From NCBI RefSeq assembly GCF_000423465.1, contig NZ_AUIA01000011.1:1-64000 (forward strand): DNA of 64,000 nucleotides. Direction: 5' to 3'. Positions 1-64,000 of this stretch are shown here, one piece after another. Position 1 is the first letter of the stretch; each line of letters starts with the position of its first letter. Made by a program: the position numbers and the translations under genes. The stretch is from Propionicicella superfundia DSM 22317. GTDB taxonomy: Bacteria > Actinomycetota > Actinomycetes > Propionibacteriales > Propionibacteriaceae. A model generated the notes under the pieces. That model saw only the letters and a program-made list of their open reading frames with translations. It did no database searches and was not told where the DNA came from.

Positions 1-357
1 TTCTGGGAGGCGCGGCATAGCGTGTCGTGGGTGACGGGTGCGGGGGTGCGTATGTTTCCGTTTGTGGGGCGGTTTACTCCGGTGGGGCGGGTGGAGGCGG
101 TTGCGGTGAATATGGGTGCGGTTGGTCTGGTGGCGGATTGGTCGGTGGTGCTGGTGATGAAAGAGCGTTCGTCGGGGAGGTTTGGTAGGACGCCGTTGTA
201 CATGGATTGTTATACGTTTGGTGGGGCGACGCGGGTGGCGCGGCGTATGGCGGATGTCCTTGGTGTTCCGATGCGGGACGGGGAGATCGAGTTGCCCCCG
301 GGGCGGGAGCGCGATACCGGGCTACCGGGGGAGCGTGTCATTGATGAGGGGCCGTGA
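1..357 (+). CDS. 3' end of an unrecognised gene, cut by the window edge
   Basis: The frame is open from base 1 (F-W-E-A-R-H-S) through a GTG at 22 to a TGA at 355-357, so the true start probably lies outside the window. The visible ~118 residues begin with a hydrophobic, valine/glycine-rich stretch. They end with a charged segment containing T-F-G-G-A-T-R-V-A-R-R-M-A-D-V-L-G-V-P. That last pattern is often seen at the C-terminus of small membrane-associated actinobacterial proteins of unknown role, but I cannot name a family. Codon use is less GC3-biased than in the housekeeping genes from 2.6 kb on, and the neighbours are RHS and transposase debris, so this is probably accessory DNA. It could equally be the degraded tail of a larger gene. 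Confidence 0.4.
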   Translation, partial: FWEARHSVSWVTGAGVRMFPFVGRFTPVGRVEAVAVNMGAVGLVADWSVVLVMKERSSGRFGRTPLYMDCYTFGGATRVARRMADVLGVPMRDGEIELPPGRERDTGLPGERVIDEGP

Positions 358-443
358 GAACGAGGATCTGTACCAGCAGCCGGCCTGTGAGGCCGGTGAG
401 CCTAGGTATGCCACGGGTCAGGAGCTCTCTCTCATCGTCATCC

Positions 444-602
444 GATCGAATCGCCCAGAACGGTCAGACCCTGACGTGGGGGTTGGATGGAGCTGGGCGT
501 CGTTACTCCCAGCACACCAACATCGACGGGGCGAACGTCACGACGTTGTGGAATCACTACACCGATACCGGGGGCAATCCCACATGGTCGGTGAATCGGC
601 GT
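444..602 (+). pseudogene. Fragment of an RHS/YD-repeat protein
   Basis: One frame encodes about 50 residues that read as RHS repeat sequence: D-R-I-A-Q-N-G, then QTLTWGLDGAGRR, then HYTDTGGNPTWSV. Paired Q-x-L-x-W-x-x-D-x-x-G-R-R and H-Y-x-D-x-x-x-N-P-x-W motifs are characteristic of actinobacterial RHS/YD repeats in large secreted polymorphic toxins. There is no RHS core, no signal peptide and no delivery domain. The frame upstream of residue D-R-I is unrelated low-complexity sequence, and after about 602 it becomes non-RHS before running into the start of the lipoprotein at 710. I therefore call it a stranded repeat from a destroyed rhs gene. RHS loci commonly carry immunity genes, which fits the lipoproteins next door. 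Confidence 0.6.
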
Positions 603-709
603 AACGGTATGGCGGAGGCTATGGTATGTGTCAACTACACAGCGGCTCATAAGCTCCTTAAGATTGGGCTGTCTTTGTGGTCTCGTGGTTACTTCCATAA
701 GAGGGTGCG

Positions 710-1120
710 ATGAAGATCAGATCCCTTATTGTCTACTCGTTCTTGGTGGCTCTCGTAACGCTCGCTTTTGGGTGTTCGCGTGGTGGAACCGTTCAGGACT
801 ATCGATGCAGCGCCAATGGGCGGACAGATCTTGAGAAGGTCATGCAGGAGGTTGAAAAGGTTCTTCCGTGGATTTCCGACGGTCAGATATATTGGGAATG
901 CACGTGGTTGACCTCCGGGGATGCATACGCATATTACGCCAGCAGTCGCCCTCAGGATGTAAGCCGTGACGCGTTGCTGAAGCAGGACGGATGTTCGCTT
1001 GCGGGGGGCGAGGAAGGGCCTTTGGACGTGATATGCGAGTGGGATGGAATAAAGTTTGTCGCACCCATGGATGACAATAATGGTGACAATCGTTTCGTTA
1101 TTTGGGTTACAAGAGACTGA
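710..1120 (+). CDS. Small four-cysteine lipoprotein (copy 1 of a tandem pair)
   Basis: A 136-residue secreted lipoprotein. The N-terminus MKIRSLIVYS is followed by a hydrophobic run ending in the lipobox L-A-F-G-C (lipidated Cys22). A purine-rich ribosome site (AAGAGGG) precedes the ATG. The mature part has four cysteines (Cys33 in D-Y-R-C, then Y-W-E-C, D-G-C and V-I-C), suggesting two disulfides outside the membrane. The same spacing of D-Y-x-C, L-E-x-V, C, G-C and C recurs in the gene at 1684, so the two are diverged paralogues. Function is unknown. Sitting beside an RHS remnant, it is a plausible immunity lipoprotein against an exported toxin, but that is inference. Codon use is more A/T-rich than in the core genes, consistent with acquired DNA. 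Confidence 0.7.
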   Translation: MKIRSLIVYSFLVALVTLAFGCSRGGTVQDYRCSANGRTDLEKVMQEVEKVLPWISDGQIYWECTWLTSGDAYAYYASSRPQDVSRDALLKQDGCSLAGGEEGPLDVICEWDGIKFVAPMDDNNGDNRFVIWVTRD

Positions 1121-1683
1121 ACAGCACCATCCTGATGTGGCCAGCGTCGCCAGCCAGGCTATGGTTGGCTCGGTACCAAACAGGTTCATCTCAGTCGAGG
1201 GCGTAGTTGCGATCTGAAGCCTCCGCCCTCGGCTTTCGCGGCCCCATCAACTGTGTCGCCCATAGCCTGCTATCTTCCGGCAGGTTTGCTGGGCACTATC
1301 CTCCGCGTATGAATACTCTCATTCCAGGTGTTGTCATAGAAAAAGGTCGTTCGACGAAGGTGGTCGTTGATTGGGTCCTAGGGGGTCTGTCAAGTGCAAG
1401 CGAAGAGGGGCTTTTTATGCGAGATCGCGGAGTGGCTATTGGTGGACTGCTTTGAGATCGGTTTCAATGCTTATGTGAGTCGCGTGGGACTATTGTGCTA
1501 TGTAGCTTTCGTTATACTTCTTGTCTGGCTCCTGGTGAACCCCAACGGGACTGGTGACGGTGAGTTCTTCTTGTGTATACTTACGAGGGTTCGGGCGGCA
1601 AACTCACAATTGAGGTCACGCGGCCTGCCTGGCCGGTGTGGCCATGATGGTCTCGTATTCTATGGGGGATGGGAAAGGGTGTT
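1121..1683. other. Gene-poor accessory spacer
   Basis: No convincing gene is seen here. A GTG-started frame at 1394-1750 encodes a single good transmembrane segment (V-G-L-L-C-Y-V-A-F-V-I-L-L-V-W-L-L-V) around residues 31-48. It then degenerates and overlaps the start of the lipoprotein at 1684, so it is either a small membrane protein or the stump of one. GC content is visibly lower than in the rest of the window. Confidence 0.4.
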
Positions 1684-2070
1684 ATGCGCGAAAGTGGGGC
1701 AAGGTTGGTTCGGCGGGCGTTCATTGTCCTTGGTGCCTGTGTGCTGTTGACAGGGTGCGGAGTGGATTATTCTTGCACCGCCGCAGGAAAGAGGGAACTG
1801 GAGAGTGTTCGACCTGATGTTGAGTCTCGACTCTCCGGAATAACATTCACTGGGGTAAGGGACTTCGACTGTGACTCTGGGGCACACGCCTCACTTGGGT
1901 ATGAACGGACCGATACGCTGACTTCAGAATCGTTGAGCAAGCAGCTCGAGGCTTCGGGCTGCAAGCGCCAAGTCGGGCATACTGGAGAAGTGCTGTACGC
2001 GTGTGACGATCACGGTCGCGCTTTTTTCGTTTCTTATGTGGATGATATGGTAATTGCGTTCCTAGGCTGA
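1684..2070 (+). CDS. Small four-cysteine lipoprotein (copy 2 of a tandem pair)
   Basis: A 128-residue lipoprotein. I chose the ATG at 1684 because GGGAAAGGG ends 4-5 bases upstream; an in-frame ATG at 1669 has a poorly spaced site. The signal peptide MRESGARLVRR plus a hydrophobic core ends in the lipobox L-L-T-G-C (Cys25). The mature protein shares with the 710-1120 protein the D-Y-x-C-x-A-x-G-x-x-x-L-E-x-V opening, a mid-chain F/Y-x-C, a G-C and a late Y-A-C followed by F-F-x-x-x-x-D. The four cysteines are at equivalent places although overall identity looks low. I infer a surface lipoprotein family diversifying after duplication, perhaps immunity proteins. No known family is recognised. 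Confidence 0.7.
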   Translation: MRESGARLVRRAFIVLGACVLLTGCGVDYSCTAAGKRELESVRPDVESRLSGITFTGVRDFDCDSGAHASLGYERTDTLTSESLSKQLEASGCKRQVGHTGEVLYACDDHGRAFFVSYVDDMVIAFLG

Positions 2071-2193
2071 TCATCCCACCAGCAGATGGCGCACAACTCA
2101 TAGTGACCACTCTCATGGAGCGTCCTCCTCTCGCAGATATAGACATTCTAGTTTCGCATCAGAGGTATCTGGCTGTTCAGGAGTTCCGTGAGG

Positions 2194-2559
2194 TCAGGCT
2201 CCCCGTGGTCCCACGGGTGCTTCCATAAGTTCCAATCGAGGGTGGAGTTGCGGTCGGAAGCCGCCGGTTTCCAGGAGCGATCTGGCGATGTGGTTCGTGA
2301 GCTTGCGGAGGCACAGGGTCGAGCTGCGGAGGCGTTCGAGGCGGCCGCTGAGCGCCTCGGTGGGTCCGTTGCTGGTTCGCGGGTGGTCGAAGTAGGCGAG
2401 CACGTCGGCAGCGCGCTTCTTCAGGGTGCCGCGCAGCGTGATTAGCTCGGACAGCGGCTTCGGGACGCCGTTGGACAGGTCGGCGATCAACGTGGTGATC
2501 AGCTCGCGCCCGCGTGGCCGGTCGGGATCGCGGTAGGCGCCGATCATGCGCTGGTGCCA
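2194..2559 (-). pseudogene. C-terminal remnant of an ISL3-family transposase
   Basis: About 122 residues remain of a DDE transposase. Conserved blocks are L-I-x-x-L-R-G-T-L-K-K-R-A-A-D-V-L-A-Y-F-D-H-P, then T-S-N-G-P-T-E-A-L-S-G-R-L-E-x-L-R, then L-x-N-H-I-A-R-S-L-L-E-T-G-G-F-R-P-Q-L-H-P. This is the usual C-terminal end of ISL3-type transposases. Reading upstream, W-H-Q-R-M-I continues the homology but a stop codon sits just before it (2560-2562), and the N-terminal zinc and DDE domains are missing. No terminal inverted repeat is visible. It lies 50 bases from the stop of coaA and marks the junction between the decayed accessory patch and core chromosome. Confidence 0.75.
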
Positions 2560-2612
2560 TTAGGCCCTACGCCAGCCGCAGACAATGCCGCGGGCTTCGA
2601 TGGCGGCCCGGT

Positions 2613-3581
2613 TCACACCTTGCGGATGCGCACCCAACTCACCTGGTGGTTCTCGTTCTTGCGGAGGATCGCCGTCGCGCGGCCGCGGGTCGGGCGGATG
2701 TTGACGACGAGATTGGGGCCGTTGATGGTGTCCCAGATCTCGGTGGCCGTCGCGCGGGCGAGGTCGTCGGGCATGTTCGCGAATCGGACGAAGTACGACC
2801 GTGGATCGGAGAAGGCCGTCTCTCGGAGCGTCAGGAAGCGCGACACATACCACTGCTTGATGTGGGTCGTCGCCGCGTCGACGTAGATGGAGAAGTCGAA
2901 GAAGTCGCTCACCGCCAGGGACGTCCTCCCGTCGCTGCGGACACGGGCCGGCTCCAGCACGTTGAGGCCCTCGACGATGAGGATGTCGGGATGCCGGATG
3001 ACGACCTGCTCGCCGGGGACGATGTCGTACACGAGGTGCGAGTACACCGGTGCGGTCACCTCGGGCTCGCCCGACTTCACGTCCATGACGAACTTGAGCA
3101 GCGCCTTGCGATCGTAGGACTCGGGGAAGCCCTTGCGGTTCAGGATGCCGCGGTCCTCGAGGACGGCGTTCGGATACAGGAAGCCGTCGGTCGTGATCAG
3201 GTCGACCTTCGGGCGGCCGGGGCCCCGGGACAGCAACTCGCGCAACAGCCGCGCCGTCGTAGACTTGCCCACCGCGACGGAACCGGCGACGCCGATGACG
3301 AACGGCGTCTGCCGGACGTTCTGCCGCAGATAGGCCAGCGACACCGAATGCAGCTTGCTGGTGTGCTCCCGGTACAGGCTCAGCAACTCGGTGAGCGGCC
3401 GGTAGACCTCCTGCACCTCCAGCAGGTCGGTCGGATCCCCCACGCCGCGCAGCGACGTCAGGAGCGGGTGGTCCAGCTCCAGCGGGAACGTGTCGGCCAC
3501 TGCGGCCCAGTCGGCGCGCGTCATCGTCACATAGGGGCCGCTGGGAACCTCCGCCTCGGCCCGCTCCACCTGCTCGTTCAT
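2613..3581 (-). CDS. coaA: Type I pantothenate kinase
   Basis: Phosphorylates pantothenate with ATP, the first and feedback-regulated step of coenzyme A synthesis, in the cytoplasm. The 322-residue protein matches the usual bacterial type I length. The P-loop GVAGSVAVGKST is at residues 97-108. It is followed by the D-L-I-T-T-D-G-F-L-Y-P-N and N-R-K-G-F-P-E-S-Y-D blocks and, near the end, W-D-T-I-N-G-P-N-L-V-V-N-I. I placed the start at MNEQVERAE because residues upstream of it are not conserved-looking and would run into the divergent acpS promoter, although the frame stays open to 3668. The gene is divergent from acpS-nnr, so CoA synthesis and the CoA-using acpS share one ~107-bp promoter region. 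Confidence 0.95.
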   Translation of the reverse strand: MNEQVERAEAEVPSGPYVTMTRADWAAVADTFPLELDHPLLTSLRGVGDPTDLLEVQEVYRPLTELLSLYREHTSKLHSVSLAYLRQNVRQTPFVIGVAGSVAVGKSTTARLLRELLSRGPGRPKVDLITTDGFLYPNAVLEDRGILNRKGFPESYDRKALLKFVMDVKSGEPEVTAPVYSHLVYDIVPGEQVVIRHPDILIVEGLNVLEPARVRSDGRTSLAVSDFFDFSIYVDAATTHIKQWYVSRFLTLRETAFSDPRSYFVRFANMPDDLARATATEIWDTINGPNLVVNIRPTRGRATAILRKNENHQVSWVRIRKV

Positions 3582-3688
3582 CGCGTACAGCCTGACACAT
3601 CCGATGTGGGTGCCCCGAATGTAGCCTGGCGTGACAGGGGCGCGCGCCGTCGCCGCACCGTGCATCACCCAGGGGAAGGGGTCAGGAC

Positions 3689-4030
3689 ATGATCGTCGGA
3701 CTCGGCGTGGACGTGTGCGCCATCGACCGCTTGGCCGAACCGCGCCGACGGCTGGTGGAGCGGCTGTTCACGCCGTCCGAGCAGGACGGTTCCGCGGCCA
3801 CCCTCGCCGGCCGGTTCGCTGCGAAGGAGGCGCTCGCGAAGGCGCTCGGCGCGCCCGGCGGTCTCGTGTGGACCGACTGCGTCGTCGGCCGGCTGGAATC
3901 CGGGCAGCCGACGATCGAGGTGCTGGGCACGGTGCGGCGTCGCGCCGACGAGCTCGGCGTGACGAGCATCCACCTGTCCATCACCCACGACGCAGGCGTC
4001 GCCGTGGCCGTGGTCGTCTGCGAACGCTGA
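3689..4030 (+). CDS. acpS: Holo-[acyl-carrier-protein] synthase
   Basis: Transfers the 4'-phosphopantetheine arm of CoA to a serine of acyl carrier proteins. At 113 residues it is the normal AcpS length. The N-terminus M-I-V-G-L-G-V-D-V carries the first metal-binding Asp (D8). R-F-A-A-K-E-A-L-A-K-A-L-G carries the second metal ligand Glu and the helix that binds CoA. The C-terminal S-I-T-H-D strand is also present. The stop codon overlaps the ATG of nnr by one base (TGATG), so the two genes are translationally coupled. The CoA-making gene coaA is divergent immediately upstream. Confidence 0.95.
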   Translation: MIVGLGVDVCAIDRLAEPRRRLVERLFTPSEQDGSAATLAGRFAAKEALAKALGAPGGLVWTDCVVGRLESGQPTIEVLGTVRRRADELGVTSIHLSITHDAGVAVAVVVCER

Positions 4031-5460
4031 TGTTCGGCGCGTACGACACCGCGCAGATCCGCGCGGCCGAGGCGGCGGCGATGGACGGCCCCGACGACCT
4101 CACGCTGATGCTGCGGGCGGCGACCGGGCTCGCCGTCGAGGTGGCGGGCGAGCTGCGCCGGGTGTCCGGCGGGGTGTCCGGGCGTCGCGTCCTCATTCTC
4201 GCCGGGGCGGGCAACAACGGCGGCGACGCGCTCTTCGCCGGTGCGTGGCTCGCGCGCCGCGGCGTCCAGGTCTCCTGGTGCCCCGTCATGGATCGGTTCC
4301 ACGAGCGGGGCGCCACCGCGCTCGCCCGCGCCGGTGGACGCCGCGTCGCCCTCGCCGAGGTGCCCTCCGGACTGACGCGGCACGACGTGGTCGTGGACGG
4401 CGTGCTCGGAATCGGCGGCCGCGCAGGGCTGCCCGGCGGGCTCGCGCCGCTGACCGGCGCGCTGGCGCAGGCGAGGACGCCGGTCGTCGCGGTCGACCTG
4501 CCGACGGGACTGTCCGCGGACGCGGGCGGAGCGCCGGCAGGCGGGTATCTGCCCGCCGCCCTGACCGTCACGTTCGGCGGCCGCAAACTGTGCCAGGTCG
4601 TCCACCCGGCCGCTGCGGCGTGCGGGCGGCTCCGCCTCATCGACATCGGCCTCGACCTGCCGGCCCCCGTTCTGCGTTGCTGGGAGGCCGGCGACGTGGC
4701 TGCCCGGTGGCCGGTCCCGGGCCCGTCCAGCGACAAGTACGCGCGGGGCGTCGTCGGCGTCGACGCCGGTTCGGACGCCTATCCGGGGGCGGGTGTGCTC
4801 GCCGTGTCGGGTGCGGTCGCGGCCGGGGCGGGCATGGTGCGCTTCCTCGGTGCAGACCGGGTGTCGGACCTCGTCGTGCGCCGACTGCCGAACGTCGTGA
4901 CGGCGGCCGGGCGGGTGCAGGCGGCCGTCCTCGGTCCCGGGTGGGGCGAACGTCCCGACGGGCTCGGCGCCGTCCTCGGGTGGGTGCTGGGCACCGATGT
5001 CCCCCTCGTCGTGGACGCCGACGCGCTGCGATACCTGCCCGCGGGGCCGCTGGGCGAGAGAGTCGTCCTCACCCCGCACGCCGGCGAACTCGCGCGCCTG
5101 CTCGGGCGGGAGCGGGCCGAGGTCGAGGCCGATCCCGTCGCGGCCGTGCGGGCCGCGGTGGCGACGACAGGCGCGACGGTCCTCCTCAAGGGAGCGACAC
5201 AGTTCGTCGCCGGCCCCGGGGAGGACACCGTCGAGGTGGCCGTCCCCGGCCCGGCGTGGACGGGGCAGGCCGGATCGGGGGACGTCCTGGCGGGCATCGT
5301 CGGGACGCTGCTGGCGGCGGGCCTCACCCCGCGCGACGCCGCGACCGCCGGTGCCTCGGTGCAGGCCCTCGCCGCCGCCGCGCACCCGGGGCCGCACCCG
5401 CCTCAACGGCTGGCCGCGCGACTTCCCGGCCTCATCGCGGCACTCACAGCCGGTCGGTGA
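4030..5460 (+). CDS. nnr: Bifunctional NAD(P)H-hydrate epimerase / ADP-dependent NAD(P)H-hydrate dehydratase
   Basis: A 476-residue repair enzyme that epimerises and dehydrates damaged NADHX/NADPHX. The N-terminal YjeF_N epimerase domain (about residues 1-210) contains G-A-G-N-N-G-G-D-A near residue 60 and V-D-L-P-T-G. The C-terminal ribokinase-like dehydratase domain (about 235-476) contains V-L-G-P-G-W-G, V-D-A-D-A-L, V-L-T-P-H-A-G-E and the terminal A-G-S-G-D-V-L-A-G. It starts at the ATG overlapping the acpS stop. The last codons and the stop lie inside a 21-bp tandem repeat (see 5451-5521). In many actinobacteria the next gene is alanine racemase and then tsaE; here a convergent glycosyltransferase occupies that place. 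Confidence 0.93.
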   Translation: MFGAYDTAQIRAAEAAAMDGPDDLTLMLRAATGLAVEVAGELRRVSGGVSGRRVLILAGAGNNGGDALFAGAWLARRGVQVSWCPVMDRFHERGATALARAGGRRVALAEVPSGLTRHDVVVDGVLGIGGRAGLPGGLAPLTGALAQARTPVVAVDLPTGLSADAGGAPAGGYLPAALTVTFGGRKLCQVVHPAAAACGRLRLIDIGLDLPAPVLRCWEAGDVAARWPVPGPSSDKYARGVVGVDAGSDAYPGAGVLAVSGAVAAGAGMVRFLGADRVSDLVVRRLPNVVTAAGRVQAAVLGPGWGERPDGLGAVLGWVLGTDVPLVVDADALRYLPAGPLGERVVLTPHAGELARLLGRERAEVEADPVAAVRAAVATTGATVLLKGATQFVAGPGEDTVEVAVPGPAWTGQAGSGDVLAGIVGTLLAAGLTPRDAATAGASVQALAAAAHPGPHPPQRLAARLPGLIAALTAGR

Positions 5461-5521
5461 GCCTGTCGAAGCGGTCGGTGAGCCTGTCGAAGCGGTCATG
5501 GGTAGTCCTTTCGACGGGCTC
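5451..5521. repeat. 21-bp tandem repeat and REP-like hairpin overlapping the nnr stop
   Basis: Two perfect copies of a 21-bp unit (5451-5471 and 5472-5492) contain the core GAGCCTGTCGAAG. The second copy of the core (5480-5492) pairs with CTTTCGACGGGCTC at 5508-5521, forming a hairpin with a 15-base loop. GAGCCTGTCGAAG-type palindromes are common dispersed elements in actinobacterial genomes. The first copy overlaps the nnr stop codon, so the element has been incorporated into the gene end. It lies between convergent genes and may also act as a terminator. Confidence 0.75.
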
Positions 5522-5579
5522 AAGGACCCAGGGGGCGGGGTCCTGTCGACACGCTCAGGACCGTTCAAGGACCCTTGCG

Positions 5580-6716
5580 TCAGACGGCATGCGCCTGGCG
5601 GCGGCGCTGGTGGGCCGACATGGCCCGCTCGTAGTGGGACAGGAGATCGTCGCACACCGACTCCCACGTCGCCGTCAGGGTCGCCGCACGGGCGGCCTCG
5701 CCGAACGCCCGCCGCTTCGCGTCGTCCCCGACGAGATCGACCACCCGGGTGCGCAGCACGTCCAGCCTGCCGGGAGGGTACAGCCAGCCCGTCCGGGACG
5801 GCGCGATGATGTCCAGCGGGCCGCCCTTGGCCGGTGCGATCACCGGGACGCCGCTCGCCAGCGCCTCCTGCAACGCCTGCCCGAACGTCTCCAGCTCGCC
5901 CGGATGGACGAACAGGTCGAACGAGGCCAGCACCCGGGACAGGTCGGAGCCGCCGAGCTGCCCGGTGAAGTGCGCGCGGGGCAGCGCGCGCTCGAGGTAC
6001 GCCCGGCTCGGGCCGTCGCCCACGACGACCGTCGTCGTCAGCGGGAGGTCTGCGAGGACGGTGAGATCCTCGACCTGCTTCTCGGGAGCGAGGCGCCCGA
6101 CATACCCGATGATGCGGCGGCCGGGGGCCACGGCGGTCCGCCAGCTCTCGTCCCGGTGGCGGGGGTGGAAGCGGTCGGTGTCCACGCCGCGTCCCCACAG
6201 CTCCACCCGCGGCACCCCGCGGGCGAGAAGCTGACGCTGGGCCGCCGTCGACGGGGCCAGCGTGAGGGTGGCGAGCTGGTGGATCTGGCGGACGCGCCCC
6301 CACAGCAGCGGCTCGGCGATGGCGAGCCGGTAACGAGCGGCGTACGAGGGGACGTCGGTCTGATACACGGCCACGGTCGGCAGGTCGAGTCGCCCGGCGG
6401 CGAGCAGGCCGCGGTGGCCGAGCAGGAACGGCGCGGCCAGGTGGACGACATCGGGCCGGAAGCTGCGCAGCGCCGTCTCCAAGGTGCGCGACGTGCCCGT
6501 ACCCACACGGAAATCCCGGTAGCCGGGCAGCGGCACCGCCCCGAGCGGGACGATCGGGTAGCCGTTGACCTCGGCCGGCACATCCCCCGCGCGGCCGGGG
6601 GCGAGGACGACGGCCTCGTCGCCGCGGGACTGGAGGTGGTCGAGGATGCGCAGCACCGAGTTGGTGACGCCGTTGACATGGGGCAGGAAGGTCTCCGTGA
6701 CGATCGCTATTCTCAT
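5580..6716 (-). CDS. GT4 glycosyltransferase, probable GDP-mannose-dependent alpha-mannosyltransferase
   Basis: A 378-residue GT-B glycosyltransferase. The N-terminal acceptor domain begins MRIAIVTETFLPHVNGV, the opening of MgtA/PimB-type mannosyltransferases that build mannosylated glycolipids in actinobacteria. The C-terminal nucleotide-sugar domain has I-G-Y-V-G-R-L-A-P-E-K-Q, V-V-G-D-G-P-S-R and the E-x7-E type motif in H-P-G-E-L-E-T-F-G-Q-A-L-Q-E-A-L. There is no signal peptide, so it acts on the cytoplasmic face. The ATG at 6714-6716 is the first methionine of the conserved N-terminus; the same frame runs open upstream only as antisense to tsaE. The acceptor (glucuronyl-diacylglycerol or phosphatidylinositol mannoside) cannot be decided from sequence. 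Confidence 0.85.
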   Translation of the reverse strand: MRIAIVTETFLPHVNGVTNSVLRILDHLQSRGDEAVVLAPGRAGDVPAEVNGYPIVPLGAVPLPGYRDFRVGTGTSRTLETALRSFRPDVVHLAAPFLLGHRGLLAAGRLDLPTVAVYQTDVPSYAARYRLAIAEPLLWGRVRQIHQLATLTLAPSTAAQRQLLARGVPRVELWGRGVDTDRFHPRHRDESWRTAVAPGRRIIGYVGRLAPEKQVEDLTVLADLPLTTTVVVGDGPSRAYLERALPRAHFTGQLGGSDLSRVLASFDLFVHPGELETFGQALQEALASGVPVIAPAKGGPLDIIAPSRTGWLYPPGRLDVLRTRVVDLVGDDAKRRAFGEAARAATLTATWESVCDDLLSHYERAMSAHQRRRQAHAV

Positions 6717-7016
6717 AAGCCCACATCTATGGGTTCCACGGGCTGCGACATCGGCATCGACGTGTCCGTCCGGGCAACGCCCGATGACATCTTGGCGATG
6801 CGACTCCGAAGGTGCCGCGCGGCAGGCCAGCGGCACGTCGCGTCCGCCGGAGGACGATCGTCTCGCGAGTCCGGCGGCCGGCTCGGGGCCGCGCGGCACG
6901 GGAGCGGGCGCCCGGCGCGCCGGCCGCCGCCCGCGGCGAAACCGCGCGATGCGGCCCGTCCGGGCCGGGCGGGTAGAGTGTGCTTCCGCCCTTTCCGCAC
7001 CGAAGGAACGTGATTC
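6717..7016. promoter_or_regulatory. Divergent intergenic region between mannosyltransferase and tsaE operon
   Basis: No gene is seen in these 300 bases. A -10-like TAGAGT at 6974-6979 and the ribosome site GAAGGA at 7003-7008 serve the tsaE operon. Partial palindromic GC-rich segments lie at about 6840-6890, but no clear operator is recognisable. Confidence 0.4.
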
Positions 7017-7976
7017 GTGATCGCGGCAGATGCTGCCCAGGAGCCCGCTGTCCCGGCGTCGACGGCGAGCGGGGACCCCGCGCCCCAGGTGACCCTGCAT
7101 CCCGCGGCGACCACGGACGCGGGCGAGATCGCGGCCGTGATCAGGGCGGCGTTCGGGGCTCGTCCGCGACTGGGCCCGCCTCCGTCCGGCCTGTCCGAGA
7201 CCGCGGAGTCGGTCGCCGCCAAGCTCGCCGCCGGTGGGGGCTTCGTCGCCGTCACCGACCGCATCGTCGGGGTCGTCCTCGTGCGCCGCACCGGTCCCGT
7301 CGCGCGACTGGAACGGGTCTGCGTCCTGCCCGCCCATCAACACCACGGCCTTGCCGCAGCCATGGTGCGCGAGTCGGCGCTCCAGCTCGCCGCCGCGGGC
7401 GTGGCGAGGATCGAGGCCGGGGTGCGACCCGAGTACCCGGGGCTGCTGGCCTGGTGGCTCGACAACGATTTCGAACGGATCGGCGAGCGCGACGGGCTCA
7501 TCCTCGTCGCCCGGGCGGCCCCCCAGCACGTCGCCGTGCCCGATGCCGGCGCCATGCGTGCCCTCGGGGAGCGGATCGCCGTGCACCTGCGGCCGGGCGA
7601 CGTCCTCATCGAGTCCGGAGAGCTCGGGGCCGGCAAGACGACCCTCACGCAGGGGATCGGCGCCGGTCTGCACGTCGACCGTCCCGTCATCTCGCCGACG
7701 TTCGTGCTGTCGCGAGTCCACCCGTCCCTGGTCGGAGGCCCGGCGCTGGTCCATGTCGACGCGTACCGCCTCGGGTCGTGGGACGAACTCCTCGACCTCG
7801 ATCTCGATCAGACGCTCGCGGACTCCGTGACCGTCGTCGAATGGGGGACGGGGATCGCCGAGCCGTTGGCGGCCGACCGGCTCGAGATCGACATCCGCCG
7901 TGACGATCCCGCGACCGACGAGCGACAGGTGTTCCTGACGGGTGTCGGGCCGCGGTGGGACGGGGTGACGCTGTGA
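7017..7976 (+). CDS. tsaE: GNAT acetyltransferase-TsaE fusion, tRNA t6A ATPase
   Basis: A 319-residue two-domain protein. Residues ~26-165 form a GNAT fold (acetyl-CoA loop in V-L-P-A-H-Q-H-H-G-L-A-A-A). Residues ~176-315 are TsaE, the P-loop ATPase of the t6A complex, with Walker A GELGAGKTT at 201-209, S-P-T-F-V-L and H-V-D-A-Y-R-L. TsaE drives cycles of the TsaB-TsaD complex, which places threonylcarbamoyl on A37 of ANN-decoding tRNAs. The GTG start is preceded by GAAGGA. It overlaps tsaB by 4 bases, followed by rimI and tsaD, so the complex is co-transcribed. Similar fusions occur in other actinobacteria; the GNAT substrate is unknown and the domain could be a second RimI-like enzyme. Confidence 0.9.
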   Translation: MIAADAAQEPAVPASTASGDPAPQVTLHPAATTDAGEIAAVIRAAFGARPRLGPPPSGLSETAESVAAKLAAGGGFVAVTDRIVGVVLVRRTGPVARLERVCVLPAHQHHGLAAAMVRESALQLAAAGVARIEAGVRPEYPGLLAWWLDNDFERIGERDGLILVARAAPQHVAVPDAGAMRALGERIAVHLRPGDVLIESGELGAGKTTLTQGIGAGLHVDRPVISPTFVLSRVHPSLVGGPALVHVDAYRLGSWDELLDLDLDQTLADSVTVVEWGTGIAEPLAADRLEIDIRRDDPATDERQVFLTGVGPRWDGVTL

Positions 7977-8617
7977 GTGGCATCGTGCTCGGGATCGACA
8001 CGGCGACGTCGGTGTCGGCCGGCGTGGCCGCCGCCGGGCGGGTGCTGGCCACCCGCACGCTGGAGGGCGACCGAAACCACGTCGAGCAACTGCAGCCGAC
8101 GATCGACGCCGTGATCGCCGAGGCGGGGATCTCCCTGTCCGACCTGACCGGCGTCGCGGTCGGCATGGGTCCCGGGCCGTTCACGGGGCTGCGCGTCGGC
8201 ATCGTCACCGCGCAGGTCCTCGCGGAGGCGCTGGGCGTGCCGCTGCACCGGGTCTGCACGCTGGACGTCCTCGCCGCGCAGTGGGAACGGCCCCCGGCGG
8301 ACTTCGTCGTCGTCACAGACGCCCGCCGCCGCGAGGTGTACTGGGCGCGCTACCGGGACGGCGAGCGCGTCGACGGGCCGAACGTCACCTCGCCGGGTCT
8401 CGTGCCCGCCGGTCCGGGGGCGGGCCCCGGAGCCGGGCTGTGCGCACAGGTCGAGTCGTCGCCCGGTGCCCCGGGCGCCGTGTCCGGCGGGGTGCTGGCT
8501 GCCCGCGCCTCCGAGCTGCCCGATCCCGGCGCCGTCCCGCTCTATCTGCGGCGTCCCGACGCGACCGTGTCGACCCGGCGGAAGTCGGTTCTCGTCGTGC
8601 CGGGGAGGCGGTCGTGA
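7973..8617 (+). CDS. tsaB: tRNA t6A biosynthesis protein TsaB
   Basis: A 214-residue ASKHA-fold partner of TsaD, which it dimerises with and stabilises. The N-terminus G-I-V-L-G-I-D-T-A-T-S and the block G-V-A-V-G-M-G-P-G-P-F-T-G-L-R-V-G are diagnostic. The family lacks the catalytic metal site, and none is seen here. It starts at the GTG of the GTGA overlap with tsaE and overlaps rimI the same way, implying coupled translation and fixed stoichiometry. Confidence 0.93.
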   Translation: MSGIVLGIDTATSVSAGVAAAGRVLATRTLEGDRNHVEQLQPTIDAVIAEAGISLSDLTGVAVGMGPGPFTGLRVGIVTAQVLAEALGVPLHRVCTLDVLAAQWERPPADFVVVTDARRREVYWARYRDGERVDGPNVTSPGLVPAGPGAGPGAGLCAQVESSPGAPGAVSGGVLAARASELPDPGAVPLYLRRPDATVSTRRKSVLVVPGRRS

Positions 8618-9090
8618 CCGAGGTCGGTCCCGTCGTCGCGGCGGAGGTCGCCCAGGTCGTCGCCCTCGACGCGCTCGCACCGCGCGGCTGGAGCCGGACA
8701 TCGTGGGAGGCACAGGTGAGCGCCGAGAACACGCTCACCCTCGCCTGCCGGGACGGCGGACGGCCCGGCATCCTCGGGGTGGCCGCGTTCTCGCTCGCCG
8801 CCGACGTCGCCGACCTGTTGCGCGTCGCGGTCGCCCCGGAGCATCGCCGCCGGGGGATCGCGCGAGCCCTGGTCGCCGAGGGCATCGCCTGGGCCGAGTC
8901 GCTGGAGGCGACCCGGATGCTGCTGGAGGTCGAGCCCGGCAACGAGGCGGCGGTCGCCCTGTACGAGGGGTTCGGGTTCGCCCCGATCGGCGTCCGCACG
9001 GACTACTACGGCGCGGGCGCCGACGCCGTGGTGATGGAACGACCGCTGGGCGGCGGACAGCAGGGGAACCGAGGAGCCGACGATGAGTGA
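8614..9090 (+). CDS. rimI: Ribosomal protein S18 alanine N-acetyltransferase
   Basis: A 158-residue single-domain GNAT enzyme that acetylates the N-terminus of ribosomal protein S18. The acetyl-CoA loop reads [15 protein letters not shown], and the C-terminal [13 protein letters not shown] is the standard RimI helix-strand. It starts with a GTG overlapping the tsaB stop by 4 bases and ends 8 bases inside tsaD. The position between tsaB and tsaD is the usual one, and some bacteria fuse these genes. Confidence 0.9.
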
Positions 9091-10126
9091 GCCCCTGATC
9101 CTCGGCATCGAGTCGAGCTGCGACGAGACCGGGGTCGGCATCGTCCGCGGCACCACGCTGCTGGCCAACGAGGTCGCCTCCAGCGTGGAGGAGCACGTGC
9201 GCTTCGGCGGCGTCGTTCCCGAGGTCGCCAGCCGGGCACACCTGCAGGCCTTCGTCCCGACGCTGCGACGCGCGCTCGCCGCGGCCGACGTCGACCTCGG
9301 CGACCTCGACGGCATCGCCGTCACCGCCGGACCGGGGTTGATGGGCGCCCTGGTGGTCGGCATCGCCGCCGCGAAGGCGCTCGCCGCCGCGACCCGGACT
9401 CCGTTGTACGGCGTCAACCACCTCGTCGGCCACGTGGCGGTCGACGTCCTCGAACACGGCCGGCTGCCGGGGGGCAGCGTGGCGCTGCTCGTGTCGGGCG
9501 GCCACACGTCCCTGCTGCGCGTGGGCGACATCGCGACCGACGTGACAGAGATCGGCTCCACGATCGACGACGCCGCCGGGGAGGCCTACGACAAGGTCGC
9601 GCGCCTCCTCGGCCTTCCGTACCCCGGCGGTCCGGTGATCGACCGCGCCGCCGCCGACGGCGATCCGTCGGCCATCTCGTTCCCGCGGGGCCTCACGGGG
9701 CCGCGCGACCGTCAGCGGCACCGGTTCGACTTCTCGTTCTCGGGGCTCAAGACGGCGGTGGCGCGCTGGGTCGAGACGCGGGAGCGCGACGGCCTGGACG
9801 TCCCCGTCGCCGATGTGGCGGCCTCCTTCCAGGAGGCGGTCTGCGATGTCCTCACGGCGAAGGCCGTCGACGCCTGCGCGGCCGTCGGCAGCGACCGGCT
9901 GCTCATCGGTGGCGGGGTGGCCGCCAACTCGCGACTGCGGGGTCTGCTGGAAGAGCGCTGCGCGGCCGCCGGGATCGCCCTGCGCCGCCCGCGGCCGGGA
10001 CTGTGCACCGACAACGGGGCCATGATCGCCGCGCTCGGCGCCCAGGTCGTGGAGCGCGGACTGCCGCCGTCACCGGCCGACCTCGGGGCCGACTCGGGCC
10101 TGCCCGTCTCGCGGATCCTGGTCTGA
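9083..10126 (+). CDS. tsaD: tRNA N6-adenosine threonylcarbamoyltransferase
   Basis: A 347-residue catalytic subunit that transfers threonylcarbamoyl from threonylcarbamoyl-AMP to A37 of tRNA. It opens [11 protein letters not shown] and carries the metal-binding H-L-V-G-H, the substrate loop L-V-S-G-G-H-T, and [10 protein letters not shown] and [11 protein letters not shown]. It is full length. The start overlaps rimI by 8 bases, so it is the last of four coupled genes; the Nudix gene follows after 3 bases. Confidence 0.96.
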
Positions 10127-10129
10127 GCC

Positions 10130-10621
10130 GTGCCCTTCACGCCGGTCATCGGGGTCCTCGCCTACATCCTGTCGCCGTCGCGGGACGAGGTGCTCCTCGT
10201 CCACCGGATCGCGCGTCCCGGCGACGCCCACTTCGGCAAGTACAACGGTCTCGGCGGCAAGCTGGAGCCCGGTGAGGACGTCGTGTCCGGGCTGCGCCGC
10301 GAACTGCGCGAAGAGGCGTCCATCGAGGCGACCGGGGTGCGGTTGCGCGGCACGGTGTCGTGGCCGGGTTTCGGCGCGGGCGGCGAGGACTGGCTCGGGT
10401 TCGTCTTCGTCGTGGACGCGTTCAGCGGTGTCGTGCCCGACCGCAACGAGGAGGGCCCGCTGACGTGGGTGCCGCTCGCCCGTCTCGCCGACCTGCCGAT
10501 GTGGGAGGGGGATCGTCACTTCCTGCCGCTCGTGTTCGACGACGCGGTGGGTCAGTTCCACGGGGTGCTGCCGTACGAGGACGGGCGGCCGGTCTCCTGG
10601 GACGTCACGATCCTGCCGTGA
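10130..10621 (+). CDS. Nudix hydrolase, MTH1/8-oxo-dGTPase-like
   Basis: A 163-residue Nudix protein likely to hydrolyse oxidised or non-canonical nucleoside triphosphates. The Nudix box starts at G43 (K-L-E-P-G-E-D) and continues R57-E-L-R-E-E-A-S-I. It matches G-x5-E-x7-R-E-U-x-E-E except that the last glycine is Ser64. F-G-K-Y-N-G-L-G-G-K resembles the MTH1/MutT-2 group. The GTG start lies 3 bases after tsaD, so it probably belongs to the tsa operon. Substrate is not provable from sequence. Confidence 0.8.
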   Translation: MPFTPVIGVLAYILSPSRDEVLLVHRIARPGDAHFGKYNGLGGKLEPGEDVVSGLRRELREEASIEATGVRLRGTVSWPGFGAGGEDWLGFVFVVDAFSGVVPDRNEEGPLTWVPLARLADLPMWEGDRHFLPLVFDDAVGQFHGVLPYEDGRPVSWDVTILP

Positions 10622-10732
10622 CCGGCTCGGCGTGGACGGCTGTGCTGGTCGTCCATCGGCAACCCTCCGCGCCGGCGACGCGGCGACCGTCCATACGGGG
10701 ACACGAGTGCGGAGCCGTCCGGTCGTGTGCCC

Positions 10733-10902
10733 GACCGCCAGGTTGTGAGGCATACCGGGACGGTGGGCACGACCCTCGAAGGTTGACCGCCACCTTGCAC
10801 GGCATACGACGCCGGATCCGGACCGGACAACCCGCAGAACGTGGCGGTCAACCCGCGCCGGAGGGATGACTCCGTCTCCGATGCCGCACAACCTGGCGGT
10901 CA
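10733..10902. repeat. Dispersed palindromic repeat cluster, family A (four copies)
   Basis: The 337-base gap 10622-10958 has no gene. It contains four copies of a ~21-bp element with core GACCGCCAGGTTG: 10733-10753 and 10785-10805 on the plus strand, then 10833-10850 and 10881-10902 inverted. The two-forward, two-inverted order allows long stem-loops. The same element, again two forward then two inverted, recurs at 58111-58281. The last copy ends 56 bases before the metallopeptidase start. I read it as a BIME/REP-like intergenic element. Confidence 0.8.
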
Positions 10903-10958
10903 CCGGCCCCGTCCGCCCGGCGCGGGCGCGACATACGCGAGCGGATAGGTTGGCGGGC

Positions 10959-12032
10959 GTGATCCTGTTCTCCTGCCCGCGCTGCTCCTCGCCGGTCGCG
11001 CTCGAACATCGTGAATGTCCCTCGTGCACCGCAGCCCTCGCCTTCCATCCGCCGTCGCGGCGGATGGTCGAGGCGACCGGGTTCGACATCGAGGTCGACG
11101 GTGGCCTCTGGCACGAGTGCGCCAACCGGCGCGAGTGGCGCTGCAACTGGCTCGTCGCCGATCAGTCCGGTGCCCGCTGCTTCGCGTGCCGGCTCGTGCG
11201 GCACCGGCCACCGGCCGACGACACGCTCGCCAACGAGAAGCTCGCCGACGCGCTCGGCGACCAGCACCGGCTGCTGGTCCAGCTCCAGAGCCTGGGGATC
11301 CCGGTCGATCCCTGGTTCGAGGGCGACGGCGGGCTCGGCTTCGACCTGCTGTCGTCGTACTCGGAGAACCGCGTGGTCACCATCGGCCATGCCAACGGGA
11401 TCGTCACGCTCGACCTCGTCGAGACCCTCGACCAGGTGCGGGAGCAGACCCGGGTGCGGCTCGGCGAGGCGTATCGGACGATGCTCGGCCACTATCGCCA
11501 CGAGGCCGGCCACTACTACCAGTGGATCCTCGTCGAGCAGACGCGCTGGATCGACGAGTGTCGCACGCTGTTCGGCGACGAGCGGGCGTCCTACACCGAC
11601 GCGCTCGCCCGGCACTACGAGAGCGGCGCCCCGGAGGGCTGGCAGGACGCCTTCATCTCGGAGTACGCGACCATGCATCCCTGGGAGGACTTCGCCGAGA
11701 CCTTCGCCCACTACCTGCACATCACCGGGGTCCTACAGACATCCGCCTCGGCGGGGGTCGTGATCGACGCGGCAGGCCCGGTTCCCCCGCAGCCGGTGCG
11801 GCCGCGTCCGTCCTACGGCCCCGACGACTTCGACGCCATGCTGGCGGACTGGCGGTGGACGAGCGGCTTCTTCAATCAGGTGAACAGGTCGATCGGAAAG
11901 GCCGACTTCTACCCGTTCCGGTTCGTCGCCGCGCCGGTCGTCGAGAAGCTACGGTTCGTCCATCGCGTCCTGACCGCGCTGCCGCCCACGCACATCGCGC
12001 CGACCGACGGCTTCGCCCGGCGGGCGGCCTGA
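10959..12032 (+). CDS. Zinc-ribbon putative zinc-binding metallopeptidase
   Basis: A 357-residue cytoplasmic protein with an N-terminal zinc-ribbon region (C6-P-R-C9, C20-P-S-C23, later C-N-W and C-F-A-C) and a C-terminal putative peptidase domain. H-E-A-G-H at 181-185 is a zincin-type HExxH motif. The downstream H-P-W-E-D-F-A-E-T-F-A-H-Y-L-H supplies a likely third metal ligand. This is the conserved family of zinc-ribbon plus Peptidase_Mx-like proteins found across proteobacteria and actinobacteria, with no well-established substrate. I chose the GTG at 10959, directly before V-I-L-F-S-C-P-R-C; the open frame upstream encodes the repeat element. No neighbour hints at its role. Confidence 0.8.
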   Translation: MILFSCPRCSSPVALEHRECPSCTAALAFHPPSRRMVEATGFDIEVDGGLWHECANRREWRCNWLVADQSGARCFACRLVRHRPPADDTLANEKLADALGDQHRLLVQLQSLGIPVDPWFEGDGGLGFDLLSSYSENRVVTIGHANGIVTLDLVETLDQVREQTRVRLGEAYRTMLGHYRHEAGHYYQWILVEQTRWIDECRTLFGDERASYTDALARHYESGAPEGWQDAFISEYATMHPWEDFAETFAHYLHITGVLQTSASAGVVIDAAGPVPPQPVRPRPSYGPDDFDAMLADWRWTSGFFNQVNRSIGKADFYPFRFVAAPVVEKLRFVHRVLTALPPTHIAPTDGFARRAA

Positions 12033-12696
12033 GCATCACGCGGCCGGCCTCTCCGGCCTGCGTTCCGAGGAGCGCCCGGACGGGCCGGTGAGGTGGTCCG
12101 GCCGTCCCGGCACGGCCCCGTCGGGAGCGAGACGGGACGGCTTGTGAATCCCCTGTGTCGTTCGGGAATTCCCGAAGGGGGACAGGGTAGGAGGTTCGAT
12201 TGCTGGTGAACAAGTCGTCTGTTAGTGTGACGCGCGAAGCTTGGGTTCGGGGGCTCGCGGCCCCAGGGCTCAAGTAAACAAGGGGGAAAGCAGACCGGCG
12301 GTGTCCGCCTGTCTGGCAGTTTCGCGCTTCGCGGCGGTCGAGGGGAGATGGGCCGCACACGGGGCGTGAAAGGCGTGAGGACCGCTCCGGGCGAGCTGCT
12401 CGAAGCGATCCTCACGGAAGACCTCTCGCGCAAGGAACGTCACTGCAATGCGTTTGCGCGAAGGGACTCTGCGTGGTGGCGTGCGCTCGCGGCAGCGAGC
12501 CGCACAGCACCGCCGTCCACTGTAGTGGGTCGACGCGAGATCGTCCGCCCACTCGGTCTGTTGGTTGGTCTCCGGGCGTCCGGAACCAGTCGGGCCCTTG
12601 TGCGGACGTCGCTGGGAAGCCGGCGGCATCCCGGGGGCACGCCCCCTTCCGCCGCGCAGCTGCACGGTGGACGGTCAACCACAGTTAGGAACTTGC
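12033..12696 (+). promoter_or_regulatory. Long leader/promoter region upstream of a secreted protein
   Basis: This is 664 bases without a convincing gene. A plausible -35 (TTGCTG at 12200-12205) and a weak -10 (TTAGTG, about 12222-12227) lie about 470 bases upstream of the secreted protein at 12697. The leader contains GC hairpins, for example GGGGGC...GCCCCC near 12630-12648. An ATG frame from 12348 is open but has no properly spaced ribosome site, and its third-position GC bias fades, so I do not call it. I looked for a recognisable riboswitch class and found none. Confidence 0.35.
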
Positions 12697-13689
12697 ATGA
12701 AGAAAGGCAACACGGTGCTCGCCCGCGCCGGTCTTGTCTGTGCAGCGGCAGCACTCGCCTTCACCGCCCTTCCCGGGGTCACGACGGCCCACGCGGGATC
12801 GGCCGACACGGAGACCGCGTCCGTCTCGCAGACGGCGTCCGTCTCGCAGACCTCGAATCCGTCGGCGAAGTGGCCCACGCCGTACGCGACGTATGCCGGC
12901 AACGTCGACTACACCGTGGTCGGCAGCACGATGAGCGTGTCGGAGAACCGCAACAACTGCACGAAGAAGGCGTCGTCGTCGGCGACGCTCGACATCCCGT
13001 CCGACGCGAACGTCCTCAAGGCGACGCTGGAGTGGTCGGGCACCGGTCAGACCATCGACACGTCGGTGACCGCGAACGGCCAGACGATCACCGCGAACCG
13101 CACGTCGCGCCTCGCCGTGGCCAACGGCCTCAGCCTCATGTACTTCTTCGTGGCCTCCGCCGACGTCACCAGCCTGGTGACGGGCTCCGGCCAGGCGACC
13201 ATCAGCGATCTGGCGTGGGCCAACACCGGCATCTACTGCACCTCCAACAGCGCCTACGGCGCCTGGACGCTCACCGTCGTCTACGAGAGCTCGACTGTGG
13301 AGAAGGGGCAGGTGAACCTCTACCAGGGGCCCACGCACACCAAGTTCCCGACTCCCGGGACGACCACGGTCGACCTGAGCCAGCTCCCGAGCCAGTCCTG
13401 CTGGGCCTCGGCGAAGATGACCAACGTGTGGTACGACGGTGACGCCTACAAGGGCGAGTACTTCTACGCCAACGGCATCTACAAGGGCAACAACACCCTC
13501 AACGGATCGTCCGGGCCGAACCTGGACATCGACACCTACTGGGGTGGCCTGAACGCGTACCAGACGTCCTTCAGCTACGCGATCAAGAACTTCAAGGTGT
13601 CGACCCAGTGGGGAATCGCCGTCGAGCACGCCGTCAACTCCTCCACGGTCGTGAAGATCGCGAACTGCGGAGACAAGACGAAGGCCTGA
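12697..13689 (+). CDS. Secreted beta-rich protein of unknown function
   Basis: A 330-residue exported protein. The ATG follows TTAGGA. The Sec signal peptide MKKGNTVLARAG, plus a hydrophobic core, ends A-H-A at residue 33. It is followed by a short Ser/Thr linker with the duplicated segment ASVSQT. The mature part is Thr/Ser/Asn-rich with short strands (L-P-S-D-A-N-V-L-K-A-T-L-E-W-type and A-W-T-L-T-V-V-Y-E) that resemble the N-terminal beta-sandwich of actinobacterial isopeptide/DUF11-type surface proteins. Four cysteines in the mature chain could pair. There is no sorting signal or transmembrane anchor, so it is probably released. A perfect terminator follows, making it monocistronic. Confidence 0.75.
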   Translation: MKKGNTVLARAGLVCAAAALAFTALPGVTTAHAGSADTETASVSQTASVSQTSNPSAKWPTPYATYAGNVDYTVVGSTMSVSENRNNCTKKASSSATLDIPSDANVLKATLEWSGTGQTIDTSVTANGQTITANRTSRLAVANGLSLMYFFVASADVTSLVTGSGQATISDLAWANTGIYCTSNSAYGAWTLTVVYESSTVEKGQVNLYQGPTHTKFPTPGTTTVDLSQLPSQSCWASAKMTNVWYDGDAYKGEYFYANGIYKGNNTLNGSSGPNLDIDTYWGGLNAYQTSFSYAIKNFKVSTQWGIAVEHAVNSSTVVKIANCGDKTKA

Positions 13690-13713
13690 TCCAAGGCTCT
13701 GCCACGTCCCGAG

Positions 13714-13750
13714 CACGGACCCAGCCCTCCCGGGCTGGGTCCGTGTTTCG
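13714..13750 (+). terminator. Intrinsic terminator after the secreted protein gene
   Basis: A perfect 14-bp stem (13714-13727 with 13732-13745) and a four-base loop are followed by TTTCG. It lies 25 bases after the stop codon. Confidence 0.85.
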
Positions 13751-13797
13751 TCCCCGGCCCGGGCAGCGCGACGACGCGGGCCCACTACCGTGGGGGC

Positions 13798-15006
13798 GTG
13801 GACGCCGAGACCGCCGAACTGCTCGTCTCCCCGTCGGGGGCCGAGGCCATCGCGGCCGCCGAGGCCGAGGACGATCCGGGTTCGCTGGCGGCTGCGACAC
13901 GGCTGCGGCGCTCCTACCCGCCGGAGCTCGCCGCGGCGGCGCTCACCCAGGCCGCGCTGCGACGTCGGGCCGGCAGGAGACTCGGCCCCCGGGCGTCGGG
14001 GATGGTCCTCACTCCCGACGGCCTCGAACAGGCCACCCGGTGGGATGCCGCCGCCTGGCGAGCGGGGCTGGTCGCCGCCGCGGGGGTGACCCGCGTCATC
14101 GATCTGTGCTGCGGCCTGGGCACCGACGCCATGGCGTTCGCAGCGGCCGGCCTCGACGTCGTCGCCGTCGAGCGGGATCCGGCGACGGCCGTTCTCGCGC
14201 GGCACAACCTGGCCGGCCGGGCCGAGGTCCTCACCGCCTCCGCCGAGGACGCGCTGCCGGGGCTCGCCGGACGTCCCGGCACGGCGGTCTTCTGCGATCC
14301 CGCCCGGCGCACCTCCCGCGGCCGGAGCTGGGACGTCGCCGACCTCTCGCCGCCGTGGCCTTTCCTGCAGTCCGTGCTCGCCGCCGGCGAGCCCGCCGTG
14401 CTGAAGCTCGGGCCGGGCCTTCCCGCGCGCCTGATCCCCGCCGGCGCGGCCGCCGTGTGGGCGAGCGTGGCGGGGGATCTTGTCGAGTGCGGTCTGTGGC
14501 GCGGGCTCGCGTTCGATCCGGGTGCCCGCGAGGCCGTGCTGCTGCCGGCGGGGGACCGGCTGCGCGCGGACGGCTCGGCTCCAGCCCCGGCCGGCCGCGT
14601 CCCGGTTCCGGGCGATGTGCTGTACGAGCCGGACCCGGCGGTGATCCGCTCCGGTGCGGTGGGGGTGCTCGCCCGCGAGCTCGCCGCCGCTCCCGTCGCC
14701 GATCAGATCGCGTATCTGCTCGCCCCGGCGTCTCGCCGGACCTCGTTCGCGACGGCCTTCGCCGTCACCGAGGTGCTGCCGTGGAAGGAGTCCGCGCTGC
14801 GGCGATGGGTCGCCGAGCGCGGCATCGGCACCCTGGAGATCAAGAGGCGCGGGCTGGACGTCGATCCCGCCGCCCTGCGCGGACGGCTGCGCCCCCGGGG
14901 GGACGCCGCCGCGACGCTGATCCTCACGCCGACCGCGGAAGGTGCCGTCTGCCTCGTCGTCCGGCGGCTGCCCCGGACCCCCGTCCACGCCTGGCACTCC
15001 GCTTGA
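13798..15006 (+). CDS. THUMP-like domain class I methyltransferase
   Basis: A 402-residue SAM-dependent methyltransferase. Motif I V-I-D-L-C-C-G-L-G-T-D is at residues 100-110. The acidic end of strand 2 is A-V-E-R-D, and the motif IV-like region C-D-P-A-R-R. The C-terminal third (I-E-I-K-R-R-G style, here L-E-I-K-R-R-G-L-D-V-D-P) is the THUMP-like domain typical of a conserved actinobacterial family that often precedes groES. The substrate is unknown; the domain suggests RNA. The GTG start at 13798 gives a protein with no signal peptide. Confidence 0.8.
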   Translation: MDAETAELLVSPSGAEAIAAAEAEDDPGSLAAATRLRRSYPPELAAAALTQAALRRRAGRRLGPRASGMVLTPDGLEQATRWDAAAWRAGLVAAAGVTRVIDLCCGLGTDAMAFAAAGLDVVAVERDPATAVLARHNLAGRAEVLTASAEDALPGLAGRPGTAVFCDPARRTSRGRSWDVADLSPPWPFLQSVLAAGEPAVLKLGPGLPARLIPAGAAAVWASVAGDLVECGLWRGLAFDPGAREAVLLPAGDRLRADGSAPAPAGRVPVPGDVLYEPDPAVIRSGAVGVLARELAAAPVADQIAYLLAPASRRTSFATAFAVTEVLPWKESALRRWVAERGIGTLEIKRRGLDVDPAALRGRLRPRGDAAATLILTPTAEGAVCLVVRRLPRTPVHAWHSA

Positions 15007-15062
15007 TCGAGTGCTAACCGAGGTATAGATTCGGGTTAGCACTCAGCTCATGAGTGTGCCAA
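15003..15062 (+). promoter_or_regulatory. groES promoter with CIRCE operator
   Basis: TTAGCACTC-N9-GTGTGCCAA at 15036-15062 matches the HrcA operator CIRCE (left arm perfect, right arm 7 of 9). Upstream, GAGTGCTAA at 15009-15017 is an additional perfect half-site, 18 bases before and inverted relative to the left arm. Between them lies a -10-like TATAGAT (15024-15030), with TTGATC at 15003-15008 as a possible -35. HrcA bound here would cover the promoter and start point, so the operon should be heat-inducible. Confidence 0.85.
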
Positions 15063-15158
15063 GGCGGGCGGCACCGCGACGACGTCCGACGAAGGCTGAC
15101 AGCGAACACAAAACCACCGGTTTCGCCGGATGAACGAACTATTGAGAAAGGGTTGAAC

Positions 15159-17061
<1,903 letters not shown>

Positions 17062-17226
17062 CGCGTCGCACGACCGAGTCGAACGCGGCTGGGGTGGCAA
17101 TATGCCCCCCAGTCGCGTTATTTTTAGGGGGGATTGCGCGGCGGCAGGGTGTTTCGCCCTGGCCCAGACGTCGTTCGCCCAGTCGGTTGGTCTTGTGGGA
17201 CACAGTGCGAGGGGGTCGCGTTAACC

Positions 17227-18663
17227 ATGCCGGACGTCCGGGTCATCGATGCGCACGACCGGATGCCCACGGGTGGCGTTCACGAGGTCGGCGTCGATCA
17301 GTTGTTCTTCTCGACGACGAACAGGCTGGGGATCATCGAGCAGGCGAACTCCGTGTTCTCCCAGGTCTCCCGATTCAGCCACGAGGAACTCGTGGGCAAG
17401 CCTCACAATCTGATCCGTCACCCCGACATGCCGCAAGGGGCGTTCCGGCTCATGTGGGACACGCTCGAGGCGGGAGAGCCGTTCTGCGCCTACGTCGTGA
17501 ACCTGGCGAAGGACGGCTCCGACTACGTCGTCTTCGCCACCGTCACCCCGCTCGGGGACGGCTATCTGTCGGTCCGTTCGCGCCCCTGCGTCGAGGCGCT
17601 GAGGGATGCGTGCCTCGGCATCTACGAAGCCGTCCGGCCGGGCGAGCTCCAGAACCGGTTCCGCGGTGTGAACTCCCGCGAGTGCGCCCGGCTCGGGGCC
17701 GCGGACCTCTTCGCCCGGGTGCAGGCCGCCGGGTTCCCCACGTTCGAGGAGTTCGTGTGGACGGCGCTTCCCGCCGAGGTCCAGACGCGGACGGCGCTCA
17801 GCGGGCCGAGCGTCCGTCACGAGTGCACCGGGCCGCTGGCCCTCCTCCAGTCGTCGGCCGCGCAGGTGTCCATCGAACTGGACGAGTGGATGACGCGGAT
17901 GGACGAGCTGCAGCACGCCATCGACGCGCTCACCGCCGAGGTGCCCGAGATCCGGTCCGCGATCGACGAGAGCGGGCGGACCGCGACCGAGGTGTCCGGC
18001 CGGCTGGGCGGGCACACCGGCATGGCTCCCATCATGCTCTCGGTGAACCTGTGGGCGTCGATGACGACCGACATCGTCAACATCCTGGACGACCTCGTCG
18101 ACGAACTGGTCGGCCTGCGTTCGAGCTGCGCGCGGACCAGGTTCCGGATCGCGCTGGGCCGGCTCCACAACGACGCGGTGATCCAGTTCATCGAGGAGCT
18201 CGCGACATCGCGTCCCGGCACCGAGGACGCTCGTCCGGCCATCGCGGACCTCACACGCGCGCTGCAGGAGGGGATCGTCGAGACCGAGCGGCAGATGCGG
18301 GCCAACGCGCTCATGGCCGAGCAGGTCGCGGAGAAGCTCGAGTCGGCCCACGGGCTGCTGCTCATGCCTCACGGGCTGATCGCGAACTGGAGCCAGATGG
18401 TGGTCGGCCGCCAGGATGCGGAGGTGCTCCAGTTGCTGCCGACGATCGAGAACCAGATGCAGATCAGCGACGCGAACCTGGCTCGCCTCGCGCGCCTCGC
18501 CGAGACATCCCGTTCGATCGCCCAGCCGGTCGACGCGTCGACCGCGACGCGCCTGTGCCTCGGGATGCGGGACGCTGCGGCGGACCTGGCCGCGCCGCGG
18601 TCGGCGGGTGTCCGCTCCGACGACGAGACGGGCTACGCGGCGGACCCGCGCCGGCTGGCCTGA
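17227..18663 (+). CDS. Soluble PAS-domain protein with helical C-terminal region
   Basis: A 478-residue cytoplasmic protein. The PAS domain lies at about residues 20-115 and is of the Aer type (H-P-D-M-P-x-G-A-F, L-W-style core M-W-D-T-L-E-A-G-E, then L-A-K-D-G-S-D-Y-V-V). That domain in Aer binds FAD and senses redox, although cofactor binding here is not shown. The remaining ~350 residues are mainly helical and carry no kinase, GGDEF or HTH motif. They also lack a recognisable methyl-accepting signalling hairpin, so the output is unknown. There are no transmembrane segments. It stands alone between groEL and guaB; the ATG at 17227 follows a spacer with a short C6...G6 inverted repeat (17105-17132). 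Confidence 0.75.
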   Translation: MPDVRVIDAHDRMPTGGVHEVGVDQLFFSTTNRLGIIEQANSVFSQVSRFSHEELVGKPHNLIRHPDMPQGAFRLMWDTLEAGEPFCAYVVNLAKDGSDYVVFATVTPLGDGYLSVRSRPCVEALRDACLGIYEAVRPGELQNRFRGVNSRECARLGAADLFARVQAAGFPTFEEFVWTALPAEVQTRTALSGPSVRHECTGPLALLQSSAAQVSIELDEWMTRMDELQHAIDALTAEVPEIRSAIDESGRTATEVSGRLGGHTGMAPIMLSVNLWASMTTDIVNILDDLVDELVGLRSSCARTRFRIALGRLHNDAVIQFIEELATSRPGTEDARPAIADLTRALQEGIVETERQMRANALMAEQVAEKLESAHGLLLMPHGLIANWSQMVVGRQDAEVLQLLPTIENQMQISDANLARLARLAETSRSIAQPVDASTATRLCLGMRDAAADLAAPRSAGVRSDDETGYAADPRRLA

Positions 18664-20271
<1,608 letters not shown>

Positions 20272-20275
20272 ACAG

Positions 20276-21379
20276 ATGATCGAAATCGGTCGCACCAAAC
20301 GTGCGACGAAGGCCTACAGCCTCGACGACGTGGCGATCGTGCCGACGCGACGCACCCGCGGCATCGAGGAGGTCGACCTGACGTGGCGCATCGACGCGCT
20401 GCAGTTGGAGTTTCCGCTCGTGGCGGCACCCATGGACTCGGTGATGTCTCCGGCGACGGCGATCACGCTGGGCCAGCTCGGCGGGCTGGGCGTGCTGAAC
20501 CTCGAAGGGCTGTGGACGCGCTACGCCGACCCCGAGCCGCACCTGGCCGAGCTGGCCGAGATCGCCGACGCCCCGGCCGCGACGAAGCGGATGCAGGAGC
20601 TGTACTCCGAGCCTGTGAAGGCCGAGCTGATCACGGCCCGGCTCGACGAGATCCGGCAGGCCAACGTCCCGGTGGCGGGCGCGCTGTCGCCGCAGCTCAC
20701 CCGGGAGTTCGCCGGCGTGGTGGAGCGTGCGGGCGTCGACCTGTTCGTCATCCGCGGCACGACGGTCTCCGCCGAGCATGTGTCGTCGCTGGCCGAGCCG
20801 CTGAACCTCAAGGAGTTCATCTACAACCTGGACGTCCCCGTGATCGTCGGCGGCTGCGCGAGCTACCAGACCGCGTTGCACCTCATGCGCACCGGTGCGG
20901 CCGGCGTCCTCGTCGGGTTCGGCGGCGCCTCCACCCGGCGGACCCGGAGCGTGCTCGGGGTCGAGGTCCCGATGGCGACGGCGATCGCGGACGCGGCCGA
21001 CGCCCGTCGCGACTACCTGGACGAGTCCGGGGGCCGGTACGTCCAGGTGATCGCCGACGGCGGTGTGGGCGGCTCCGGTGACATCGCCAAGGCGATCGTC
21101 TGCGGCGCCGACGCCGCGATGGTGGGGCGTCCGCTCGCGCAGGCGACCGAAGCACCGGGCCGCGGCTACCACTGGGGAGCCGAGGCGTGGCATCCACGCC
21201 TGCCGCAGGGACGGCGGGAGCGTTTCGACACCGTCGGGACGCTGGAGGAGATCCTGCTCGGGCCGTCGCGTGTCGCCGACGGCACGATGAACCTCGTCGG
21301 GGCGCTGCGCAAGGCCATGGCCACGACCGGCTACACCGTCGTGAAGGAGTTCCAGCGGGCCGAGTTGGTGGTCCATTGA
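20276..21379 (+). CDS. guaB3: GuaB3 family IMP dehydrogenase-related protein
   Basis: A 367-residue IMPDH-superfamily barrel without CBS domains. It opens E-I-G-R-T-K-R-A-T-K-A-Y and has A-P-M-D-S-V-M, V-G-G-C-A-S-Y and A-D-G-G-V-G-G-S-G-D-I. The loop that carries the catalytic Cys in guaB reads G-F-G-G-A-S-T-R-R-T-R here, with no cysteine, so classical thioimidate chemistry at that position is not available. The family is conserved next to guaB in Actinobacteria and its reaction is not settled by sequence. It is co-transcribed with guaB and overlaps the chorismate mutase start by 4 bases. Confidence 0.92.
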   Translation: MIEIGRTKRATKAYSLDDVAIVPTRRTRGIEEVDLTWRIDALQLEFPLVAAPMDSVMSPATAITLGQLGGLGVLNLEGLWTRYADPEPHLAELAEIADAPAATKRMQELYSEPVKAELITARLDEIRQANVPVAGALSPQLTREFAGVVERAGVDLFVIRGTTVSAEHVSSLAEPLNLKEFIYNLDVPVIVGGCASYQTALHLMRTGAAGVLVGFGGASTRRTRSVLGVEVPMATAIADAADARRDYLDESGGRYVQVIADGGVGGSGDIAKAIVCGADAAMVGRPLAQATEAPGRGYHWGAEAWHPRLPQGRRERFDTVGTLEEILLGPSRVADGTMNLVGALRKAMATTGYTVVKEFQRAELVVH

Positions 21380-21672
21380 GTCGGCAGCAGAATCCCGAAC
21401 TGCAGCGGCTGCGGGCGTCCATCGACAACATGGACGCCGCGCTCGTGTGCCTGCTGGCGGAACGGTTCAAGATCACCAAGCAGGTCGGGGAGCTGAAGGC
21501 CCGGGAGGGCCTCGCCCCGGCCGACCCCGAGCGCGAGGCCGAGCAGATCGCGCGGCTGCGTCGACTGGCCGAGATGGCCGACCTCGACCCGGAGTTCGCG
21601 GAGAAGTTCCTCACCTTCATCGTCGCCGAGGTCGTGCGGCACCACGAGGCGATCAGCGGGGCGAACGGCTGA
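21376..21672 (+). CDS. AroQ-type chorismate mutase
   Basis: A 98-residue all-helical enzyme converting chorismate to prephenate, the branch point to Phe and Tyr. Conserved blocks are L-R-A-S-I-D-N-M-D-A-A-L, L-L-A-E-R-F-K-I-T-K-Q-V-G, D-P-E-R-E-A-E-Q-I-x-R-L and F-I-V-A-E-V-V-R-H-H-E. The start appears to be the TTG in the TTGA overlap with guaB3, so it is translationally coupled to purine genes with no biochemical link. No signal peptide is present, so it is the cytosolic type. Confidence 0.88.
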   Translation: MSRQQNPELQRLRASIDNMDAALVCLLAERFKITKQVGELKAREGLAPADPEREAEQIARLRRLAEMADLDPEFAEKFLTFIVAEVVRHHEAISGANG

Positions 21673-21814
21673 CACGTCCTCCGGACGACCGTGTCCGGCA
21701 TCGCGCGGGTGGCTCATAGCCCTGCGCGCGTAGTCTCTCCGCGCGAAGCCGTCGTTTCCTGTGGTGTGCAGGGCGACATCTATCGGGGGGATGGGCAGGA
21801 GCGGTCAGGACCGC

Positions 21815-22411
21815 CTACGGCGAGACGGTCGGCTCGGCGTCCTCGTCGGCCTTCGCGAGGGCACGAGACACTGACGAGCTGCCGACTCCGAGCACCTTCG
21901 CGATGTGCGCGATGCTGTGCCCCTGGGCGCGCATCTGCACCGCCGCCGCGGTGCGCTCAGGCGTCATCACCGACGGCCGCCCGCCGGTGCGTCCCTGCGC
22001 GCGAGCGTGCGCCAGGCCGCGCCTGGTGTTCTCGCGGATCGTGGCCACGCGGAGCTGCGCCAAGACGGCCATGATGCCGACGATGGCCTCGCCCGTCGGA
22101 GTGCTGGTGTCGATGTCGAGGAAGGGTTCGGTCAGGCTGCGCAGGCGCACGCCTCGACGGCCCAGGTCGCGAATCAGTTCGATGGCCATCTGCTCGGTGC
22201 CGGCTACCCGGTCGAGCGCGCGGATCACGAGCGTGTCGCCCTCGCGCAGGTAGTCCAGGCACGCGCTCCACTGCGGCCGGTCAGCGATGCGGCTCGACTC
22301 GCCGTGATCGACGAACACGCGCACCGCGCCCGCGGCGCGCAGCTCGGCCGTCTGCGCCTCCGGGTTCTGCTCGCGGGTGCTCACGCGCGCGTAGCCCACG
22401 ATGTTCGTCAT
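21815..22411 (-). CDS. Serine recombinase (resolvase/invertase family)
   Basis: A 198-residue site-specific recombinase. The catalytic domain opens G-Y-A-R-V-S-T-R-E-Q-N-P with nucleophile Ser11 and Arg9. I-R-A-L-D-R-V-A-G-T carries the other active-site arginines, and T-P-T-G-E-A-I is the family E-helix block. A C-terminal helix-turn-helix (G-H-S-I-A-H-I-A-K-V-L-G-V-G-S-S-S-V-S-R) follows after the R-T-G-G-R-P-S linker. It is the last of four coupled minus-strand genes (4-base overlap with the 78-residue ORF). It probably resolves or inverts a res/hix-like site, but no paired crossover site is obvious in the window. Confidence 0.92.
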   Translation of the reverse strand: MTNIVGYARVSTREQNPEAQTAELRAAGAVRVFVDHGESSRIADRPQWSACLDYLREGDTLVIRALDRVAGTEQMAIELIRDLGRRGVRLRSLTEPFLDIDTSTPTGEAIVGIMAVLAQLRVATIRENTRRGLAHARAQGRTGGRPSVMTPERTAAAVQMRAQGHSIAHIAKVLGVGSSSVSRALAKADEDAEPTVSP

Positions 22412-22644
22412 CGGTGCTCCTGTCGTTGGCGCTCCGCAGCCTCAGCGACACGGCGGTGGTATTCGGCATCGTCGATCACGCCGCGGGTGTGGTCTGTCAG
22501 GAGCGCGACGTCGGCGCGGCTCGGCACCCAACCCTCGTGCCACGCAGCGGCAAGAGACTGCACCACCGCCCATCGCTGTGTCGTGTCCAGGTCCGTGAAC
22601 AGCTCAGGCCAGCGTTCCTCGATCGCGAACGCGCTACCGGTCAT
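22408..22644 (-). CDS. Small protein linked to Fic, possibly VbhA-like antitoxin
   Basis: A 78-residue charged protein (R-W-P-E-L-F, then S-L-A-A-A-W-H-E-G-W-V-P, then G-V-I-D-D-A-E-Y-H-R-R). It starts within the fic stop (ATGA) and stops within the recombinase start (ATGA), so it is translated between them. Helix pattern and the E-G-x-x-P-x-x-x-x-V spacing resemble VbhA-type Fic antitoxins, but the Ser/Thr four residues before Glu in the inhibitory motif is Ala here. I cannot place it firmly. Alternatives are an accessory factor for Fic or for the recombinase. Confidence 0.6.
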   Translation of the reverse strand: MTGSAFAIEERWPELFTDLDTTQRWAVVQSLAAAWHEGWVPSRADVALLTDHTRGVIDDAEYHRRVAEAAERQRQEHR

Positions 22645-23480
22645 CCTCGGCCCGTCTCCGGCCCGCTACGTCCGGTCCGACGCGCTGCGCGTGCCGCCAC
22701 CGACTGCGGGTGAGGCGTCATAGACCTCGCAGTGCTCGGTGCCTGCGGGAGGCTCGCGGCGCGCAGCGCCGGTCCCCCCTGACTGAGGCCACGGCCTGGG
22801 TCGCCACCGGGGTCGCGTCCGGGCGGCGGTGGCTGTGCGATGGCCTGGTCCAACACTGCCGCAAGCTGGTCGTTACGGCCGGTGTCCTGGCTATGAAACC
22901 GGGCCTTGACGAACTCCTCACGCAGTGGGTTGCCGGGCTTGAACACCTCGGTGTCCAGGCGATGGCCGGCCTGCTCGCATAGCTCGGAGAAGAACACGAA
23001 CTGCGTGCGGGTGTTGCCCTCGCGGAAGCTGTGGACGACGTTCAGCTCCCCCCACCGTTCAGCCAACTCGGTCACGAAGTCGTCACGGCCGAGACCCTGC
23101 ACGTAGTCGGCGGCGGCGATCTTGGCGTACTCGGCTTCGGCGGCCGCGGTGAGCTGTGGTCCGGCGGGGTAATAGGAGTGCCCTTCCTTCACCATGAACT
23201 GGCCTATCGGCGCGGTGCGCTCCTGGCCGGCCCATTCATAGACGTCTTTGAAGATCGCGCCGTGGATTGCCTTCATATGGGCGTAGTCGAACCGGCCCAC
23301 GATCGGGTGCTGCCGCAGCTCCTCCAAGCGGAACGCGGCCGCCGCCTCCTCCATCGTGCGCAGCTTGTCGGGGTCGGGCTCGCCGTGGGGCTTGCCCGGA
23401 GTGGTGAACTTGTTCCTCAACACAGACGTACCTGGGATGAAGTAGTCATCCCAGGTACGAAAGGTGGTGCCGCGGGCCAT
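22641..23480 (-). CDS. Fic/DOC family AMP-transferase toxin
   Basis: A 279-residue Fic protein that would transfer AMP from ATP to a target. The active-site loop H-S-F-R-E-G-N-T-R-T-Q is at residues 150-160: catalytic His150, acidic residue and Arg158 are present. It deviates from the common HPFxEGNGR at Ser151 and Thr157. Residues 70-104 contain the flap-like E-W-A-G-Q-E-R-T-A and F-M-V-K-E-G-H-S-Y-Y. The last ~65 residues are Pro/Gly/Arg-rich and probably disordered. Its start overlaps the antitoxin stop by one base. A perfect 13-bp inverted repeat lies 22 bases into the gene. Related VbhT/FicT toxins modify DNA gyrase and topoisomerase IV, which is a reasonable but unproven target here. 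Confidence 0.9.
   Translation of the reverse strand: MARGTTFRTWDDYFIPGTSVLRNKFTTPGKPHGEPDPDKLRTMEEAAAAFRLEELRQHPIVGRFDYAHMKAIHGAIFKDVYEWAGQERTAPIGQFMVKEGHSYYPAGPQLTAAAEAEYAKIAAADYVQGLGRDDFVTELAERWGELNVVHSFREGNTRTQFVFFSELCEQAGHRLDTEVFKPGNPLREEFVKARFHSQDTGRNDQLAAVLDQAIAQPPPPGRDPGGDPGRGLSQGGPALRAASLPQAPSTARSMTPHPQSVAARAARRTGRSGPETGRG
23428..23458. repeat. Perfect 13-bp inverted repeat inside the 5' end of fic
   Basis: 23428-23440 pairs exactly with 23446-23458 around a 5-base centre (AGTAG). It covers codons 8-18 of fic, so in the mRNA it would form a strong hairpin just past the initiation region. It could damp fic translation or be a protein-binding site. Confidence 0.7.
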
Positions 23481-23671
23481 CAGTCCTGAACGTGCTGACG
23501 CATCGCTGCGACAGCCTCGTCGGCGGTCATCTCGTTGCTGGCCACCCGCTCCATGAGCGCGCGCAGCGCGGGGTCGGTGACCTCGTGACCGGCCAGCCCG
23601 AGAGCTGCGTCAGCGAACGCCAGCCGGTCGTCAACGTCAGCCCGAGCGGGCCGTGCGATCGCGTGAGCCAT
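23480..23671 (-). CDS. VbhA-family antitoxin of Fic
   Basis: A 63-residue helical protein directly upstream of, and overlapping, fic. The pattern F-A-D-A-A-L-G-L-A-G-H-E-V-T-D-P-A-L followed by M-E-R-V-A-S-N-E-M-T-A-D-E-A-V matches the three-helix VbhA antitoxin, which inserts a helix into the Fic active site to block ATP. The canonical S/T-x-x-x-E-G inhibitory motif reads A-L-G-L-A-G, so the usual Ser and Glu are not evident. Either inhibition differs or the adjacent 78-residue protein contributes. Transcription likely starts at TAGAAT on the minus strand just upstream. Confidence 0.8.
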   Translation of the reverse strand: MAHAIARPARADVDDRLAFADAALGLAGHEVTDPALRALMERVASNEMTADEAVAAMRQHVQD

Positions 23672-23988
23672 GATCTGCCCCTTCCCTGAGCTACTTCGAT
23701 TCTACCGGAATCCAACCGAAAACGGCAGTAGGGGTGTTTCGGTTCACATGAGTTTCGGTGCACAGTTTCGGTGCACTCAGCGTCGGCGTGTCGCGGTACC
23801 GCCGGCGGGCACCACTCTCACCGAGGAGGGTGAGCGCGTCGACCGTCCAGTACGCGGAGGGCGAGATCACGTCGGGGAGTCTCACCGCGACGATCACGGG
23901 AGACGTCAGCGAACTGGAGATCGAAATGACCTACCTGGTGACCTCGTACAAGGTCTCGTAGCGCCGCCGTGCGGCCGGCTCGCGGCGC
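23672..23988. other. Spacer with Fic-cassette operator and a possible gene remnant
   Basis: This is 317 bases without a firm gene. A plus-strand frame ending at 23961 carries I-T-S-G-S-L-T-A-T-I-T-G-D-V-S-E-L-E-I-E-M-T-Y-L. It reads like the C-terminal strands of a beta-rich protein but has no credible start, and may be the tail of a gene interrupted by the cassette. The left half is regulatory (see 23699-23776). Confidence 0.4.
23699..23776 (-). promoter_or_regulatory. Candidate promoter/operator of the Fic cassette
   Basis: On the minus strand a -10-like TAGAAT lies at about 23699-23704, 28 bases before the antitoxin ATG. Upstream, AACCGAAA (23714-23721) and TTTCGGTT (23737-23744) form an 8-bp inverted repeat. 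TTTCGGTTCAC/TTTCGGTGCAC is repeated directly three times (23737, 23753, 23766). The arrangement fits autoregulation by the antitoxin or the Fic-antitoxin complex, or binding by the recombinase. Confidence 0.5.
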
Positions 23989-24543
23989 TCAGGCGATGAT
24001 GTCGCCCGGGTTCGTGTTCGCGGGGATGCCGGTCACGACCGAGTTCGGCGGGACGTCCTTCACGACGAGAGCGTTGGCGCCGACCTTGGTCCCGTCCCCG
24101 ACGGTGATCGGGCCGATGATCTTCGCGCCCGCCCCGAGCAGGACGTTGTTGCCGATGGTGGGGTGACGCTTGAACCGTCCGCGGGAGCGCCCGCCCAGCG
24201 TCACCTGGTGGTACATGAGGACGTCGTCGCCGATCTGCGCGGTCTCGCCGATCACGACCCCCATCCCGTGGTCGATGAAGAACCGCCGCCCGATCACGGC
24301 GCCCGGGTGGATCTCGATGCCGGTGAGGGCGCGGGACACCTGGGACACGAGACGGGACACCGGTCGCAACGGCGGGTACTGCCACAGCCTGTGGCAGAGG
24401 CGATGCAGCCATACCGCGTGAAGCCCGGGGTAGGAGATCGCCACGACCCATCGATCGGTCGCGGCGGGATCTTCGCGCATGGCGGTGTCGACATCCTCCC
24501 GGAAGCGCTCGCGCGCTCGCGTGAGCAGGGACGGCAGGGTCAT
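23989..24543 (-). CDS. cysE: Serine O-acetyltransferase
   Basis: Acetylates L-serine with acetyl-CoA, the first step of cysteine synthesis. A 184-residue short-form CysE: an N-terminal helical part ([13 protein letters not shown]) is followed by left-handed beta-helix hexapeptide repeats. The active-site segment is [14 protein letters not shown], and H-Q-V-T-L-G-G follows. No cysK is adjacent, unlike in many relatives. It is divergent from guaA across 140 bases. Confidence 0.93.
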
Positions 24544-24683
24544 GCCTCCATGAGACCGGAACGGCCGTGCATTGGCAAGCCGGACCCCGCGGCGCGCGCC
24601 CGGGCGCCGAGCGGAGGCAGCGGTGCGCGCCCGGGGTTCGTCGCCGGTCGGGCAGGACCGGGACGCGCCTCTAGACTGCCGCC

Positions 24684-26240
24684 ATGCAACAAGCGTCCCT
24701 GCCGCGTCCCGTGCTCGTCGTGGACTACGGCGCCCAGTACGCCCAGCTCATCGCGCGCCGCGTGCGCGAGGCCGGTCTGTACTCCGAACTCGTCCCCCAC
24801 ACCGCTCCGGTCGCCGACCTGGCCGCCCGCCGCCCGCTGGCCATCATCCTGTCCGGCGGGCCGGAGTCGGTGTACGCACCGCGCGCGCCGCGCCCCGACG
24901 CCGGCCTGTTCGCGACCGGCGTTCCCGTCTTCGGCATCTGCTACGGCTTCCAGGCGATGGCCCAGGCGCTCGGCGGGACGGTCGCCCGGACCGGGCTGCG
25001 CGAGTTCGGCCGGACCGAGGGGGAACTGCTGGAGCCGGGCACGCTGCTCGCGGACTGCGCCGACCTGCGCGTCTGGATGAGCCACGGGGACGCGGTCACG
25101 GCCGCCCCCGAGGGATTCACGACGCTCGCCACGACGGCGGGTGCGCCCGTGGCGGCCTTCGAGGACCTGGCCCGCCGCTTCGCCGGCGTCCAGTGGCATC
25201 CCGAGGTGCTGCACACCGAGGGCGGCCAGCGCATGCTCGAGCACTTCCTGTACGACATCGCCGGGCTGGAGCCCAACTGGAGCCCGGCGGGCATCGTCGA
25301 GGCGGCCGTCGCCGAGATCCGCGAACGCGTCGGGTCGGCCGACGTGATCTGCGGGCTGTCCGGCGGCGTCGACTCGGCGGTCGCCGCCGCGCTCGTCCAG
25401 AAGGCCATCGGCAACCAGCTCACGTGCGTCTTCGTCGACCACGGACTGCTGCGCGAGGGCGAGGCGGAGCAGGTCGAGCGTGACTTCGTCGCCCACACCG
25501 GCGTCGAGCTCGTCGTCGTGGACGCGTCGCAGTCGTTCCTCGCGGCGCTCGCGGGGGTCACCGATCCCGAGGACAAGCGGAAGATCATCGGCCGCGAGTT
25601 CATCCGCTCCTTCGAGAAGGCCGCGCGCGAGATCGCGGCCGGCGGCGACGTCCGGTTCCTCGTCCAGGGGACGCTGTACCCCGATGTCGTGGAGTCGGGG
25701 GGCGGCGAGGGCGCGGCCAACATCAAGAGCCATCACAACGTCGGCGGGCTGCCGGACGACCTCGCGTTCGACCTCATCGAGCCGCTGCGCAGCCTGTTCA
25801 AGGACGAGGTCCGGGCCGTCGGCCTGGAGCTGGGCCTGCCCGAGGCGATGGTGTGGCGACACCCGTTCCCGGGGCCGGGGCTCGGCATCCGCATCGTCGG
25901 CGACGTCACCGCCGAGCGGCTGCGGATCCTGCGGAAGGCCGACGCGATCGCGCGCGAGGAGCTCACGGCCGCGGGGCTCGACCGGCTCATCTGGCAGTTC
26001 CCGGTCGTGCTGCTCGCCGGCGTCCGCTCTGTCGGGGTGCAGGGCGACGGACGCACCTACGGCCACCCGATCGTGCTCCGCCCCGTGACCAGCGAGGACG
26101 CCATGACGGCGGACTGGGGACGCCTGCCGTACGAGGTGCTGGAGCGGATGAGCACCCGGATCACCAACGAGGTCTCCGAGGTGAACCGCGTGGTGGTCGA
26201 CATCACGAGCAAGCCGCCGGGCACGATCGAGTGGGAGTGA
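24684..26240 (+). CDS. guaA: GMP synthase (glutamine-hydrolysing)
   Basis: Converts XMP to GMP, using ammonia from glutamine. The 518 residues comprise a class I glutaminase domain (nucleophile Cys86 in G-I-C-Y-G-F-Q; His and Glu in Q-W-H-P-E-V). An ATP pyrophosphatase domain follows with P-loop [10 protein letters not shown]-terminal dimerisation domain ends K-P-P-G-T-I-E-W-E. It completes the guaB-guaA pathway separated only by the Fic cassette and cysE. Confidence 0.97.
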
Positions 26241-26251
26241 CCCCCGAGAAC

Positions 26252-26313
26252 CGCCGAACGCTCCCGAACTGCCGGAAAACTGCGAGAATCCGGCAGATCG
26301 AGAGCGTTCGGCG
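26252..26313. terminator. Nested bidirectional terminator between guaA and the PspC genes
   Basis: An outer 12-bp perfect stem (26252-26263 with 26302-26313) encloses an inner 7-bp stem (26269-26275 with 26290-26296), with equal 5-base bulges between them. It lies between convergent genes. Confidence 0.7.
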
Positions 26314-26327
26314 TAGGGCGCCGGCGG

Positions 26328-26633
26328 TCAGGCGGCCGGCGGCGGATCCTGCGGACCGTTCGGCTGGCTGCCCGGGTACTGCTGGTAGGTCTTGTCCGAG
26401 GACCCGGCGAAGGTGTCCTTGAGGCTGTCGACGCCGGTGCGTCCGCTGGAGTCCTCGGGGACGACCAGCCACAGCACGATGTACACCACCCAGCCGACCT
26501 GGGTGAACACGGCCAGCAGCACCGTGATCAGGCGGACCAGCGAGACGTCGAGGTTCAGGTACTTCGCGAGCCCGGTACAGACACCGGCGATCATCTTGCC
26601 TTCGGGTACACGGGTGAGCGGCATGTTGCCCAT
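26328..26633 (-). CDS. PspC-domain membrane protein
   Basis: A 101-residue envelope protein. The PspC domain fills residues ~5-70: M-I-A-G-V-C-T-G-L-A-K-Y-L-N-L-D, then a transmembrane helix ending V-L-W-L-V-V-P. A Pro/Gln-rich tail follows. The ATG at 26631-26633 has an AAGGAG site. PspC domains sense or counter membrane stress. It is the last gene of a minus-strand operon with the two genes upstream (26638 and 26832). Confidence 0.85.
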   Translation of the reverse strand: MGNMPLTRVPEGKMIAGVCTGLAKYLNLDVSLVRLITVLLAVFTQVGWVVYIVLWLVVPEDSSGRTGVDSLKDTFAGSSDKTYQQYPGSQPNGPQDPPPAA

Positions 26634-26637
26634 GGTT

Positions 26638-26835
26638 TCAGTCTCCTTCTCGTGAGTTCTGGCTGAGGTACAGGCCGAGGCCCCCGATGAGGACCAAGGC
26701 GATCGGGACGGCGAGGACGACACCCCATGGGACGGCGGCGAACGCGGACCACAGCGCGACGCTCGCGCCGGCGGCGGCGAGGATGCCGACCAGCAGGGCC
26801 AGCAGGTCGACACGGGTTCGGCGACGAGGGCTCAT
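26638..26835 (-). CDS. Small two-helix membrane protein
   Basis: A 65-residue protein (M-S-P-R-R-R-T-R cytosolic start, two hydrophobic helices separated by V-P-W-G, short polar tail). Its ATG overlaps the stop of the LiaF-like gene by 4 bases and it ends 4 bases before the PspC gene, so it belongs to the operon. No family is recognised. It is small enough to be a partner subunit of the PspC proteins. Confidence 0.75.
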   Translation of the reverse strand: MSPRRRTRVDLLALLVGILAAAGASVALWSAFAAVPWGVVLAVPIALVLIGGLGLYLSQNSREGD

Positions 26836-28160
26836 GAGTCCTTCACCGTGACCTCTCCCATGCCGACGTGGACGTGGACGCGCAGGCGCCCCGCATCGGC
26901 CGCGGCCTCGTCGTGGCGGTAGGTGCCGGTGAGCCGGGTCCCCTCGTCGGTGCCCTGCGACGTGGTGACCGATCCCATGCCGACATCCCACTCGACGTCG
27001 ACCGCCCCGGATCGAGGGAGCAGGACGATCGCCTCACCGGTCCCGACGGACACGTTCAGGTCACCGGTCCGGTCGACCGTCAGGCCCGTCAGGTCGACGG
27101 TGCTCGTGCCGGCATCGAGCTTCAGCGACGACGACGGAAGCTCGGCCATGCTCGTGTATGCGTGCCGGTGGTCCCCGACCGTCAGCGACGACAGATCGCG
27201 GGGCAGCGCGACACACGACACCAGCGTCGCGGCGGCGAGGACGACGGCCACGACGATCAGGCCCCGGGGCCGTGCGAAGAACGCGCTCACGATCAGGGTC
27301 AGCCCGACGGCGAGCAGCACGACGGCAGGGTAGGCGAAGGCCGGGACCGCGACCGTCGAACTCGCCGTGGAGAGCACGGACAGCGCGACCACCGACGTCG
27401 CCAGGGCGATGAGCCACGTCCACCCCGCGCGGCGCGGAGCCCGCACCGGCGTCCGCACGCTCGCCGCGGGCACCAGCGAGGCGACCGGCGGCGGCGACGC
27501 GGGGCGCGGCGGGACAGGCTCGGTGGTGGCGGCCGTGCTGAACGGCTGGAAGCCCTCGGTCCGCTCCGGCGGCGCAGGGACGTCGGCGGCGACCGGCCGG
27601 ACGTGTTCGGCCGCGCCCGTCCGCTGCTGCGGGAGCGTCTCCCACGGGGTGGGAGAGGGTGCGCCACCCGTCTGCTGCCGTTGCTCGGCGACGCGCCGCA
27701 GCCAGGCGTTCGCGGCCTGTTCGAACGCTTCGCTCTCGGATGTGCGCGGCAGGCTCGCCGGGGGAGTGGACGCGGCGCGAGGCCGTTTCGGGCGCCGGAA
27801 GCCGAAGTACCACACCAGGGCGAGGACGATGACCGGCCCCACCCCGAAGGGGAACGCCGACCCGGCCACGAGGAAGAACACGAAGCCGAGAACGGCGGCG
27901 ACGACCCACAGCGTGGTGTCCGACCAGCGCCGCGTCCACCCCCACTTCTCCTTCAGCAGCGGCAGCTCGCGATCCTCCCGCGGGACCAGCAGCCACGCCG
28001 CGGCGTACCCGACCAGCCCGATGCCGGCCGAGAGCGCGAGGACGGCGGTCGCGACCCGCACGAGCGTGGGGTCGATTCCCCAGTGCCGCGCGATGCCACC
28101 GCAGACCCCCGCCACGTGGGAGTCCGAGGTGGAACGGCGGAACTCGGAGATCTGTGCCAT
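26832..28160 (-). CDS. PspC and LiaF-like envelope-stress membrane protein
   Basis: A 442-residue protein. An N-terminal PspC domain (S-H-V-A-G-V-C-G-G-I-A-R-H-W-G-I-D-P, about 14-62) is followed by two transmembrane helices and a long Pro/Thr-rich linker (about 135-245). Further helices and a C-terminal LiaF-type beta-domain follow (D-A-G-T-S-T-V-D-L-T-G-L, G-T-G-E-A-I-V-L-L-P, H-V-G-M-G-E-V-T-V). In Firmicutes LiaF inhibits the LiaS kinase. Here a PspC-bearing kinase and a response regulator are encoded divergently 145 bases away, so an equivalent three-component circuit is likely. Confidence 0.82.
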   Translation of the reverse strand: MAQISEFRRSTSDSHVAGVCGGIARHWGIDPTLVRVATAVLALSAGIGLVGYAAAWLLVPREDRELPLLKEKWGWTRRWSDTTLWVVAAVLGFVFFLVAGSAFPFGVGPVIVLALVWYFGFRRPKRPRAASTPPASLPRTSESEAFEQAANAWLRRVAEQRQQTGGAPSPTPWETLPQQRTGAAEHVRPVAADVPAPPERTEGFQPFSTAATTEPVPPRPASPPPVASLVPAASVRTPVRAPRRAGWTWLIALATSVVALSVLSTASSTVAVPAFAYPAVVLLAVGLTLIVSAFFARPRGLIVVAVVLAAATLVSCVALPRDLSSLTVGDHRHAYTSMAELPSSSLKLDAGTSTVDLTGLTVDRTGDLNVSVGTGEAIVLLPRSGAVDVEWDVGMGSVTTSQGTDEGTRLTGTYRHDEAAADAGRLRVHVHVGMGEVTVKDS

Positions 28161-28305
28161 GTCCCTATCCTGTGCCGGGTCGTCCCGTCGGACATCAGGG
28201 GTTCACCCCCGACTGTCCCCTGAAGACGGCCCGGTGACGGCGGGGTGACGTGCGGGAGAGCCCCCGGTGACACCGCCTGTGCGCACGTGTGAAGCTGGGT
28301 ACATC

Positions 28306-29580
28306 ATGGACGAACCGACCGAACCGGTCCCGGTCGACCCCCGGGACGCGCCCGATGTGCGGCGTGCGTCCCGGTCGTTGGACGATGCGTGGGTCGGTGG
28401 CGTGTGCTCCGGGCTTGCCCACCACCTCGGCTGGCCCGTCCTCGGACTGCGCGTGGCGTTCGTCGCCCTGGGCGCGGTCCAGTTCATCGGCGTGGCCGCG
28501 TACCTGGTGCTGTGGCTGGCCCTGCCCGTCCGCACGCAGGAGCGTCCCGTCGGCCTGGAGGCCGCGACCCGCAGCGGGCACCGGACCGAGATCGTCGGGC
28601 GCGGGGCGTGGGGAGGCGAGCTCGGGCTGATGCTCGCGCTCGTCTCGCTGGGCGTCGGGCTGCTCGCCCTCCCGCCACTGCTCGGCATCGGCATGAACGT
28701 GTGGTGGCTGGCGGCCGGCGCGACCGGGACCGCCGGGGTGTTCGCCCTGTGGAGCGCCGCCGACAAGATGTCGGCCCGTCCCGTCGAGGTGGGGACGCGT
28801 CGCCGCTGGGTGCTGCTCACGCGCGGGGGATGGCTGGTGTGGCTGCAGGTCACGGTCGGGGTCGCGCTTCTGGGAGTGGCGGGCTGGACGATCGTGTTCG
28901 CGGCCCGCGTGGACGGTTCGAGGGCGACGGTGCTCATCGTCGTGCTCGTCGTGGCGGGCATCGTCCTCGTCGGCGCGCCCGTGGCGAACCAGGCCCGCTT
29001 CTCCCTGGCCGCCGAGCGGGAGGCGCGGCTGGTCGCCGCCGCGCACGCCGACATGGCCGCCCATCTGCACGACTCCGTCCTGCAGACGCTCGCCCTCATC
29101 CAGCGCCAGGCCGACAATCCGCAGCTCGTGGCGCGGCTCGCCCGGCGCCAGGAGCGCGAGTTGCGCGAATGGCTGTACGGGGACCAGCTCGCCGACGAGA
29201 CCCTCGCCGCGGCACTCAAGCGGGTCGCGGCGGACGTCGAGGACAACCGGGGCGTGGTCGTGGAACTCGTCGTGGTCGGGGACACACCCCTCACCGACGG
29301 GCTCCGGGCGCTGGTGCGTGCGGCGGGAGAGGCCATCCTCAACGCCGCGAAGCACTCGGGCGAACACGAGGTGGACGTCTACGCTGAGGTGGACGGCGAC
29401 CAGGTCGAGGTGTTCGTCCGGGACCGCGGCGTGGGGTTCGACGTCGAGACCGTCGCCGCGGACCGGCAGGGTGTCCGCGGGAGCATCCTGGACCGCATGG
29501 CACGGCACGGCGGCCGGGCGCAGGTGCGCTCGACCCCCGGAGTGGGGACCGAGGTTCGACTGGAGATGAGGATCGCATGA
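28306..29580 (+). CDS. PspC-domain sensor histidine kinase (LiaS/NarX type)
   Basis: A 424-residue membrane kinase. A PspC domain is at ~16-75 (V-G-G-V-C-S-G-L-A-H-H-L-G-W), then further transmembrane helices to ~235. The HisKA_3 phospho-acceptor is H255 in H-L-H-D-S-V-L-Q-T-L. The ATPase domain has E-A-I-L-N-A-A-K-H-S-G (N box), D-R-G-V-G-F-D and G-I-L-type G-S-I-L-D-R-M. It overlaps the response regulator by 4 bases (ATGA). Start at M-D-E-P-T; an upstream in-frame ATG is absent. Confidence 0.9.
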   Translation: MDEPTEPVPVDPRDAPDVRRASRSLDDAWVGGVCSGLAHHLGWPVLGLRVAFVALGAVQFIGVAAYLVLWLALPVRTQERPVGLEAATRSGHRTEIVGRGAWGGELGLMLALVSLGVGLLALPPLLGIGMNVWWLAAGATGTAGVFALWSAADKMSARPVEVGTRRRWVLLTRGGWLVWLQVTVGVALLGVAGWTIVFAARVDGSRATVLIVVLVVAGIVLVGAPVANQARFSLAAEREARLVAAAHADMAAHLHDSVLQTLALIQRQADNPQLVARLARRQERELREWLYGDQLADETLAAALKRVAADVEDNRGVVVELVVVGDTPLTDGLRALVRAAGEAILNAAKHSGEHEVDVYAEVDGDQVEVFVRDRGVGFDVETVAADRQGVRGSILDRMARHGGRAQVRSTPGVGTEVRLEMRIA

Positions 29581-30227
29581 CCGAGACGTCCGAGATCACG
29601 GTGGTCGTCGTGGACGACCACGAGATGTTCCGCGCCGGCGTGAAGGCCGAGATCGGCGAGCGTGTGAACGTCGTCGGCGAGGCCGCGGACGTCGCGTCCG
29701 CCGTCGCCGTCATCGCCGAGACCACGCCGATGGTCGTGCTGCTCGACGTCCATCTTCCCGGGGGTGGCGGGCTGGAGGTCCTCAAGCAGGTGCACGCGAC
29801 CTCCCCCGACGTCCGCTTCCTGGCGCTGTCGGTGTCGGATGCCGCCGAGGACGTCATCTCGGTGATCCGCGGCGGCGCGCGCGGCTACGTGACGAAGACC
29901 ATCGGCGGCGACGACCTCGTGGACGCCATCCGCCGGGTCGCCGAGGGCGACGCGGTGTTCTCGCCGCGGCTGGCCGGCTTCGTGCTGGACGCGTTCTCCG
30001 GGGCGATCGACGTCGCATCCATCGACGAGGATCTCGACCGGCTGTCCAACCGGGAGCGGGAGGTCCTGCGGCTGATCGCCCGCGGCTACGCCTACAAGGA
30101 GATCGCCCGCGAGCTGTTCATCTCGATCAAGACCGTGGAGACGCACGTCTCCAGCGTGCTGCGCAAACTGCAACTGTCGAACCGGCACCAGCTCACGCGC
30201 TGGGCGACCGACCGGCGGCTGGTCTGA
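29577..30227 (+). CDS. LuxR/NarL-family response regulator
   Basis: A 216-residue cytoplasmic regulator partnered with the PspC kinase. The receiver domain has V-V-D-D-H, phospho-acceptor Asp57 in L-L-D-V-H-L-P-G and switch Lys in V-T-K-T-I. The C-terminal LuxR helix-turn-helix reads L-S-N-R-E-R-E-V-L-R-L-I-A-R-G-Y-A-Y-K-E-I-A-R, then I-K-T-V-E-T-H-V-S. It probably activates the divergent PspC/LiaF operon and its own. Confidence 0.93.
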   Translation: MTETSEITVVVVDDHEMFRAGVKAEIGERVNVVGEAADVASAVAVIAETTPMVVLLDVHLPGGGGLEVLKQVHATSPDVRFLALSVSDAAEDVISVIRGGARGYVTKTIGGDDLVDAIRRVAEGDAVFSPRLAGFVLDAFSGAIDVASIDEDLDRLSNREREVLRLIARGYAYKEIARELFISIKTVETHVSSVLRKLQLSNRHQLTRWATDRRLV

Positions 30228-30260
30228 CACGGAGCGTCCCGCCGGAGGCGGACATGCTGC

Positions 30261-30284
30261 GGGCCCGCCCTCGCGGACGGGCCC
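30261..30284. terminator. Possible bidirectional terminator
   Basis: A 7-bp GC stem (GGGCCCG with CGGGCCC) closes a 10-base loop between the convergent response regulator and GlsB-like genes. No U-tract is present. Confidence 0.45.
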
Positions 30285-30311
30285 TGACGGCGGGGCGTGG
30301 CGGCGCCGGCG

Positions 30312-30572
30312 TCAGCTCTTGTTCTTGGTGATCAGGCCCCAGACGAACAGCGCGAGCAGGGAACCGCCGATGGCGAGCAGCCAGGTGCGGAGATCCCAGA
30401 AGGTCCCGAGCCCGATGTTGAACAGAGCCGAACCGATGAACCCGCCGAGCAGCGCCCCGACGACGCCGAGCAGGAGGGTGGCCAGCCAGCCGCCCGACTG
30501 CTTGCCGGGCAGAATGGCCTTCGCGATGGCTCCGGCGAGGAGCCCCAGAACGATCCAACCGAGAAATCCCAT
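30312..30572 (-). CDS. GlsB/YeaQ/YmgE-family stress membrane protein
   Basis: An 86-residue integral membrane protein with three helices and the family pattern G-F-L-G-W-I-V-L-G-L-L-A-G-A-I-A-K. Then come G-G-W-L-A-T-L-L-L-G-V-V-G-A-L-L-G-G-F-I-G and a short K-N-K-S tail. Members are induced by envelope or acid stress; the biochemical role is unknown. Its position next to the PspC/Lia locus fits, although it faces the other way. Confidence 0.88.
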   Translation of the reverse strand: MGFLGWIVLGLLAGAIAKAILPGKQSGGWLATLLLGVVGALLGGFIGSALFNIGLGTFWDLRTWLLAIGGSLLALFVWGLITKNKS

Positions 30573-30677
30573 GCGTCAACGGTAACCACGGCGACGGCCC
30601 CGGGTCGAGACGGCCGACCCCGGGACGCCCCCCTTCGTACCCTGACGGGGCCCGCAGCGCAGGGCTGCGTCGCTCCG

Positions 30678-31907
30678 TCACAGGAACGGGCGGAGCGGCA
30701 CGAGGATGCGCTCGGAAGCCTTCGACAGGAGGTTGCGCCGTTCCCACTCGTCCAGGGTCAGCTCGACGCTGTTGGCCAGATCCATGCGGAACGTCTTCTC
30801 CATGTCCCCGGCCAGGTCGGGGCTCGCGGCGTCCACGTTGATCTCGTAGTTCCACGACAGGCTGAGCCGGTCGAGATTGGCCGTTCCGATGGTGGACCAC
30901 TCCCCGTCGATCGTCGCCGTCTTGGCATGGATCATGGTCCCCTGGTAGCGGAAGATCCGCACCCCGCCGCGCAGCAGCACGGTGTACAGGCCCCGCGACA
31001 GCCAGTCGGCGATGATGTGGTTGGACTGTGCCGGGACGATGATCCGCACGTCCACGCCGCGGCGGACGGCGTCGAGCAGCGCCTTCGTGAGGTCGTTGTC
31101 GGGGATGAAGTAGGCGTGCGTGAGGTAGATGTACTTCTCGGCCCGGTCGATCGCCTCGAGGTACATGTACCGGATCGGGAACACGAGCGCGCTCGGCACG
31201 TTGCGGGTGATCCGCACCGGGGACGTCCACCCGCGGCCCGTGGGCGAGTCGAGTTCCGGCAGGGCGGGCGGGCGGGCGATGTTCCAGTAGTCGACGAAGG
31301 CGTTGTCCAGCTCGGCGACGGTCTCGCCGCGCAGCCGGGCATGCGTGTCGCGCCAGCGCGTGGCGTACAGGGCGCCGATGTTGTACCCGCCGATGAAGGC
31401 CACCTCGGCGTCGACGATGAGCAGCTTGCGGTGGTTGAGCCCCGGCACGCGCGGGTGCCACAGTCCGGCGATCCCGTTGAACGGGGTGTGCCGCAGCACC
31501 TTGATCGGGGGCGGGAACCGGAAGAACCGGGGGTCGACGACGAGATTGGCGAAGACGTCGTACACGAGGTGCACCTCGACACCGCGCTCGGCGGCTGCGA
31601 TGAAGGCGTCCTTGAAACGCTGCCCGACCGCATCGGACTTCCAGATGTAGGTCTCGAAGTAGATCCGGTCGTGAGCGGCGTCGATGGCCGCCAGCATGTC
31701 GTCGTACACATCCTGGCCGTAGGTGTAGACGCGCAGCGTCGTGTGCTCGGCGGTGATCTCGGGGGACGTCCGGGTGGGGAACTCCTTGTGGCGGCGTCCT
31801 CGCTTGCGGTAGTTGTCGACGATGAGCAGCGTCCCGATCGTGACGGCCTGAGCAGCGAAGGCGATCCCTGCGAGCACCCTGACGACGCGAGCAACCCAGG
31901 AACTCAT
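30678..31907 (-). CDS. Phospholipase D-family cardiolipin synthase-like protein
   Basis: A 409-residue membrane enzyme expected to join phosphatidylglycerol-type lipids into cardiolipin. One N-terminal transmembrane helix is followed by two PLD domains. The first catalytic motif is H-R-K in L-N-H-R-K-L-L-I-V-D, and the second H-A-K in M-I-H-A-K-T-A-T-I-D-G with I-G-T-A-N-L-D. I chose the ATG at 31905-31907; a TTG three codons upstream is possible. It is divergent from pcrA with only 58 bases between. Actinobacteria often use a CDP-alcohol-type enzyme instead, so another PLD reaction is possible. Confidence 0.85.
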   Translation of the reverse strand: MSSWVARVVRVLAGIAFAAQAVTIGTLLIVDNYRKRGRRHKEFPTRTSPEITAEHTTLRVYTYGQDVYDDMLAAIDAAHDRIYFETYIWKSDAVGQRFKDAFIAAAERGVEVHLVYDVFANLVVDPRFFRFPPPIKVLRHTPFNGIAGLWHPRVPGLNHRKLLIVDAEVAFIGGYNIGALYATRWRDTHARLRGETVAELDNAFVDYWNIARPPALPELDSPTGRGWTSPVRITRNVPSALVFPIRYMYLEAIDRAEKYIYLTHAYFIPDNDLTKALLDAVRRGVDVRIIVPAQSNHIIADWLSRGLYTVLLRGGVRIFRYQGTMIHAKTATIDGEWSTIGTANLDRLSLSWNYEINVDAASPDLAGDMEKTFRMDLANSVELTLDEWERRNLLSKASERILVPLRPFL

Positions 31908-31965
31908 GCGGCTCAATGTACCTGTGAGCCGGATTGGCAGGCATCTGACCTAGGGTGTACATGCG

Positions 31966-34377
31966 ATGACCGAGACTCTTTTCCCCGACTTCCTTCCCGG
32001 CTTCACGACGCCTCCCGGCTCCGGCTCTGCGGCGGTCGGGGGCGTCTCCGCGCCTGCGCAGGAGGCCCGTGCCGGGTCACATGCGCCGGCGCTGAGGGAG
32101 GCCGACCTGCTGGAGGGGCTCAACCCGCCCCAGGCGGAGGCCGTGGCGCACACCGGCGGGCCGGTGCTGGTGGTCGCGGGCGCCGGTTCCGGCAAGACGC
32201 GGGTGCTGACCCGGCGGATCGCGTATCTCATCGCGAAGAAGGTCCATCCCGGGTCGATCCTGGCCATCACCTTCACCAACAAGGCGGCGGCGGAGATGCG
32301 GCAGCGCGTCGCCGACCTCGTCGGCAACCGGGCCCGTGTGATGTGGGTGTCGACCTTCCACTCGGCGTGTGTTCGCATCCTGCGGTCCGAGATCGGCCGG
32401 CTCGGCATCGCGCGCAACTTCTCGATCTACGACGACACCGACGCCAAGCGGCTCATGACGCTCATCACGCGCGATCTCGGGCTCGACCCCAAGAAGCACC
32501 CGGTGCGCGGGATCATGAACTGGGTGTCGAACCAGAAGAACGAACTGGTCGACTTCGAGACGGCGGCGGCGCGCGCGGAGACCGGGACCGAGCAGGTGTT
32601 CGCGGAGGTGTACCGGGAGTACCAGCGACGTCTGGCGGCCGCGAACGCGCTCGACTTCGACGACCTGATCATGACGACGGTCCACCTGTTCCAGGGTTTT
32701 CCCGACGTTCTGGAGACGTACCGGCGGCGGTTCCGGCATGTGCTGGTCGACGAGTACCAGGACACCAATCACGCGCAGTACTGCCTCATCCGGGAACTGT
32801 GCGCCGAACGTCCCGGCGATCCGGACGCCGTGACCGCCCCCGAGCTCATGGTCGTCGGCGACTCCGACCAGTCGATCTACGCGTTCCGCGGAGCGACGAT
32901 CCGCAACATCTTGGACTTCGAGTCCGACTTCCCCGGAGCGACGACGATCACGCTCGACCAGAACTACCGGTCGACGCAGAACATCCTGTCGGCCGCGAAC
33001 GCGGTGATCTCGCGCAACGCCGACCGGCCCGAGAAGCGCCTGTGGTCCGACGCCGGCGACGGTGATCTCGTCGTCGGCTACGTCGCCGACACCGAGCACG
33101 ACGAGGCGTCCTTCGTGGCGTCGGAGATCGACCGGCTCAGCGACGAGGGGACCGCCGGGCCCGGGGACGTCGCGGTCTTCTACCGCACCAACGCGCAGTC
33201 GCGGGCGTTCGAAGAGGTGTTCATCCGCGTCGGGATGCCGTACAAGGTCGTCGGCGGGCTGCGGTTCTACGAGCGCAGGGAGATCCGGGACGCGATCGCC
33301 TACCTGCGAGCCATTGCCAATCCCGACGACGACGTGTCGGTGCGGCGCATCCTGAACGTCCCCAGACGGGGCATCGGGGACAAGGCCGAGGGAGCGATCG
33401 AGCAGGTGGCCGCCGCCGAGCGGATCTCGTTCGGCGCCGCGCTCGACCATGCGGAGCGGAGCGGACTGGCGAGCCGGTCGCTCACCCAGGTGCGCGGCTT
33501 CGCCGACCTGCTCGCGCGGCACCGTGCGATGGCCGCGGGGGGCGATCCCGCCAACAAGATCCTCGCCTCGATCCTGGACGAGTCCGGGTACCTGAAGGAA
33601 CTGAGCAACTCGACCGACCCGCAGGACGAGACGCGGGCCGAGAACCTCCTGGAGTTCGTGAAGGTGGCCGACGAGTTCGTCGCGTCGGCGCATGCCCAGG
33701 ACCTCGTCGAAGGAGAGGGCGGCATCCTTGCCGCCGCCGGTCCGGAGCCCGACGACTCGCTCGGCGCGTTCCTGGAGCGGATCGCCCTCGTCGCCGACTC
33801 CGACCAGGTGCCCGAGGAGGGCGCTGCGACGGTGACCCTGATGACGCTGCACACCGCCAAGGGGCTGGAATACCCCGTCGTGTTCCTCACCGGCATGGAG
33901 GACGGGATCTTCCCGCATCAGCGCTCGCTCGGTGAGAGGGACGAGCTGGAGGAGGAGCGGCGCCTCGCATATGTCGGGATCACGCGCGCCCGGCGACGTC
34001 TGTACCTGACGCGGGCGACGGTTCGGACCGTGTTCGGGCAGCCCCAGTACAACCCGCCGAGCCGGTTCCTGGAGGAGATTCCCGCTCATCTGCTCGACTG
34101 GCGGAGGCTCGGGTCGCTGGCAGGGGGATGGGCGTCCCGTTCGGCTGAGCGGCAGGGGACGACACGCACGTCTTTCGGCGGGTTCGGGTCCAGGGCTCCG
34201 GAGCCCAAGGCCGTGCCGTCGTTGGTGGCCGGCGATCGCGTCCTGCACACGACCTTCGGCCTGGGGACGGTCGTGGCGGCGTCCGGGGCCGGGGAGAACC
34301 TCCGCGTCGACGTCGACTTCGGCTCGGCGGGAACGAAGCGGCTGTCGGTCAGGCACGCTCCGATGGAGAAGCTGTAG
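31966..34377 (+). CDS. pcrA: ATP-dependent DNA helicase PcrA/UvrD
   Basis: An 803-residue SF1A 3'-5' helicase for nucleotide excision repair and replication-fork clearance. A ~45-residue Pro/Gly-rich N-terminus precedes the Q motif (G-L-N-P-P-Q-A-E-A-V). Walker A is G-A-G-S-G-K-T at 72-78, then F-T-N-K-A-A-A-E-M and V-D-E-Y-Q-D-T. Motif III G-D-S-D-Q-S-I-Y-A-F-R-G, motif V T-L-H-T-A-K-G-L-E-Y and motif VI Y-V-G-I-T-R-A follow. A C-terminal tudor-like segment ends the protein (D-R-V-L-H-T-T-F-G-L-G-T-V). This is normal length and architecture for an actinobacterial PcrA. Confidence 0.95.
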   Translation: MTETLFPDFLPGFTTPPGSGSAAVGGVSAPAQEARAGSHAPALREADLLEGLNPPQAEAVAHTGGPVLVVAGAGSGKTRVLTRRIAYLIAKKVHPGSILAITFTNKAAAEMRQRVADLVGNRARVMWVSTFHSACVRILRSEIGRLGIARNFSIYDDTDAKRLMTLITRDLGLDPKKHPVRGIMNWVSNQKNELVDFETAAARAETGTEQVFAEVYREYQRRLAAANALDFDDLIMTTVHLFQGFPDVLETYRRRFRHVLVDEYQDTNHAQYCLIRELCAERPGDPDAVTAPELMVVGDSDQSIYAFRGATIRNILDFESDFPGATTITLDQNYRSTQNILSAANAVISRNADRPEKRLWSDAGDGDLVVGYVADTEHDEASFVASEIDRLSDEGTAGPGDVAVFYRTNAQSRAFEEVFIRVGMPYKVVGGLRFYERREIRDAIAYLRAIANPDDDVSVRRILNVPRRGIGDKAEGAIEQVAAAERISFGAALDHAERSGLASRSLTQVRGFADLLARHRAMAAGGDPANKILASILDESGYLKELSNSTDPQDETRAENLLEFVKVADEFVASAHAQDLVEGEGGILAAAGPEPDDSLGAFLERIALVADSDQVPEEGAATVTLMTLHTAKGLEYPVVFLTGMEDGIFPHQRSLGERDELEEERRLAYVGITRARRRLYLTRATVRTVFGQPQYNPPSRFLEEIPAHLLDWRRLGSLAGGWASRSAERQGTTRTSFGGFGSRAPEPKAVPSLVAGDRVLHTTFGLGTVVAASGAGENLRVDVDFGSAGTKRLSVRHAPMEKL

Positions 34378-34425
34378 ACAGGCCCGATGCGCACTCCACG
34401 GGCGCGCGCCTGTCGGGCGTGCGGG

Positions 34426-35340
34426 CTAGCTGGAGGCGATGTACGGCACGGGATCGACGTTGGTGCCGTCTTCGAAGATCATGTAGTGGAGGTGGCAACC
34501 GGTCGAGGTGCCCGTGGTGCCGACGTACCCGACGATCTCGCCGCGCGTGACCTTCTGCCCGACGGAGACGATGTAGCTCTCGGCGTGGTAGTACCCGCTC
34601 ATGATGTCTTTGCCGTTGTAGGTGCCGTGCTCGATACGCAGGGCGTTGCCGCCTGAGCCGTACCAGCCGACGAAGGTGACGGTGCCGTCCTGCGGGGCGC
34701 GGATCGGGGTGCCGCAGCCGATGGAGATGTCCTGCCCGCTGTGGAGCTCCGATGCGCCGGTCACGGGGTTGGTGCGCCAGCCGAACGGGGAGCTGAAGCT
34801 GCCGCCGGCGACGGGGCGCAGGAAGGACGGGTTCTTGCCGCCCGGCTCCCACCCTTCGCTCTTGCGCTTCTGCTCTTCTTTCGTGATGGTCTGCGCGGTG
34901 CTGACGAGGGCTTTCTGGCGGCTCGTGGAGAGGGCCGTCACGCTCGCGGTCCGGACGGTCTCCGCCGTCGCGCTGAGCGCGGTCTCGCGGGCGTCCACGG
35001 CGGTCTCGGCGTCGGCGGCGAGCGACTCGCGCTCGGAACTGCGGCTCGTGAAGGCGGCCAGCGCGCCGCTGGTGAGGCGGGCGTCCCGGGCGGCATCGAT
35101 GTCGGAGCTCCCGGCCCCGGTGGACCCCGAGGTCTCGGCTGCGGCGTGGGAGGCGGCGACCGTGACGCCCACGCCCGCGGTGGCGACGGCGCCGGCCGCG
35201 AGGGCGACGAAGCCCAGACGTAGCGGCGACGGGCCCGCGTCAGGGGTGGGGAGTGCGCGAGACGGCGCTGCGGTCTCCGTGACCACCGTGTCCCCGGCGA
35301 CGGGATTGAGAGCCCGGCGGGGGGTCGAGGTGTTGCTCAA
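34426..35340 (-). CDS. M23-family (LytM) peptidase, membrane-anchored
   Basis: A 304-residue cell-envelope protein. There is a ~45-residue cytosolic N-terminus, a signal-anchor helix (L-G-F-V-A-L-A-A-G-A-V-A-T-A-G-V-G-V) and a helical, possibly coiled-coil region (about 85-170). A C-terminal lysostaphin-like zinc peptidase domain follows. Metal and catalytic residues are visible as H-S-G-Q-D (first His and Asp) and G-C-H-L-H-Y (H-x-H). It should cut peptidoglycan cross-links or, as in EnvC-like proteins, activate amidases. Convergent with pcrA, divergent from sucC, a conserved actinobacterial neighbourhood. Confidence 0.9.
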   Translation of the reverse strand: MSNTSTPRRALNPVAGDTVVTETAAPSRALPTPDAGPSPLRLGFVALAAGAVATAGVGVTVAASHAAAETSGSTGAGSSDIDAARDARLTSGALAAFTSRSSERESLAADAETAVDARETALSATAETVRTASVTALSTSRQKALVSTAQTITKEEQKRKSEGWEPGGKNPSFLRPVAGGSFSSPFGWRTNPVTGASELHSGQDISIGCGTPIRAPQDGTVTFVGWYGSGGNALRIEHGTYNGKDIMSGYYHAESYIVSVGQKVTRGEIVGYVGTTGTSTGCHLHYMIFEDGTNVDPVPYIASS

Positions 35341-35646
35341 CGGTCCTTCATCTCCACTGGTCGGCGATGCGGTGTGTGATTCACCGAACCAGACAGTAGC
35401 AGTTCCCTGAGGTTCTCTCAGAATCGAGGCAGAAGATCTCAGGAAAGCTCAGCGGACGGACAAGTGACCGGCGATCGCGCGGATCTCGGTCTCTCCTTGT
35501 GGCGGCTACCGTCCGGACTTACCGCGCCCCCTCTGCGAACCCGGTGTCGATGCAGGTGTCCCTCGAAAACAGGCGCCGTGGCCAAAAGCGCAGGGCGGCC
35601 TCGGGAGGGTCTAATCTGGCAACGAGCACGAGAGACGGAGTTGTCA

Positions 35647-36819
35647 GTGGATCTGTTTGAGTATCAGGCCAGGGACTTGTTCGAGGCTGCGGGGGTTCCG
35701 GTGCTGCCGGGCATCATCGCGGATGCTCCCGAAGAAGTCGCCGAGGCCGCCGAAAAGCTCGGTACCCCGGTGGTGGTCGTCAAGGCGCAGGTGAAGGTCG
35801 GCGGGCGCGGCAAGGCGGGCGGAGTCAAGGTCGCAAAGAGCCCGGAAGAAGCAGCGGAGGTGTCGAAGAACATCTTCGGCCTCGACATCAAAGGACACAC
35901 GGTCCGGCGCGTGATGGTCGCCGCCGGCGCCGACATCGCCGAGGAGTACTACTTCTCGGTCCTCCTGGACAGGGCCGAGCGGCGGTACCTCGCCATGTGC
36001 AGCCTCGCGGGCGGCATGGACATCGAGACCATCGCGTCCGAGCACCCCGAGCAACTGGTGCGATTCCCGATCGACCCGCTGACGGGTCTCGACGAGACCG
36101 CCGCGGCGGCGATCGTGGAGCAGGCCGGCTTCGCCGAGGCGGACCGCGCCGAGGTCGCGCGGGTCCTCGTCCTGCTGGGCAAGGTGTACACCGACAACGA
36201 CGCGACTCTCGTCGAGGTCAATCCGCTGGTCAAGACCGGCGACGGCACGATCATCGCCCTCGACGGCAAGGTCAGCCTCGACAACAACGCGTCCTTCCGT
36301 CACGACTGGTCCGCCCTCGTCGACAACTCCCGGACCGATCCGCTGGAGCAGAAGGCGCAGGAACTCGGTCTCAACTACGTGAAGCTCGATGGCGATGTCG
36401 GCGTGATCGGCAACGGCGCGGGCCTCGTCATGAGCACCCTGGACGTCGTTGCCCAGGCCGGTTCCGGGCTGCCGGGATCGCCCAAGCCGGCGAACTTCCT
36501 CGACATCGGCGGTGGCGCGTCGGCGCAGGTGATGGCCGACGGGCTCGGTCTGATCCTGTCCGACCAGGCCGTGAAGGTCGTCTTCGTGAACGTGTTCGGT
36601 GGTATCACCGCCTGCAGCGAGGTCGCAGCCGGCATTGTCGGCGCGCTCGGACTCCTCGGCGATCAGGCTACGAAGCCGATCGTCGTCCGGCTGGACGGCA
36701 ACGCGGTGGAAGAGGGCCGGCACATCCTGGCCGAGGCGGCCCACCCGCTGGTCACCATCGTGGACACCATGGACGGCGCGGCCGCGAAGGCCGCCGAACT
36801 GGCCAGCGCGGCCGCTTAG
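35647..36819 (+). CDS. sucC: Succinyl-CoA synthetase beta subunit
   Basis: A 390-residue ATP-grasp subunit that, with SucD, interconverts succinyl-CoA and succinate with nucleotide phosphorylation. It begins [11 protein letters not shown]. Further blocks are [21 protein letters not shown], and N-F-L-D-I-G-G-G-A. The GTG at 35647 places M-D-L-F-E-Y at the start, as in relatives, after AGAGACGGAG. A -10-like TAATCT lies at 35612-35617. sucD follows after 14 bases. Confidence 0.96.
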
Positions 36820-36833
36820 GGGACAACACAACA

Positions 36834-37724
36834 ATGGCTATCTGGCTCAACAGCGACTCCTTGATCCTTGTTCAGGGAATGACCGGCGCCGAGGGGCGCA
36901 AGCACGCGCAGCGGATGCTGTCGTCCGGCTCGAAGGTCGTCGCCGGCGTGACCCCGGGCAAGGGCGGTCAGAGCGTCGAGTTCGAGGACGGCGTCACGGT
37001 GCCGGTCTTCGGCTCCGTCGCCGAGGCGATGGCGGCGACCGGCGCGAATGTGTCGGTCGTGTTCGTCCCCGCCAAGTTCACCCGCGGTGCCGTGATCGAG
37101 GCGGTGGACGCCGGCATCCCGCTGGTCGTCTGCATCACCGAGGGTGTCCCGGTGAAGGACACGGCCGAGTTCAACGCGTACGCGCAGCAGAGCGGGACCA
37201 CGCAGCTCATCGGTCCCAACTGCCCCGGCATCATCAGCCCCGAACTGTCGAACGCCGGGATCATCCCCGCCAGCATCACCGGCAAGGGGCCGATCGGGCT
37301 GGTCTCGAAGTCCGGGACCCTGACCTATCAGATGATGTTCGAGCTCGGCGACATCGGCTTCACCACGGCCGTCGGCATCGGTGGAGACCCGATCGTGGGG
37401 ACGACGCACATCGACTGCCTGCAGGCGTTCGAGGACGATCCCGAGACCGAGCTCATCATCATGATCGGCGAGATCGGCGGCGACGCCGAGGAGCGTGCGG
37501 CGGCGTACATCACCGAGCACATCACCAAGCCGGTCGTCGGCTACGTCGCGGGCTTCACGGCGCCCGAGGGCAAGACCATGGGCCACGCCGGCGCCATCGT
37601 GTCCGGTTCCTCCGGCACGGCCGAGGCGAAGAAGGTGGCGATGGAGGCCGCCGGCGTCCGCGTCGGCCGCACTCCGAGCGAGGCCGCGCAGATCGCGCGC
37701 GAACTGCTCGCCAAGAAGGCCTGA
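36834..37724 (+). CDS. sucD: Succinyl-CoA synthetase alpha subunit
   Basis: A 296-residue CoA-binding subunit carrying the phospho-histidine. The N-terminal Rossmann part has V-Q-G-M-T-G-A-E-G and [10 protein letters not shown]. The catalytic loop [10 protein letters not shown] holds the active His. It is full length, directly downstream of sucC, and ends at a perfect 13-bp terminator. Confidence 0.96.
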
Positions 37725-37740
37725 GCGCGACTCAGCGAGA

Positions 37741-37775
37741 AACGACCTCCCCGTCAGGACGGCGGGGAGGTCGTT
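37741..37775 (+). terminator. Terminator of sucCD
   Basis: A perfect 13-bp stem (37741-37753 with 37763-37775) with a 9-base loop is followed by CTGTG. It starts 17 bases after the sucD stop. Confidence 0.85.
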
Positions 37776-37841
37776 CTGTGTCCGGCTCTGTGTCCGGTGC
37801 TGTGGTCCGGTCTGGTTCGGTCCTGTGGTGCGGTCTGGTTC

Positions 37842-38048
37842 GGTCCTGTGGTCCGGGGATCGGTGCCGTTCGCAACCACCCGCCTCGCAAGCTCGGCGGG
37901 GGCCAGTCCCGTCCGCGCTCACGGCACCGATCCCCGGACCACAGGACCACAGGTGCGGTTCGCGACCACCCGCCTCGCAAGCTCGGCGGGGGCCAGTCCC
38001 GTCCGCGCTCACGGCACCGATCCCCGGACCACAGGACCACAGGTGCGG
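37842..38048. repeat. 90-bp tandem duplication with a 28-bp inverted repeat (family B element)
   Basis: Two copies of a 90-bp unit, 37869-37958 and 37959-38048, differ at one base (A37874/G37964). A 28-bp perfect inverted repeat pairs 37842-37869 with 37921-37948, looping out 51 bases, and its right arm is duplicated with the unit. The loop segment (37871-37925 and 37961-38015) recurs inverted at 58600-58675 at roughly 85-90 percent identity. No gene lies in 37725-38193 apart from these repeats and the two terminators. Confidence 0.85.
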
Positions 38049-38072
38049 CGGGGTCCGGCGTGGCTACACTTC

Positions 38073-38110
38073 GGCCGGGAAGCTACCGGGGGACCGGTAG
38101 CTTCCCGGCC
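38073..38110. terminator. Strong bidirectional terminator
   Basis: A perfect 17-bp stem (38073-38089 with 38094-38110) and a GGGA loop are followed by TT. It separates sucCD plus its repeat region from the convergent gene ending at 38194. Confidence 0.8.
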
Positions 38111-38193
38111 TTGGCGTAGCGGCGTGGCCCGACGGGTAGCGACGTGGCCGACGGGTAGCGGCCCGGGCCGACGTGCCGCCGTCGGGTGGGGGC

Positions 38194-40275
38194 TCAGCCC
38201 TGGGACGCCCGCTGGACGGCGCGCAGCGCGAGGGTTGCCCACTGCTGGTCGCTGAAATCGAAGCTGCTCGACGGCGTCGCCCGCAGGAAGACGACGCGCG
38301 AGCCCACGTTCAGCACGGCGACGCGGTAGAGGGTCTTGTCGGGGGCCTGCGACAGTTCGAAGGACTGACCGGTCACCTTCGCGTTGCCCTGGCCGGTGCC
38401 GGTGACGTCCACCGGTTTGCTCACCGTGGCGGTGCGGGTGCGATCCCCGCAGTTGGCGATGTTCGTGCGCAGCGTGTTGCCGAACGACGTCGCCGCGTTC
38501 GCGTCGGAGAACGTGAACGAGATCATGTCGACCCCGAAGGTCACCGGGGCCGAGCTGTCGCCGGCGAGCACATAGCTCCTCGCCGCGCGGGTCTTCGGGC
38601 CCGAGACCGTGGACAGGTCGACGTTCTCGCACTGGGTGCCCGTGGCGCTGCTGATCGTGCTGGAGGTCCCCGCCCACGTACCGGCGCCGGACTTCACCCG
38701 CGGCAGATCGGCCGCTTCGAGCCACCCCTTCGTGCTGCCTGCGGGAGGCGGCGTGTCGGTCACGCCGGGCGAGGCCGGGCAGGTGCCTCCTCCGGCTTCG
38801 CACAACCGGGCGAGAGCCGTCTGGGCGACCGCGACGATCTTCTTCGCATCGGGGGCGCCGGACCTGGCCGCGACGTCCAGGATCGCGATGCTCTCCCCGG
38901 TGCGGGTGGCGAGGATCGTGTGGCGCACGAAGTCGGTGTCCAGCGCGTCGACGACGACACCGGTGGCCTCGTCGGCCAGGTTCGAGACCGACAGACCCGC
39001 TGCGAGGAAGGCCGGGCCGGGCGCGCAGGTCCCGAGGGCGGTGGAGATCTCGGCGAACGCCGTCGTCGCCGCGGCAGGGTCGGCGTAGGTCTGCACCAGT
39101 TGCAGGACGACCGGGTCGTCGTCGCCGGAGCCTTGCAGCACCTGCTCGCGAAGGGCCTCGGCCGACGTCGCGAGCGCCGCCGGATCGATGCACTGAGGCC
39201 GTGGCGTGTCGTTCTCGAAGGTCTCGGTGGACGACGCGACCGCCCAGGTCGTCGATGCGATCGAACCCAACTCGGACGGCTGCAGCATCGTGTGGGCGAG
39301 CGCGTCGATCTGCGACGCGTCGGCCGTCGGGGACACCGAGGCACCGGGCAGGCTGCGCGGGACGAGGACGAGCGTCAGGACGAGCGCGACGACGAGGGCG
39401 GCGACGCCACCGCCGATCGCGACCGTCCGCCGGGTGAGGAGGCTTCGCCTCCGCGTCGAGCCCGCGGAGGTCTCGGCGGGAGCCGGGATCGCCGTCTCGG
39501 CCGTCCGCTCGGGTCGCGCGGCCTTCGGGGCCGCGGCCCTCTTCTTCGGGACGTCGGTCTGCTGCGGCTCCGCGGCACGGGCCGCGGCCGGCTTCCGCCC
39601 CGACCGGCCGGTGCGAGGGAGGATGCGGGTCTCCTCGTCGGTGCCACCGGGCGGCGCCACGGCCGGAGCAGGGCTCGTCGGCTGCGCCGCGCCGGGGACG
39701 GACGGTCTCGGGAGGGACACCGTGTCCTCGATGTCCGCGGTGCCGGAACGGGAGGTCGAGGCCGGTCCTTGCCACGGCCGTGCCCACGGGGCCACCGGCG
39801 CGAGCTGGTCGGGTCGATCCTCCACCGTCTCCGCCGGGGGCAGCAGCGGCGTGAGTTCGGCACCTCCCGGGGCGGAGCCGGAGACCGGCGCCGCGGTGCC
39901 GGGGCCTGCAGGGCCTCCGGCCGGTGCAGCGGGCTCGGCGGATGCCTCGACCGGATCGTCGGACGGGGCTGCCGAGAATCGGCGCCCTGCCCCCGACGCC
40001 CTCTCGTCGGCGGCCGGGTCGGCCGCGAACCGCCCTCCGTGTGGCGGCGTCGCGGGGGACGAGGGCGAATGGTCGTCGCCCGACCCCGGCCCGTCGGTCG
40101 TGTCCTGGGCGGGGCCGGAGGCCGACGCGAAGCGGGCACCCCGACCGGTGGCGCCCGGCGCGGATGCGGAGCCCGGCGGGGTCTGCCCGGCGGGCTCTGT
40201 GCCGGGCGACGCGTCGGACGGGCCCGGCGATGGCGGCATCATGGCCCGCCTCGGCCGTGGTGTCTCGTCGGTCAC
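38194..40275 (-). CDS. Membrane protein with tandem PknH-like extracellular sensor domains
   Basis: A 693-residue protein. The first ~285 residues are a Pro/Ala/Gly-rich, disordered cytosolic region with repeated R-F-A and R-x-F-S-A-type short motifs and no kinase. One transmembrane helix follows (T-V-A-I-G-G-G-V-A-A-L-V-V-A-L). The exterior holds two diverged copies of a domain, each with a Q-C and a second Cys: copy 1 about 320-480, copy 2 about 500-690. The pattern (W near the start, Q-C, F-x-x-x-x-x-L-x-x-C, L-D) resembles the PknH sensor domain (PknH_C). GTG start at 40273-40275. It may sense an extracellular ligand and act through protein contacts. Function is unproven. Confidence 0.75.
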   Translation of the reverse strand: MTDETPRPRRAMMPPSPGPSDASPGTEPAGQTPPGSASAPGATGRGARFASASGPAQDTTDGPGSGDDHSPSSPATPPHGGRFAADPAADERASGAGRRFSAAPSDDPVEASAEPAAPAGGPAGPGTAAPVSGSAPGGAELTPLLPPAETVEDRPDQLAPVAPWARPWQGPASTSRSGTADIEDTVSLPRPSVPGAAQPTSPAPAVAPPGGTDEETRILPRTGRSGRKPAAARAAEPQQTDVPKKRAAAPKAARPERTAETAIPAPAETSAGSTRRRSLLTRRTVAIGGGVAALVVALVLTLVLVPRSLPGASVSPTADASQIDALAHTMLQPSELGSIASTTWAVASSTETFENDTPRPQCIDPAALATSAEALREQVLQGSGDDDPVVLQLVQTYADPAAATTAFAEISTALGTCAPGPAFLAAGLSVSNLADEATGVVVDALDTDFVRHTILATRTGESIAILDVAARSGAPDAKKIVAVAQTALARLCEAGGGTCPASPGVTDTPPPAGSTKGWLEAADLPRVKSGAGTWAGTSSTISSATGTQCENVDLSTVSGPKTRAARSYVLAGDSSAPVTFGVDMISFTFSDANAATSFGNTLRTNIANCGDRTRTATVSKPVDVTGTGQGNAKVTGQSFELSQAPDKTLYRVAVLNVGSRVVFLRATPSSSFDFSDQQWATLALRAVQRASQG

Positions 40276-40407
40276 ATCGCCCCCGGGTGTCTGGACTGTT
40301 CACGGCAACAGTACCCGTGTGCGCAGACGCGGCAGTCGAGCGTGCAACCCGCCCGCGGGCGTGTCCGGCACCCGGGCGGGGCCGCACTGGGCGAGCATGG
40401 AGGGGCC

Positions 40408-41808
40408 ATGCCGACACGACAGCGGAACTCAGACCACGTCTCCCTCCAGGTGGCGACGCCCTCCGACTCCGACTCGGGCGCGCCCCGATCGCCGTTCGGC
40501 GGACTCGTGCCGCAATGGATCCTGGGCGGCGCGACCGGAGCCCTGGGCGTGATTCTCGGGGGCTGGCTGCTGGTGTCCGTGTGGGCACTCGTCGGGTGGG
40601 GCACGGAGATGAAGGGCAGCGTCGGCACCGTCCTCGTGTTCGCCACGAGGGCCTGGCTGGCGGGCAACGGCACCGGGCTGCTGCTCGGCTCGACACTCAT
40701 GACCGTCGTTCCGCTCGGCCTGACCGTCGCGTCCCTGGGCGGGCTGGCCGCCACGGGCTTCTTCGCAGCCCGGACCGGCCGGGGCGAGGACGGCGAGGAC
40801 GAGCCGGCGGCGCCGTCCCGCGTCGTCCTGCAGACGACCATCGCGGCCACGGTCGCCTACGTCGGCGTCGTGGTCGTCCTCGCCCTCGCCTTCACCGAAC
40901 CCCTCCAGGCGGCACGCGGCCTCGGGACGTCGCTCGTCATCGCCGTGCTCGCCGCAGGCGGAGGCGCCTGCGCCGGCGTGAGACTGCCCGTGCTCGATCT
41001 CCTCCCGGGGTGGGTGCGCTGGGGCGCCCGGGCCGTCGGCGCCGGTCTCGCCGTGCTCGTCGTGCTCGCCGTCGCGACGTTCGTCGTCGCGCTCGTCGCC
41101 CACTGGGACCGGATCATGGCACTGTCGGCGGAGCTGAACCTGGCACCCGTCCCGGCCGCAGTGCTGTTCCTCGGCCAGGGCGCGTTCTGGCCGAATTACC
41201 TGCTGTGGGCCGGGAGCTGGGCCCTCGGCGGAGGCCTGTCGATCGGCTCCGGCACCGCCGTGACCGTGGTGTCCACCACCCTCGGGCTGCTCCCGGCGTT
41301 TCCCGTCCTCGGGGCCCTGCCGCAGGCGGGCGCGGCCGAGCCGGGCCAGGTGTTCTGGCTTGCCGGCGGCGTGGTCGCCGGGGCAGTCGCCGGCGTCTTG
41401 GCCGTGCGATCGTGGTGGGCCGAGGACGAGAGCGAGCGGGTGGAGATCGCGGGCGCCGTGGGGCTGGCGGCGGGGCTCGCCACGGCCGCGTGCTGGGTGG
41501 CGCTGGCCGCCGTCTCCCGAGGCGACCTCGGAGCGACCCGACTGATCGACGTCGGCCCTCGACTGCTCGAGCTGGCGGGATTCTCGGCCGGTCTGCTCGG
41601 GATCTCCGGGGCCCTGTTCGGAACCGGCTATGCCGTGTGGCTGTCGCGGAAGGCGTCCTTGGCCGGACTGGCCGCCGGCGCATCGTCACCCGGCGACGCC
41701 GCGGACGACGCCGACGCGACCAGACCGCTGCCGCGCTCCCGGAGCGACGTCGACGAGACGGCACCGCTGCCCCCCGCCTCGCCGGGCCCCCCGGCCGGGG
41801 CCGACTGA
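40408..41808 (+). CDS. DUF6350 multipass membrane protein
   Basis: A 466-residue integral membrane protein with about ten helices between residues 30 and 425. It has an acidic, Ser/Pro-rich cytosolic tail. The ATG follows GGAGGGG. It contains F-W-P-N-Y-L-L-W-A-G-S-W-A-L-G-G-G, the signature of a family that sits between sucCD and purN-purH in actinobacteria. No transport or enzymatic motif is recognised. It is divergent from the PknH-like protein and about 100 bases upstream of purN. Confidence 0.82.
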   Translation: MPTRQRNSDHVSLQVATPSDSDSGAPRSPFGGLVPQWILGGATGALGVILGGWLLVSVWALVGWGTEMKGSVGTVLVFATRAWLAGNGTGLLLGSTLMTVVPLGLTVASLGGLAATGFFAARTGRGEDGEDEPAAPSRVVLQTTIAATVAYVGVVVVLALAFTEPLQAARGLGTSLVIAVLAAGGGACAGVRLPVLDLLPGWVRWGARAVGAGLAVLVVLAVATFVVALVAHWDRIMALSAELNLAPVPAAVLFLGQGAFWPNYLLWAGSWALGGGLSIGSGTAVTVVSTTLGLLPAFPVLGALPQAGAAEPGQVFWLAGGVVAGAVAGVLAVRSWWAEDESERVEIAGAVGLAAGLATAACWVALAAVSRGDLGATRLIDVGPRLLELAGFSAGLLGISGALFGTGYAVWLSRKASLAGLAAGASSPGDAADDADATRPLPRSRSDVDETAPLPPASPGPPAGAD

Positions 41809-41912
41809 CGGGCGTCGGGCCGCACAGCGGGGAGCGGAGCCGAAGAGGGGCGGGGACCCTCATCTGACGGGCCCGGCGCGACCACGCCGGCCCATCCCGG
41901 TAGGGTGACCCC

Positions 41913-42497
41913 GTGGCGAAGCGCGTGGTTGTCCTCGTGTCCGGGTCGGGCACGCTGCTCCAGGCCATCATCGACGCGGTCGCCGAGGGTCGACTCGACA
42001 TCGACCTCGTGGCCGTCGGATCGGACAGGCCCGACGCACACGGGCTCGCCCGGGCGCGCGCGGCCGGCGTGGACACCTTCGTGGTCGAGCTGGCAAAGGG
42101 CGCCGATCGTGCGGCCTGGGATCGCGAGCTGCGGGACGCCGTGGCCGCCCACGACCCCGACCTCGTCGTCGGCGCCGGATTCCTGCGGATCGTCGGGCCC
42201 GCGTTCCTCGAGCGCTTCGGCGGCCGCATGATCAACTCGCATCCCGCGCTGCTGCCCTCCTTCCCGGGCGTTCACGGCGTCCGCGACGCCCTCGCGCACG
42301 GGGTCAAGGTGTCGGGCACCACGATCTTCTGGGTGGACGCCGGGGTCGACACCGGCGCGATCATCGCCCAGCACGCCGTCCCCGTCCTCCCCGGTGACAC
42401 CGAGGACGACCTGACGGAGCGCATCAAGGAGGTCGAGCGGCCCCTGCTCGTGGCCACGATCGCCGACCTCACCCGCACGCCCGAGAGGAACCCATGA
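41913..42497 (+). CDS. purN: Phosphoribosylglycinamide formyltransferase
   Basis: Formylates GAR with 10-formyl-THF (third step of purine synthesis). A 194-residue PurN with [11 protein letters not shown] at the N-terminus, catalytic Asn/His in [12 protein letters not shown], and the Asp in W-V-D-A-G-V-D-T-G. The GTG start gives M-A-K-R-V-V-V-L. It overlaps purH by 4 bases (ATGA), so the two formyltransferases are coupled. Confidence 0.96.
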
Positions 42498-44041
42498 CCG
42501 ACCGCATCCAGCTCCGCCGCGCACTGGTGTCCGTCTACGACAAGGACGGCCTCGCCGACCTGGGCGCCGACCTGGCCGCCGCGGGCGTCGAGATCGTCTC
42601 GACGGGCTCCACCGCCGCCACCCTGGCCGCCGCGGGGATCCCGGTCGTTCCGGTCGAGCAGGTCACCGGGTTCCCCGAGTGCCTGGACGGCCGCGTGAAG
42701 ACGCTGCACCCGCACATCCACGCCGGCATCCTCGCCGACCGGAGGCTGGAGTCCCACCGCGCGCAGCTCGACGAACTCGGCGTGAAGCCGTTCGACCTCG
42801 TCGTCAGCAACCTGTATCCGTTCGCCGCCACCGTCGCCTCCGGCGCATCGCCCGACGAGTGCGTGGAGCAGATCGACATCGGCGGCCCGTCGATGGTGCG
42901 CGCCGCGGCCAAGAACCACCCCAGCGTCGCGATCGTGACGTCTCCGGGCCAGTACGGCCTGGTCCGGGCGGCGCTGGCCGCGGGCGGCTTCACGCTCCCC
43001 GAGCGCCGGGAACTGGCCGCGGCAGCCTTCCGGCACACCGCCGACTACGACGTGGCGGTGGCCTCCTGGATGACATCGGACCTGCTGGCGGAGCAACCCG
43101 CCTCCTGGGTCGGACGCACCTACCGCCTCATCGGGTCGCTGCGGTACGGCGAGAACGCGCATCAGCCGGCCGCCCACTACCGTGACTCGTCCCTGAACGC
43201 CGGGCTGACCGCCGCGACGCAACTCCACGGCAAGGAGATGTCCTACAACAACTACACCGACGGGGACGCCGCCTATCGCGCCGCGTACGACTTCGCCGAG
43301 CCCGCGGTCGCCATCATCAAGCACGCCAATCCCTGCGGCATCGCGGTCGGGTCCGACATCGCGGCCGCCCACGCCGCCGCGCACGCCTGCGACCCGGTCT
43401 CGGCGTACGGCGGCGTGATCGCCGCCAACCGCCCGGTGAGCGTCACGATGGCCGAACAGATCGCGCCCGTGTTCACCGAGGTCGTCATCGCACCCGGCTA
43501 CGAGGACGGTGCGTTGGAGGTCCTCACCCGCAAGAAGAACGTCCGCATCCTGCAGGCCCCGGCGTACCCGGCGGCGGCCGCCGAGCTCAGGCCGGTCACC
43601 GGCGGCGTCCTCGTCCAGGCGCCCGACAGGATCGACGCGCCCGGCGACGACCCGGCGAACTGGACGCTCGTGGCGGGGGAGCCCGCGGACGCCGCCACCC
43701 TCGCCGACCTCGTCTTCGCCTGGCGGGCATGCCGCGCGGTGAAGTCGAACGCCATCCTGCTGGCCCACGGCGGTGCCTCGGTCGGCGTCGGGATGGGGCA
43801 GGTGAACCGCGTCGACTCGTGCCGGCTGGCGGTGGACAGGGCCGGGGACCGCGCCCGCGGATCGGTTGCGGCCTCCGACGCGTTCTTCCCCTTCAGTGAC
43901 GGCCCGCAGATCCTGCTCGACGCGGGCGTGCGCGCCATCGTCCAGCCGGGCGGGTCGGTGCGGGACGAGGAGACGTTCGCGGCCGCGGCCGCGGCGGGCG
44001 TCACCATGTACACGACCGGCACGCGGCACTTCTTCCACTGA
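42494..44041 (+). CDS. purH: Bifunctional AICAR transformylase / IMP cyclohydrolase
   Basis: Performs the last two steps to IMP. Of its 515 residues, an N-terminal MGS-like cyclohydrolase domain (S-V-Y-D-K, S-T-G-S-T-A-A) covers about 1-200. The transformylase domain has the [15 protein letters not shown] and K-S-N-A-I blocks and the C-terminal [10 protein letters not shown]. It is full length, and its product feeds guaB in this same window. Confidence 0.96.
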
Positions 44042-44129
44042 GCAGCGGCTCGGCCGCCACGAGACGGTGCCCGGCCGCATCTCGTCAGGCCCGCCGTCGG
44101 CCGCTACGCTCGCGAGGAAGGAGGCGGCT

Positions 44130-44717
44130 ATGCCGAAGATCGTTGACTATGCGCAGCGCAGGTCGGAGATCGTCGACGGGTTCCTCACCCTGATCGCGAA
44201 GGAGGGGTTGGCCAATGCGACATCGCGGTCGCTGGCCGACCACCTCGGGGTGTCCAACGGGGCTCTGTGGCGCTACTTCTCCGACAAGAACGACCTTCTC
44301 ACCGAGGCCAACGAGAAGGTCATCGAGAACACCCACAAACGGGCGCTGGAGGCGCTGGCCGACGTGCGGGGGGTCGAGGCCGTCGTCACGCTGGTGGAGG
44401 CCCTTCTCCCGCTGACCCCGATCTCCAAGGACGAGGCGCGGATCGTCGTCGGGTTCTGGGGGCTCGCGTCGTCCAGCCTCAGTGTCGAGCGGGTCGGCCG
44501 GCCCGAACTCGTGGAATGGGGCGGCATGCTGCGGTCCCTGCTCGACGAGGCGGTCTCGCTCGGGGAGCTGTCGCCGGATGCGCCGCTGGACGCCCTCGCG
44601 GCGATGTTCATGGCGCAGGTCGTGAACGCGCAGATCGAGTTCGTGTTCAAGGGCGACCTCGGCACCGACGACATGGCCGCTCCGGTGCGTGCGCTGCTGG
44701 ACGCCTTCCGTCCCTGA
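44130..44717 (+). CDS. TetR-family transcriptional regulator
   Basis: A 195-residue repressor. The N-terminal helix-turn-helix (A-T-S-R-S-L-A-D-H-L-G-V-S-N-G-A-L-W-R-Y-F) is at about residues 30-50, followed by a helical ligand domain containing E-A-R-I-V-V-G-F-W-G-L. AAGGAGG lies 6 bases before the ATG. It is upstream of and co-directional with the ABC-MoaF-amidohydrolase operon, separated by 426 bases, and is its probable regulator. The N-terminus resembles BetI/AcrR-type TetRs, but the ligand is unknown. Confidence 0.88.
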   Translation: MPKIVDYAQRRSEIVDGFLTLIAKEGLANATSRSLADHLGVSNGALWRYFSDKNDLLTEANEKVIENTHKRALEALADVRGVEAVVTLVEALLPLTPISKDEARIVVGFWGLASSSLSVERVGRPELVEWGGMLRSLLDEAVSLGELSPDAPLDALAAMFMAQVVNAQIEFVFKGDLGTDDMAAPVRALLDAFRP

Positions 44718-45143
44718 GTCCCCACGCCGCCACGCCGTGAGACGCCGACGTCGCGCGGCCCGTGGAGGCAAGGCGAAACACGTTCTTCACACGGACGCAA
44801 CTTTTCAGTGTACGTGCGCTCATTAACGTGTGCGTCATCGGAGCTTTCACGGGCGGGAGCACACGGGCGAGGCGGGGTCGAGGGGTGTTGAACCCCAGGG
44901 TCCGGTCGCCGTCTCGTGACTTCTGTCCGCAGGCCTGAAGCCTCCGATGGCGGTGGTGTCTCTTGCGGGACGCCCAAGGTCGCCACACGCCGAGAGGTCC
45001 GGGAGCCCGCGCTGCGGGCCGCCCCGGCACGCTCTGATCGATCCCCCCGACGGTCGGCGCGCATCCCGCCTCGTCCCTTCGTAACAGGAGTACGCCCTGC
45101 GGTCGTCAGGGCGTGCTCCGACACCGCACGAAAGGAACCGACC
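44718..45143 (+). promoter_or_regulatory. Intergenic control region of the ABC importer operon
   Basis: This is 426 bases without a gene. A locally A/T-rich stretch at 44776-44835 contains ACACGTT (44778-44784) and AACGTGT (44825-44831) in inverted orientation. It also has GGACGCAA and TGCGTCA, and is the best candidate for promoter and TetR operator. If so, the mRNA has a leader of about 300 bases. AAAGGAA at 45131-45137 is the ribosome site of the binding protein. Confidence 0.4.
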
Positions 45144-46121
45144 GTGTCGACCCGCACAAGACGCCTCGTGGCAGCCCTTGCCGCCCTGACGACCGGACTG
45201 GCGCTCACCGCCTGTTCGACTCCCGACTCACAGTCCTCCACGGCGACGGAGGGGTCGAAGGGCGCCCTCGCCTGGAGCTTCCCGACGCAGGACGTGAACA
45301 TCTGGAACTCCCAGCTCACGCTGATGAAACCGATCATCGAGGACGCCGGCTACGAGTTCCTCACCGACAGCCCCAACTTCGACGTCAAGACGCAGGTCAA
45401 CGACTGGGAGTCGTGGGTCGCACGCGGCGACGTCAAGGCGATCGGCGGCTTCCCGGCCGACGTCGACTCGGTCGTGGCCGTCACGGCCCAGGCGACGGCG
45501 GCGAACATCCCCGTCATCGGGTACGCCGTGAAGTGGGACGGCGTCGACTACGCCACCCTGATCTCCAACTACGACGCCGGGTACAGCGTCGGCAAGGCCG
45601 CCGGAGAGTGGATCGTCGCCACCTACGGGACGGAGAAGATCGACGTCGCGCTGCTCGCCGACACGACCTCCCAGCTCGGCCAGGACCAGCTCAAGGGCCT
45701 CAAGGAAGGCCTCGCCGCGACGGACGCGAGCATCACCGTGACCGACCTGGAGGCGAAGACCCGCGACGACGGGTACAAGCAGGCGCAGAGCAACCTCGTC
45801 GCGCACCCGAACACGGCCGTCTGGCTGGGGATCGGCGCCGACATGATCCACGGCGCCCGGCAGGCGCTCATCGACTCGGGCGTCTCGGCGACCGGAGGCA
45901 AGCACTACGTCAGCGCGACCGACGCCGACAACGAGGCGCTCGACCTCATCAAGACGGGCACCGACATGTGGCAGACGTCCTTCGCATGGAAGGCGGCCGA
46001 CCTCGCCGAGGCGAACGCCAAGCAGCTCATCTCTGCGGCCGAGGGGACGATCTCCGGAGACATCACCGTGGGCGTGACGCAGGTGACCAAGGACAATGTC
46101 GACGACTTCCGGACGGAGTGA
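45144..46121 (+). CDS. Substrate-binding lipoprotein of an Rbs-type ABC importer
   Basis: A 325-residue extracytoplasmic binding protein. The signal peptide ends in lipobox L-T-A-C (Cys24). The periplasmic-binding-protein-like type I fold begins A-L-A-W-S-F-P-T-Q-D-V-N-I-W, with G-G-F-P-A-D-V-D-S-V, A-A-N-I-P-V-I-G-Y and Y-V-S-A-T-D-A-D-N-E-A. The sugar-binding group is the closest fold, but the conserved aromatic pattern is not typical of ribose or xylose binders. The GTG start follows AAAGGAA. The ligand is probably not a plain pentose, given the downstream amidohydrolase. Confidence 0.87.
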   Translation: MSTRTRRLVAALAALTTGLALTACSTPDSQSSTATEGSKGALAWSFPTQDVNIWNSQLTLMKPIIEDAGYEFLTDSPNFDVKTQVNDWESWVARGDVKAIGGFPADVDSVVAVTAQATAANIPVIGYAVKWDGVDYATLISNYDAGYSVGKAAGEWIVATYGTEKIDVALLADTTSQLGQDQLKGLKEGLAATDASITVTDLEAKTRDDGYKQAQSNLVAHPNTAVWLGIGADMIHGARQALIDSGVSATGGKHYVSATDADNEALDLIKTGTDMWQTSFAWKAADLAEANAKQLISAAEGTISGDITVGVTQVTKDNVDDFRTE

Positions 46122-47697
46122 GGCCCGCCCGGCGGGGGAGGAGCCAGGAGGCTCTCTCCCCGCCGGCTCGGCCGGCCTCACCAACCCTCCGGGGACGCCA
46201 CCGCGGATCGCCTTCGCAGACGTCAGCAAGTACTTCGGGGCGACCGTCGCGCTCGACGGCGTGACCTTCGAGGTGGCGCCCGGCGAGATCGTCGGGCTCC
46301 TGGGGCACAACGGGGCGGGCAAGTCCACGCTGATCAACGTCGCGAGCGGCGCACTGCAGCCCTCCACCGGGCGCATGCTTCTCGACGGGCGGTTCATGGA
46401 CTCGCCCAGCCCGGCCGCCATGGCCGAGGCGGGGCTGTGCGTCGTGAGCCAGGTGCCCGCGCTCATCCCCGGCATCTCGATCCTGGACAACCTGTTTCTC
46501 GGCGACAAGCGGCGTTCGACCCGCGCCCAGCGGATCGAGCGCGCCCACGCCGCGCTGACCGAGGTCGGGCTCGGCCATCTGTCGCTGCGGACGATCGCGT
46601 CCCAGCTCTCCGTCGGGGAGCGCCAGCTCGTCGACCTGGCACGCGGGCTCGTCCGGGGCGACATCCGGATCCTGCTCCTGGACGAGCCGACGGCCGCCCT
46701 CGGCCTTCCCGAGACGGCCAATCTGCACCGCCTCGTCCGGGGATTCGCCGCCTCCGGGACAGCCGTCGTGTACGTCTCGCATCGGCTTCCCGACATCATG
46801 GACATCTGCTCGCGAGCCGTCGTCCTGAACGCCGGGGCGGTCGTCCTCGACGCCTCGATGGACGGCCTCTCGCTGGACGACCTCGCCGCGGCGCTGGCCC
46901 CCGGGTTCACGAAGGCCGAGTCCACCACGGCGACCCCCGGCGAGATCGTGCTCGGCGTCCACGACCCCGACCCCGACGGGCTCGAACTGGAGTTCCGGGC
47001 CGGGGAGGTCGTCGGGATCTTCGGCATGGCCGCAGGCATCGAGTTCGACATCCTGACGGCCGCCTTCGGTCTCGGCAGGAACCGGAAGACGACCGGCCTC
47101 ACGTTCGATCTGCACGGTCGGCCGTTCACTCCGCGCAGCCCTCGACAGGCCATCCGGGCGGGGGTCCACCTCGTCCCGGCGGACCGTGAGACCGACGGCC
47201 TCGCGCACAACCTGTCCGCCCGCGACAACGTGATGCTGCCCTGGTTCGGCTCCTATGCCCGCGCCGGTGCCATCGGCAGGACGACCGGGGTGGCCGCCTA
47301 CGAGGAGGGACGCACGCTGTTCAACGTGCAAGGACCGCCGGGGACCCACTCGATCGACGAGTTCAGCGGCGGCAACCGGCAGAAGCACCTCATCGCGCGC
47401 TGGACGCTCCCACGACGGCCGGAGCTGCTCCTGCTGCTGCAGCCCACCCAGGGGGTGGACGTCGGCGGCAAGAACGACATCATCCGGGCCGTCCAGGAGT
47501 ACGCCGCGCAGGGCATGTGCGTTGTCGTGGCGTCGTCGGAGTCCGACGAGATCATGCGCATGTGCCACCGCGCGTACGTGGTGTACGGCCATCGCCACGC
47601 GCTCATCCCGGCCGGCGCCGACATGGAGGGACAGCTTCTCTCGACCCTGCTGGCCCTGGCCGGCGACGCCGTCTCGACTGGAGGACAAGCCTCGTGA
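46096..47697 (+). CDS. Fused ATPase of an Rbs-type ABC importer
   Basis: A 533-residue double-ABC protein of the RbsA/MglA type. The first half has intact Walker A (G-H-N-G-A-G-K-S-T), signature L-S-V-G-E-R-Q and Walker B L-L-L-D-E-P-T. The second half has a degenerate P-loop (F-G-M-A-A-G-I), as in all RbsA proteins, and signature F-S-G-G-N-R-Q. Its Walker B reads L-L-L-L-Q-P-T, with both acidic residues lost. The ATG lies 26 bases inside the binding-protein gene. The ABC fold begins near residue 36 after a Gly/Pro-rich lead. Overlaps the permease by 4 bases. Confidence 0.9.
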   Translation: MSTTSGRSEARPAGEEPGGSLPAGSAGLTNPPGTPPRIAFADVSKYFGATVALDGVTFEVAPGEIVGLLGHNGAGKSTLINVASGALQPSTGRMLLDGRFMDSPSPAAMAEAGLCVVSQVPALIPGISILDNLFLGDKRRSTRAQRIERAHAALTEVGLGHLSLRTIASQLSVGERQLVDLARGLVRGDIRILLLDEPTAALGLPETANLHRLVRGFAASGTAVVYVSHRLPDIMDICSRAVVLNAGAVVLDASMDGLSLDDLAAALAPGFTKAESTTATPGEIVLGVHDPDPDGLELEFRAGEVVGIFGMAAGIEFDILTAAFGLGRNRKTTGLTFDLHGRPFTPRSPRQAIRAGVHLVPADRETDGLAHNLSARDNVMLPWFGSYARAGAIGRTTGVAAYEEGRTLFNVQGPPGTHSIDEFSGGNRQKHLIARWTLPRRPELLLLLQPTQGVDVGGKNDIIRAVQEYAAQGMCVVVASSESDEIMRMCHRAYVVYGHRHALIPAGADMEGQLLSTLLALAGDAVSTGGQAS

Positions 47698-48713
47698 AGA
47701 CACCCACATCCGAACAAGTGCGGCTGTTCCTCGTCCGCAACGGCGTGCTGTTCGCCCTCATCGCCCTGATCGCGGTGTTCGGCGTCCTCAACCCGCGGTT
47801 CCTGACGGTCCAGAACATCCAGACGATCCTGCTGCAGATCTCCGAGCTCGGGCTCATCGCTCTCCCGGTGGCGTTCATCGTGATGCAGGGCACGGTGGAC
47901 ATGTCGGTCGGCTCGGTCGCGACCCTGGCCGCCGTGGCGGGCGGCTACACGATGGTCGCGACGGGAAACCCCCTCGCGGGCGTCGCGGTCGGGCTCGCGG
48001 TGGGCGTCGCCGCCGGGGCGATCAACGGATTCCTCGTCGCGTGGGTCCGTCTCAATCCGTTCGTCGTGACCCTGGGCTTCCTCAGCGCCTGGGGCGGCCT
48101 GGCCCTGTTCCTCACCAACGGCAAGACCGTCTCGGGACTGCCCAAGTCCTTCACGGCGCTCGGGTCGCTGTCGGTGCTCGGGATCCGGCTGCAGATCATC
48201 CTGCTGATCCTCGCGATCGCGCTGGCCTGGTTCATCCTGGAGCACACGGCGCGCGGCCGGGAGATCCTCGCGGTCGGCGGAAGCATGCGCGCCTCTCACC
48301 TCATGGGCCTTCCCGTGGAGGGCATCAAGGTCTCCACCTACATCGTGTCGGGCGGGGTGGCGGCCTTCGTGGGCCTGCTGCTCGCCGCCAAGCTGGGCGC
48401 GGTCAGCCCCGTCGTCGGGCAGGGACTGGAAGTGGATGCCCTCACCGTCGTCCTGCTCGGCGGGGTGGCGTTCGAAGGGGGCTCGGGTCGCATCAGCGGC
48501 ATCGTCTACGGCCTGGTGTTCGTGGGCGTCCTCAAGAACGGGCTCGTGATCCTGGGCGTGTCGGCATACCTGCAGACCGTTCTCGTCGGCCTCACCCTCG
48601 TCGCGGCCGTCCTGCTCGACAAGACCATTCAGCAGGCGGTGGGGCGGGCCATCGCCACGCGGGGCCGCCGACAGGCCGCGGCCCAGCGACCCACCGCCGC
48701 CATCTCCGACTGA
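47694..48713 (+). CDS. Permease of an Rbs-type ABC importer
   Basis: A 339-residue BPD_transp_2 permease with about nine helices. Recognisable blocks are N-P-R-F-L-T-V-Q-N, M-S-V-G-S-V-A-T-L, T-A-R-G-R-E-I-L-A-V-G-G, and E-G-G-S-G-R-I-S-G. It would form the homodimeric channel for the adjacent binding protein and ATPase. GTG start overlapping the ATPase stop (GTGA), with GGAGG upstream. Confidence 0.92.
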   Translation: MKTPTSEQVRLFLVRNGVLFALIALIAVFGVLNPRFLTVQNIQTILLQISELGLIALPVAFIVMQGTVDMSVGSVATLAAVAGGYTMVATGNPLAGVAVGLAVGVAAGAINGFLVAWVRLNPFVVTLGFLSAWGGLALFLTNGKTVSGLPKSFTALGSLSVLGIRLQIILLILAIALAWFILEHTARGREILAVGGSMRASHLMGLPVEGIKVSTYIVSGGVAAFVGLLLAAKLGAVSPVVGQGLEVDALTVVLLGGVAFEGGSGRISGIVYGLVFVGVLKNGLVILGVSAYLQTVLVGLTLVAAVLLDKTIQQAVGRAIATRGRRQAAAQRPTAAISD

Positions 48714-48743
48714 CATCTCACCGGATCCCACAGGAGTATCAGC

Positions 48744-49589
48744 ATGACGACCCATGCGTTCAACGACACCGCCCACTGGCTGCCGCTCGATCAACTGGAG
48801 CCCGGGTTCGACGCCAACAAGGCGGCGACCTCGGCCCTGCTCGACGGGACGTCGATCTCGATCACGACCGGGGACGGGACCGTCATCGGCCACGACTTCG
48901 CCGGCGGGACGGTGACGTGGACCCTGACCCAGCCCGACGGCGGCCTGGACCTCGGCACCGACCCGTACGAGGCGTTCCAGGTGGCCGACGGCCTGTTCTA
49001 CGTCCAGTTCCACCATGCACGGACGCATCCGGAGGAGGCCGTCTCCGCGTTCTTCGACCTGTCCAACGGCGTCGCCCTGTGCGTCCTGTCGTTCATCGGG
49101 CCCGCCGGCGGTGACGGTGCGACCCGGGTGACCCAGCAGTTCGTCCCCGCCACCGTCAACGGCGCCTCCGACCGCGGGCCGCTGCCCGTCCCGACCGAGG
49201 ATCTCGTCGGGCGCAGGGTGTTGTGGCGTTACAGCGCGCAGCACGTCTACGAGCACTACTACCTGAACGACCTCTGGTACACGTGGCACTGCGTCACCGG
49301 CCCCGAGGGCGGTCAGGCCGACACCGACGAGCAGACCACCTACCGGCTCCGGCCGGGCATCTACGTGTTCGCGTGGCGCGAGAAGGTCATCCCCTGCGCG
49401 TCGGTCACGGTCGCCGACCACCGCGACGCCCTGGCGCTGCGATCGCACGGCGTCCTCTTCGGGCTCAACGAGGACGAGACCAGGCTCAGCCACTTCACCT
49501 TCGGCGCGCACGGCTCCCTCGTCGGCATCTCCGACCCCGTGGGCGCCCTCGAATCGACCGCTCGGCATTCCGAACAGAGGAGGAACTGA
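48744..49589 (+). CDS. MoaF-family protein
   Basis: A 281-residue soluble protein of two beta-rich halves. It matches the MoaF family: N-terminal half H-W-L-P-L-D-Q-L-E-P-G-F-D; C-terminal half V-L-W-R-Y-S-A-Q-H-V-Y-E-H-Y-Y-L-N and P-G-I-Y-V-F-A-W-R-E-K-V-I-P. MoaF genes are found near monoamine or aromatic catabolic operons, and the fold is calycin-like; the biochemical role is not established. It lies between the importer and the amidohydrolase with only one base before the latter, so it likely acts on or binds the imported compound. Confidence 0.82.
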   Translation: MTTHAFNDTAHWLPLDQLEPGFDANKAATSALLDGTSISITTGDGTVIGHDFAGGTVTWTLTQPDGGLDLGTDPYEAFQVADGLFYVQFHHARTHPEEAVSAFFDLSNGVALCVLSFIGPAGGDGATRVTQQFVPATVNGASDRGPLPVPTEDLVGRRVLWRYSAQHVYEHYYLNDLWYTWHCVTGPEGGQADTDEQTTYRLRPGIYVFAWREKVIPCASVTVADHRDALALRSHGVLFGLNEDETRLSHFTFGAHGSLVGISDPVGALESTARHSEQRRN

Positions 49590-49590
49590 C

Positions 49591-51243
49591 ATGGCACCCG
49601 ACACGATCTTCAGCAACGCCCGCGTGTACACCGGCGATGCGGCGCAACCGTGGGCGGAGGCCTTCGCCGTCGCGGACGGTCGCATCGTCGCCGTCGGCGA
49701 CGCGGCTGCCGCCGGCACCTGGACGGCGGAGGGGACGGCCTCGGTCGACCTGGGCGGGCGGTTCGTCATGCCGGGATTCGTGGACGCCCACAACCACTTC
49801 TGGCTGCAGGGGCGCACCGAGGCCTACGAATGCCCGATCGATCCGACGCTCGATCTCGACGGCGTCCTCGCCGCGATCCGGGCCGCCGTCGCGGACCTGC
49901 CCGCCGGCACGTGGGCCGTCATCAGCCCGTACAGCGCGGCCGTCGCGATGGAGATCGAACACGCCGACGTCCTGCGGCGACTCGACGAGGCGACAGGGAA
50001 CCACCCGGTCATGGTGCGGGAGTACAGCCGGCACAACCGGTGGGCGAACAGCGCGGCGCTGGCGGCCGCCGGGATCGGTCCGGACACGCCGCAACCCGCC
50101 GACGGGGTCATCGTCACCGACCCGGTCACCGGCGGGCTCACCGGCGTCCTGTACGAGGGTGCGGGGCTGCCGGTGGAGCATGCGTTCCTCGACTGGGCCG
50201 GCTACACCCCCGACGACTACCTCGCGATGGTCGCGGAGGGCATGCGGATCCTCAACAGCTACGGGATCACGGCCTGTCTCGACGCGGGGGCGTCGTGGGA
50301 GATGATGGTCGGCGCGAAGCGGCTCGACGAGACCGGCGGGATGACCGCGTGGGCCGTCAGCGGAATGCCCTTCTACGAGCAGATCTTCGGCTACCGGCTG
50401 ACCGGTCCCGGTCTGTTCGCCAAGGGCGCCGAGTGCCGCTCGCGGCACCATCGACCCGACTTCATCAAGGTCTTCCTGGACGGCATCCCGCCGGCCCGGA
50501 CGGCCGCGTTCTCCCGGCCGTACCTGCCCGCGCCCGGGGCGGCCGACGAGGACTTCTGCGGCGAGACGCTGTTCACCACCGATGCACTGGCGGAACTGCT
50601 CTCCGACGGGGCGCGCGACGGCCTGTCGGCGGTCGTCCACTGCACGGGCGACGGCTCCGTCCACACGGCTCTGGACGCCATCGAGCGGGTGCGTGCCGCC
50701 GGGTTCACCGAGCCCAGCTACCACATCTCGCACTGCCAGTTCATCCAGCCCGCCGACATCGCGCGCTTCGCGGAGTTGGACGTCGTGGCCGAGATCTCTC
50801 CCTACTACTGGGTCCCGGGGCCGGTGCCGACGGCGATCGCGAGCGTCGTCCCGGCCGAGATCTCCGACCACATCCATCCGAATCGCGACCTCGCGGACGC
50901 CGGGGTGAAGATCGTGGTCGGCTCCGATTGGCCGTGCAGCGACACGCCCGACGCGTGGTACGCCATCCATGGGCTGGTCACCCGGACCGATCCGCTGGGC
51001 CTGGCCCCGGGCGCGTTGACCCCCGAGCAGGCGCTGACGCTGGAGGAGGCCATCGCGGCCTGTACCTCGGAGGCGGCCGACTCGCTCGGGCTGGGGACGG
51101 AGACCGGGTCGCTGGCGGCGGGCAAGTCGGCGGACTTCATCGTCCTCGACCGCGACCCCTTCGAGATCGAGCCGACCGAGCTGTCCCACGTGACGGTGAC
51201 GGAGACCTGGTTCGAGGGCAGGCGGGTCTTCGAGCGGGCGTGA
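49591..51243 (+). CDS. YtcJ-type amidohydrolase
   Basis: A 550-residue amidohydrolase-superfamily enzyme (amidohydrolase_3). N-terminal strand I-F-S-N-A-R-V-Y-T-G-D is followed by the metal motif V-D-A-H-N-H-F. F-I-K-V-F-L-D-G-I, the metal histidines in V-V-H-C-T-G-D-G and S-H-C-Q-F-I, and the catalytic Asp in V-G-S-D-W-P follow. Relatives hydrolyse cyclic or exocyclic amides and N-formyl groups, but substrate is poorly predicted. No signal peptide: it works on the compound after import. It is the terminal gene of the TetR-ABC-MoaF cluster. Confidence 0.9.
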   Translation: MAPDTIFSNARVYTGDAAQPWAEAFAVADGRIVAVGDAAAAGTWTAEGTASVDLGGRFVMPGFVDAHNHFWLQGRTEAYECPIDPTLDLDGVLAAIRAAVADLPAGTWAVISPYSAAVAMEIEHADVLRRLDEATGNHPVMVREYSRHNRWANSAALAAAGIGPDTPQPADGVIVTDPVTGGLTGVLYEGAGLPVEHAFLDWAGYTPDDYLAMVAEGMRILNSYGITACLDAGASWEMMVGAKRLDETGGMTAWAVSGMPFYEQIFGYRLTGPGLFAKGAECRSRHHRPDFIKVFLDGIPPARTAAFSRPYLPAPGAADEDFCGETLFTTDALAELLSDGARDGLSAVVHCTGDGSVHTALDAIERVRAAGFTEPSYHISHCQFIQPADIARFAELDVVAEISPYYWVPGPVPTAIASVVPAEISDHIHPNRDLADAGVKIVVGSDWPCSDTPDAWYAIHGLVTRTDPLGLAPGALTPEQALTLEEAIAACTSEAADSLGLGTETGSLAAGKSADFIVLDRDPFEIEPTELSHVTVTETWFEGRRVFERA

Positions 51244-51355
51244 CACCCGCTGGGACGTCCCGGCCCGGGGTCCGGCCGCCACCCCTGCCCGCGCAGCAAC
51301 GCCGCCCCGGGCGTGGCGAGCGGGCGACGTGGTGCGCGAGCACCGCGGGAAGCGG

Positions 51356-53890
51356 TCAGGACGGATCCAGGAGGTGCCGTTCCGCCTCGGCGACGTCCTC
51401 GTCGAACGGATTGGACGGAACCGTGGCGCGGATCACCGAGCCGTCCTCGCGGACGGTGCCCTCGATGTCGCTCACCAGCGGACGTCCCTCCAGCAGCCGC
51501 GGCTGCTCCACGGCGACGACGAGCGGGACGCCGCGAGTGACCTCGAGCGGGCGACCCTGCACGGTGATCGGCAGGGAGGCGGCGTCGCCGGTCTCCAGCG
51601 TGAACGTGATCGTGTCCCGTTCGACCCGCACCCGCAGGCGATTGCCGTGGATGGTGAGCCGGTAGGTGAGCGCTGCCCAGTCGTCGGGCAGACGCGGGTC
51701 GAAGCTCCACACGCCGAGGTAGTCGCGCATCCCGCCGAATCCGGCGACGAGCGCATTCCAGACACCTCCGAGCGACGCGACGTGGACCCCGGCGTCGGTG
51801 TTGCGATGCAGGTCGGCGAGGTCCACGAAGACGGCGGTGCGGAAGTACCCGAGCGCGAGGTCGGCGTACCCCACCTCGGCGGCGATGATCGACTGCACGA
51901 CGGAGGACAGGGTCGAGTCGCCTGTCGTCAGCGGGTCGTAGTACTCGAAGTCGGCCCGTTTCTCCTCCAGCGTGAACTCGTCGCCCTGCAGGTAGAGGGC
52001 GAGAACCACGTCGGCCTGCTTGAGCACCTGGTGCCGGTAGATCACCAGCGGGTGATAGTGCAGCAGCAGGGGGCGCTTGTCGGCCGGGGTGTTCTGCAGA
52101 TCCCACAGTTCCTTCGACAGGAAGTCGTCGTCCTGCGGGTGGATGCCGAGGCGGTCGTCGAACGGCACGTGCATGGATTCGGCGATGCGGGAGAACTCGG
52201 TGATCTCGTCCTCGGTGAGCGACAGCCGCTGCCGCGCGCTGCGGTACGCCGCGGCATCGTGGCCGGCCAGCCAGCGCAGATTGCGGACGGCGGCCCGCAG
52301 GTTGGCGCGGGCCATCACGTTGGTGAACAGGTTGTCGTTGACGACGGCGGTGTACTCGTCGGGTCCGGTCACGCCGTGGATGTGGAACTCCTCGGAGCCG
52401 GAGTCACCGTCGATGCGGCGCCAGAAGCCCAGGTCGGCCCACAGCCGGGCCGTCTCGACGAGGATGTCGATGCCCTCCCGGGCCAGGAAGTCGCGGTCGC
52501 CGGACGCCGCGACGTATTGCGACAGCGCGTGCGAGATGTCGGCATCGATGTGGTACTGGGCCGTTCCGGCGGCGTAGTACGCCGAGGCCTCCTCGCCGTT
52601 GATCGTGCGCCACGGGTACAGGGCGCCCCGCTGGTTGACGCTGACGGCGCGGCGGCGGGCGGCGTCCAGCATCGTGTAGCGGAAGCGCAGCCCGTTGCGG
52701 GCGAAGGAGGGCGACGTGTAGGTGAGGAAGGGAAGGGCGTAGATCTCGGTGTCCCAGAAGTAGTGTCCGTCGTAGCCCGAGCCGGTCTGGCCCTTCGCGG
52801 GGATGCCGGCGCCCTCTGCGCGCGCGGAGGCCTGGATGAGCTGGAACAGGTTCCAGCGCACCGCCTGCTGCAGTTCGGGCTGGTCGGCGATCTCGACGTC
52901 GCTGCGCTCCCAGAAGTCGTCCAGCCAGGCGCGCTGCCGGGCGAAGAGCGCGGCGGTCCCGGAGTCCTTCGCCCGGTCGAGCGTGCGGCGGCAGCGATCG
53001 ACGAGTTCCAGCGGCGGGACCACCCTGGAGGTGTGGTAGCTGACCGTCTTCGTGACCCGCGTCGTGGTGCCCGCCGTGCCGTGGATGCGCCACACGTACT
53101 TGGCGACATCGTCGGAGACCTGGGTCCGGACCTCGTAGTCGTCGGAGGTCTCGATGGTGTGGTCGGCGGCCACGGCGAGCGTCATCCCCGACGCGGCGAC
53201 GCGGTATCCGAGCACCGACCGTCCGCCGCCCTCCCATTTGGAGACCGGTTCCAGGACGCGCCCGGCCAGGTTCGCCGCGCGTCGCGGGTCGAATCCCGTC
53301 CCCATCGCCTCGGCTCGCACGTGGAACTCGTCCTGCCCGTCCTGCCGGTTGAGGATCTCGCAGCTCACCACGAGCGGCGCGTCGGCGTCGAGCAGGGTGA
53401 TCTCGTAGTCCATGACCACCAGGTGCCGTTCGGAGAACGACACCATCCGCCGCGAGCGGAGCTGGACGTGTTTGCCGGACGGCGTCCGCCAGGTGAGCTC
53501 GCGCGTCAGCACCCCGTCGCGGAACGACAGCGACCGCTCGTAATGCTGCAGGTCGGCGACGCTCAGCAGCAGGGGCTCGTCGTCGACGTACAGCCGCATG
53601 ACCTTCGCGTCGGGGGCGTTGACGATGGTCTGCCCCACCTTGGCGAAGCCGAACGCCTCCTCCGCGTGATGGATCGGCCACACCTCGTGCAGGCCGTTGA
53701 CGAAGGTGCCGTGAGCGAAGGAGTCGCGGCCCTCCTCGACGTTGCCGCGCAGGCCGATGTAGCCGTTGGCGACGGAGAAGAGGGACTCGGTGACGCCCAG
53801 GTCACGGGCGTCGAAGCGGATTTCGCGCAAGGCCCACGGGTCGACCGGGAAGCGGGTCCGGTCGAGGGGGTCGGCCTTCGCCGGCCTCAC
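51356..53890 (-). CDS. Glycoside hydrolase family 65 protein (disaccharide phosphorylase or hydrolase)
   Basis: An 844-residue GH65 enzyme. The N-terminal beta-sandwich (about 1-290) leads by helical linkers into an (alpha/alpha)6 barrel with W-D-T-E-I-Y-A-L-P-F. The catalytic acid Glu is in the G-P-D-E-Y-T motif, and Q-Y-H-I-D-A-D-I appears in the barrel. H-Y-H-P-L-V-I-Y-R-H-Q-V-L-K-Q-A-D-V resembles the phosphate-binding region. A C-terminal beta-domain follows. The family phosphorolyses maltose, trehalose, kojibiose or nigerose; which one is not decidable here. No beta-phosphoglucomutase lies beside it, unlike many GH65 phosphorylase operons. Confidence 0.88.
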   Translation of the reverse strand: MRPAKADPLDRTRFPVDPWALREIRFDARDLGVTESLFSVANGYIGLRGNVEEGRDSFAHGTFVNGLHEVWPIHHAEEAFGFAKVGQTIVNAPDAKVMRLYVDDEPLLLSVADLQHYERSLSFRDGVLTRELTWRTPSGKHVQLRSRRMVSFSERHLVVMDYEITLLDADAPLVVSCEILNRQDGQDEFHVRAEAMGTGFDPRRAANLAGRVLEPVSKWEGGGRSVLGYRVAASGMTLAVAADHTIETSDDYEVRTQVSDDVAKYVWRIHGTAGTTTRVTKTVSYHTSRVVPPLELVDRCRRTLDRAKDSGTAALFARQRAWLDDFWERSDVEIADQPELQQAVRWNLFQLIQASARAEGAGIPAKGQTGSGYDGHYFWDTEIYALPFLTYTSPSFARNGLRFRYTMLDAARRRAVSVNQRGALYPWRTINGEEASAYYAAGTAQYHIDADISHALSQYVAASGDRDFLAREGIDILVETARLWADLGFWRRIDGDSGSEEFHIHGVTGPDEYTAVVNDNLFTNVMARANLRAAVRNLRWLAGHDAAAYRSARQRLSLTEDEITEFSRIAESMHVPFDDRLGIHPQDDDFLSKELWDLQNTPADKRPLLLHYHPLVIYRHQVLKQADVVLALYLQGDEFTLEEKRADFEYYDPLTTGDSTLSSVVQSIIAAEVGYADLALGYFRTAVFVDLADLHRNTDAGVHVASLGGVWNALVAGFGGMRDYLGVWSFDPRLPDDWAALTYRLTIHGNRLRVRVERDTITFTLETGDAASLPITVQGRPLEVTRGVPLVVAVEQPRLLEGRPLVSDIEGTVREDGSVIRATVPSNPFDEDVAEAERHLLDPS

Positions 53891-54258
53891 GAGTCGCTCC
53901 GGCGCGTGCCGTGGGCTCGTCGGCCGAGAGCGGACGGTGGTACTGCGGTCACGAGGCCCCTCTTCTCGGTTGGTGCTGCGCAGAGACTACCCCGCGGATC
54001 CCCTGCCGCAGAAGGTGACCCGCGCGCGTCGGATCGCGGAACGGGGGAGCGCCGCCTCGAGGGGATGGCCCGTCGCGGAGCCGGGGCGCACCGGCGTCTC
54101 GGCGAGGCGGGATTCCCGCGGAGTCCGGCCCGCTGTGAACCTGTCGTCCGCGGTCGTGCCCGCCGGGTCCGCCCCTAAGATGGGCACCGCCGTGGCTGGG
54201 CGATCGAGCACAGGCAGGGCAGGATGCGGCGGACGATTCACGGACGTGGGAGCGGCGG
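53891..54258 (+). promoter_or_regulatory. Intergenic region between GH65 and folD
   Basis: No gene is seen in these 368 bases. The right end holds a -10-like TAAGAT at 54176-54181 and a GC-rich leader to folD. The left end carries the GH65 promoter on the minus strand. GC content is ordinary. Confidence 0.4.
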
Positions 54259-55113
54259 ATGGTGGCGGAGAAGATCGACGGTCTCGCGGTCGCGAGGACT
54301 ATCAAGACGGACCTCGCGGAGCGGGTCGCGATCCTGGCGGCGGCCGGGCACCGGCCCGGGCTCGGGACGGTGCTCGTCGGGCAGGATCCCGGCTCGATCA
54401 GCTATGTCAGGGGCAAGCACCGCGACTGCGCCGAGGTCGGCATCGAGTCGCTGCGCGAAGACCTCCCGGGCGATGCGTCGGCGGCCGACGTCGCCGCGGC
54501 CGTCGCGCGCCTCAACGACGATCCGCGGTGCACGGGCTTCATCGTCCAGTTGCCGCTGCCCCCGCAGGTGGACGACACCTGGGCGCTCGGCCTGGTCGAC
54601 CCCGAGAAGGATGCCGACGGGCTGCACCCCCTCAACCTCGGGCGCCTCGTGCTCAACACCCCCGGCCCGCTGCCGTGCACCCCGCGCGGGGTGGTGGAGC
54701 TGCTGCACCGCTACGAGGTGCCGCTCGCCGGTGCGCGGGTCGCCGTCGTCGGCCGGGGAACCACGGTCGGCCGTCCGCTGGGCCTGCTCCTCACCCGCAG
54801 GTCGGAGAACGCGACGGTGACGCTGTGCCACACGGGCACGATCGACCTGCCGTCGCTCACGCGGCAGGCCGACGTGGTCGTCGCGGCCGCCGGGTCGCCC
54901 GGACTGATCACGGCCGACCACGTGCGTCCGGGCGCGGTCGTGGTGGATGTGGGGATCACGCGGACGGCCGCCGGCCTCGCCGGCGACGTCGACGCGTCGG
55001 TGTGGGACGTCGCGAGCCTGGTCGCACCCGTGCCCGGCGGCGTCGGGCCGATGACGCGCGCGATGCTGCTGACCAACGTCGTCGAACGGGCGGAGCACCT
55101 CGCCCGTGCCTAA
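54259..55113 (+). CDS. folD: Methylene-THF dehydrogenase / methenyl-THF cyclohydrolase
   Basis: A 284-residue bifunctional enzyme making 10-formyl-THF from methylene-THF with NADP+, supplying purN and purH. Catalytic S-I-S-Y-V-R-G-K-H (Tyr and Lys), [15 protein letters not shown] and the NADP loop [10 protein letters not shown] are visible. In most FolD the loop reads GRSxxVGxP; here a Gly-Thr replaces the Ser-x. It overlaps the DUF3017 gene by 8 bases. Confidence 0.95.
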
Positions 55114-55420
55114 GCAGCGGGGCCCGCGAACCCACTGGACCGACCGTTCGTTCGTGCACAAGGTGCTGGACGAGTGGCCGCTGCTGATCGTCCTCGGCGG
55201 CGTCGTCGTCGGCCTCGGAATCACGATGACGGGGCACTGGCGGATCGGTTCGACGGCGATCGGCCTGTCGGTGACCCTCGGAGGGGTGCTGCGCCTGATC
55301 CTGCCGAGGCCGGTGGCGAAGCTGCTCGGCGTCCGCAGCAGGCTCACCGACGTGCTCTGCTACCTGGTGGCCGGCCTCGGGATCCTCGCTCTCACCTGGG
55401 TCGTGCCGCCGCAGCGTTGA
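55106..55420 (+). CDS. DUF3017 membrane protein
   Basis: A 104-residue protein with three transmembrane helices ([13 protein letters not shown] and the following ones) and a basic ends pattern, W-R-I-G-S-T-A-I-G and [12 protein letters not shown]. The family is conserved directly after folD in Actinobacteria; function is unknown. GTG start inside the end of folD implies coupling. A long palindromic terminator follows. Confidence 0.88.
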
Positions 55421-55458
55421 CGCCGTCACGCACCGGCCCGCGCGGGATGCGGACGGAC

Positions 55459-55496
55459 GTCACGGGGGCCCGGTCGCGCGACCGGGCCCCCGTGAC
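55459..55496. terminator. 38-base perfect palindrome, bidirectional terminator
   Basis: The whole segment is self-complementary (19 + 19 bases), lying between the convergent DUF3017 and mdh genes. It is very GC-rich and lacks a clear U-tract. Confidence 0.8.
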
Positions 55497-55526
55497 ATGC
55501 TCCGGCGGTGAGCCGGGGCGGGTCGA

Positions 55527-56516
55527 TCAGATGAGACCGAGTTCGGTGACGGCCTTCCGCTCGTCGGCGAGCTCGGCGACCGACGCGTCGATCTTGGCGC
55601 GGCTGAACTCGTTGATCTCCAGCCCCTGCACGATGGAGTAGGAGCCGGAGGCGTCCACGGTGCACGGGAACGAGGAGATGAGTCCCTCGGGCACGCCGTA
55701 CGAGCCGTCGGACGGCACGGCCATCGAGACCCACTCGCCCGCAGGGGTGCCCTTCACCCAATCGTGCATGTGCTCGATGGTCGCGTTCGCGGCCGAGGCG
55801 GCCGACGATGCCCCGCGGGCCTCGATGATCGCGGCTCCGCGCTTGGCGACGGTCGGGATGAAGGTCGACTCGATCCAGGCCTCGTCCGCCACGACCTCGG
55901 CGGCGTTCTTGCCGGCGACCTGGGCGTGGAAGATGTCGGGGTACTGCGTGGCGGAGTGGTTGCCCCAGATGGTGATGTGCGAGATATCGGTCACCGGCGC
56001 GCCCACCTTCTTGGCGAGCTGGGACGTCGCCCGGTTGTGGTCGAGGCGGGTGAGGGCGTTGAAGCGCTCGTTCGGGATGTCGGGCGCGTTGCTCATGGCG
56101 ATGAGGGCGTTGGTGTTCGCCGGGTTGCCGGTGATGAGCACCTTGATGTCGGAGGCCGCGACCTTGTTCAGGGCCTTGCCCTGCGCCGTGAAGATGGCGC
56201 CGTTGGCGCTCAGCAGGTCACCGCGCTCCATACCCTTCGTGCGGGGCCGGGCGCCGACGAGCATCGCCAGGTTCACGCCGTCGAAGACCTTCTCGGGATC
56301 GTCGCCGATCTCGACGCCCGCGAGCGTCGGGAACGCGCAGTCGTCCAGCTCCATGACGACGCCCTCGAGCGCCTTCAGGGCCGGGGTGATCTCCAGCAAG
56401 CGGAGTTCGACGGGCTGGTCCGGGCCGAGCAGGGCACCGCTGGCGATGCGGAACAGCAGGCTGTAGCAGATCTGGCCGGCTGCTCCGGTCACTGCGATCT
56501 TGACGGGTTGACTCAT
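55527..56516 (-). CDS. mdh: Malate dehydrogenase
   Basis: A 329-residue NAD-dependent enzyme oxidising malate to oxaloacetate. The Rossmann loop is [10 protein letters not shown], and [10 protein letters not shown] is the mobile loop. G-N-P-A-N-T-N-A and catalytic His in I-W-G-N-H-S are also present. This is the cytosolic-MDH-like actinobacterial type. ATG at 56514-56516, in agreement with [10 protein letters not shown]. Convergent with folD-DUF3017 as in relatives. Confidence 0.96.
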
Positions 56517-56626
56517 TGGTTCCTCCAGCCGACGTTGGTTCTGGGCACGATTCGACGCTACCGCAATCCGGAGCAACGGGTGTGCGGGGAAAGGGGATCA
56601 GGGCACCTGTGCGGGAGGCGCGCGTC

Positions 56627-57757
56627 TCACCGCCCCATGGCCGATGCCGGCAGCGCGAGCTCGGACGGCGCGCGGCGGGCGGAGCCGGTCTCCGGGACGC
56701 CGCCCGCGTCGGCCGTCGGACGGGGCCGGGCCGGCCACGCGTGCAACGCGGCGACGGCCGGAAAGCGCCGCCGCAGCGCTGCCATCGCTGCGCACACGCC
56801 GAGCGCGATCACCGCCATGAGCGGCACGGCCACCGCGGGATCGTCCACCGAGAACTCGATCAGCACGTGGGCGGCGACACCGATCACGATCCAGTGGGTC
56901 ACGTAGTAGATGAGGGAGTCCTGACCGAGACGGGCGAGGAGTCGTCCGCCGGGCCCGGTAGCGGCGCGGCGCGCCAGCGGCAGCCCCGCCACGATGACGG
57001 CCGCGACCCCGATGCCCGACAGCGGGGTGTACCGCAGCGGCAGGCCGATCGCCGAGGCGGTGGCCAGCGACACCGCGACGATGGCCGCGATCGCGGCGAC
57101 GATGCGATGGGACGTCCACCTCCACGCGCCGGGGTGCCGGGCGGCCCACTCGCCCGCGAAGAACATGGCCAGGAGGAAGGCGAAGCGGACGACCTGCTCG
57201 TGGGCGGACACGCCGGCGACGACGAGGAGGAGCGGCACGCTCCAGGCGCGAACCGCGCGCGGCAGCACCAGCGCGAGGGCGTAGTAGACGCACAGGTAGG
57301 CGAGGTACCAGGTGTAGGTGGCGGGATTGACGACGACCTCGACGATCCGGGCCCGGCTCGGGTCGAGCTCGTGATCGATCCGGTCGGTCAGCAGGGTGTA
57401 CCCGACGATCAGGGTCGTCCAGACCAGGTACGGCCACGCGACGGCGCGGAGCTTGCCGCTCAGGTACGCGCGGGGAGGCTTGCGCAGCGATCGTGGCAGC
57501 AATGCCCCCGACAGGAACATCAGCACCGGCATCCGGAACGGCGTCGCGGCCTCTGCCGGCCCGGTGAGCCACGCGGGGCGTTCGACGAGAAAGGAGTCCA
57601 TCGCGATGGTGGCGTGGTAGAAGACGACGAGCAGGACGGCGGCCCCGCGCAGGATGTCCAGTTCCGGGCGTCGGCGCGCGGAGCGTTCCTCCGTGGCCGG
57701 GGTGACGGGGGAGAGCAGGATGATCCTCCTTCTCGACGCGTTCGTGGCGGCAGTCAC
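56627..57757 (-). CDS. Acyltransferase 3-family integral membrane protein
   Basis: A 376-residue protein with about ten helices. The opening L-D-I-L-R-G-A-A-V-L-L-V-V-F-Y-H carries the His of acyltransferase 3 proteins. P-V-L-M-F-L-S-G-A-L-L-P-R-S and W-Y-L-A-Y-L-C-V-Y-Y follow. Such proteins O-acetylate cell-surface polymers or antibiotics; the acceptor here is unknown. The start is uncertain: I used GTG at 57755-57757; a strong AAGGAGG lies about 30 bases inside the frame without a standard start codon after it. The basic R-R-R near the N-terminus precedes the first helix. Confidence 0.8.
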   Translation of the reverse strand: MTAATNASRRRIILLSPVTPATEERSARRRPELDILRGAAVLLVVFYHATIAMDSFLVERPAWLTGPAEAATPFRMPVLMFLSGALLPRSLRKPPRAYLSGKLRAVAWPYLVWTTLIVGYTLLTDRIDHELDPSRARIVEVVVNPATYTWYLAYLCVYYALALVLPRAVRAWSVPLLLVVAGVSAHEQVVRFAFLLAMFFAGEWAARHPGAWRWTSHRIVAAIAAIVAVSLATASAIGLPLRYTPLSGIGVAAVIVAGLPLARRAATGPGGRLLARLGQDSLIYYVTHWIVIGVAAHVLIEFSVDDPAVAVPLMAVIALGVCAAMAALRRRFPAVAALHAWPARPRPTADAGGVPETGSARRAPSELALPASAMGR

Positions 57758-58110
57758 CGTAACCAGCGCGGCTGTGCAGGAGCCGTGAGGCCACCGTCCG
57801 CGGATGCCCGGGGCGTGGAGGATCCGCTTCTCCCGCGAACGGCGCGAGGCGCTCAGGGCTGCGGTCCAGAGTGCTCGGGTCGTCCTTCGTGCTGGACCTC
57901 TCGCGTGCCTGCGCGGGCCGGTGCGGTCGGCCTGCTGGTCCTCCAATGCCTCGCCGCGGCGGGGGCCGTCGGCTGTGCGCTCCACCTCTGGCGGAGGCCC
58001 GACATCGACGCCGCGCACCTCCGCAACTGCACAGCCGGCGTGACTGGGCCGAAGAGCGCGGTCGACGTGGCCGGCGGCGGAGCACCGGCCTCTCCTCGCC
58101 GCAGTGGGGT

Positions 58111-58281
58111 GACCGCCAGGTTGTGCGGGTTGCCGAGCGGGTCTCGGCGGCCGGTGTGGGGTGACCACCAGGTTGCACGGGTTACGGCCTTCGGTTCTGG
58201 GGGTCGAATGCCGCGCAAGGTGGCGGTCATCGCACGGGCTCGGGGTCGCCGGGGCTGGAATGCCTCGCAACCTGGCGGTCA
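58111..58281. repeat. Dispersed palindromic repeat cluster, family A (second locus)
   Basis: There are four copies of the GACCGCCAGGTTG element: 58111-58131 and 58163-58183 forward, 58208-58229 and 58260-58281 inverted. Number, order and spacing match the cluster at 10733-10902 (spacings about 52, 48 and 48 bases). Confidence 0.8.
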
Positions 58282-58599
58282 GCAGGGGAGCGACTCCGTG
58301 GCGCTCCGAGAGGCCGGGTCGGGTTGGTTCCTGCGTCTCGGGGTCGGGGTGTGGTGATGGGCGGGGTGGGGGCCTCTCCTCGCAGAGACCCGGTCGTGAC
58401 GACGACGTTCGAAAACGAGGCCACCGGGTCGTGAGTCTCTCGTCTGCCGTGTCCTGGGGTCGGATGCCGGGCAGGGTGTCGATTCCGTGGTTGCGTGGCA
58501 GGCAGGAGGCGCCCGTGAGGGGAGGACGTCGGCGTGCTGGGCGACGCGGTCGATCATCGCTGCGGCGACGGCCCGGCCGCCGAGAGACCGGACAGGTGG

Positions 58600-58675
58600 G
58601 TCCTGTGATCCGGGGGCCGGAGCCGTGAGTGCGGACGGGACTGGCCCCGCCGAGCCTGCAGGACGGGTGGCTGCG
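58600..58675. repeat. Dispersed repeat, family B (third copy, inverted)
   Basis: This is the reverse complement of the element duplicated at 37871-38048, including its flanking arm beginning GTCCTGTG. Several substitutions and single-base gaps are present, so it is an older copy. Confidence 0.7.
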
Positions 58676-58678
58676 ACG

Positions 58679-58788
58679 CCCGGTCGCTGTGGAGGCCCGG
58701 TCGCTGTGCAGGCCCGATAACAGACCAGACCCGACCGCAGACCAGACCCGACCGCAGACCAGGCCCGACCCCAGAGCGAGGCCGACCG
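58679..58788. repeat. 17-bp tandem repeats
   Basis: Two copies of one 17-bp unit (58679-58695, 58696-58712; one mismatch) are followed by four of another with the core CAGACCAGACCCGACCG (58721-58737, 58738-58754, then two degenerate copies to 58788). The shared period of 17 suggests slippage within one ancestral array. Confidence 0.75.
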
Positions 58789-58817
58789 CAGAGCGGGGCC
58801 CGGGCCGGAGCCGGGAC

Positions 58818-59366
58818 TCAGGAGAGGTGAGCGCGCATCTGGGCCACGACGGCGGCGAACCGCTTCTCGGGCAGACGTCCGCCCGTTCGCCGCACGGCCG
58901 CCGGGTCGACGCGGATCACCCGGTTCACGCGAGCCTCGCTCGGACGCCCGCCGCGATCCCAGTCGCCGGTGCCGATGTCGCACCAGAACCGGCCGGCCGA
59001 CGCCTCCTGCCGGGCGTCCCTGTCGTGATCCTTGCTGGTGACGGGCAACGCGAGCAGCCACGGATCGTCCCGGCCGACGACCAGCACCGGCCGGTCCTTC
59101 CCCTGCGCGTGGTCCTCCTCGAACGGGACCCACGTCCACACCACCTCGCCGGGGTCGGCCTCGCCGTCGTCGCGGGGCGCGTACGACACCGGCGGCATCC
59201 CCTCGTAGTCCCCCGGGTAGGCGTCACCGGCGGCGGGCGGCGCACCGCGCGGGGTGGAGGTCCGCGACTCGGAGCGAGCCGGATGCTCCTGGCTCGCGGT
59301 GGCGGCGTTCAGCAGGTACCCGACGGCGCGGCCGAGCAGGCCCAGCAGTCCCCTGGAATCGCTCAT
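58818..59366 (-). CDS. PemK/MazF-like protein without a visible antitoxin
   Basis: A 182-residue protein. The N-terminal ~65 residues are a basic, low-complexity extension. The rest has the PemK/MazF fold pattern: P-G-E-V-V-W-T-W-V-P-F-E-E, then G-K-D-R-P-V-L-V-V-G, L-P-V-T-S-K-D-H-D and V-N-R-V-I-R-V-D. MazF-type toxins are sequence-specific endoribonucleases. No small antitoxin gene lies on either side (repeats upstream in the genome, purU on the other side). Long actinobacterial members with this extension are often solitary and may not be toxins. Confidence 0.8.
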   Translation of the reverse strand: MSDSRGLLGLLGRAVGYLLNAATASQEHPARSESRTSTPRGAPPAAGDAYPGDYEGMPPVSYAPRDDGEADPGEVVWTWVPFEEDHAQGKDRPVLVVGRDDPWLLALPVTSKDHDRDARQEASAGRFWCDIGTGDWDRGGRPSEARVNRVIRVDPAAVRRTGGRLPEKRFAAVVAQMRAHLS

Positions 59367-59424
59367 GGTCTCGGTAACTCCTCAGCGCGGGATCGGCGGC
59401 GTGACGGGACAACCGTAACCGCCC

Positions 59425-59476
59425 GACAGCGTGGAGGGTTGATGTTGGTAGTCCAACATCAACCCTCCACGCTGTC
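59425..59476. terminator. Perfect 24-bp hairpin after purU
   Basis: 59425-59448 pairs exactly with 59453-59476 around a TAGT loop. It begins 8 bases after the purU stop (minus strand) and lies 59 bases upstream of the pemK-like start. It has no U-tract. The exceptional perfection suggests a mobile palindromic element serving as a terminator. Confidence 0.75.
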
Positions 59477-59483
59477 CGCCGAG

Positions 59484-60335
59484 TCAGTCGAAGATGATCG
59501 TGCGGGCGCCGTCCAGCAGCACCCGGTGTTCCGCGAAGAGCTGCATTGCGCCGGACAGCGTGGCCGACTCCTGCCGCTGCCCGGCATCCACGAGCTGGCG
59601 AACCGTCATCTCGTGGTTCACCCGGACGACGTTCTGCTCGATGATCGGCCCCTCGTCCAGGTCGGCCGTCACGAAGTGTGCGGTCGCCCCGACGATCTTC
59701 ACCCCTCGTCGGTGCGCCTGCCGGTACGGGTTGGCGCCCTTGAAGCCGGGCAGGAACGAGTGGTGGATGTTGATGACCCGCCCGGTCAGCGCCTCGCAGG
59801 CGCCGGGCGACAGGATCTGCATGTACCGGGCGAGCACGACGAGTTCGATGCCGAGGTCGCGGACGTGATCCAGCAGGGCCGCCTCGAATCTCTGCTTCGT
59901 CTCGGCGGTGACCTCGTGCCGCTCGAAGGGGACGCCGTAGAAGCCCGCCAGATCGGAGAGGTCGGGGTGGTTGCTCATGATGAGCGGGATCTCGATCGGC
60001 AGCAGGCCCGCCCGCTGACGGAAGAGGATGTCGTTGAGACAGTGCCCCGCCTTGGACACCAGCACGAGAGTGCGCATCCGGCGCTCGGCCTCGTAGAGCC
60101 GGTACCGACCGCCGACGTCCGCGGCGACCGGGTCGAGAGCGGCGCGGAGCCGCTGTTCGGACGCCTCGGTCTCGAACTGGATGCGCGTGAAGAAGCGGCC
60201 GGTGTCGAGGCTCGTGAACTGTTTGAGTTCGGTGATGTTGCCGGCTCCCCGCACGATGGCGCCGGTGATCGCGTGGACGATGCCGGGCCGGTCGGGGCAC
60301 GTCAGCGTCAGGACCCAATGCTGGGTGTCGGGCAT
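59484..60335 (-). CDS. purU: Formyltetrahydrofolate deformylase
   Basis: Hydrolyses 10-formyl-THF to formate and THF, balancing the one-carbon pool. A 283-residue PurU: ACT domain (about 1-85; L-T-C-P-D-R-P-G-I-V-H-A) and formyltransferase-like hydrolase domain. The latter has M-S-N-H-P-D-L, I-N-I-H-H-S-F-L-P-G-F-K-G and the Asp in T-A-D-L-D-E-G-P-I-I. Divergent from icd across 93 bases. Confidence 0.95.
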   Translation of the reverse strand: MPDTQHWVLTLTCPDRPGIVHAITGAIVRGAGNITELKQFTSLDTGRFFTRIQFETEASEQRLRAALDPVAADVGGRYRLYEAERRMRTLVLVSKAGHCLNDILFRQRAGLLPIEIPLIMSNHPDLSDLAGFYGVPFERHEVTAETKQRFEAALLDHVRDLGIELVVLARYMQILSPGACEALTGRVINIHHSFLPGFKGANPYRQAHRRGVKIVGATAHFVTADLDEGPIIEQNVVRVNHEMTVRQLVDAGQRQESATLSGAMQLFAEHRVLLDGARTIIFD

Positions 60336-60428
60336 CTGCTCAGGGTATCGGCTGCGTGCCGGACCGGTCGATGAGTCCGTGAGCGTGAGGCTTCGGTAAG
60401 GTGCGGTCAAACCAAGCACGGAGGACAC

Positions 60429-61646
60429 ATGGCGAAGATCAAGGTCCAGGGGAAGGTCGTCGAACTCGACGGCGACGAGATGACGCGGATCATCTGGCAG
60501 TTCATCAAGGAGCGTCTCATCCATCCCTACCTGGATGTGGACCTTCAGTACTACGACCTCTCCATCCAGCATCGCGATGCGACCGACGATCAGGTGACCG
60601 TCGACGCCGCGAACGCCATCAAGGAGCACGGCGTCGGCGTCAAGTGCGCGACGATCACCCCCGACGAGGCACGCGTCGAGGAGTTCGGCCTCAAGAAGAT
60701 GTGGCTGTCCCCGAACGGGACGATCCGCAACATCCTCGGCGGCGTGGTCTTCCGCGAGCCGATCATCATCTCCAACATTCCGCGCCTCGTCCCGGGCTGG
60801 ACGAAGCCGATCGTCATCGGCCGCCACGCGCACGGGGACCAGTACAAGGCCACCAACTTCACGGTCCCGGGCGCTGGAAGGCTGACGATCACCTTCACCC
60901 CCGAGGACGGGTCCGCCCCGATCGAGCACGTCGTGGCGAACTACCCGGCCGCCGGCGGCGTCGCGATGGGCATGTACAACTTCGCCGATTCCATCCGCGA
61001 CTTCGCCCGGGCCAGCTTCTCCTACGGTCTGCAGCGGAACTACCCCGTGTACCTGTCGACCAAGAACACGATCCTCAAGGCGTACGACGGGATGTTCAAG
61101 GACCTCTTCGCCGAGGTCTTCGCCGACGAGTTCAAGGCCGAGTTCGACGCGCGCGGCCTCACCTACGAGCACAGGCTCATCGACGACATGGTCGCGTCGG
61201 CCCTGAAGTGGGAGGGCGGGTACGTCTGGGCGTGCAAGAACTACGACGGGGACGTCCAGTCCGACACGGTCGCCCAGGGCTTCGGCTCGCTGGGGCTGAT
61301 GACCAGCGTCCTCATGACGCCTGACGGTCGCACGGTCGAGGCCGAGGCCGCGCACGGGACGGTCACCCGGCACTACCGGCAGCATCAGCAGGGCAAGCCG
61401 ACGTCCACCAACCCGATCGCGTCGATCTTCGCGTGGACCGGCGGGCTGAGGCACCGCGGCAAGCTGGACGGCACCCCCGAGGTGACCGGGTTCGCCGAGA
61501 CGCTGGAGCAGGTCTGCGTCACGACGGTCGAGTCGGGCAGGATGACCAAGGATCTCGCCCTCCTCGTCGGCCCCGACCAGCCGTTCCTCACCACCGAGGA
61601 GTTCCTGGCGGCCCTCGACGAGAATCTCGCGGCGACGCTCGCCTGA
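60429..61646 (+). CDS. icd: NADP-dependent isocitrate dehydrogenase
   Basis: A 405-residue homodimeric enzyme oxidising isocitrate to 2-oxoglutarate, of the eukaryote-like type II class. It has [12 protein letters not shown], the substrate loop S-P-N-G-T-I-R-N, and K-Y-D-G-style Y-D-G-M-F-K-D. The NADP segment is H-G-T-V-T-R-H-Y-R, and [10 protein letters not shown] follows. Many actinobacteria use a monomeric enzyme instead. Full length; a purine-rich GGAGGAC precedes the ATG. Confidence 0.96.
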
Positions 61647-61655
61647 CAGCGGCGC

Positions 61656-62789
61656 TCAGGGCTGCGGGGTCACGGCCACACGGACGGCCCCGCGGCCTGC
61701 GGCGGCGAACGCGTCGTCCAGCCGGTGGAGGGGGTACGTCTCGCTCACCAGCGTGCCGAACGGATATTCGTCGCGCCGCCGCGAGATGAACGCGACGGCG
61801 GCGACGAGGTCGGCCGGGCGGTAGTTGTGGACGCCCGCGACCGTCAGCAGCCGGCGGACGATCCGTTCGGGGTCGAGCGACACGCCGGCCGTCGGGAACA
61901 CGCTGCCGACCAGGACGGCGATCCCTGCGACGGCGAGCGATTCGACGCAGGTCCGCACCGCCGACGGGTGTCCCGACGCCTCGATCGCCGCCACGGGCGG
62001 CCCCAGGTCGTCCAGTGCCTTCGCCAGCGACTCGCGGCTTCCGTCGACGGCCGTGGGATCGACGACGGCCGATGCGCCGAAACGCCAGGCGAGTTCGCGC
62101 CGCCCGGGATCGGGGTCGGAGACGACGACCAGTGCGCCGCGGTCGGTGGCCAGAGCCGCGGCCGAGAGCCCGACCATCCCGGCGCCCGTGACGAGCACCG
62201 AGCGTCCACCCAACTCGGCGCGGTGGGCGGCCCTGGCCATGGCGGAGGCGGCTGTCGCCGTGCCGCAGCAGGCCGGCGCGAACAGCGCGGCGGGCAGGTC
62301 CTCCGGCACCGGCACGATCGTCGTTCCCGACCGAAGCTGGACGTGGGTGGCGAAGCCCCCGGACAGCGGCCAGGATTCCGAGAACGGCTGGTGCCCGTAC
62401 TTGCGCAGCGTCGCGCACTTCTGCGGGAGGCCGTCCCGGCAGAGGTCGCACTCCCCACAGCTCACCGCCACCGACCAGACCACGCGTTGCCCGATCCGCA
62501 CCGAGGACCCGTCGGACGCCTTCACCGCTCCCGCCGTCGCGACGATCCGGCCCACCTGCTCGTGCCCGAGGACGAGCGGTGCCCCGGCGGAGCGGTCCCC
62601 GTGGACCGTGTGGAGGTCGGAGCCGCAGACCGTCGCCGCCTCGACCCGCACGAGCGCCTCGCCGGGCGCGAGGAGCACCCGCGGCACCGTCACCGTGCGG
62701 TGCGGCGAGCCAGGGGCGCTCCACAGCATCGCGCTGGCGGGAGGTTCGAGGTCGAGGGGGACGGTGGCGGCCCGGGCGGTGGTGCTCAC
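61656..62789 (-). CDS. Zinc-binding alcohol dehydrogenase of the phosphonate-associated type
   Basis: A 377-residue medium-chain dehydrogenase. Catalytic zinc ligands are Cys in A-T-V-C-G-S-D-L-H and the H-E of G-H-E-Q-V-G. Structural zinc cysteines are C-G-E-C-D-L-C-R-D-G-L-P-Q-K-C, and the NAD loop is V-T-G-A-G-M-V-G-L. Together with the upstream phosphonatase-like HAD and phnE it matches the dehydrogenases repeatedly found in phosphonate loci (HpnZ-type). The GTG start overlaps the HAD stop by 4 bases. Substrate is unknown. Confidence 0.85.
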   Translation of the reverse strand: MSTTARAATVPLDLEPPASAMLWSAPGSPHRTVTVPRVLLAPGEALVRVEAATVCGSDLHTVHGDRSAGAPLVLGHEQVGRIVATAGAVKASDGSSVRIGQRVVWSVAVSCGECDLCRDGLPQKCATLRKYGHQPFSESWPLSGGFATHVQLRSGTTIVPVPEDLPAALFAPACCGTATAASAMARAAHRAELGGRSVLVTGAGMVGLSAAALATDRGALVVVSDPDPGRRELAWRFGASAVVDPTAVDGSRESLAKALDDLGPPVAAIEASGHPSAVRTCVESLAVAGIAVLVGSVFPTAGVSLDPERIVRRLLTVAGVHNYRPADLVAAVAFISRRRDEYPFGTLVSETYPLHRLDDAFAAAGRGAVRVAVTPQP

Positions 62790-63514
62790 GGCAGTTCGAG
62801 CAGGAACCGCGGCAGGGCGGCGACGCTCTCGAGCACGGCATCGGCACCGGCCTCGGTGAGGCGTGCCAGGTCGTGGGAGCCGGTGAGGACCCCGACCACG
62901 GCGCCCGCGCCGGCGTTCCGGCCCGCGATCATGTCGCTGGCGGTGTCGCCCACGACGACCACCGACGAGACCGCCCGGGCCTTGGTGGCGACGATCGCCG
63001 AGAGGATCATGTCGGGTGCGGGCCGGCCCCGGCCCCCGGCGTCGGCCGGCGACAGCGCACCGTCCACGACCCATCCGAGGTGGGACAGGAGGGCGTCCCT
63101 CGTCGCCGGTGAGAAGCCGGTGGTGAGGACGACCCGCAGCCCGGCGTCCCGCAGCGCGGCGATCGCGGCCCCCGCCCCGGGCACCTCCTCGACGCCCTCG
63201 GTCTCGGCCAGTTCGCCGTAGGAGCGTTCGAACAGACGGTTCGCCTCCTGGGCCGCCGCCTCGTTGCCGGCGGTGAGGTGCCGGAAGACCGCGATCTTCG
63301 ACTGGCCCATCGTGTCGTGCACGTACTGTGCCGCCGAGGCGAGCGGCATGTACGTGTCGAGGCCCGCCTCACGGGCCGTGCGGGCGAAGGCCCGCTCGAC
63401 CAGTCCGTCGTCGCGGACGGTGGTTCCGGCCATGTCCATCACGACCAGATCGAACGAGGGGCGGTGCGCGTCGTCCCGTCGTGCCCGGCGTTCTGTGTTC
63501 CACGTGACTGTCAT
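62786..63514 (-). CDS. Phosphonatase-like HAD hydrolase
   Basis: A 242-residue HAD enzyme closest to phosphonoacetaldehyde hydrolase. The nucleophile motif is D-M-A-G-T-T, and the cap segment M-G-Q-S-K-I retains a Lys at the place of the PhnX Schiff-base lysine. Arg rather than Lys precedes P-A-P-D-M (G-R-P-A-P-D), a phosphonatase-group feature. V-V-V-G-D-T-A-S-D-M is the acidic metal motif. I chose the second of two adjacent ATGs because AAGGAAG is then 5 bases away. It may cleave a C-P bond, or be a phosphatase for a related ester. Confidence 0.87.
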   Translation of the reverse strand: MTVTWNTERRARRDDAHRPSFDLVVMDMAGTTVRDDGLVERAFARTAREAGLDTYMPLASAAQYVHDTMGQSKIAVFRHLTAGNEAAAQEANRLFERSYGELAETEGVEEVPGAGAAIAALRDAGLRVVLTTGFSPATRDALLSHLGWVVDGALSPADAGGRGRPAPDMILSAIVATKARAVSSVVVVGDTASDMIAGRNAGAGAVVGVLTGSHDLARLTEAGADAVLESVAALPRFLLELP

Positions 63515-63549
63515 CATCTCTTCCTTGCTGTGAGTCGGGATCGGCAGGG

Positions 63550-64000
63550 TCATCGGAAGGTGTGGCGCATCCACATCGCCAGCGACTCCACGACGAGCAC
63601 GGCCGCCAGGATCATGCCCACGATCGTCGTGACGAGCCCGTAGTTGGCGCCCTGGCTGGCGTTGAGCAGGTAGTAGCCGACACCGCCGGCGCCCACGATG
63701 CCGAGTGTCGTGGCCGCGCGGAGGTTCGTGTCGAGCATGTAGAAGGTGTGGCCGATCACGGCCCGCAGCCCCTGCGGCACGGTGGCGCCCGCATAGACCT
63801 GGCCGCGGGACGCCCCGGTCGCGGTCAGCGCGTGCTCCGGCCCCGGGTCGACCTCCTCCAGCGAGTCGGCGATGAGCTTGCCGAGCAGGCCGATGCCGCC
63901 GAAGGCGAGCGCGATCGTCCCGGCCTGCGCGCCGAGCCCGGTGATGACGATGAGGACGATCGCCAAGATGATCTCGGGGATCGCACGGATCAGCACGAGC
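63550..64000 (-). CDS. phnE: Phosphonate ABC transporter permease, partial
   Basis: The C-terminal ~149 residues of a PhnE-type permease, cut by the window edge (frame open to 64000). R-A-I-P-E-I-I-L-A-I, G-L-G-A-Q-A-G-T-I-A-L-A-F-G-G-I-G-L-L-G-K-L and A-D-S-L-E-E-V-D are the PhnE permease loop. T-G-A-S-R-G-Q-V-Y and P-Q-G are the coupling motif that contacts the ATPase PhnC. Three to four helices are visible. Binding protein and ATPase would lie beyond the right edge. It heads the transcription unit phnE-HAD-dehydrogenase. Confidence 0.9.
   Translation of the reverse strand, partial: LVLIRAIPEIILAIVLIVITGLGAQAGTIALAFGGIGLLGKLIADSLEEVDPGPEHALTATGASRGQVYAGATVPQGLRAVIGHTFYMLDTNLRAATTLGIVGAGGVGYYLLNASQGANYGLVTTIVGMILAAVLVVESLAMWMRHTFR

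Follow-up and report, generated by a model that had tools for sequence, protein, structure and literature searches.

Klebsiella aerogenes has a monoamine (moa) regulon in which moaEF stands together with atsBA, maoCA and tyn, the gene order being atsBA-moaE-moaF with the arylsulfatase genes first; this regulon is linked to the amines tyramine, dopamine, octopamine and norepinephrine, and moaEF is reported to be part of it (PMC6813237). In actinobacterial clusters (Microbacterium, Agromyces, Leifsonia, Amycolatopsis), MoaF is followed almost without a gap by a YtcJ-type hydrolase, in the company of SDRs, copper amine oxidase, GMC and ALDH genes and of a transporter that is either a Liv-type importer or an APC permease. 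To our knowledge no reaction has been assigned to MoaF in the time since the first description of the monoamine regulon, and it often carries the wrong label of a molybdenum cofactor protein, its name being a clash of two moa symbols. A role in molybdenum cofactor biosynthesis was considered and rejected, no moaABCDE or mog neighbours being present in the contexts examined.

Our analysis of the window, the whole 64,000-nucleotide stretch of Propionicicella superfundia DSM 22317 DNA studied here, indicates that MoaF-YtcJ is a conserved pair of aromatic-amine (tyramine, octopamine) clusters, joined at this locus to an unusual importer, and that the resulting cassette probably imports and dismantles an aromatic amine or its amide. 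With the moa regulon of K. aerogenes the operon shares a member of the MoaF family, whose relatives have the same SDR, permease, amine oxidase and sulfatase partners; however, the operon itself has no MoaE-type SDR, amine oxidase or sulfatase, and its MoaF goes with YtcJ and with an importer of the Rbs type. Compared with the actinobacterial MoaF-YtcJ clusters, it is a stripped-down version with a different importer.

The operon and its place in the genome

Six uninterrupted open reading frames at 44130-51243 encode a TetR regulator, a substrate-binding protein (SBP), an ABC ATPase, a permease, MoaF and YtcJ (Table 1). The first-pass annotation had described here six genes in which a one-ligand Rbs-type importer is joined to MoaF and a YtcJ hydrolase, and the Pfam domains bear this out. 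The run from SBP to YtcJ is tightly packed, its successive junctions being a 26-bp overlap, a 4-bp overlap, a 30-bp gap and a 1-bp gap, and GC at the third codon position is 0.90-0.94 in the four operon genes that the scan picked up. TetR lies 426 bp from the SBP gene and may form its own transcription unit; we infer that it probably governs the cassette, and an imperfect inverted repeat with 13-bp arms shortly 5' of the SBP gene is, from its sequence, a possible TetR operator or leader hairpin. A sigma-70 promoter scan gave no match, an Rfam scan of 43.9-51.5 kb gave none either, and terminator matches did not exceed the chance level. Among the matches listed, none of the six proteins exceeded the cut-off of an NCBIfam equivalog.

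Table 1. Features of the operon and its convergent neighbour
Feature	Position	Strand	Basis or remark
TetR-family regulator (TetR_N + BetI-like C domain)	44130..44717	+	PF00440 2.7e-9, PF13977 1.1e-8
Candidate TetR operator or leader hairpin: imperfect inverted repeat GGAGTACGCCCTG-7-CAGGGCGTGCTCC	45087..45119	.	just 5' of SBP
Lipoprotein substrate-binding protein (SBP), Peripla_BP_4, RbsB-like	45144..46121	+	GTG start, lipobox ..LTAC
Two-domain ABC ATPase, ABC_tran, Rbs/Ara type	46096..47697	+	ORF from 46096; true start uncertain
ABC permease BPD_transp_2, AraH/RbsC-like	47694..48713	+	GTG start
MoaF, tandem beta-barrel, C domain phenolic-acid-decarboxylase-like	48744..49589	+	Pfam MoaF N+C
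YtcJ-type Amidohydro_3 metal hydrolase	49591..51243	+	Pfam Amidohydro_3, metal site intact
GH65 family protein (glycoside phosphorylase/hydrolase)	51356..53890	-	convergent neighbour, same insertion

The operon was probably gained laterally, since folD follows purH with hardly any interval in most of the relatives that were compared (several gaps are 8-30 bp, for example in L123, L124, L125 and L128), while here 10.2 kb lie between the two genes and contain the operon and the GH65 gene. Some relatives carry other inserts of about 0.7-2.6 kb at purH or have no folD match. A homologue of the window MoaF is absent from all 56 relatives searched, and MoaF matches over the cut-off are confined to 4 of 392 genomes in the order and 4 of 396 in the phylum; MoaF was found in 1 of 112 Bifidobacterium genomes. 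In the MoaF tree the window protein and its B. tibiigranuli counterpart are sisters (support 89/84). The six-gene set is not conserved as a whole, and the closest relative found for the importer is again that of B. tibiigranuli. As the first-pass annotation had it, the operon contains no sugar kinase or isomerase, although a GH65 gene converges on it; the GH65 protein probably has a separate function.

The MoaF-YtcJ pair in other bacteria

Is the association of MoaF with YtcJ peculiar to this locus? In 52 loci collected by the MoaF match alone, YtcJ lies directly downstream of MoaF on the same strand in 48, with a median gap of 2 bp (1 bp in the window), and these partners are 43-55% identical to the window YtcJ over the best segment; for the MoaF-YtcJ clusters of the actinobacterial genera named above, identities of 43-57% were noted. 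The paired loci cover Microbacteriaceae, Pseudonocardiaceae and Jiangellaceae. Conservation of the gene order beyond close strains had been set as a test, and its outcome is divided: the six-gene order is rare, but the adjacency of MoaF and YtcJ is widespread. The remaining four loci (L015, L028, L043 and L045) have MoaF without an adjoining YtcJ, and because of these the two proteins need not act in sequence.

The neighbours of MoaF were counted over 68 loci, which are not phylogenetically independent: SDRs occur at 62, YtcJ at 50, a Liv importer at about 39, an APC permease at 35, copper amine oxidase at 30, AraC at 28 and NTF2 at 24, with GMC oxidoreductase (20), ALDH (15) and sulfatase (13) being rarer. 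Compared with the PDB, the partner SDRs resemble generic SDRs only and give no hint of a substrate. In Rhizobium and Agrobacterium MoaF lies within hpa (homoprotocatechuate) clusters, and in both genera, as in Roseateles, SDR, MoaF and NTF2 form a set that lies, together with a Liv importer, in or near the hpa genes for 4-hydroxyphenylacetate/homoprotocatechuate; ALDH genes accompany these loci, several of which also have GMC, APH kinase and class III aminotransferase genes. YtcJ relatives appear in such surroundings as well: in Roseateles one (40%) adjoins ALDH and an APC permease, at a distance of about 15 kb from MoaF, and on P. aurescens pTC2 another (41%) lies near copper amine oxidase and hpaE/hpaI, with MoaF 27 kb on. 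These contexts place MoaF in aromatic-amine catabolic clusters across phyla, in Actinomycetota and Pseudomonadota alike, so that, with the phenolic-acid-decarboxylase-like C domain described below, the earlier view of MoaF as unplaceable is not supported.

The presence of amine-catabolic genes and hpa clusters at MoaF loci, and of moaEF in the monoamine regulon, makes an aromatic monoamine, free or N-acylated, the most likely cargo, rather than a generic amide, ureide or nucleoside. The first-pass annotation had listed an amide, a cyclic ureide, an amine or a nucleoside-like compound; the comparison favours the amine and lends nothing to the cyclic ureide or the nucleoside-like compound.

Importer, active sites and a proposed pathway

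By its Pfam domains the importer is of the Rbs (CUT2-like) type, with a Peripla_BP_4 SBP, a two-domain ATPase whose second nucleotide-binding domain has a degenerate Walker A, and a BPD_transp_2 permease. The fold of the SBP is of the sugar type; its structure predicted from two sequences (pLDDT 52) is too poor to use. It does not resemble the SBP of a ribose importer RbsABC in its binding residues or its profile score, scoring 20.6 against the NCBIfam RbsB cut-off of 337, and Asp89-Arg90 of RbsB, which we take to be sugar-binding residues, align with Ala-Val; ribose is therefore disfavoured as cargo, in line with the earlier suggestion that a simple sugar is an improbable cargo. Of 10 genomes with MoaF loci, one has the importer, that of B. 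tibiigranuli (58%). At its locus (L045) the same importer subfamily stands in one cluster with MoaF and YtcJ, with identities of 45% for the SBP (range 43-45%), 43% for the ATPase and 55% for the permease (range 55-58%), the latter level being reached with the B. tibiigranuli protein only. The order there differs, being MoaF-SDR-SBP-ATPase-permease-YtcJ; the YtcJ is only 34% identical, and APH kinase, SDR, Zn-ADH and class III aminotransferase genes are added. Elsewhere, no ATPase above 39% identity appears among the matches listed from 391 other genomes of the order, no permease match at E <1e-68 was found in 394 other genomes of the class, and a plasmid search with the SBP gave a single weak match.

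MoaF scores 92.5 bits for PF10703 and 139.1 bits for PF17409, against cut-offs of 23.3 and 22.1, and is modelled as two beta-barrels (pLDDT 90). With this model Foldseek returns as top PDB match 4q51, a MoaF that is itself uncharacterised; most of the next matches are phenolic acid decarboxylases (PADs), which the C-terminal barrel resembles moderately, with E about 1e-3 and a TM of about 0.5 on the target. PADs bind the phenol by Tyr11/Tyr13 and the carboxylate by Arg41, with Glu64 as the acid (PMC10176493, PMC10915792), and they also hydrate hydroxystyrenes via a quinone methide (PMC5488193). Eleven residues are invariant in 84 MoaF sequences, among them Y163, Y169 and E213, which align with PAD Tyr13, Tyr19 and Glu64. 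Unlike PADs, MoaF is a tandem barrel, the position of Arg41 holds L, H or Q and never Arg (Gln in the window protein), and that of Tyr11 is W in most MoaFs, the one studied here among them, so that of the catalytic set Tyr11/Tyr13/Arg41/Glu64 the window protein has the equivalents of Tyr13 and Glu64. Because MoaF thus keeps a phenol-side tyrosine and the Glu while lacking the Arg for the carboxylate, and because PADs hydrate hydroxystyrenes, a phenol-handling hydration or dehydration is reasonable, though the replacement of Tyr11 by Trp weakens the argument for a phenol. The features fit a cofactor-free lyase or dehydratase acting on a phenolic amine.

YtcJ is a YtcJ-like Amidohydro_3 protein (PF07969, 309 bits) in which H67, H69, K293, H350, H381 and D446 (HxH, Lys, His, His, Asp) are conserved, their roles as metal ligands being assigned from the superfamily motif. 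The solved structures related to it are distant relatives only. The YtcJ-like family includes the N-substituted formamide deformylase NfdA and a metal-dependent bile salt hydrolase, both amide hydrolases (PMC13081902); with these YtcJ shares the Amidohydro_3 family and the six metal-site residues, NfdA being set beside it by family only. Cleavage of the amide of an N-acyl amine would be its simplest role.

What we infer for the substrate, for the order of the two enzymes and for the chemistry of MoaF is the following. The locus would be a laterally acquired, probably TetR-controlled cassette by which an aromatic and probably phenolic monoamine of the tyramine, octopamine or catecholamine type, or its N-acyl form, is taken up and broken down, a reading in which we place about as much trust as doubt. 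The compound would enter by way of the lipoprotein SBP and the ATPase-permease, and the metal-dependent YtcJ would remove an N-acyl or N-formyl group and release the free amine. MoaF would act as a cofactor-free acid-base lyase of the PAD type, for example by dehydrating a beta-hydroxy phenethylamine via a quinone methide to an enamine, which would yield an arylacetaldehyde and ammonia; general aldehyde dehydrogenases could finish the arylacetaldehyde. Observed directly are the gene content, the conserved MoaF-YtcJ pairing, the cluster contexts, the intact catalytic residues and the insertion in the genome. The absence of usual partners, the moderate likeness to PADs, the Trp in place of Tyr11, the low identity of the B. 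tibiigranuli YtcJ and the 4 of 52 loci lacking an adjoining YtcJ count against the proposed pathway. As to the partners, a genome-wide search covering copper amine oxidase (PF01179), HpaD and the partner SDR found neither of the first two, and the best SDR of the genome, none being in the operon, shares 38% identity with the SDR found in MoaF clusters; these usual partners of MoaF are thus missing here.

Alternatives and implications

In one alternative, which we judge unlikely, a free arylethanolamine is imported and MoaF acts first, YtcJ then serving as a hydrolase or deaminase on its product (an imine or enamine, a lactam or a formamide). The order of the operon, with YtcJ after MoaF, the loci where MoaF has no adjoining YtcJ, and the existence of deaminases within the Amidohydro superfamily, to which YtcJ gives weak profile matches, speak for this order of events, but imines and enamines readily hydrolyse unaided, and no characterised relative among the matches found has such a reaction. 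It seems to us improbable that the operon serves to import and hydrolyse a generic amide, a cyclic ureide or a nucleoside-like compound, the relatives' link to aromatic amines having been lost because the importer was swapped. The importer class is indeed unlike that of all MoaF-YtcJ clusters except B. tibiigranuli, and the missing copper amine oxidase, HpaD and close SDR point the same way; yet MoaF and YtcJ have been retained together, both intact, and the aromatic-amine context of MoaF recurs in both phyla.

Use of a phenolamide, with YtcJ cleaving a hydroxycinnamoyl amide and MoaF decarboxylating the freed hydroxycinnamic acid like a true PAD, would suit the homology of the MoaF C domain to PADs and the amidohydrolase partner; we consider it very improbable, as the residue that holds the carboxylate in PADs is never Arg in MoaF and the recurrent neighbours are monoamine rather than cinnamate genes. 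Slightest of all is the case for a sugar or glycoside system in which importer and GH65 belong together and MoaF and YtcJ modify an aglycone. GH65 shares the insertion and the SBP fold is sugar-type, but GH65 lies on the opposite strand, a kinase and an isomerase are lacking, the RbsB Asp-Arg pair is lost, and no GH65 is among the genes identified beside the B. tibiigranuli importer.

Returning to the import and deacylation of an aromatic amine, we can offer a more specific and distinctly doubtful suggestion, namely that MoaF is a cofactor-free dehydratase or deaminating lyase that acts on phenolic beta-hydroxyamines of the octopamine, synephrine or noradrenaline type by PAD-like quinone-methide chemistry (EC 4.2.1.87/88), the operon being a minimal import-deacylate-dehydrate module. 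We know of no sequence assigned to this activity, long described biochemically, and in the literature searched there was nothing relevant on genes of octopamine, synephrine or phenylephrine dehydratase.

The occurrence of MoaF with YtcJ in aromatic-amine clusters, combined with a PAD-like site, yields a concrete and cheap list of assays. Since most of the other cluster enzymes have been stripped away, the operon, with two enzymes and one importer, is a clean test system, and it gives a testable guess at the function of the long-uncharacterised MoaF family.

The purH-folD interval

In the window purH and folD lie 10.2 kb apart (44042-54258), while in most of the relatives examined the spacing between these two genes is short, and in several it is 30 bp or less. 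The 10.2-kb insertion contains the operon together with a GH65 gene. The inverted repeat next to the gene for the importer's substrate-binding protein (SBP) is a possible TetR operator or leader hairpin. Elsewhere, at window 1-2000, GC content drops to 0.57 and GC skew is strong, a pattern that rRNA genes would be expected to show.

Features of the purH-folD insertion
Feature	Window position	Context
Imperfect inverted repeat, 13-nt arms	45087-45119	Immediately 5' of SBP
GH65 family protein	51356-53890	Convergent with the operon; within the 10.2-kb insertion

Name and distribution of MoaF

PDB entry 4q51 and the plasmid annotations label MoaF "molybdenum cofactor biosynthesis F", a label that looks wrong because the symbol derives from the monoamine regulon. 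Among 112 Bifidobacterium genomes MoaF occurs in one, that of B. tibiigranuli, where an importer of the window's subfamily adjoins it (locus L045, 1-20000).

MoaF on Rhizobium plasmids

On Rhizobium plasmids (loci L098 and L099), SDR-MoaF-NTF2 is embedded in complete homoprotocatechuate clusters. Also present in L099 are an APH kinase and a pair of class III aminotransferases, and these suggest that amino alcohols are handled by a route combining a kinase with a phospho-lyase.
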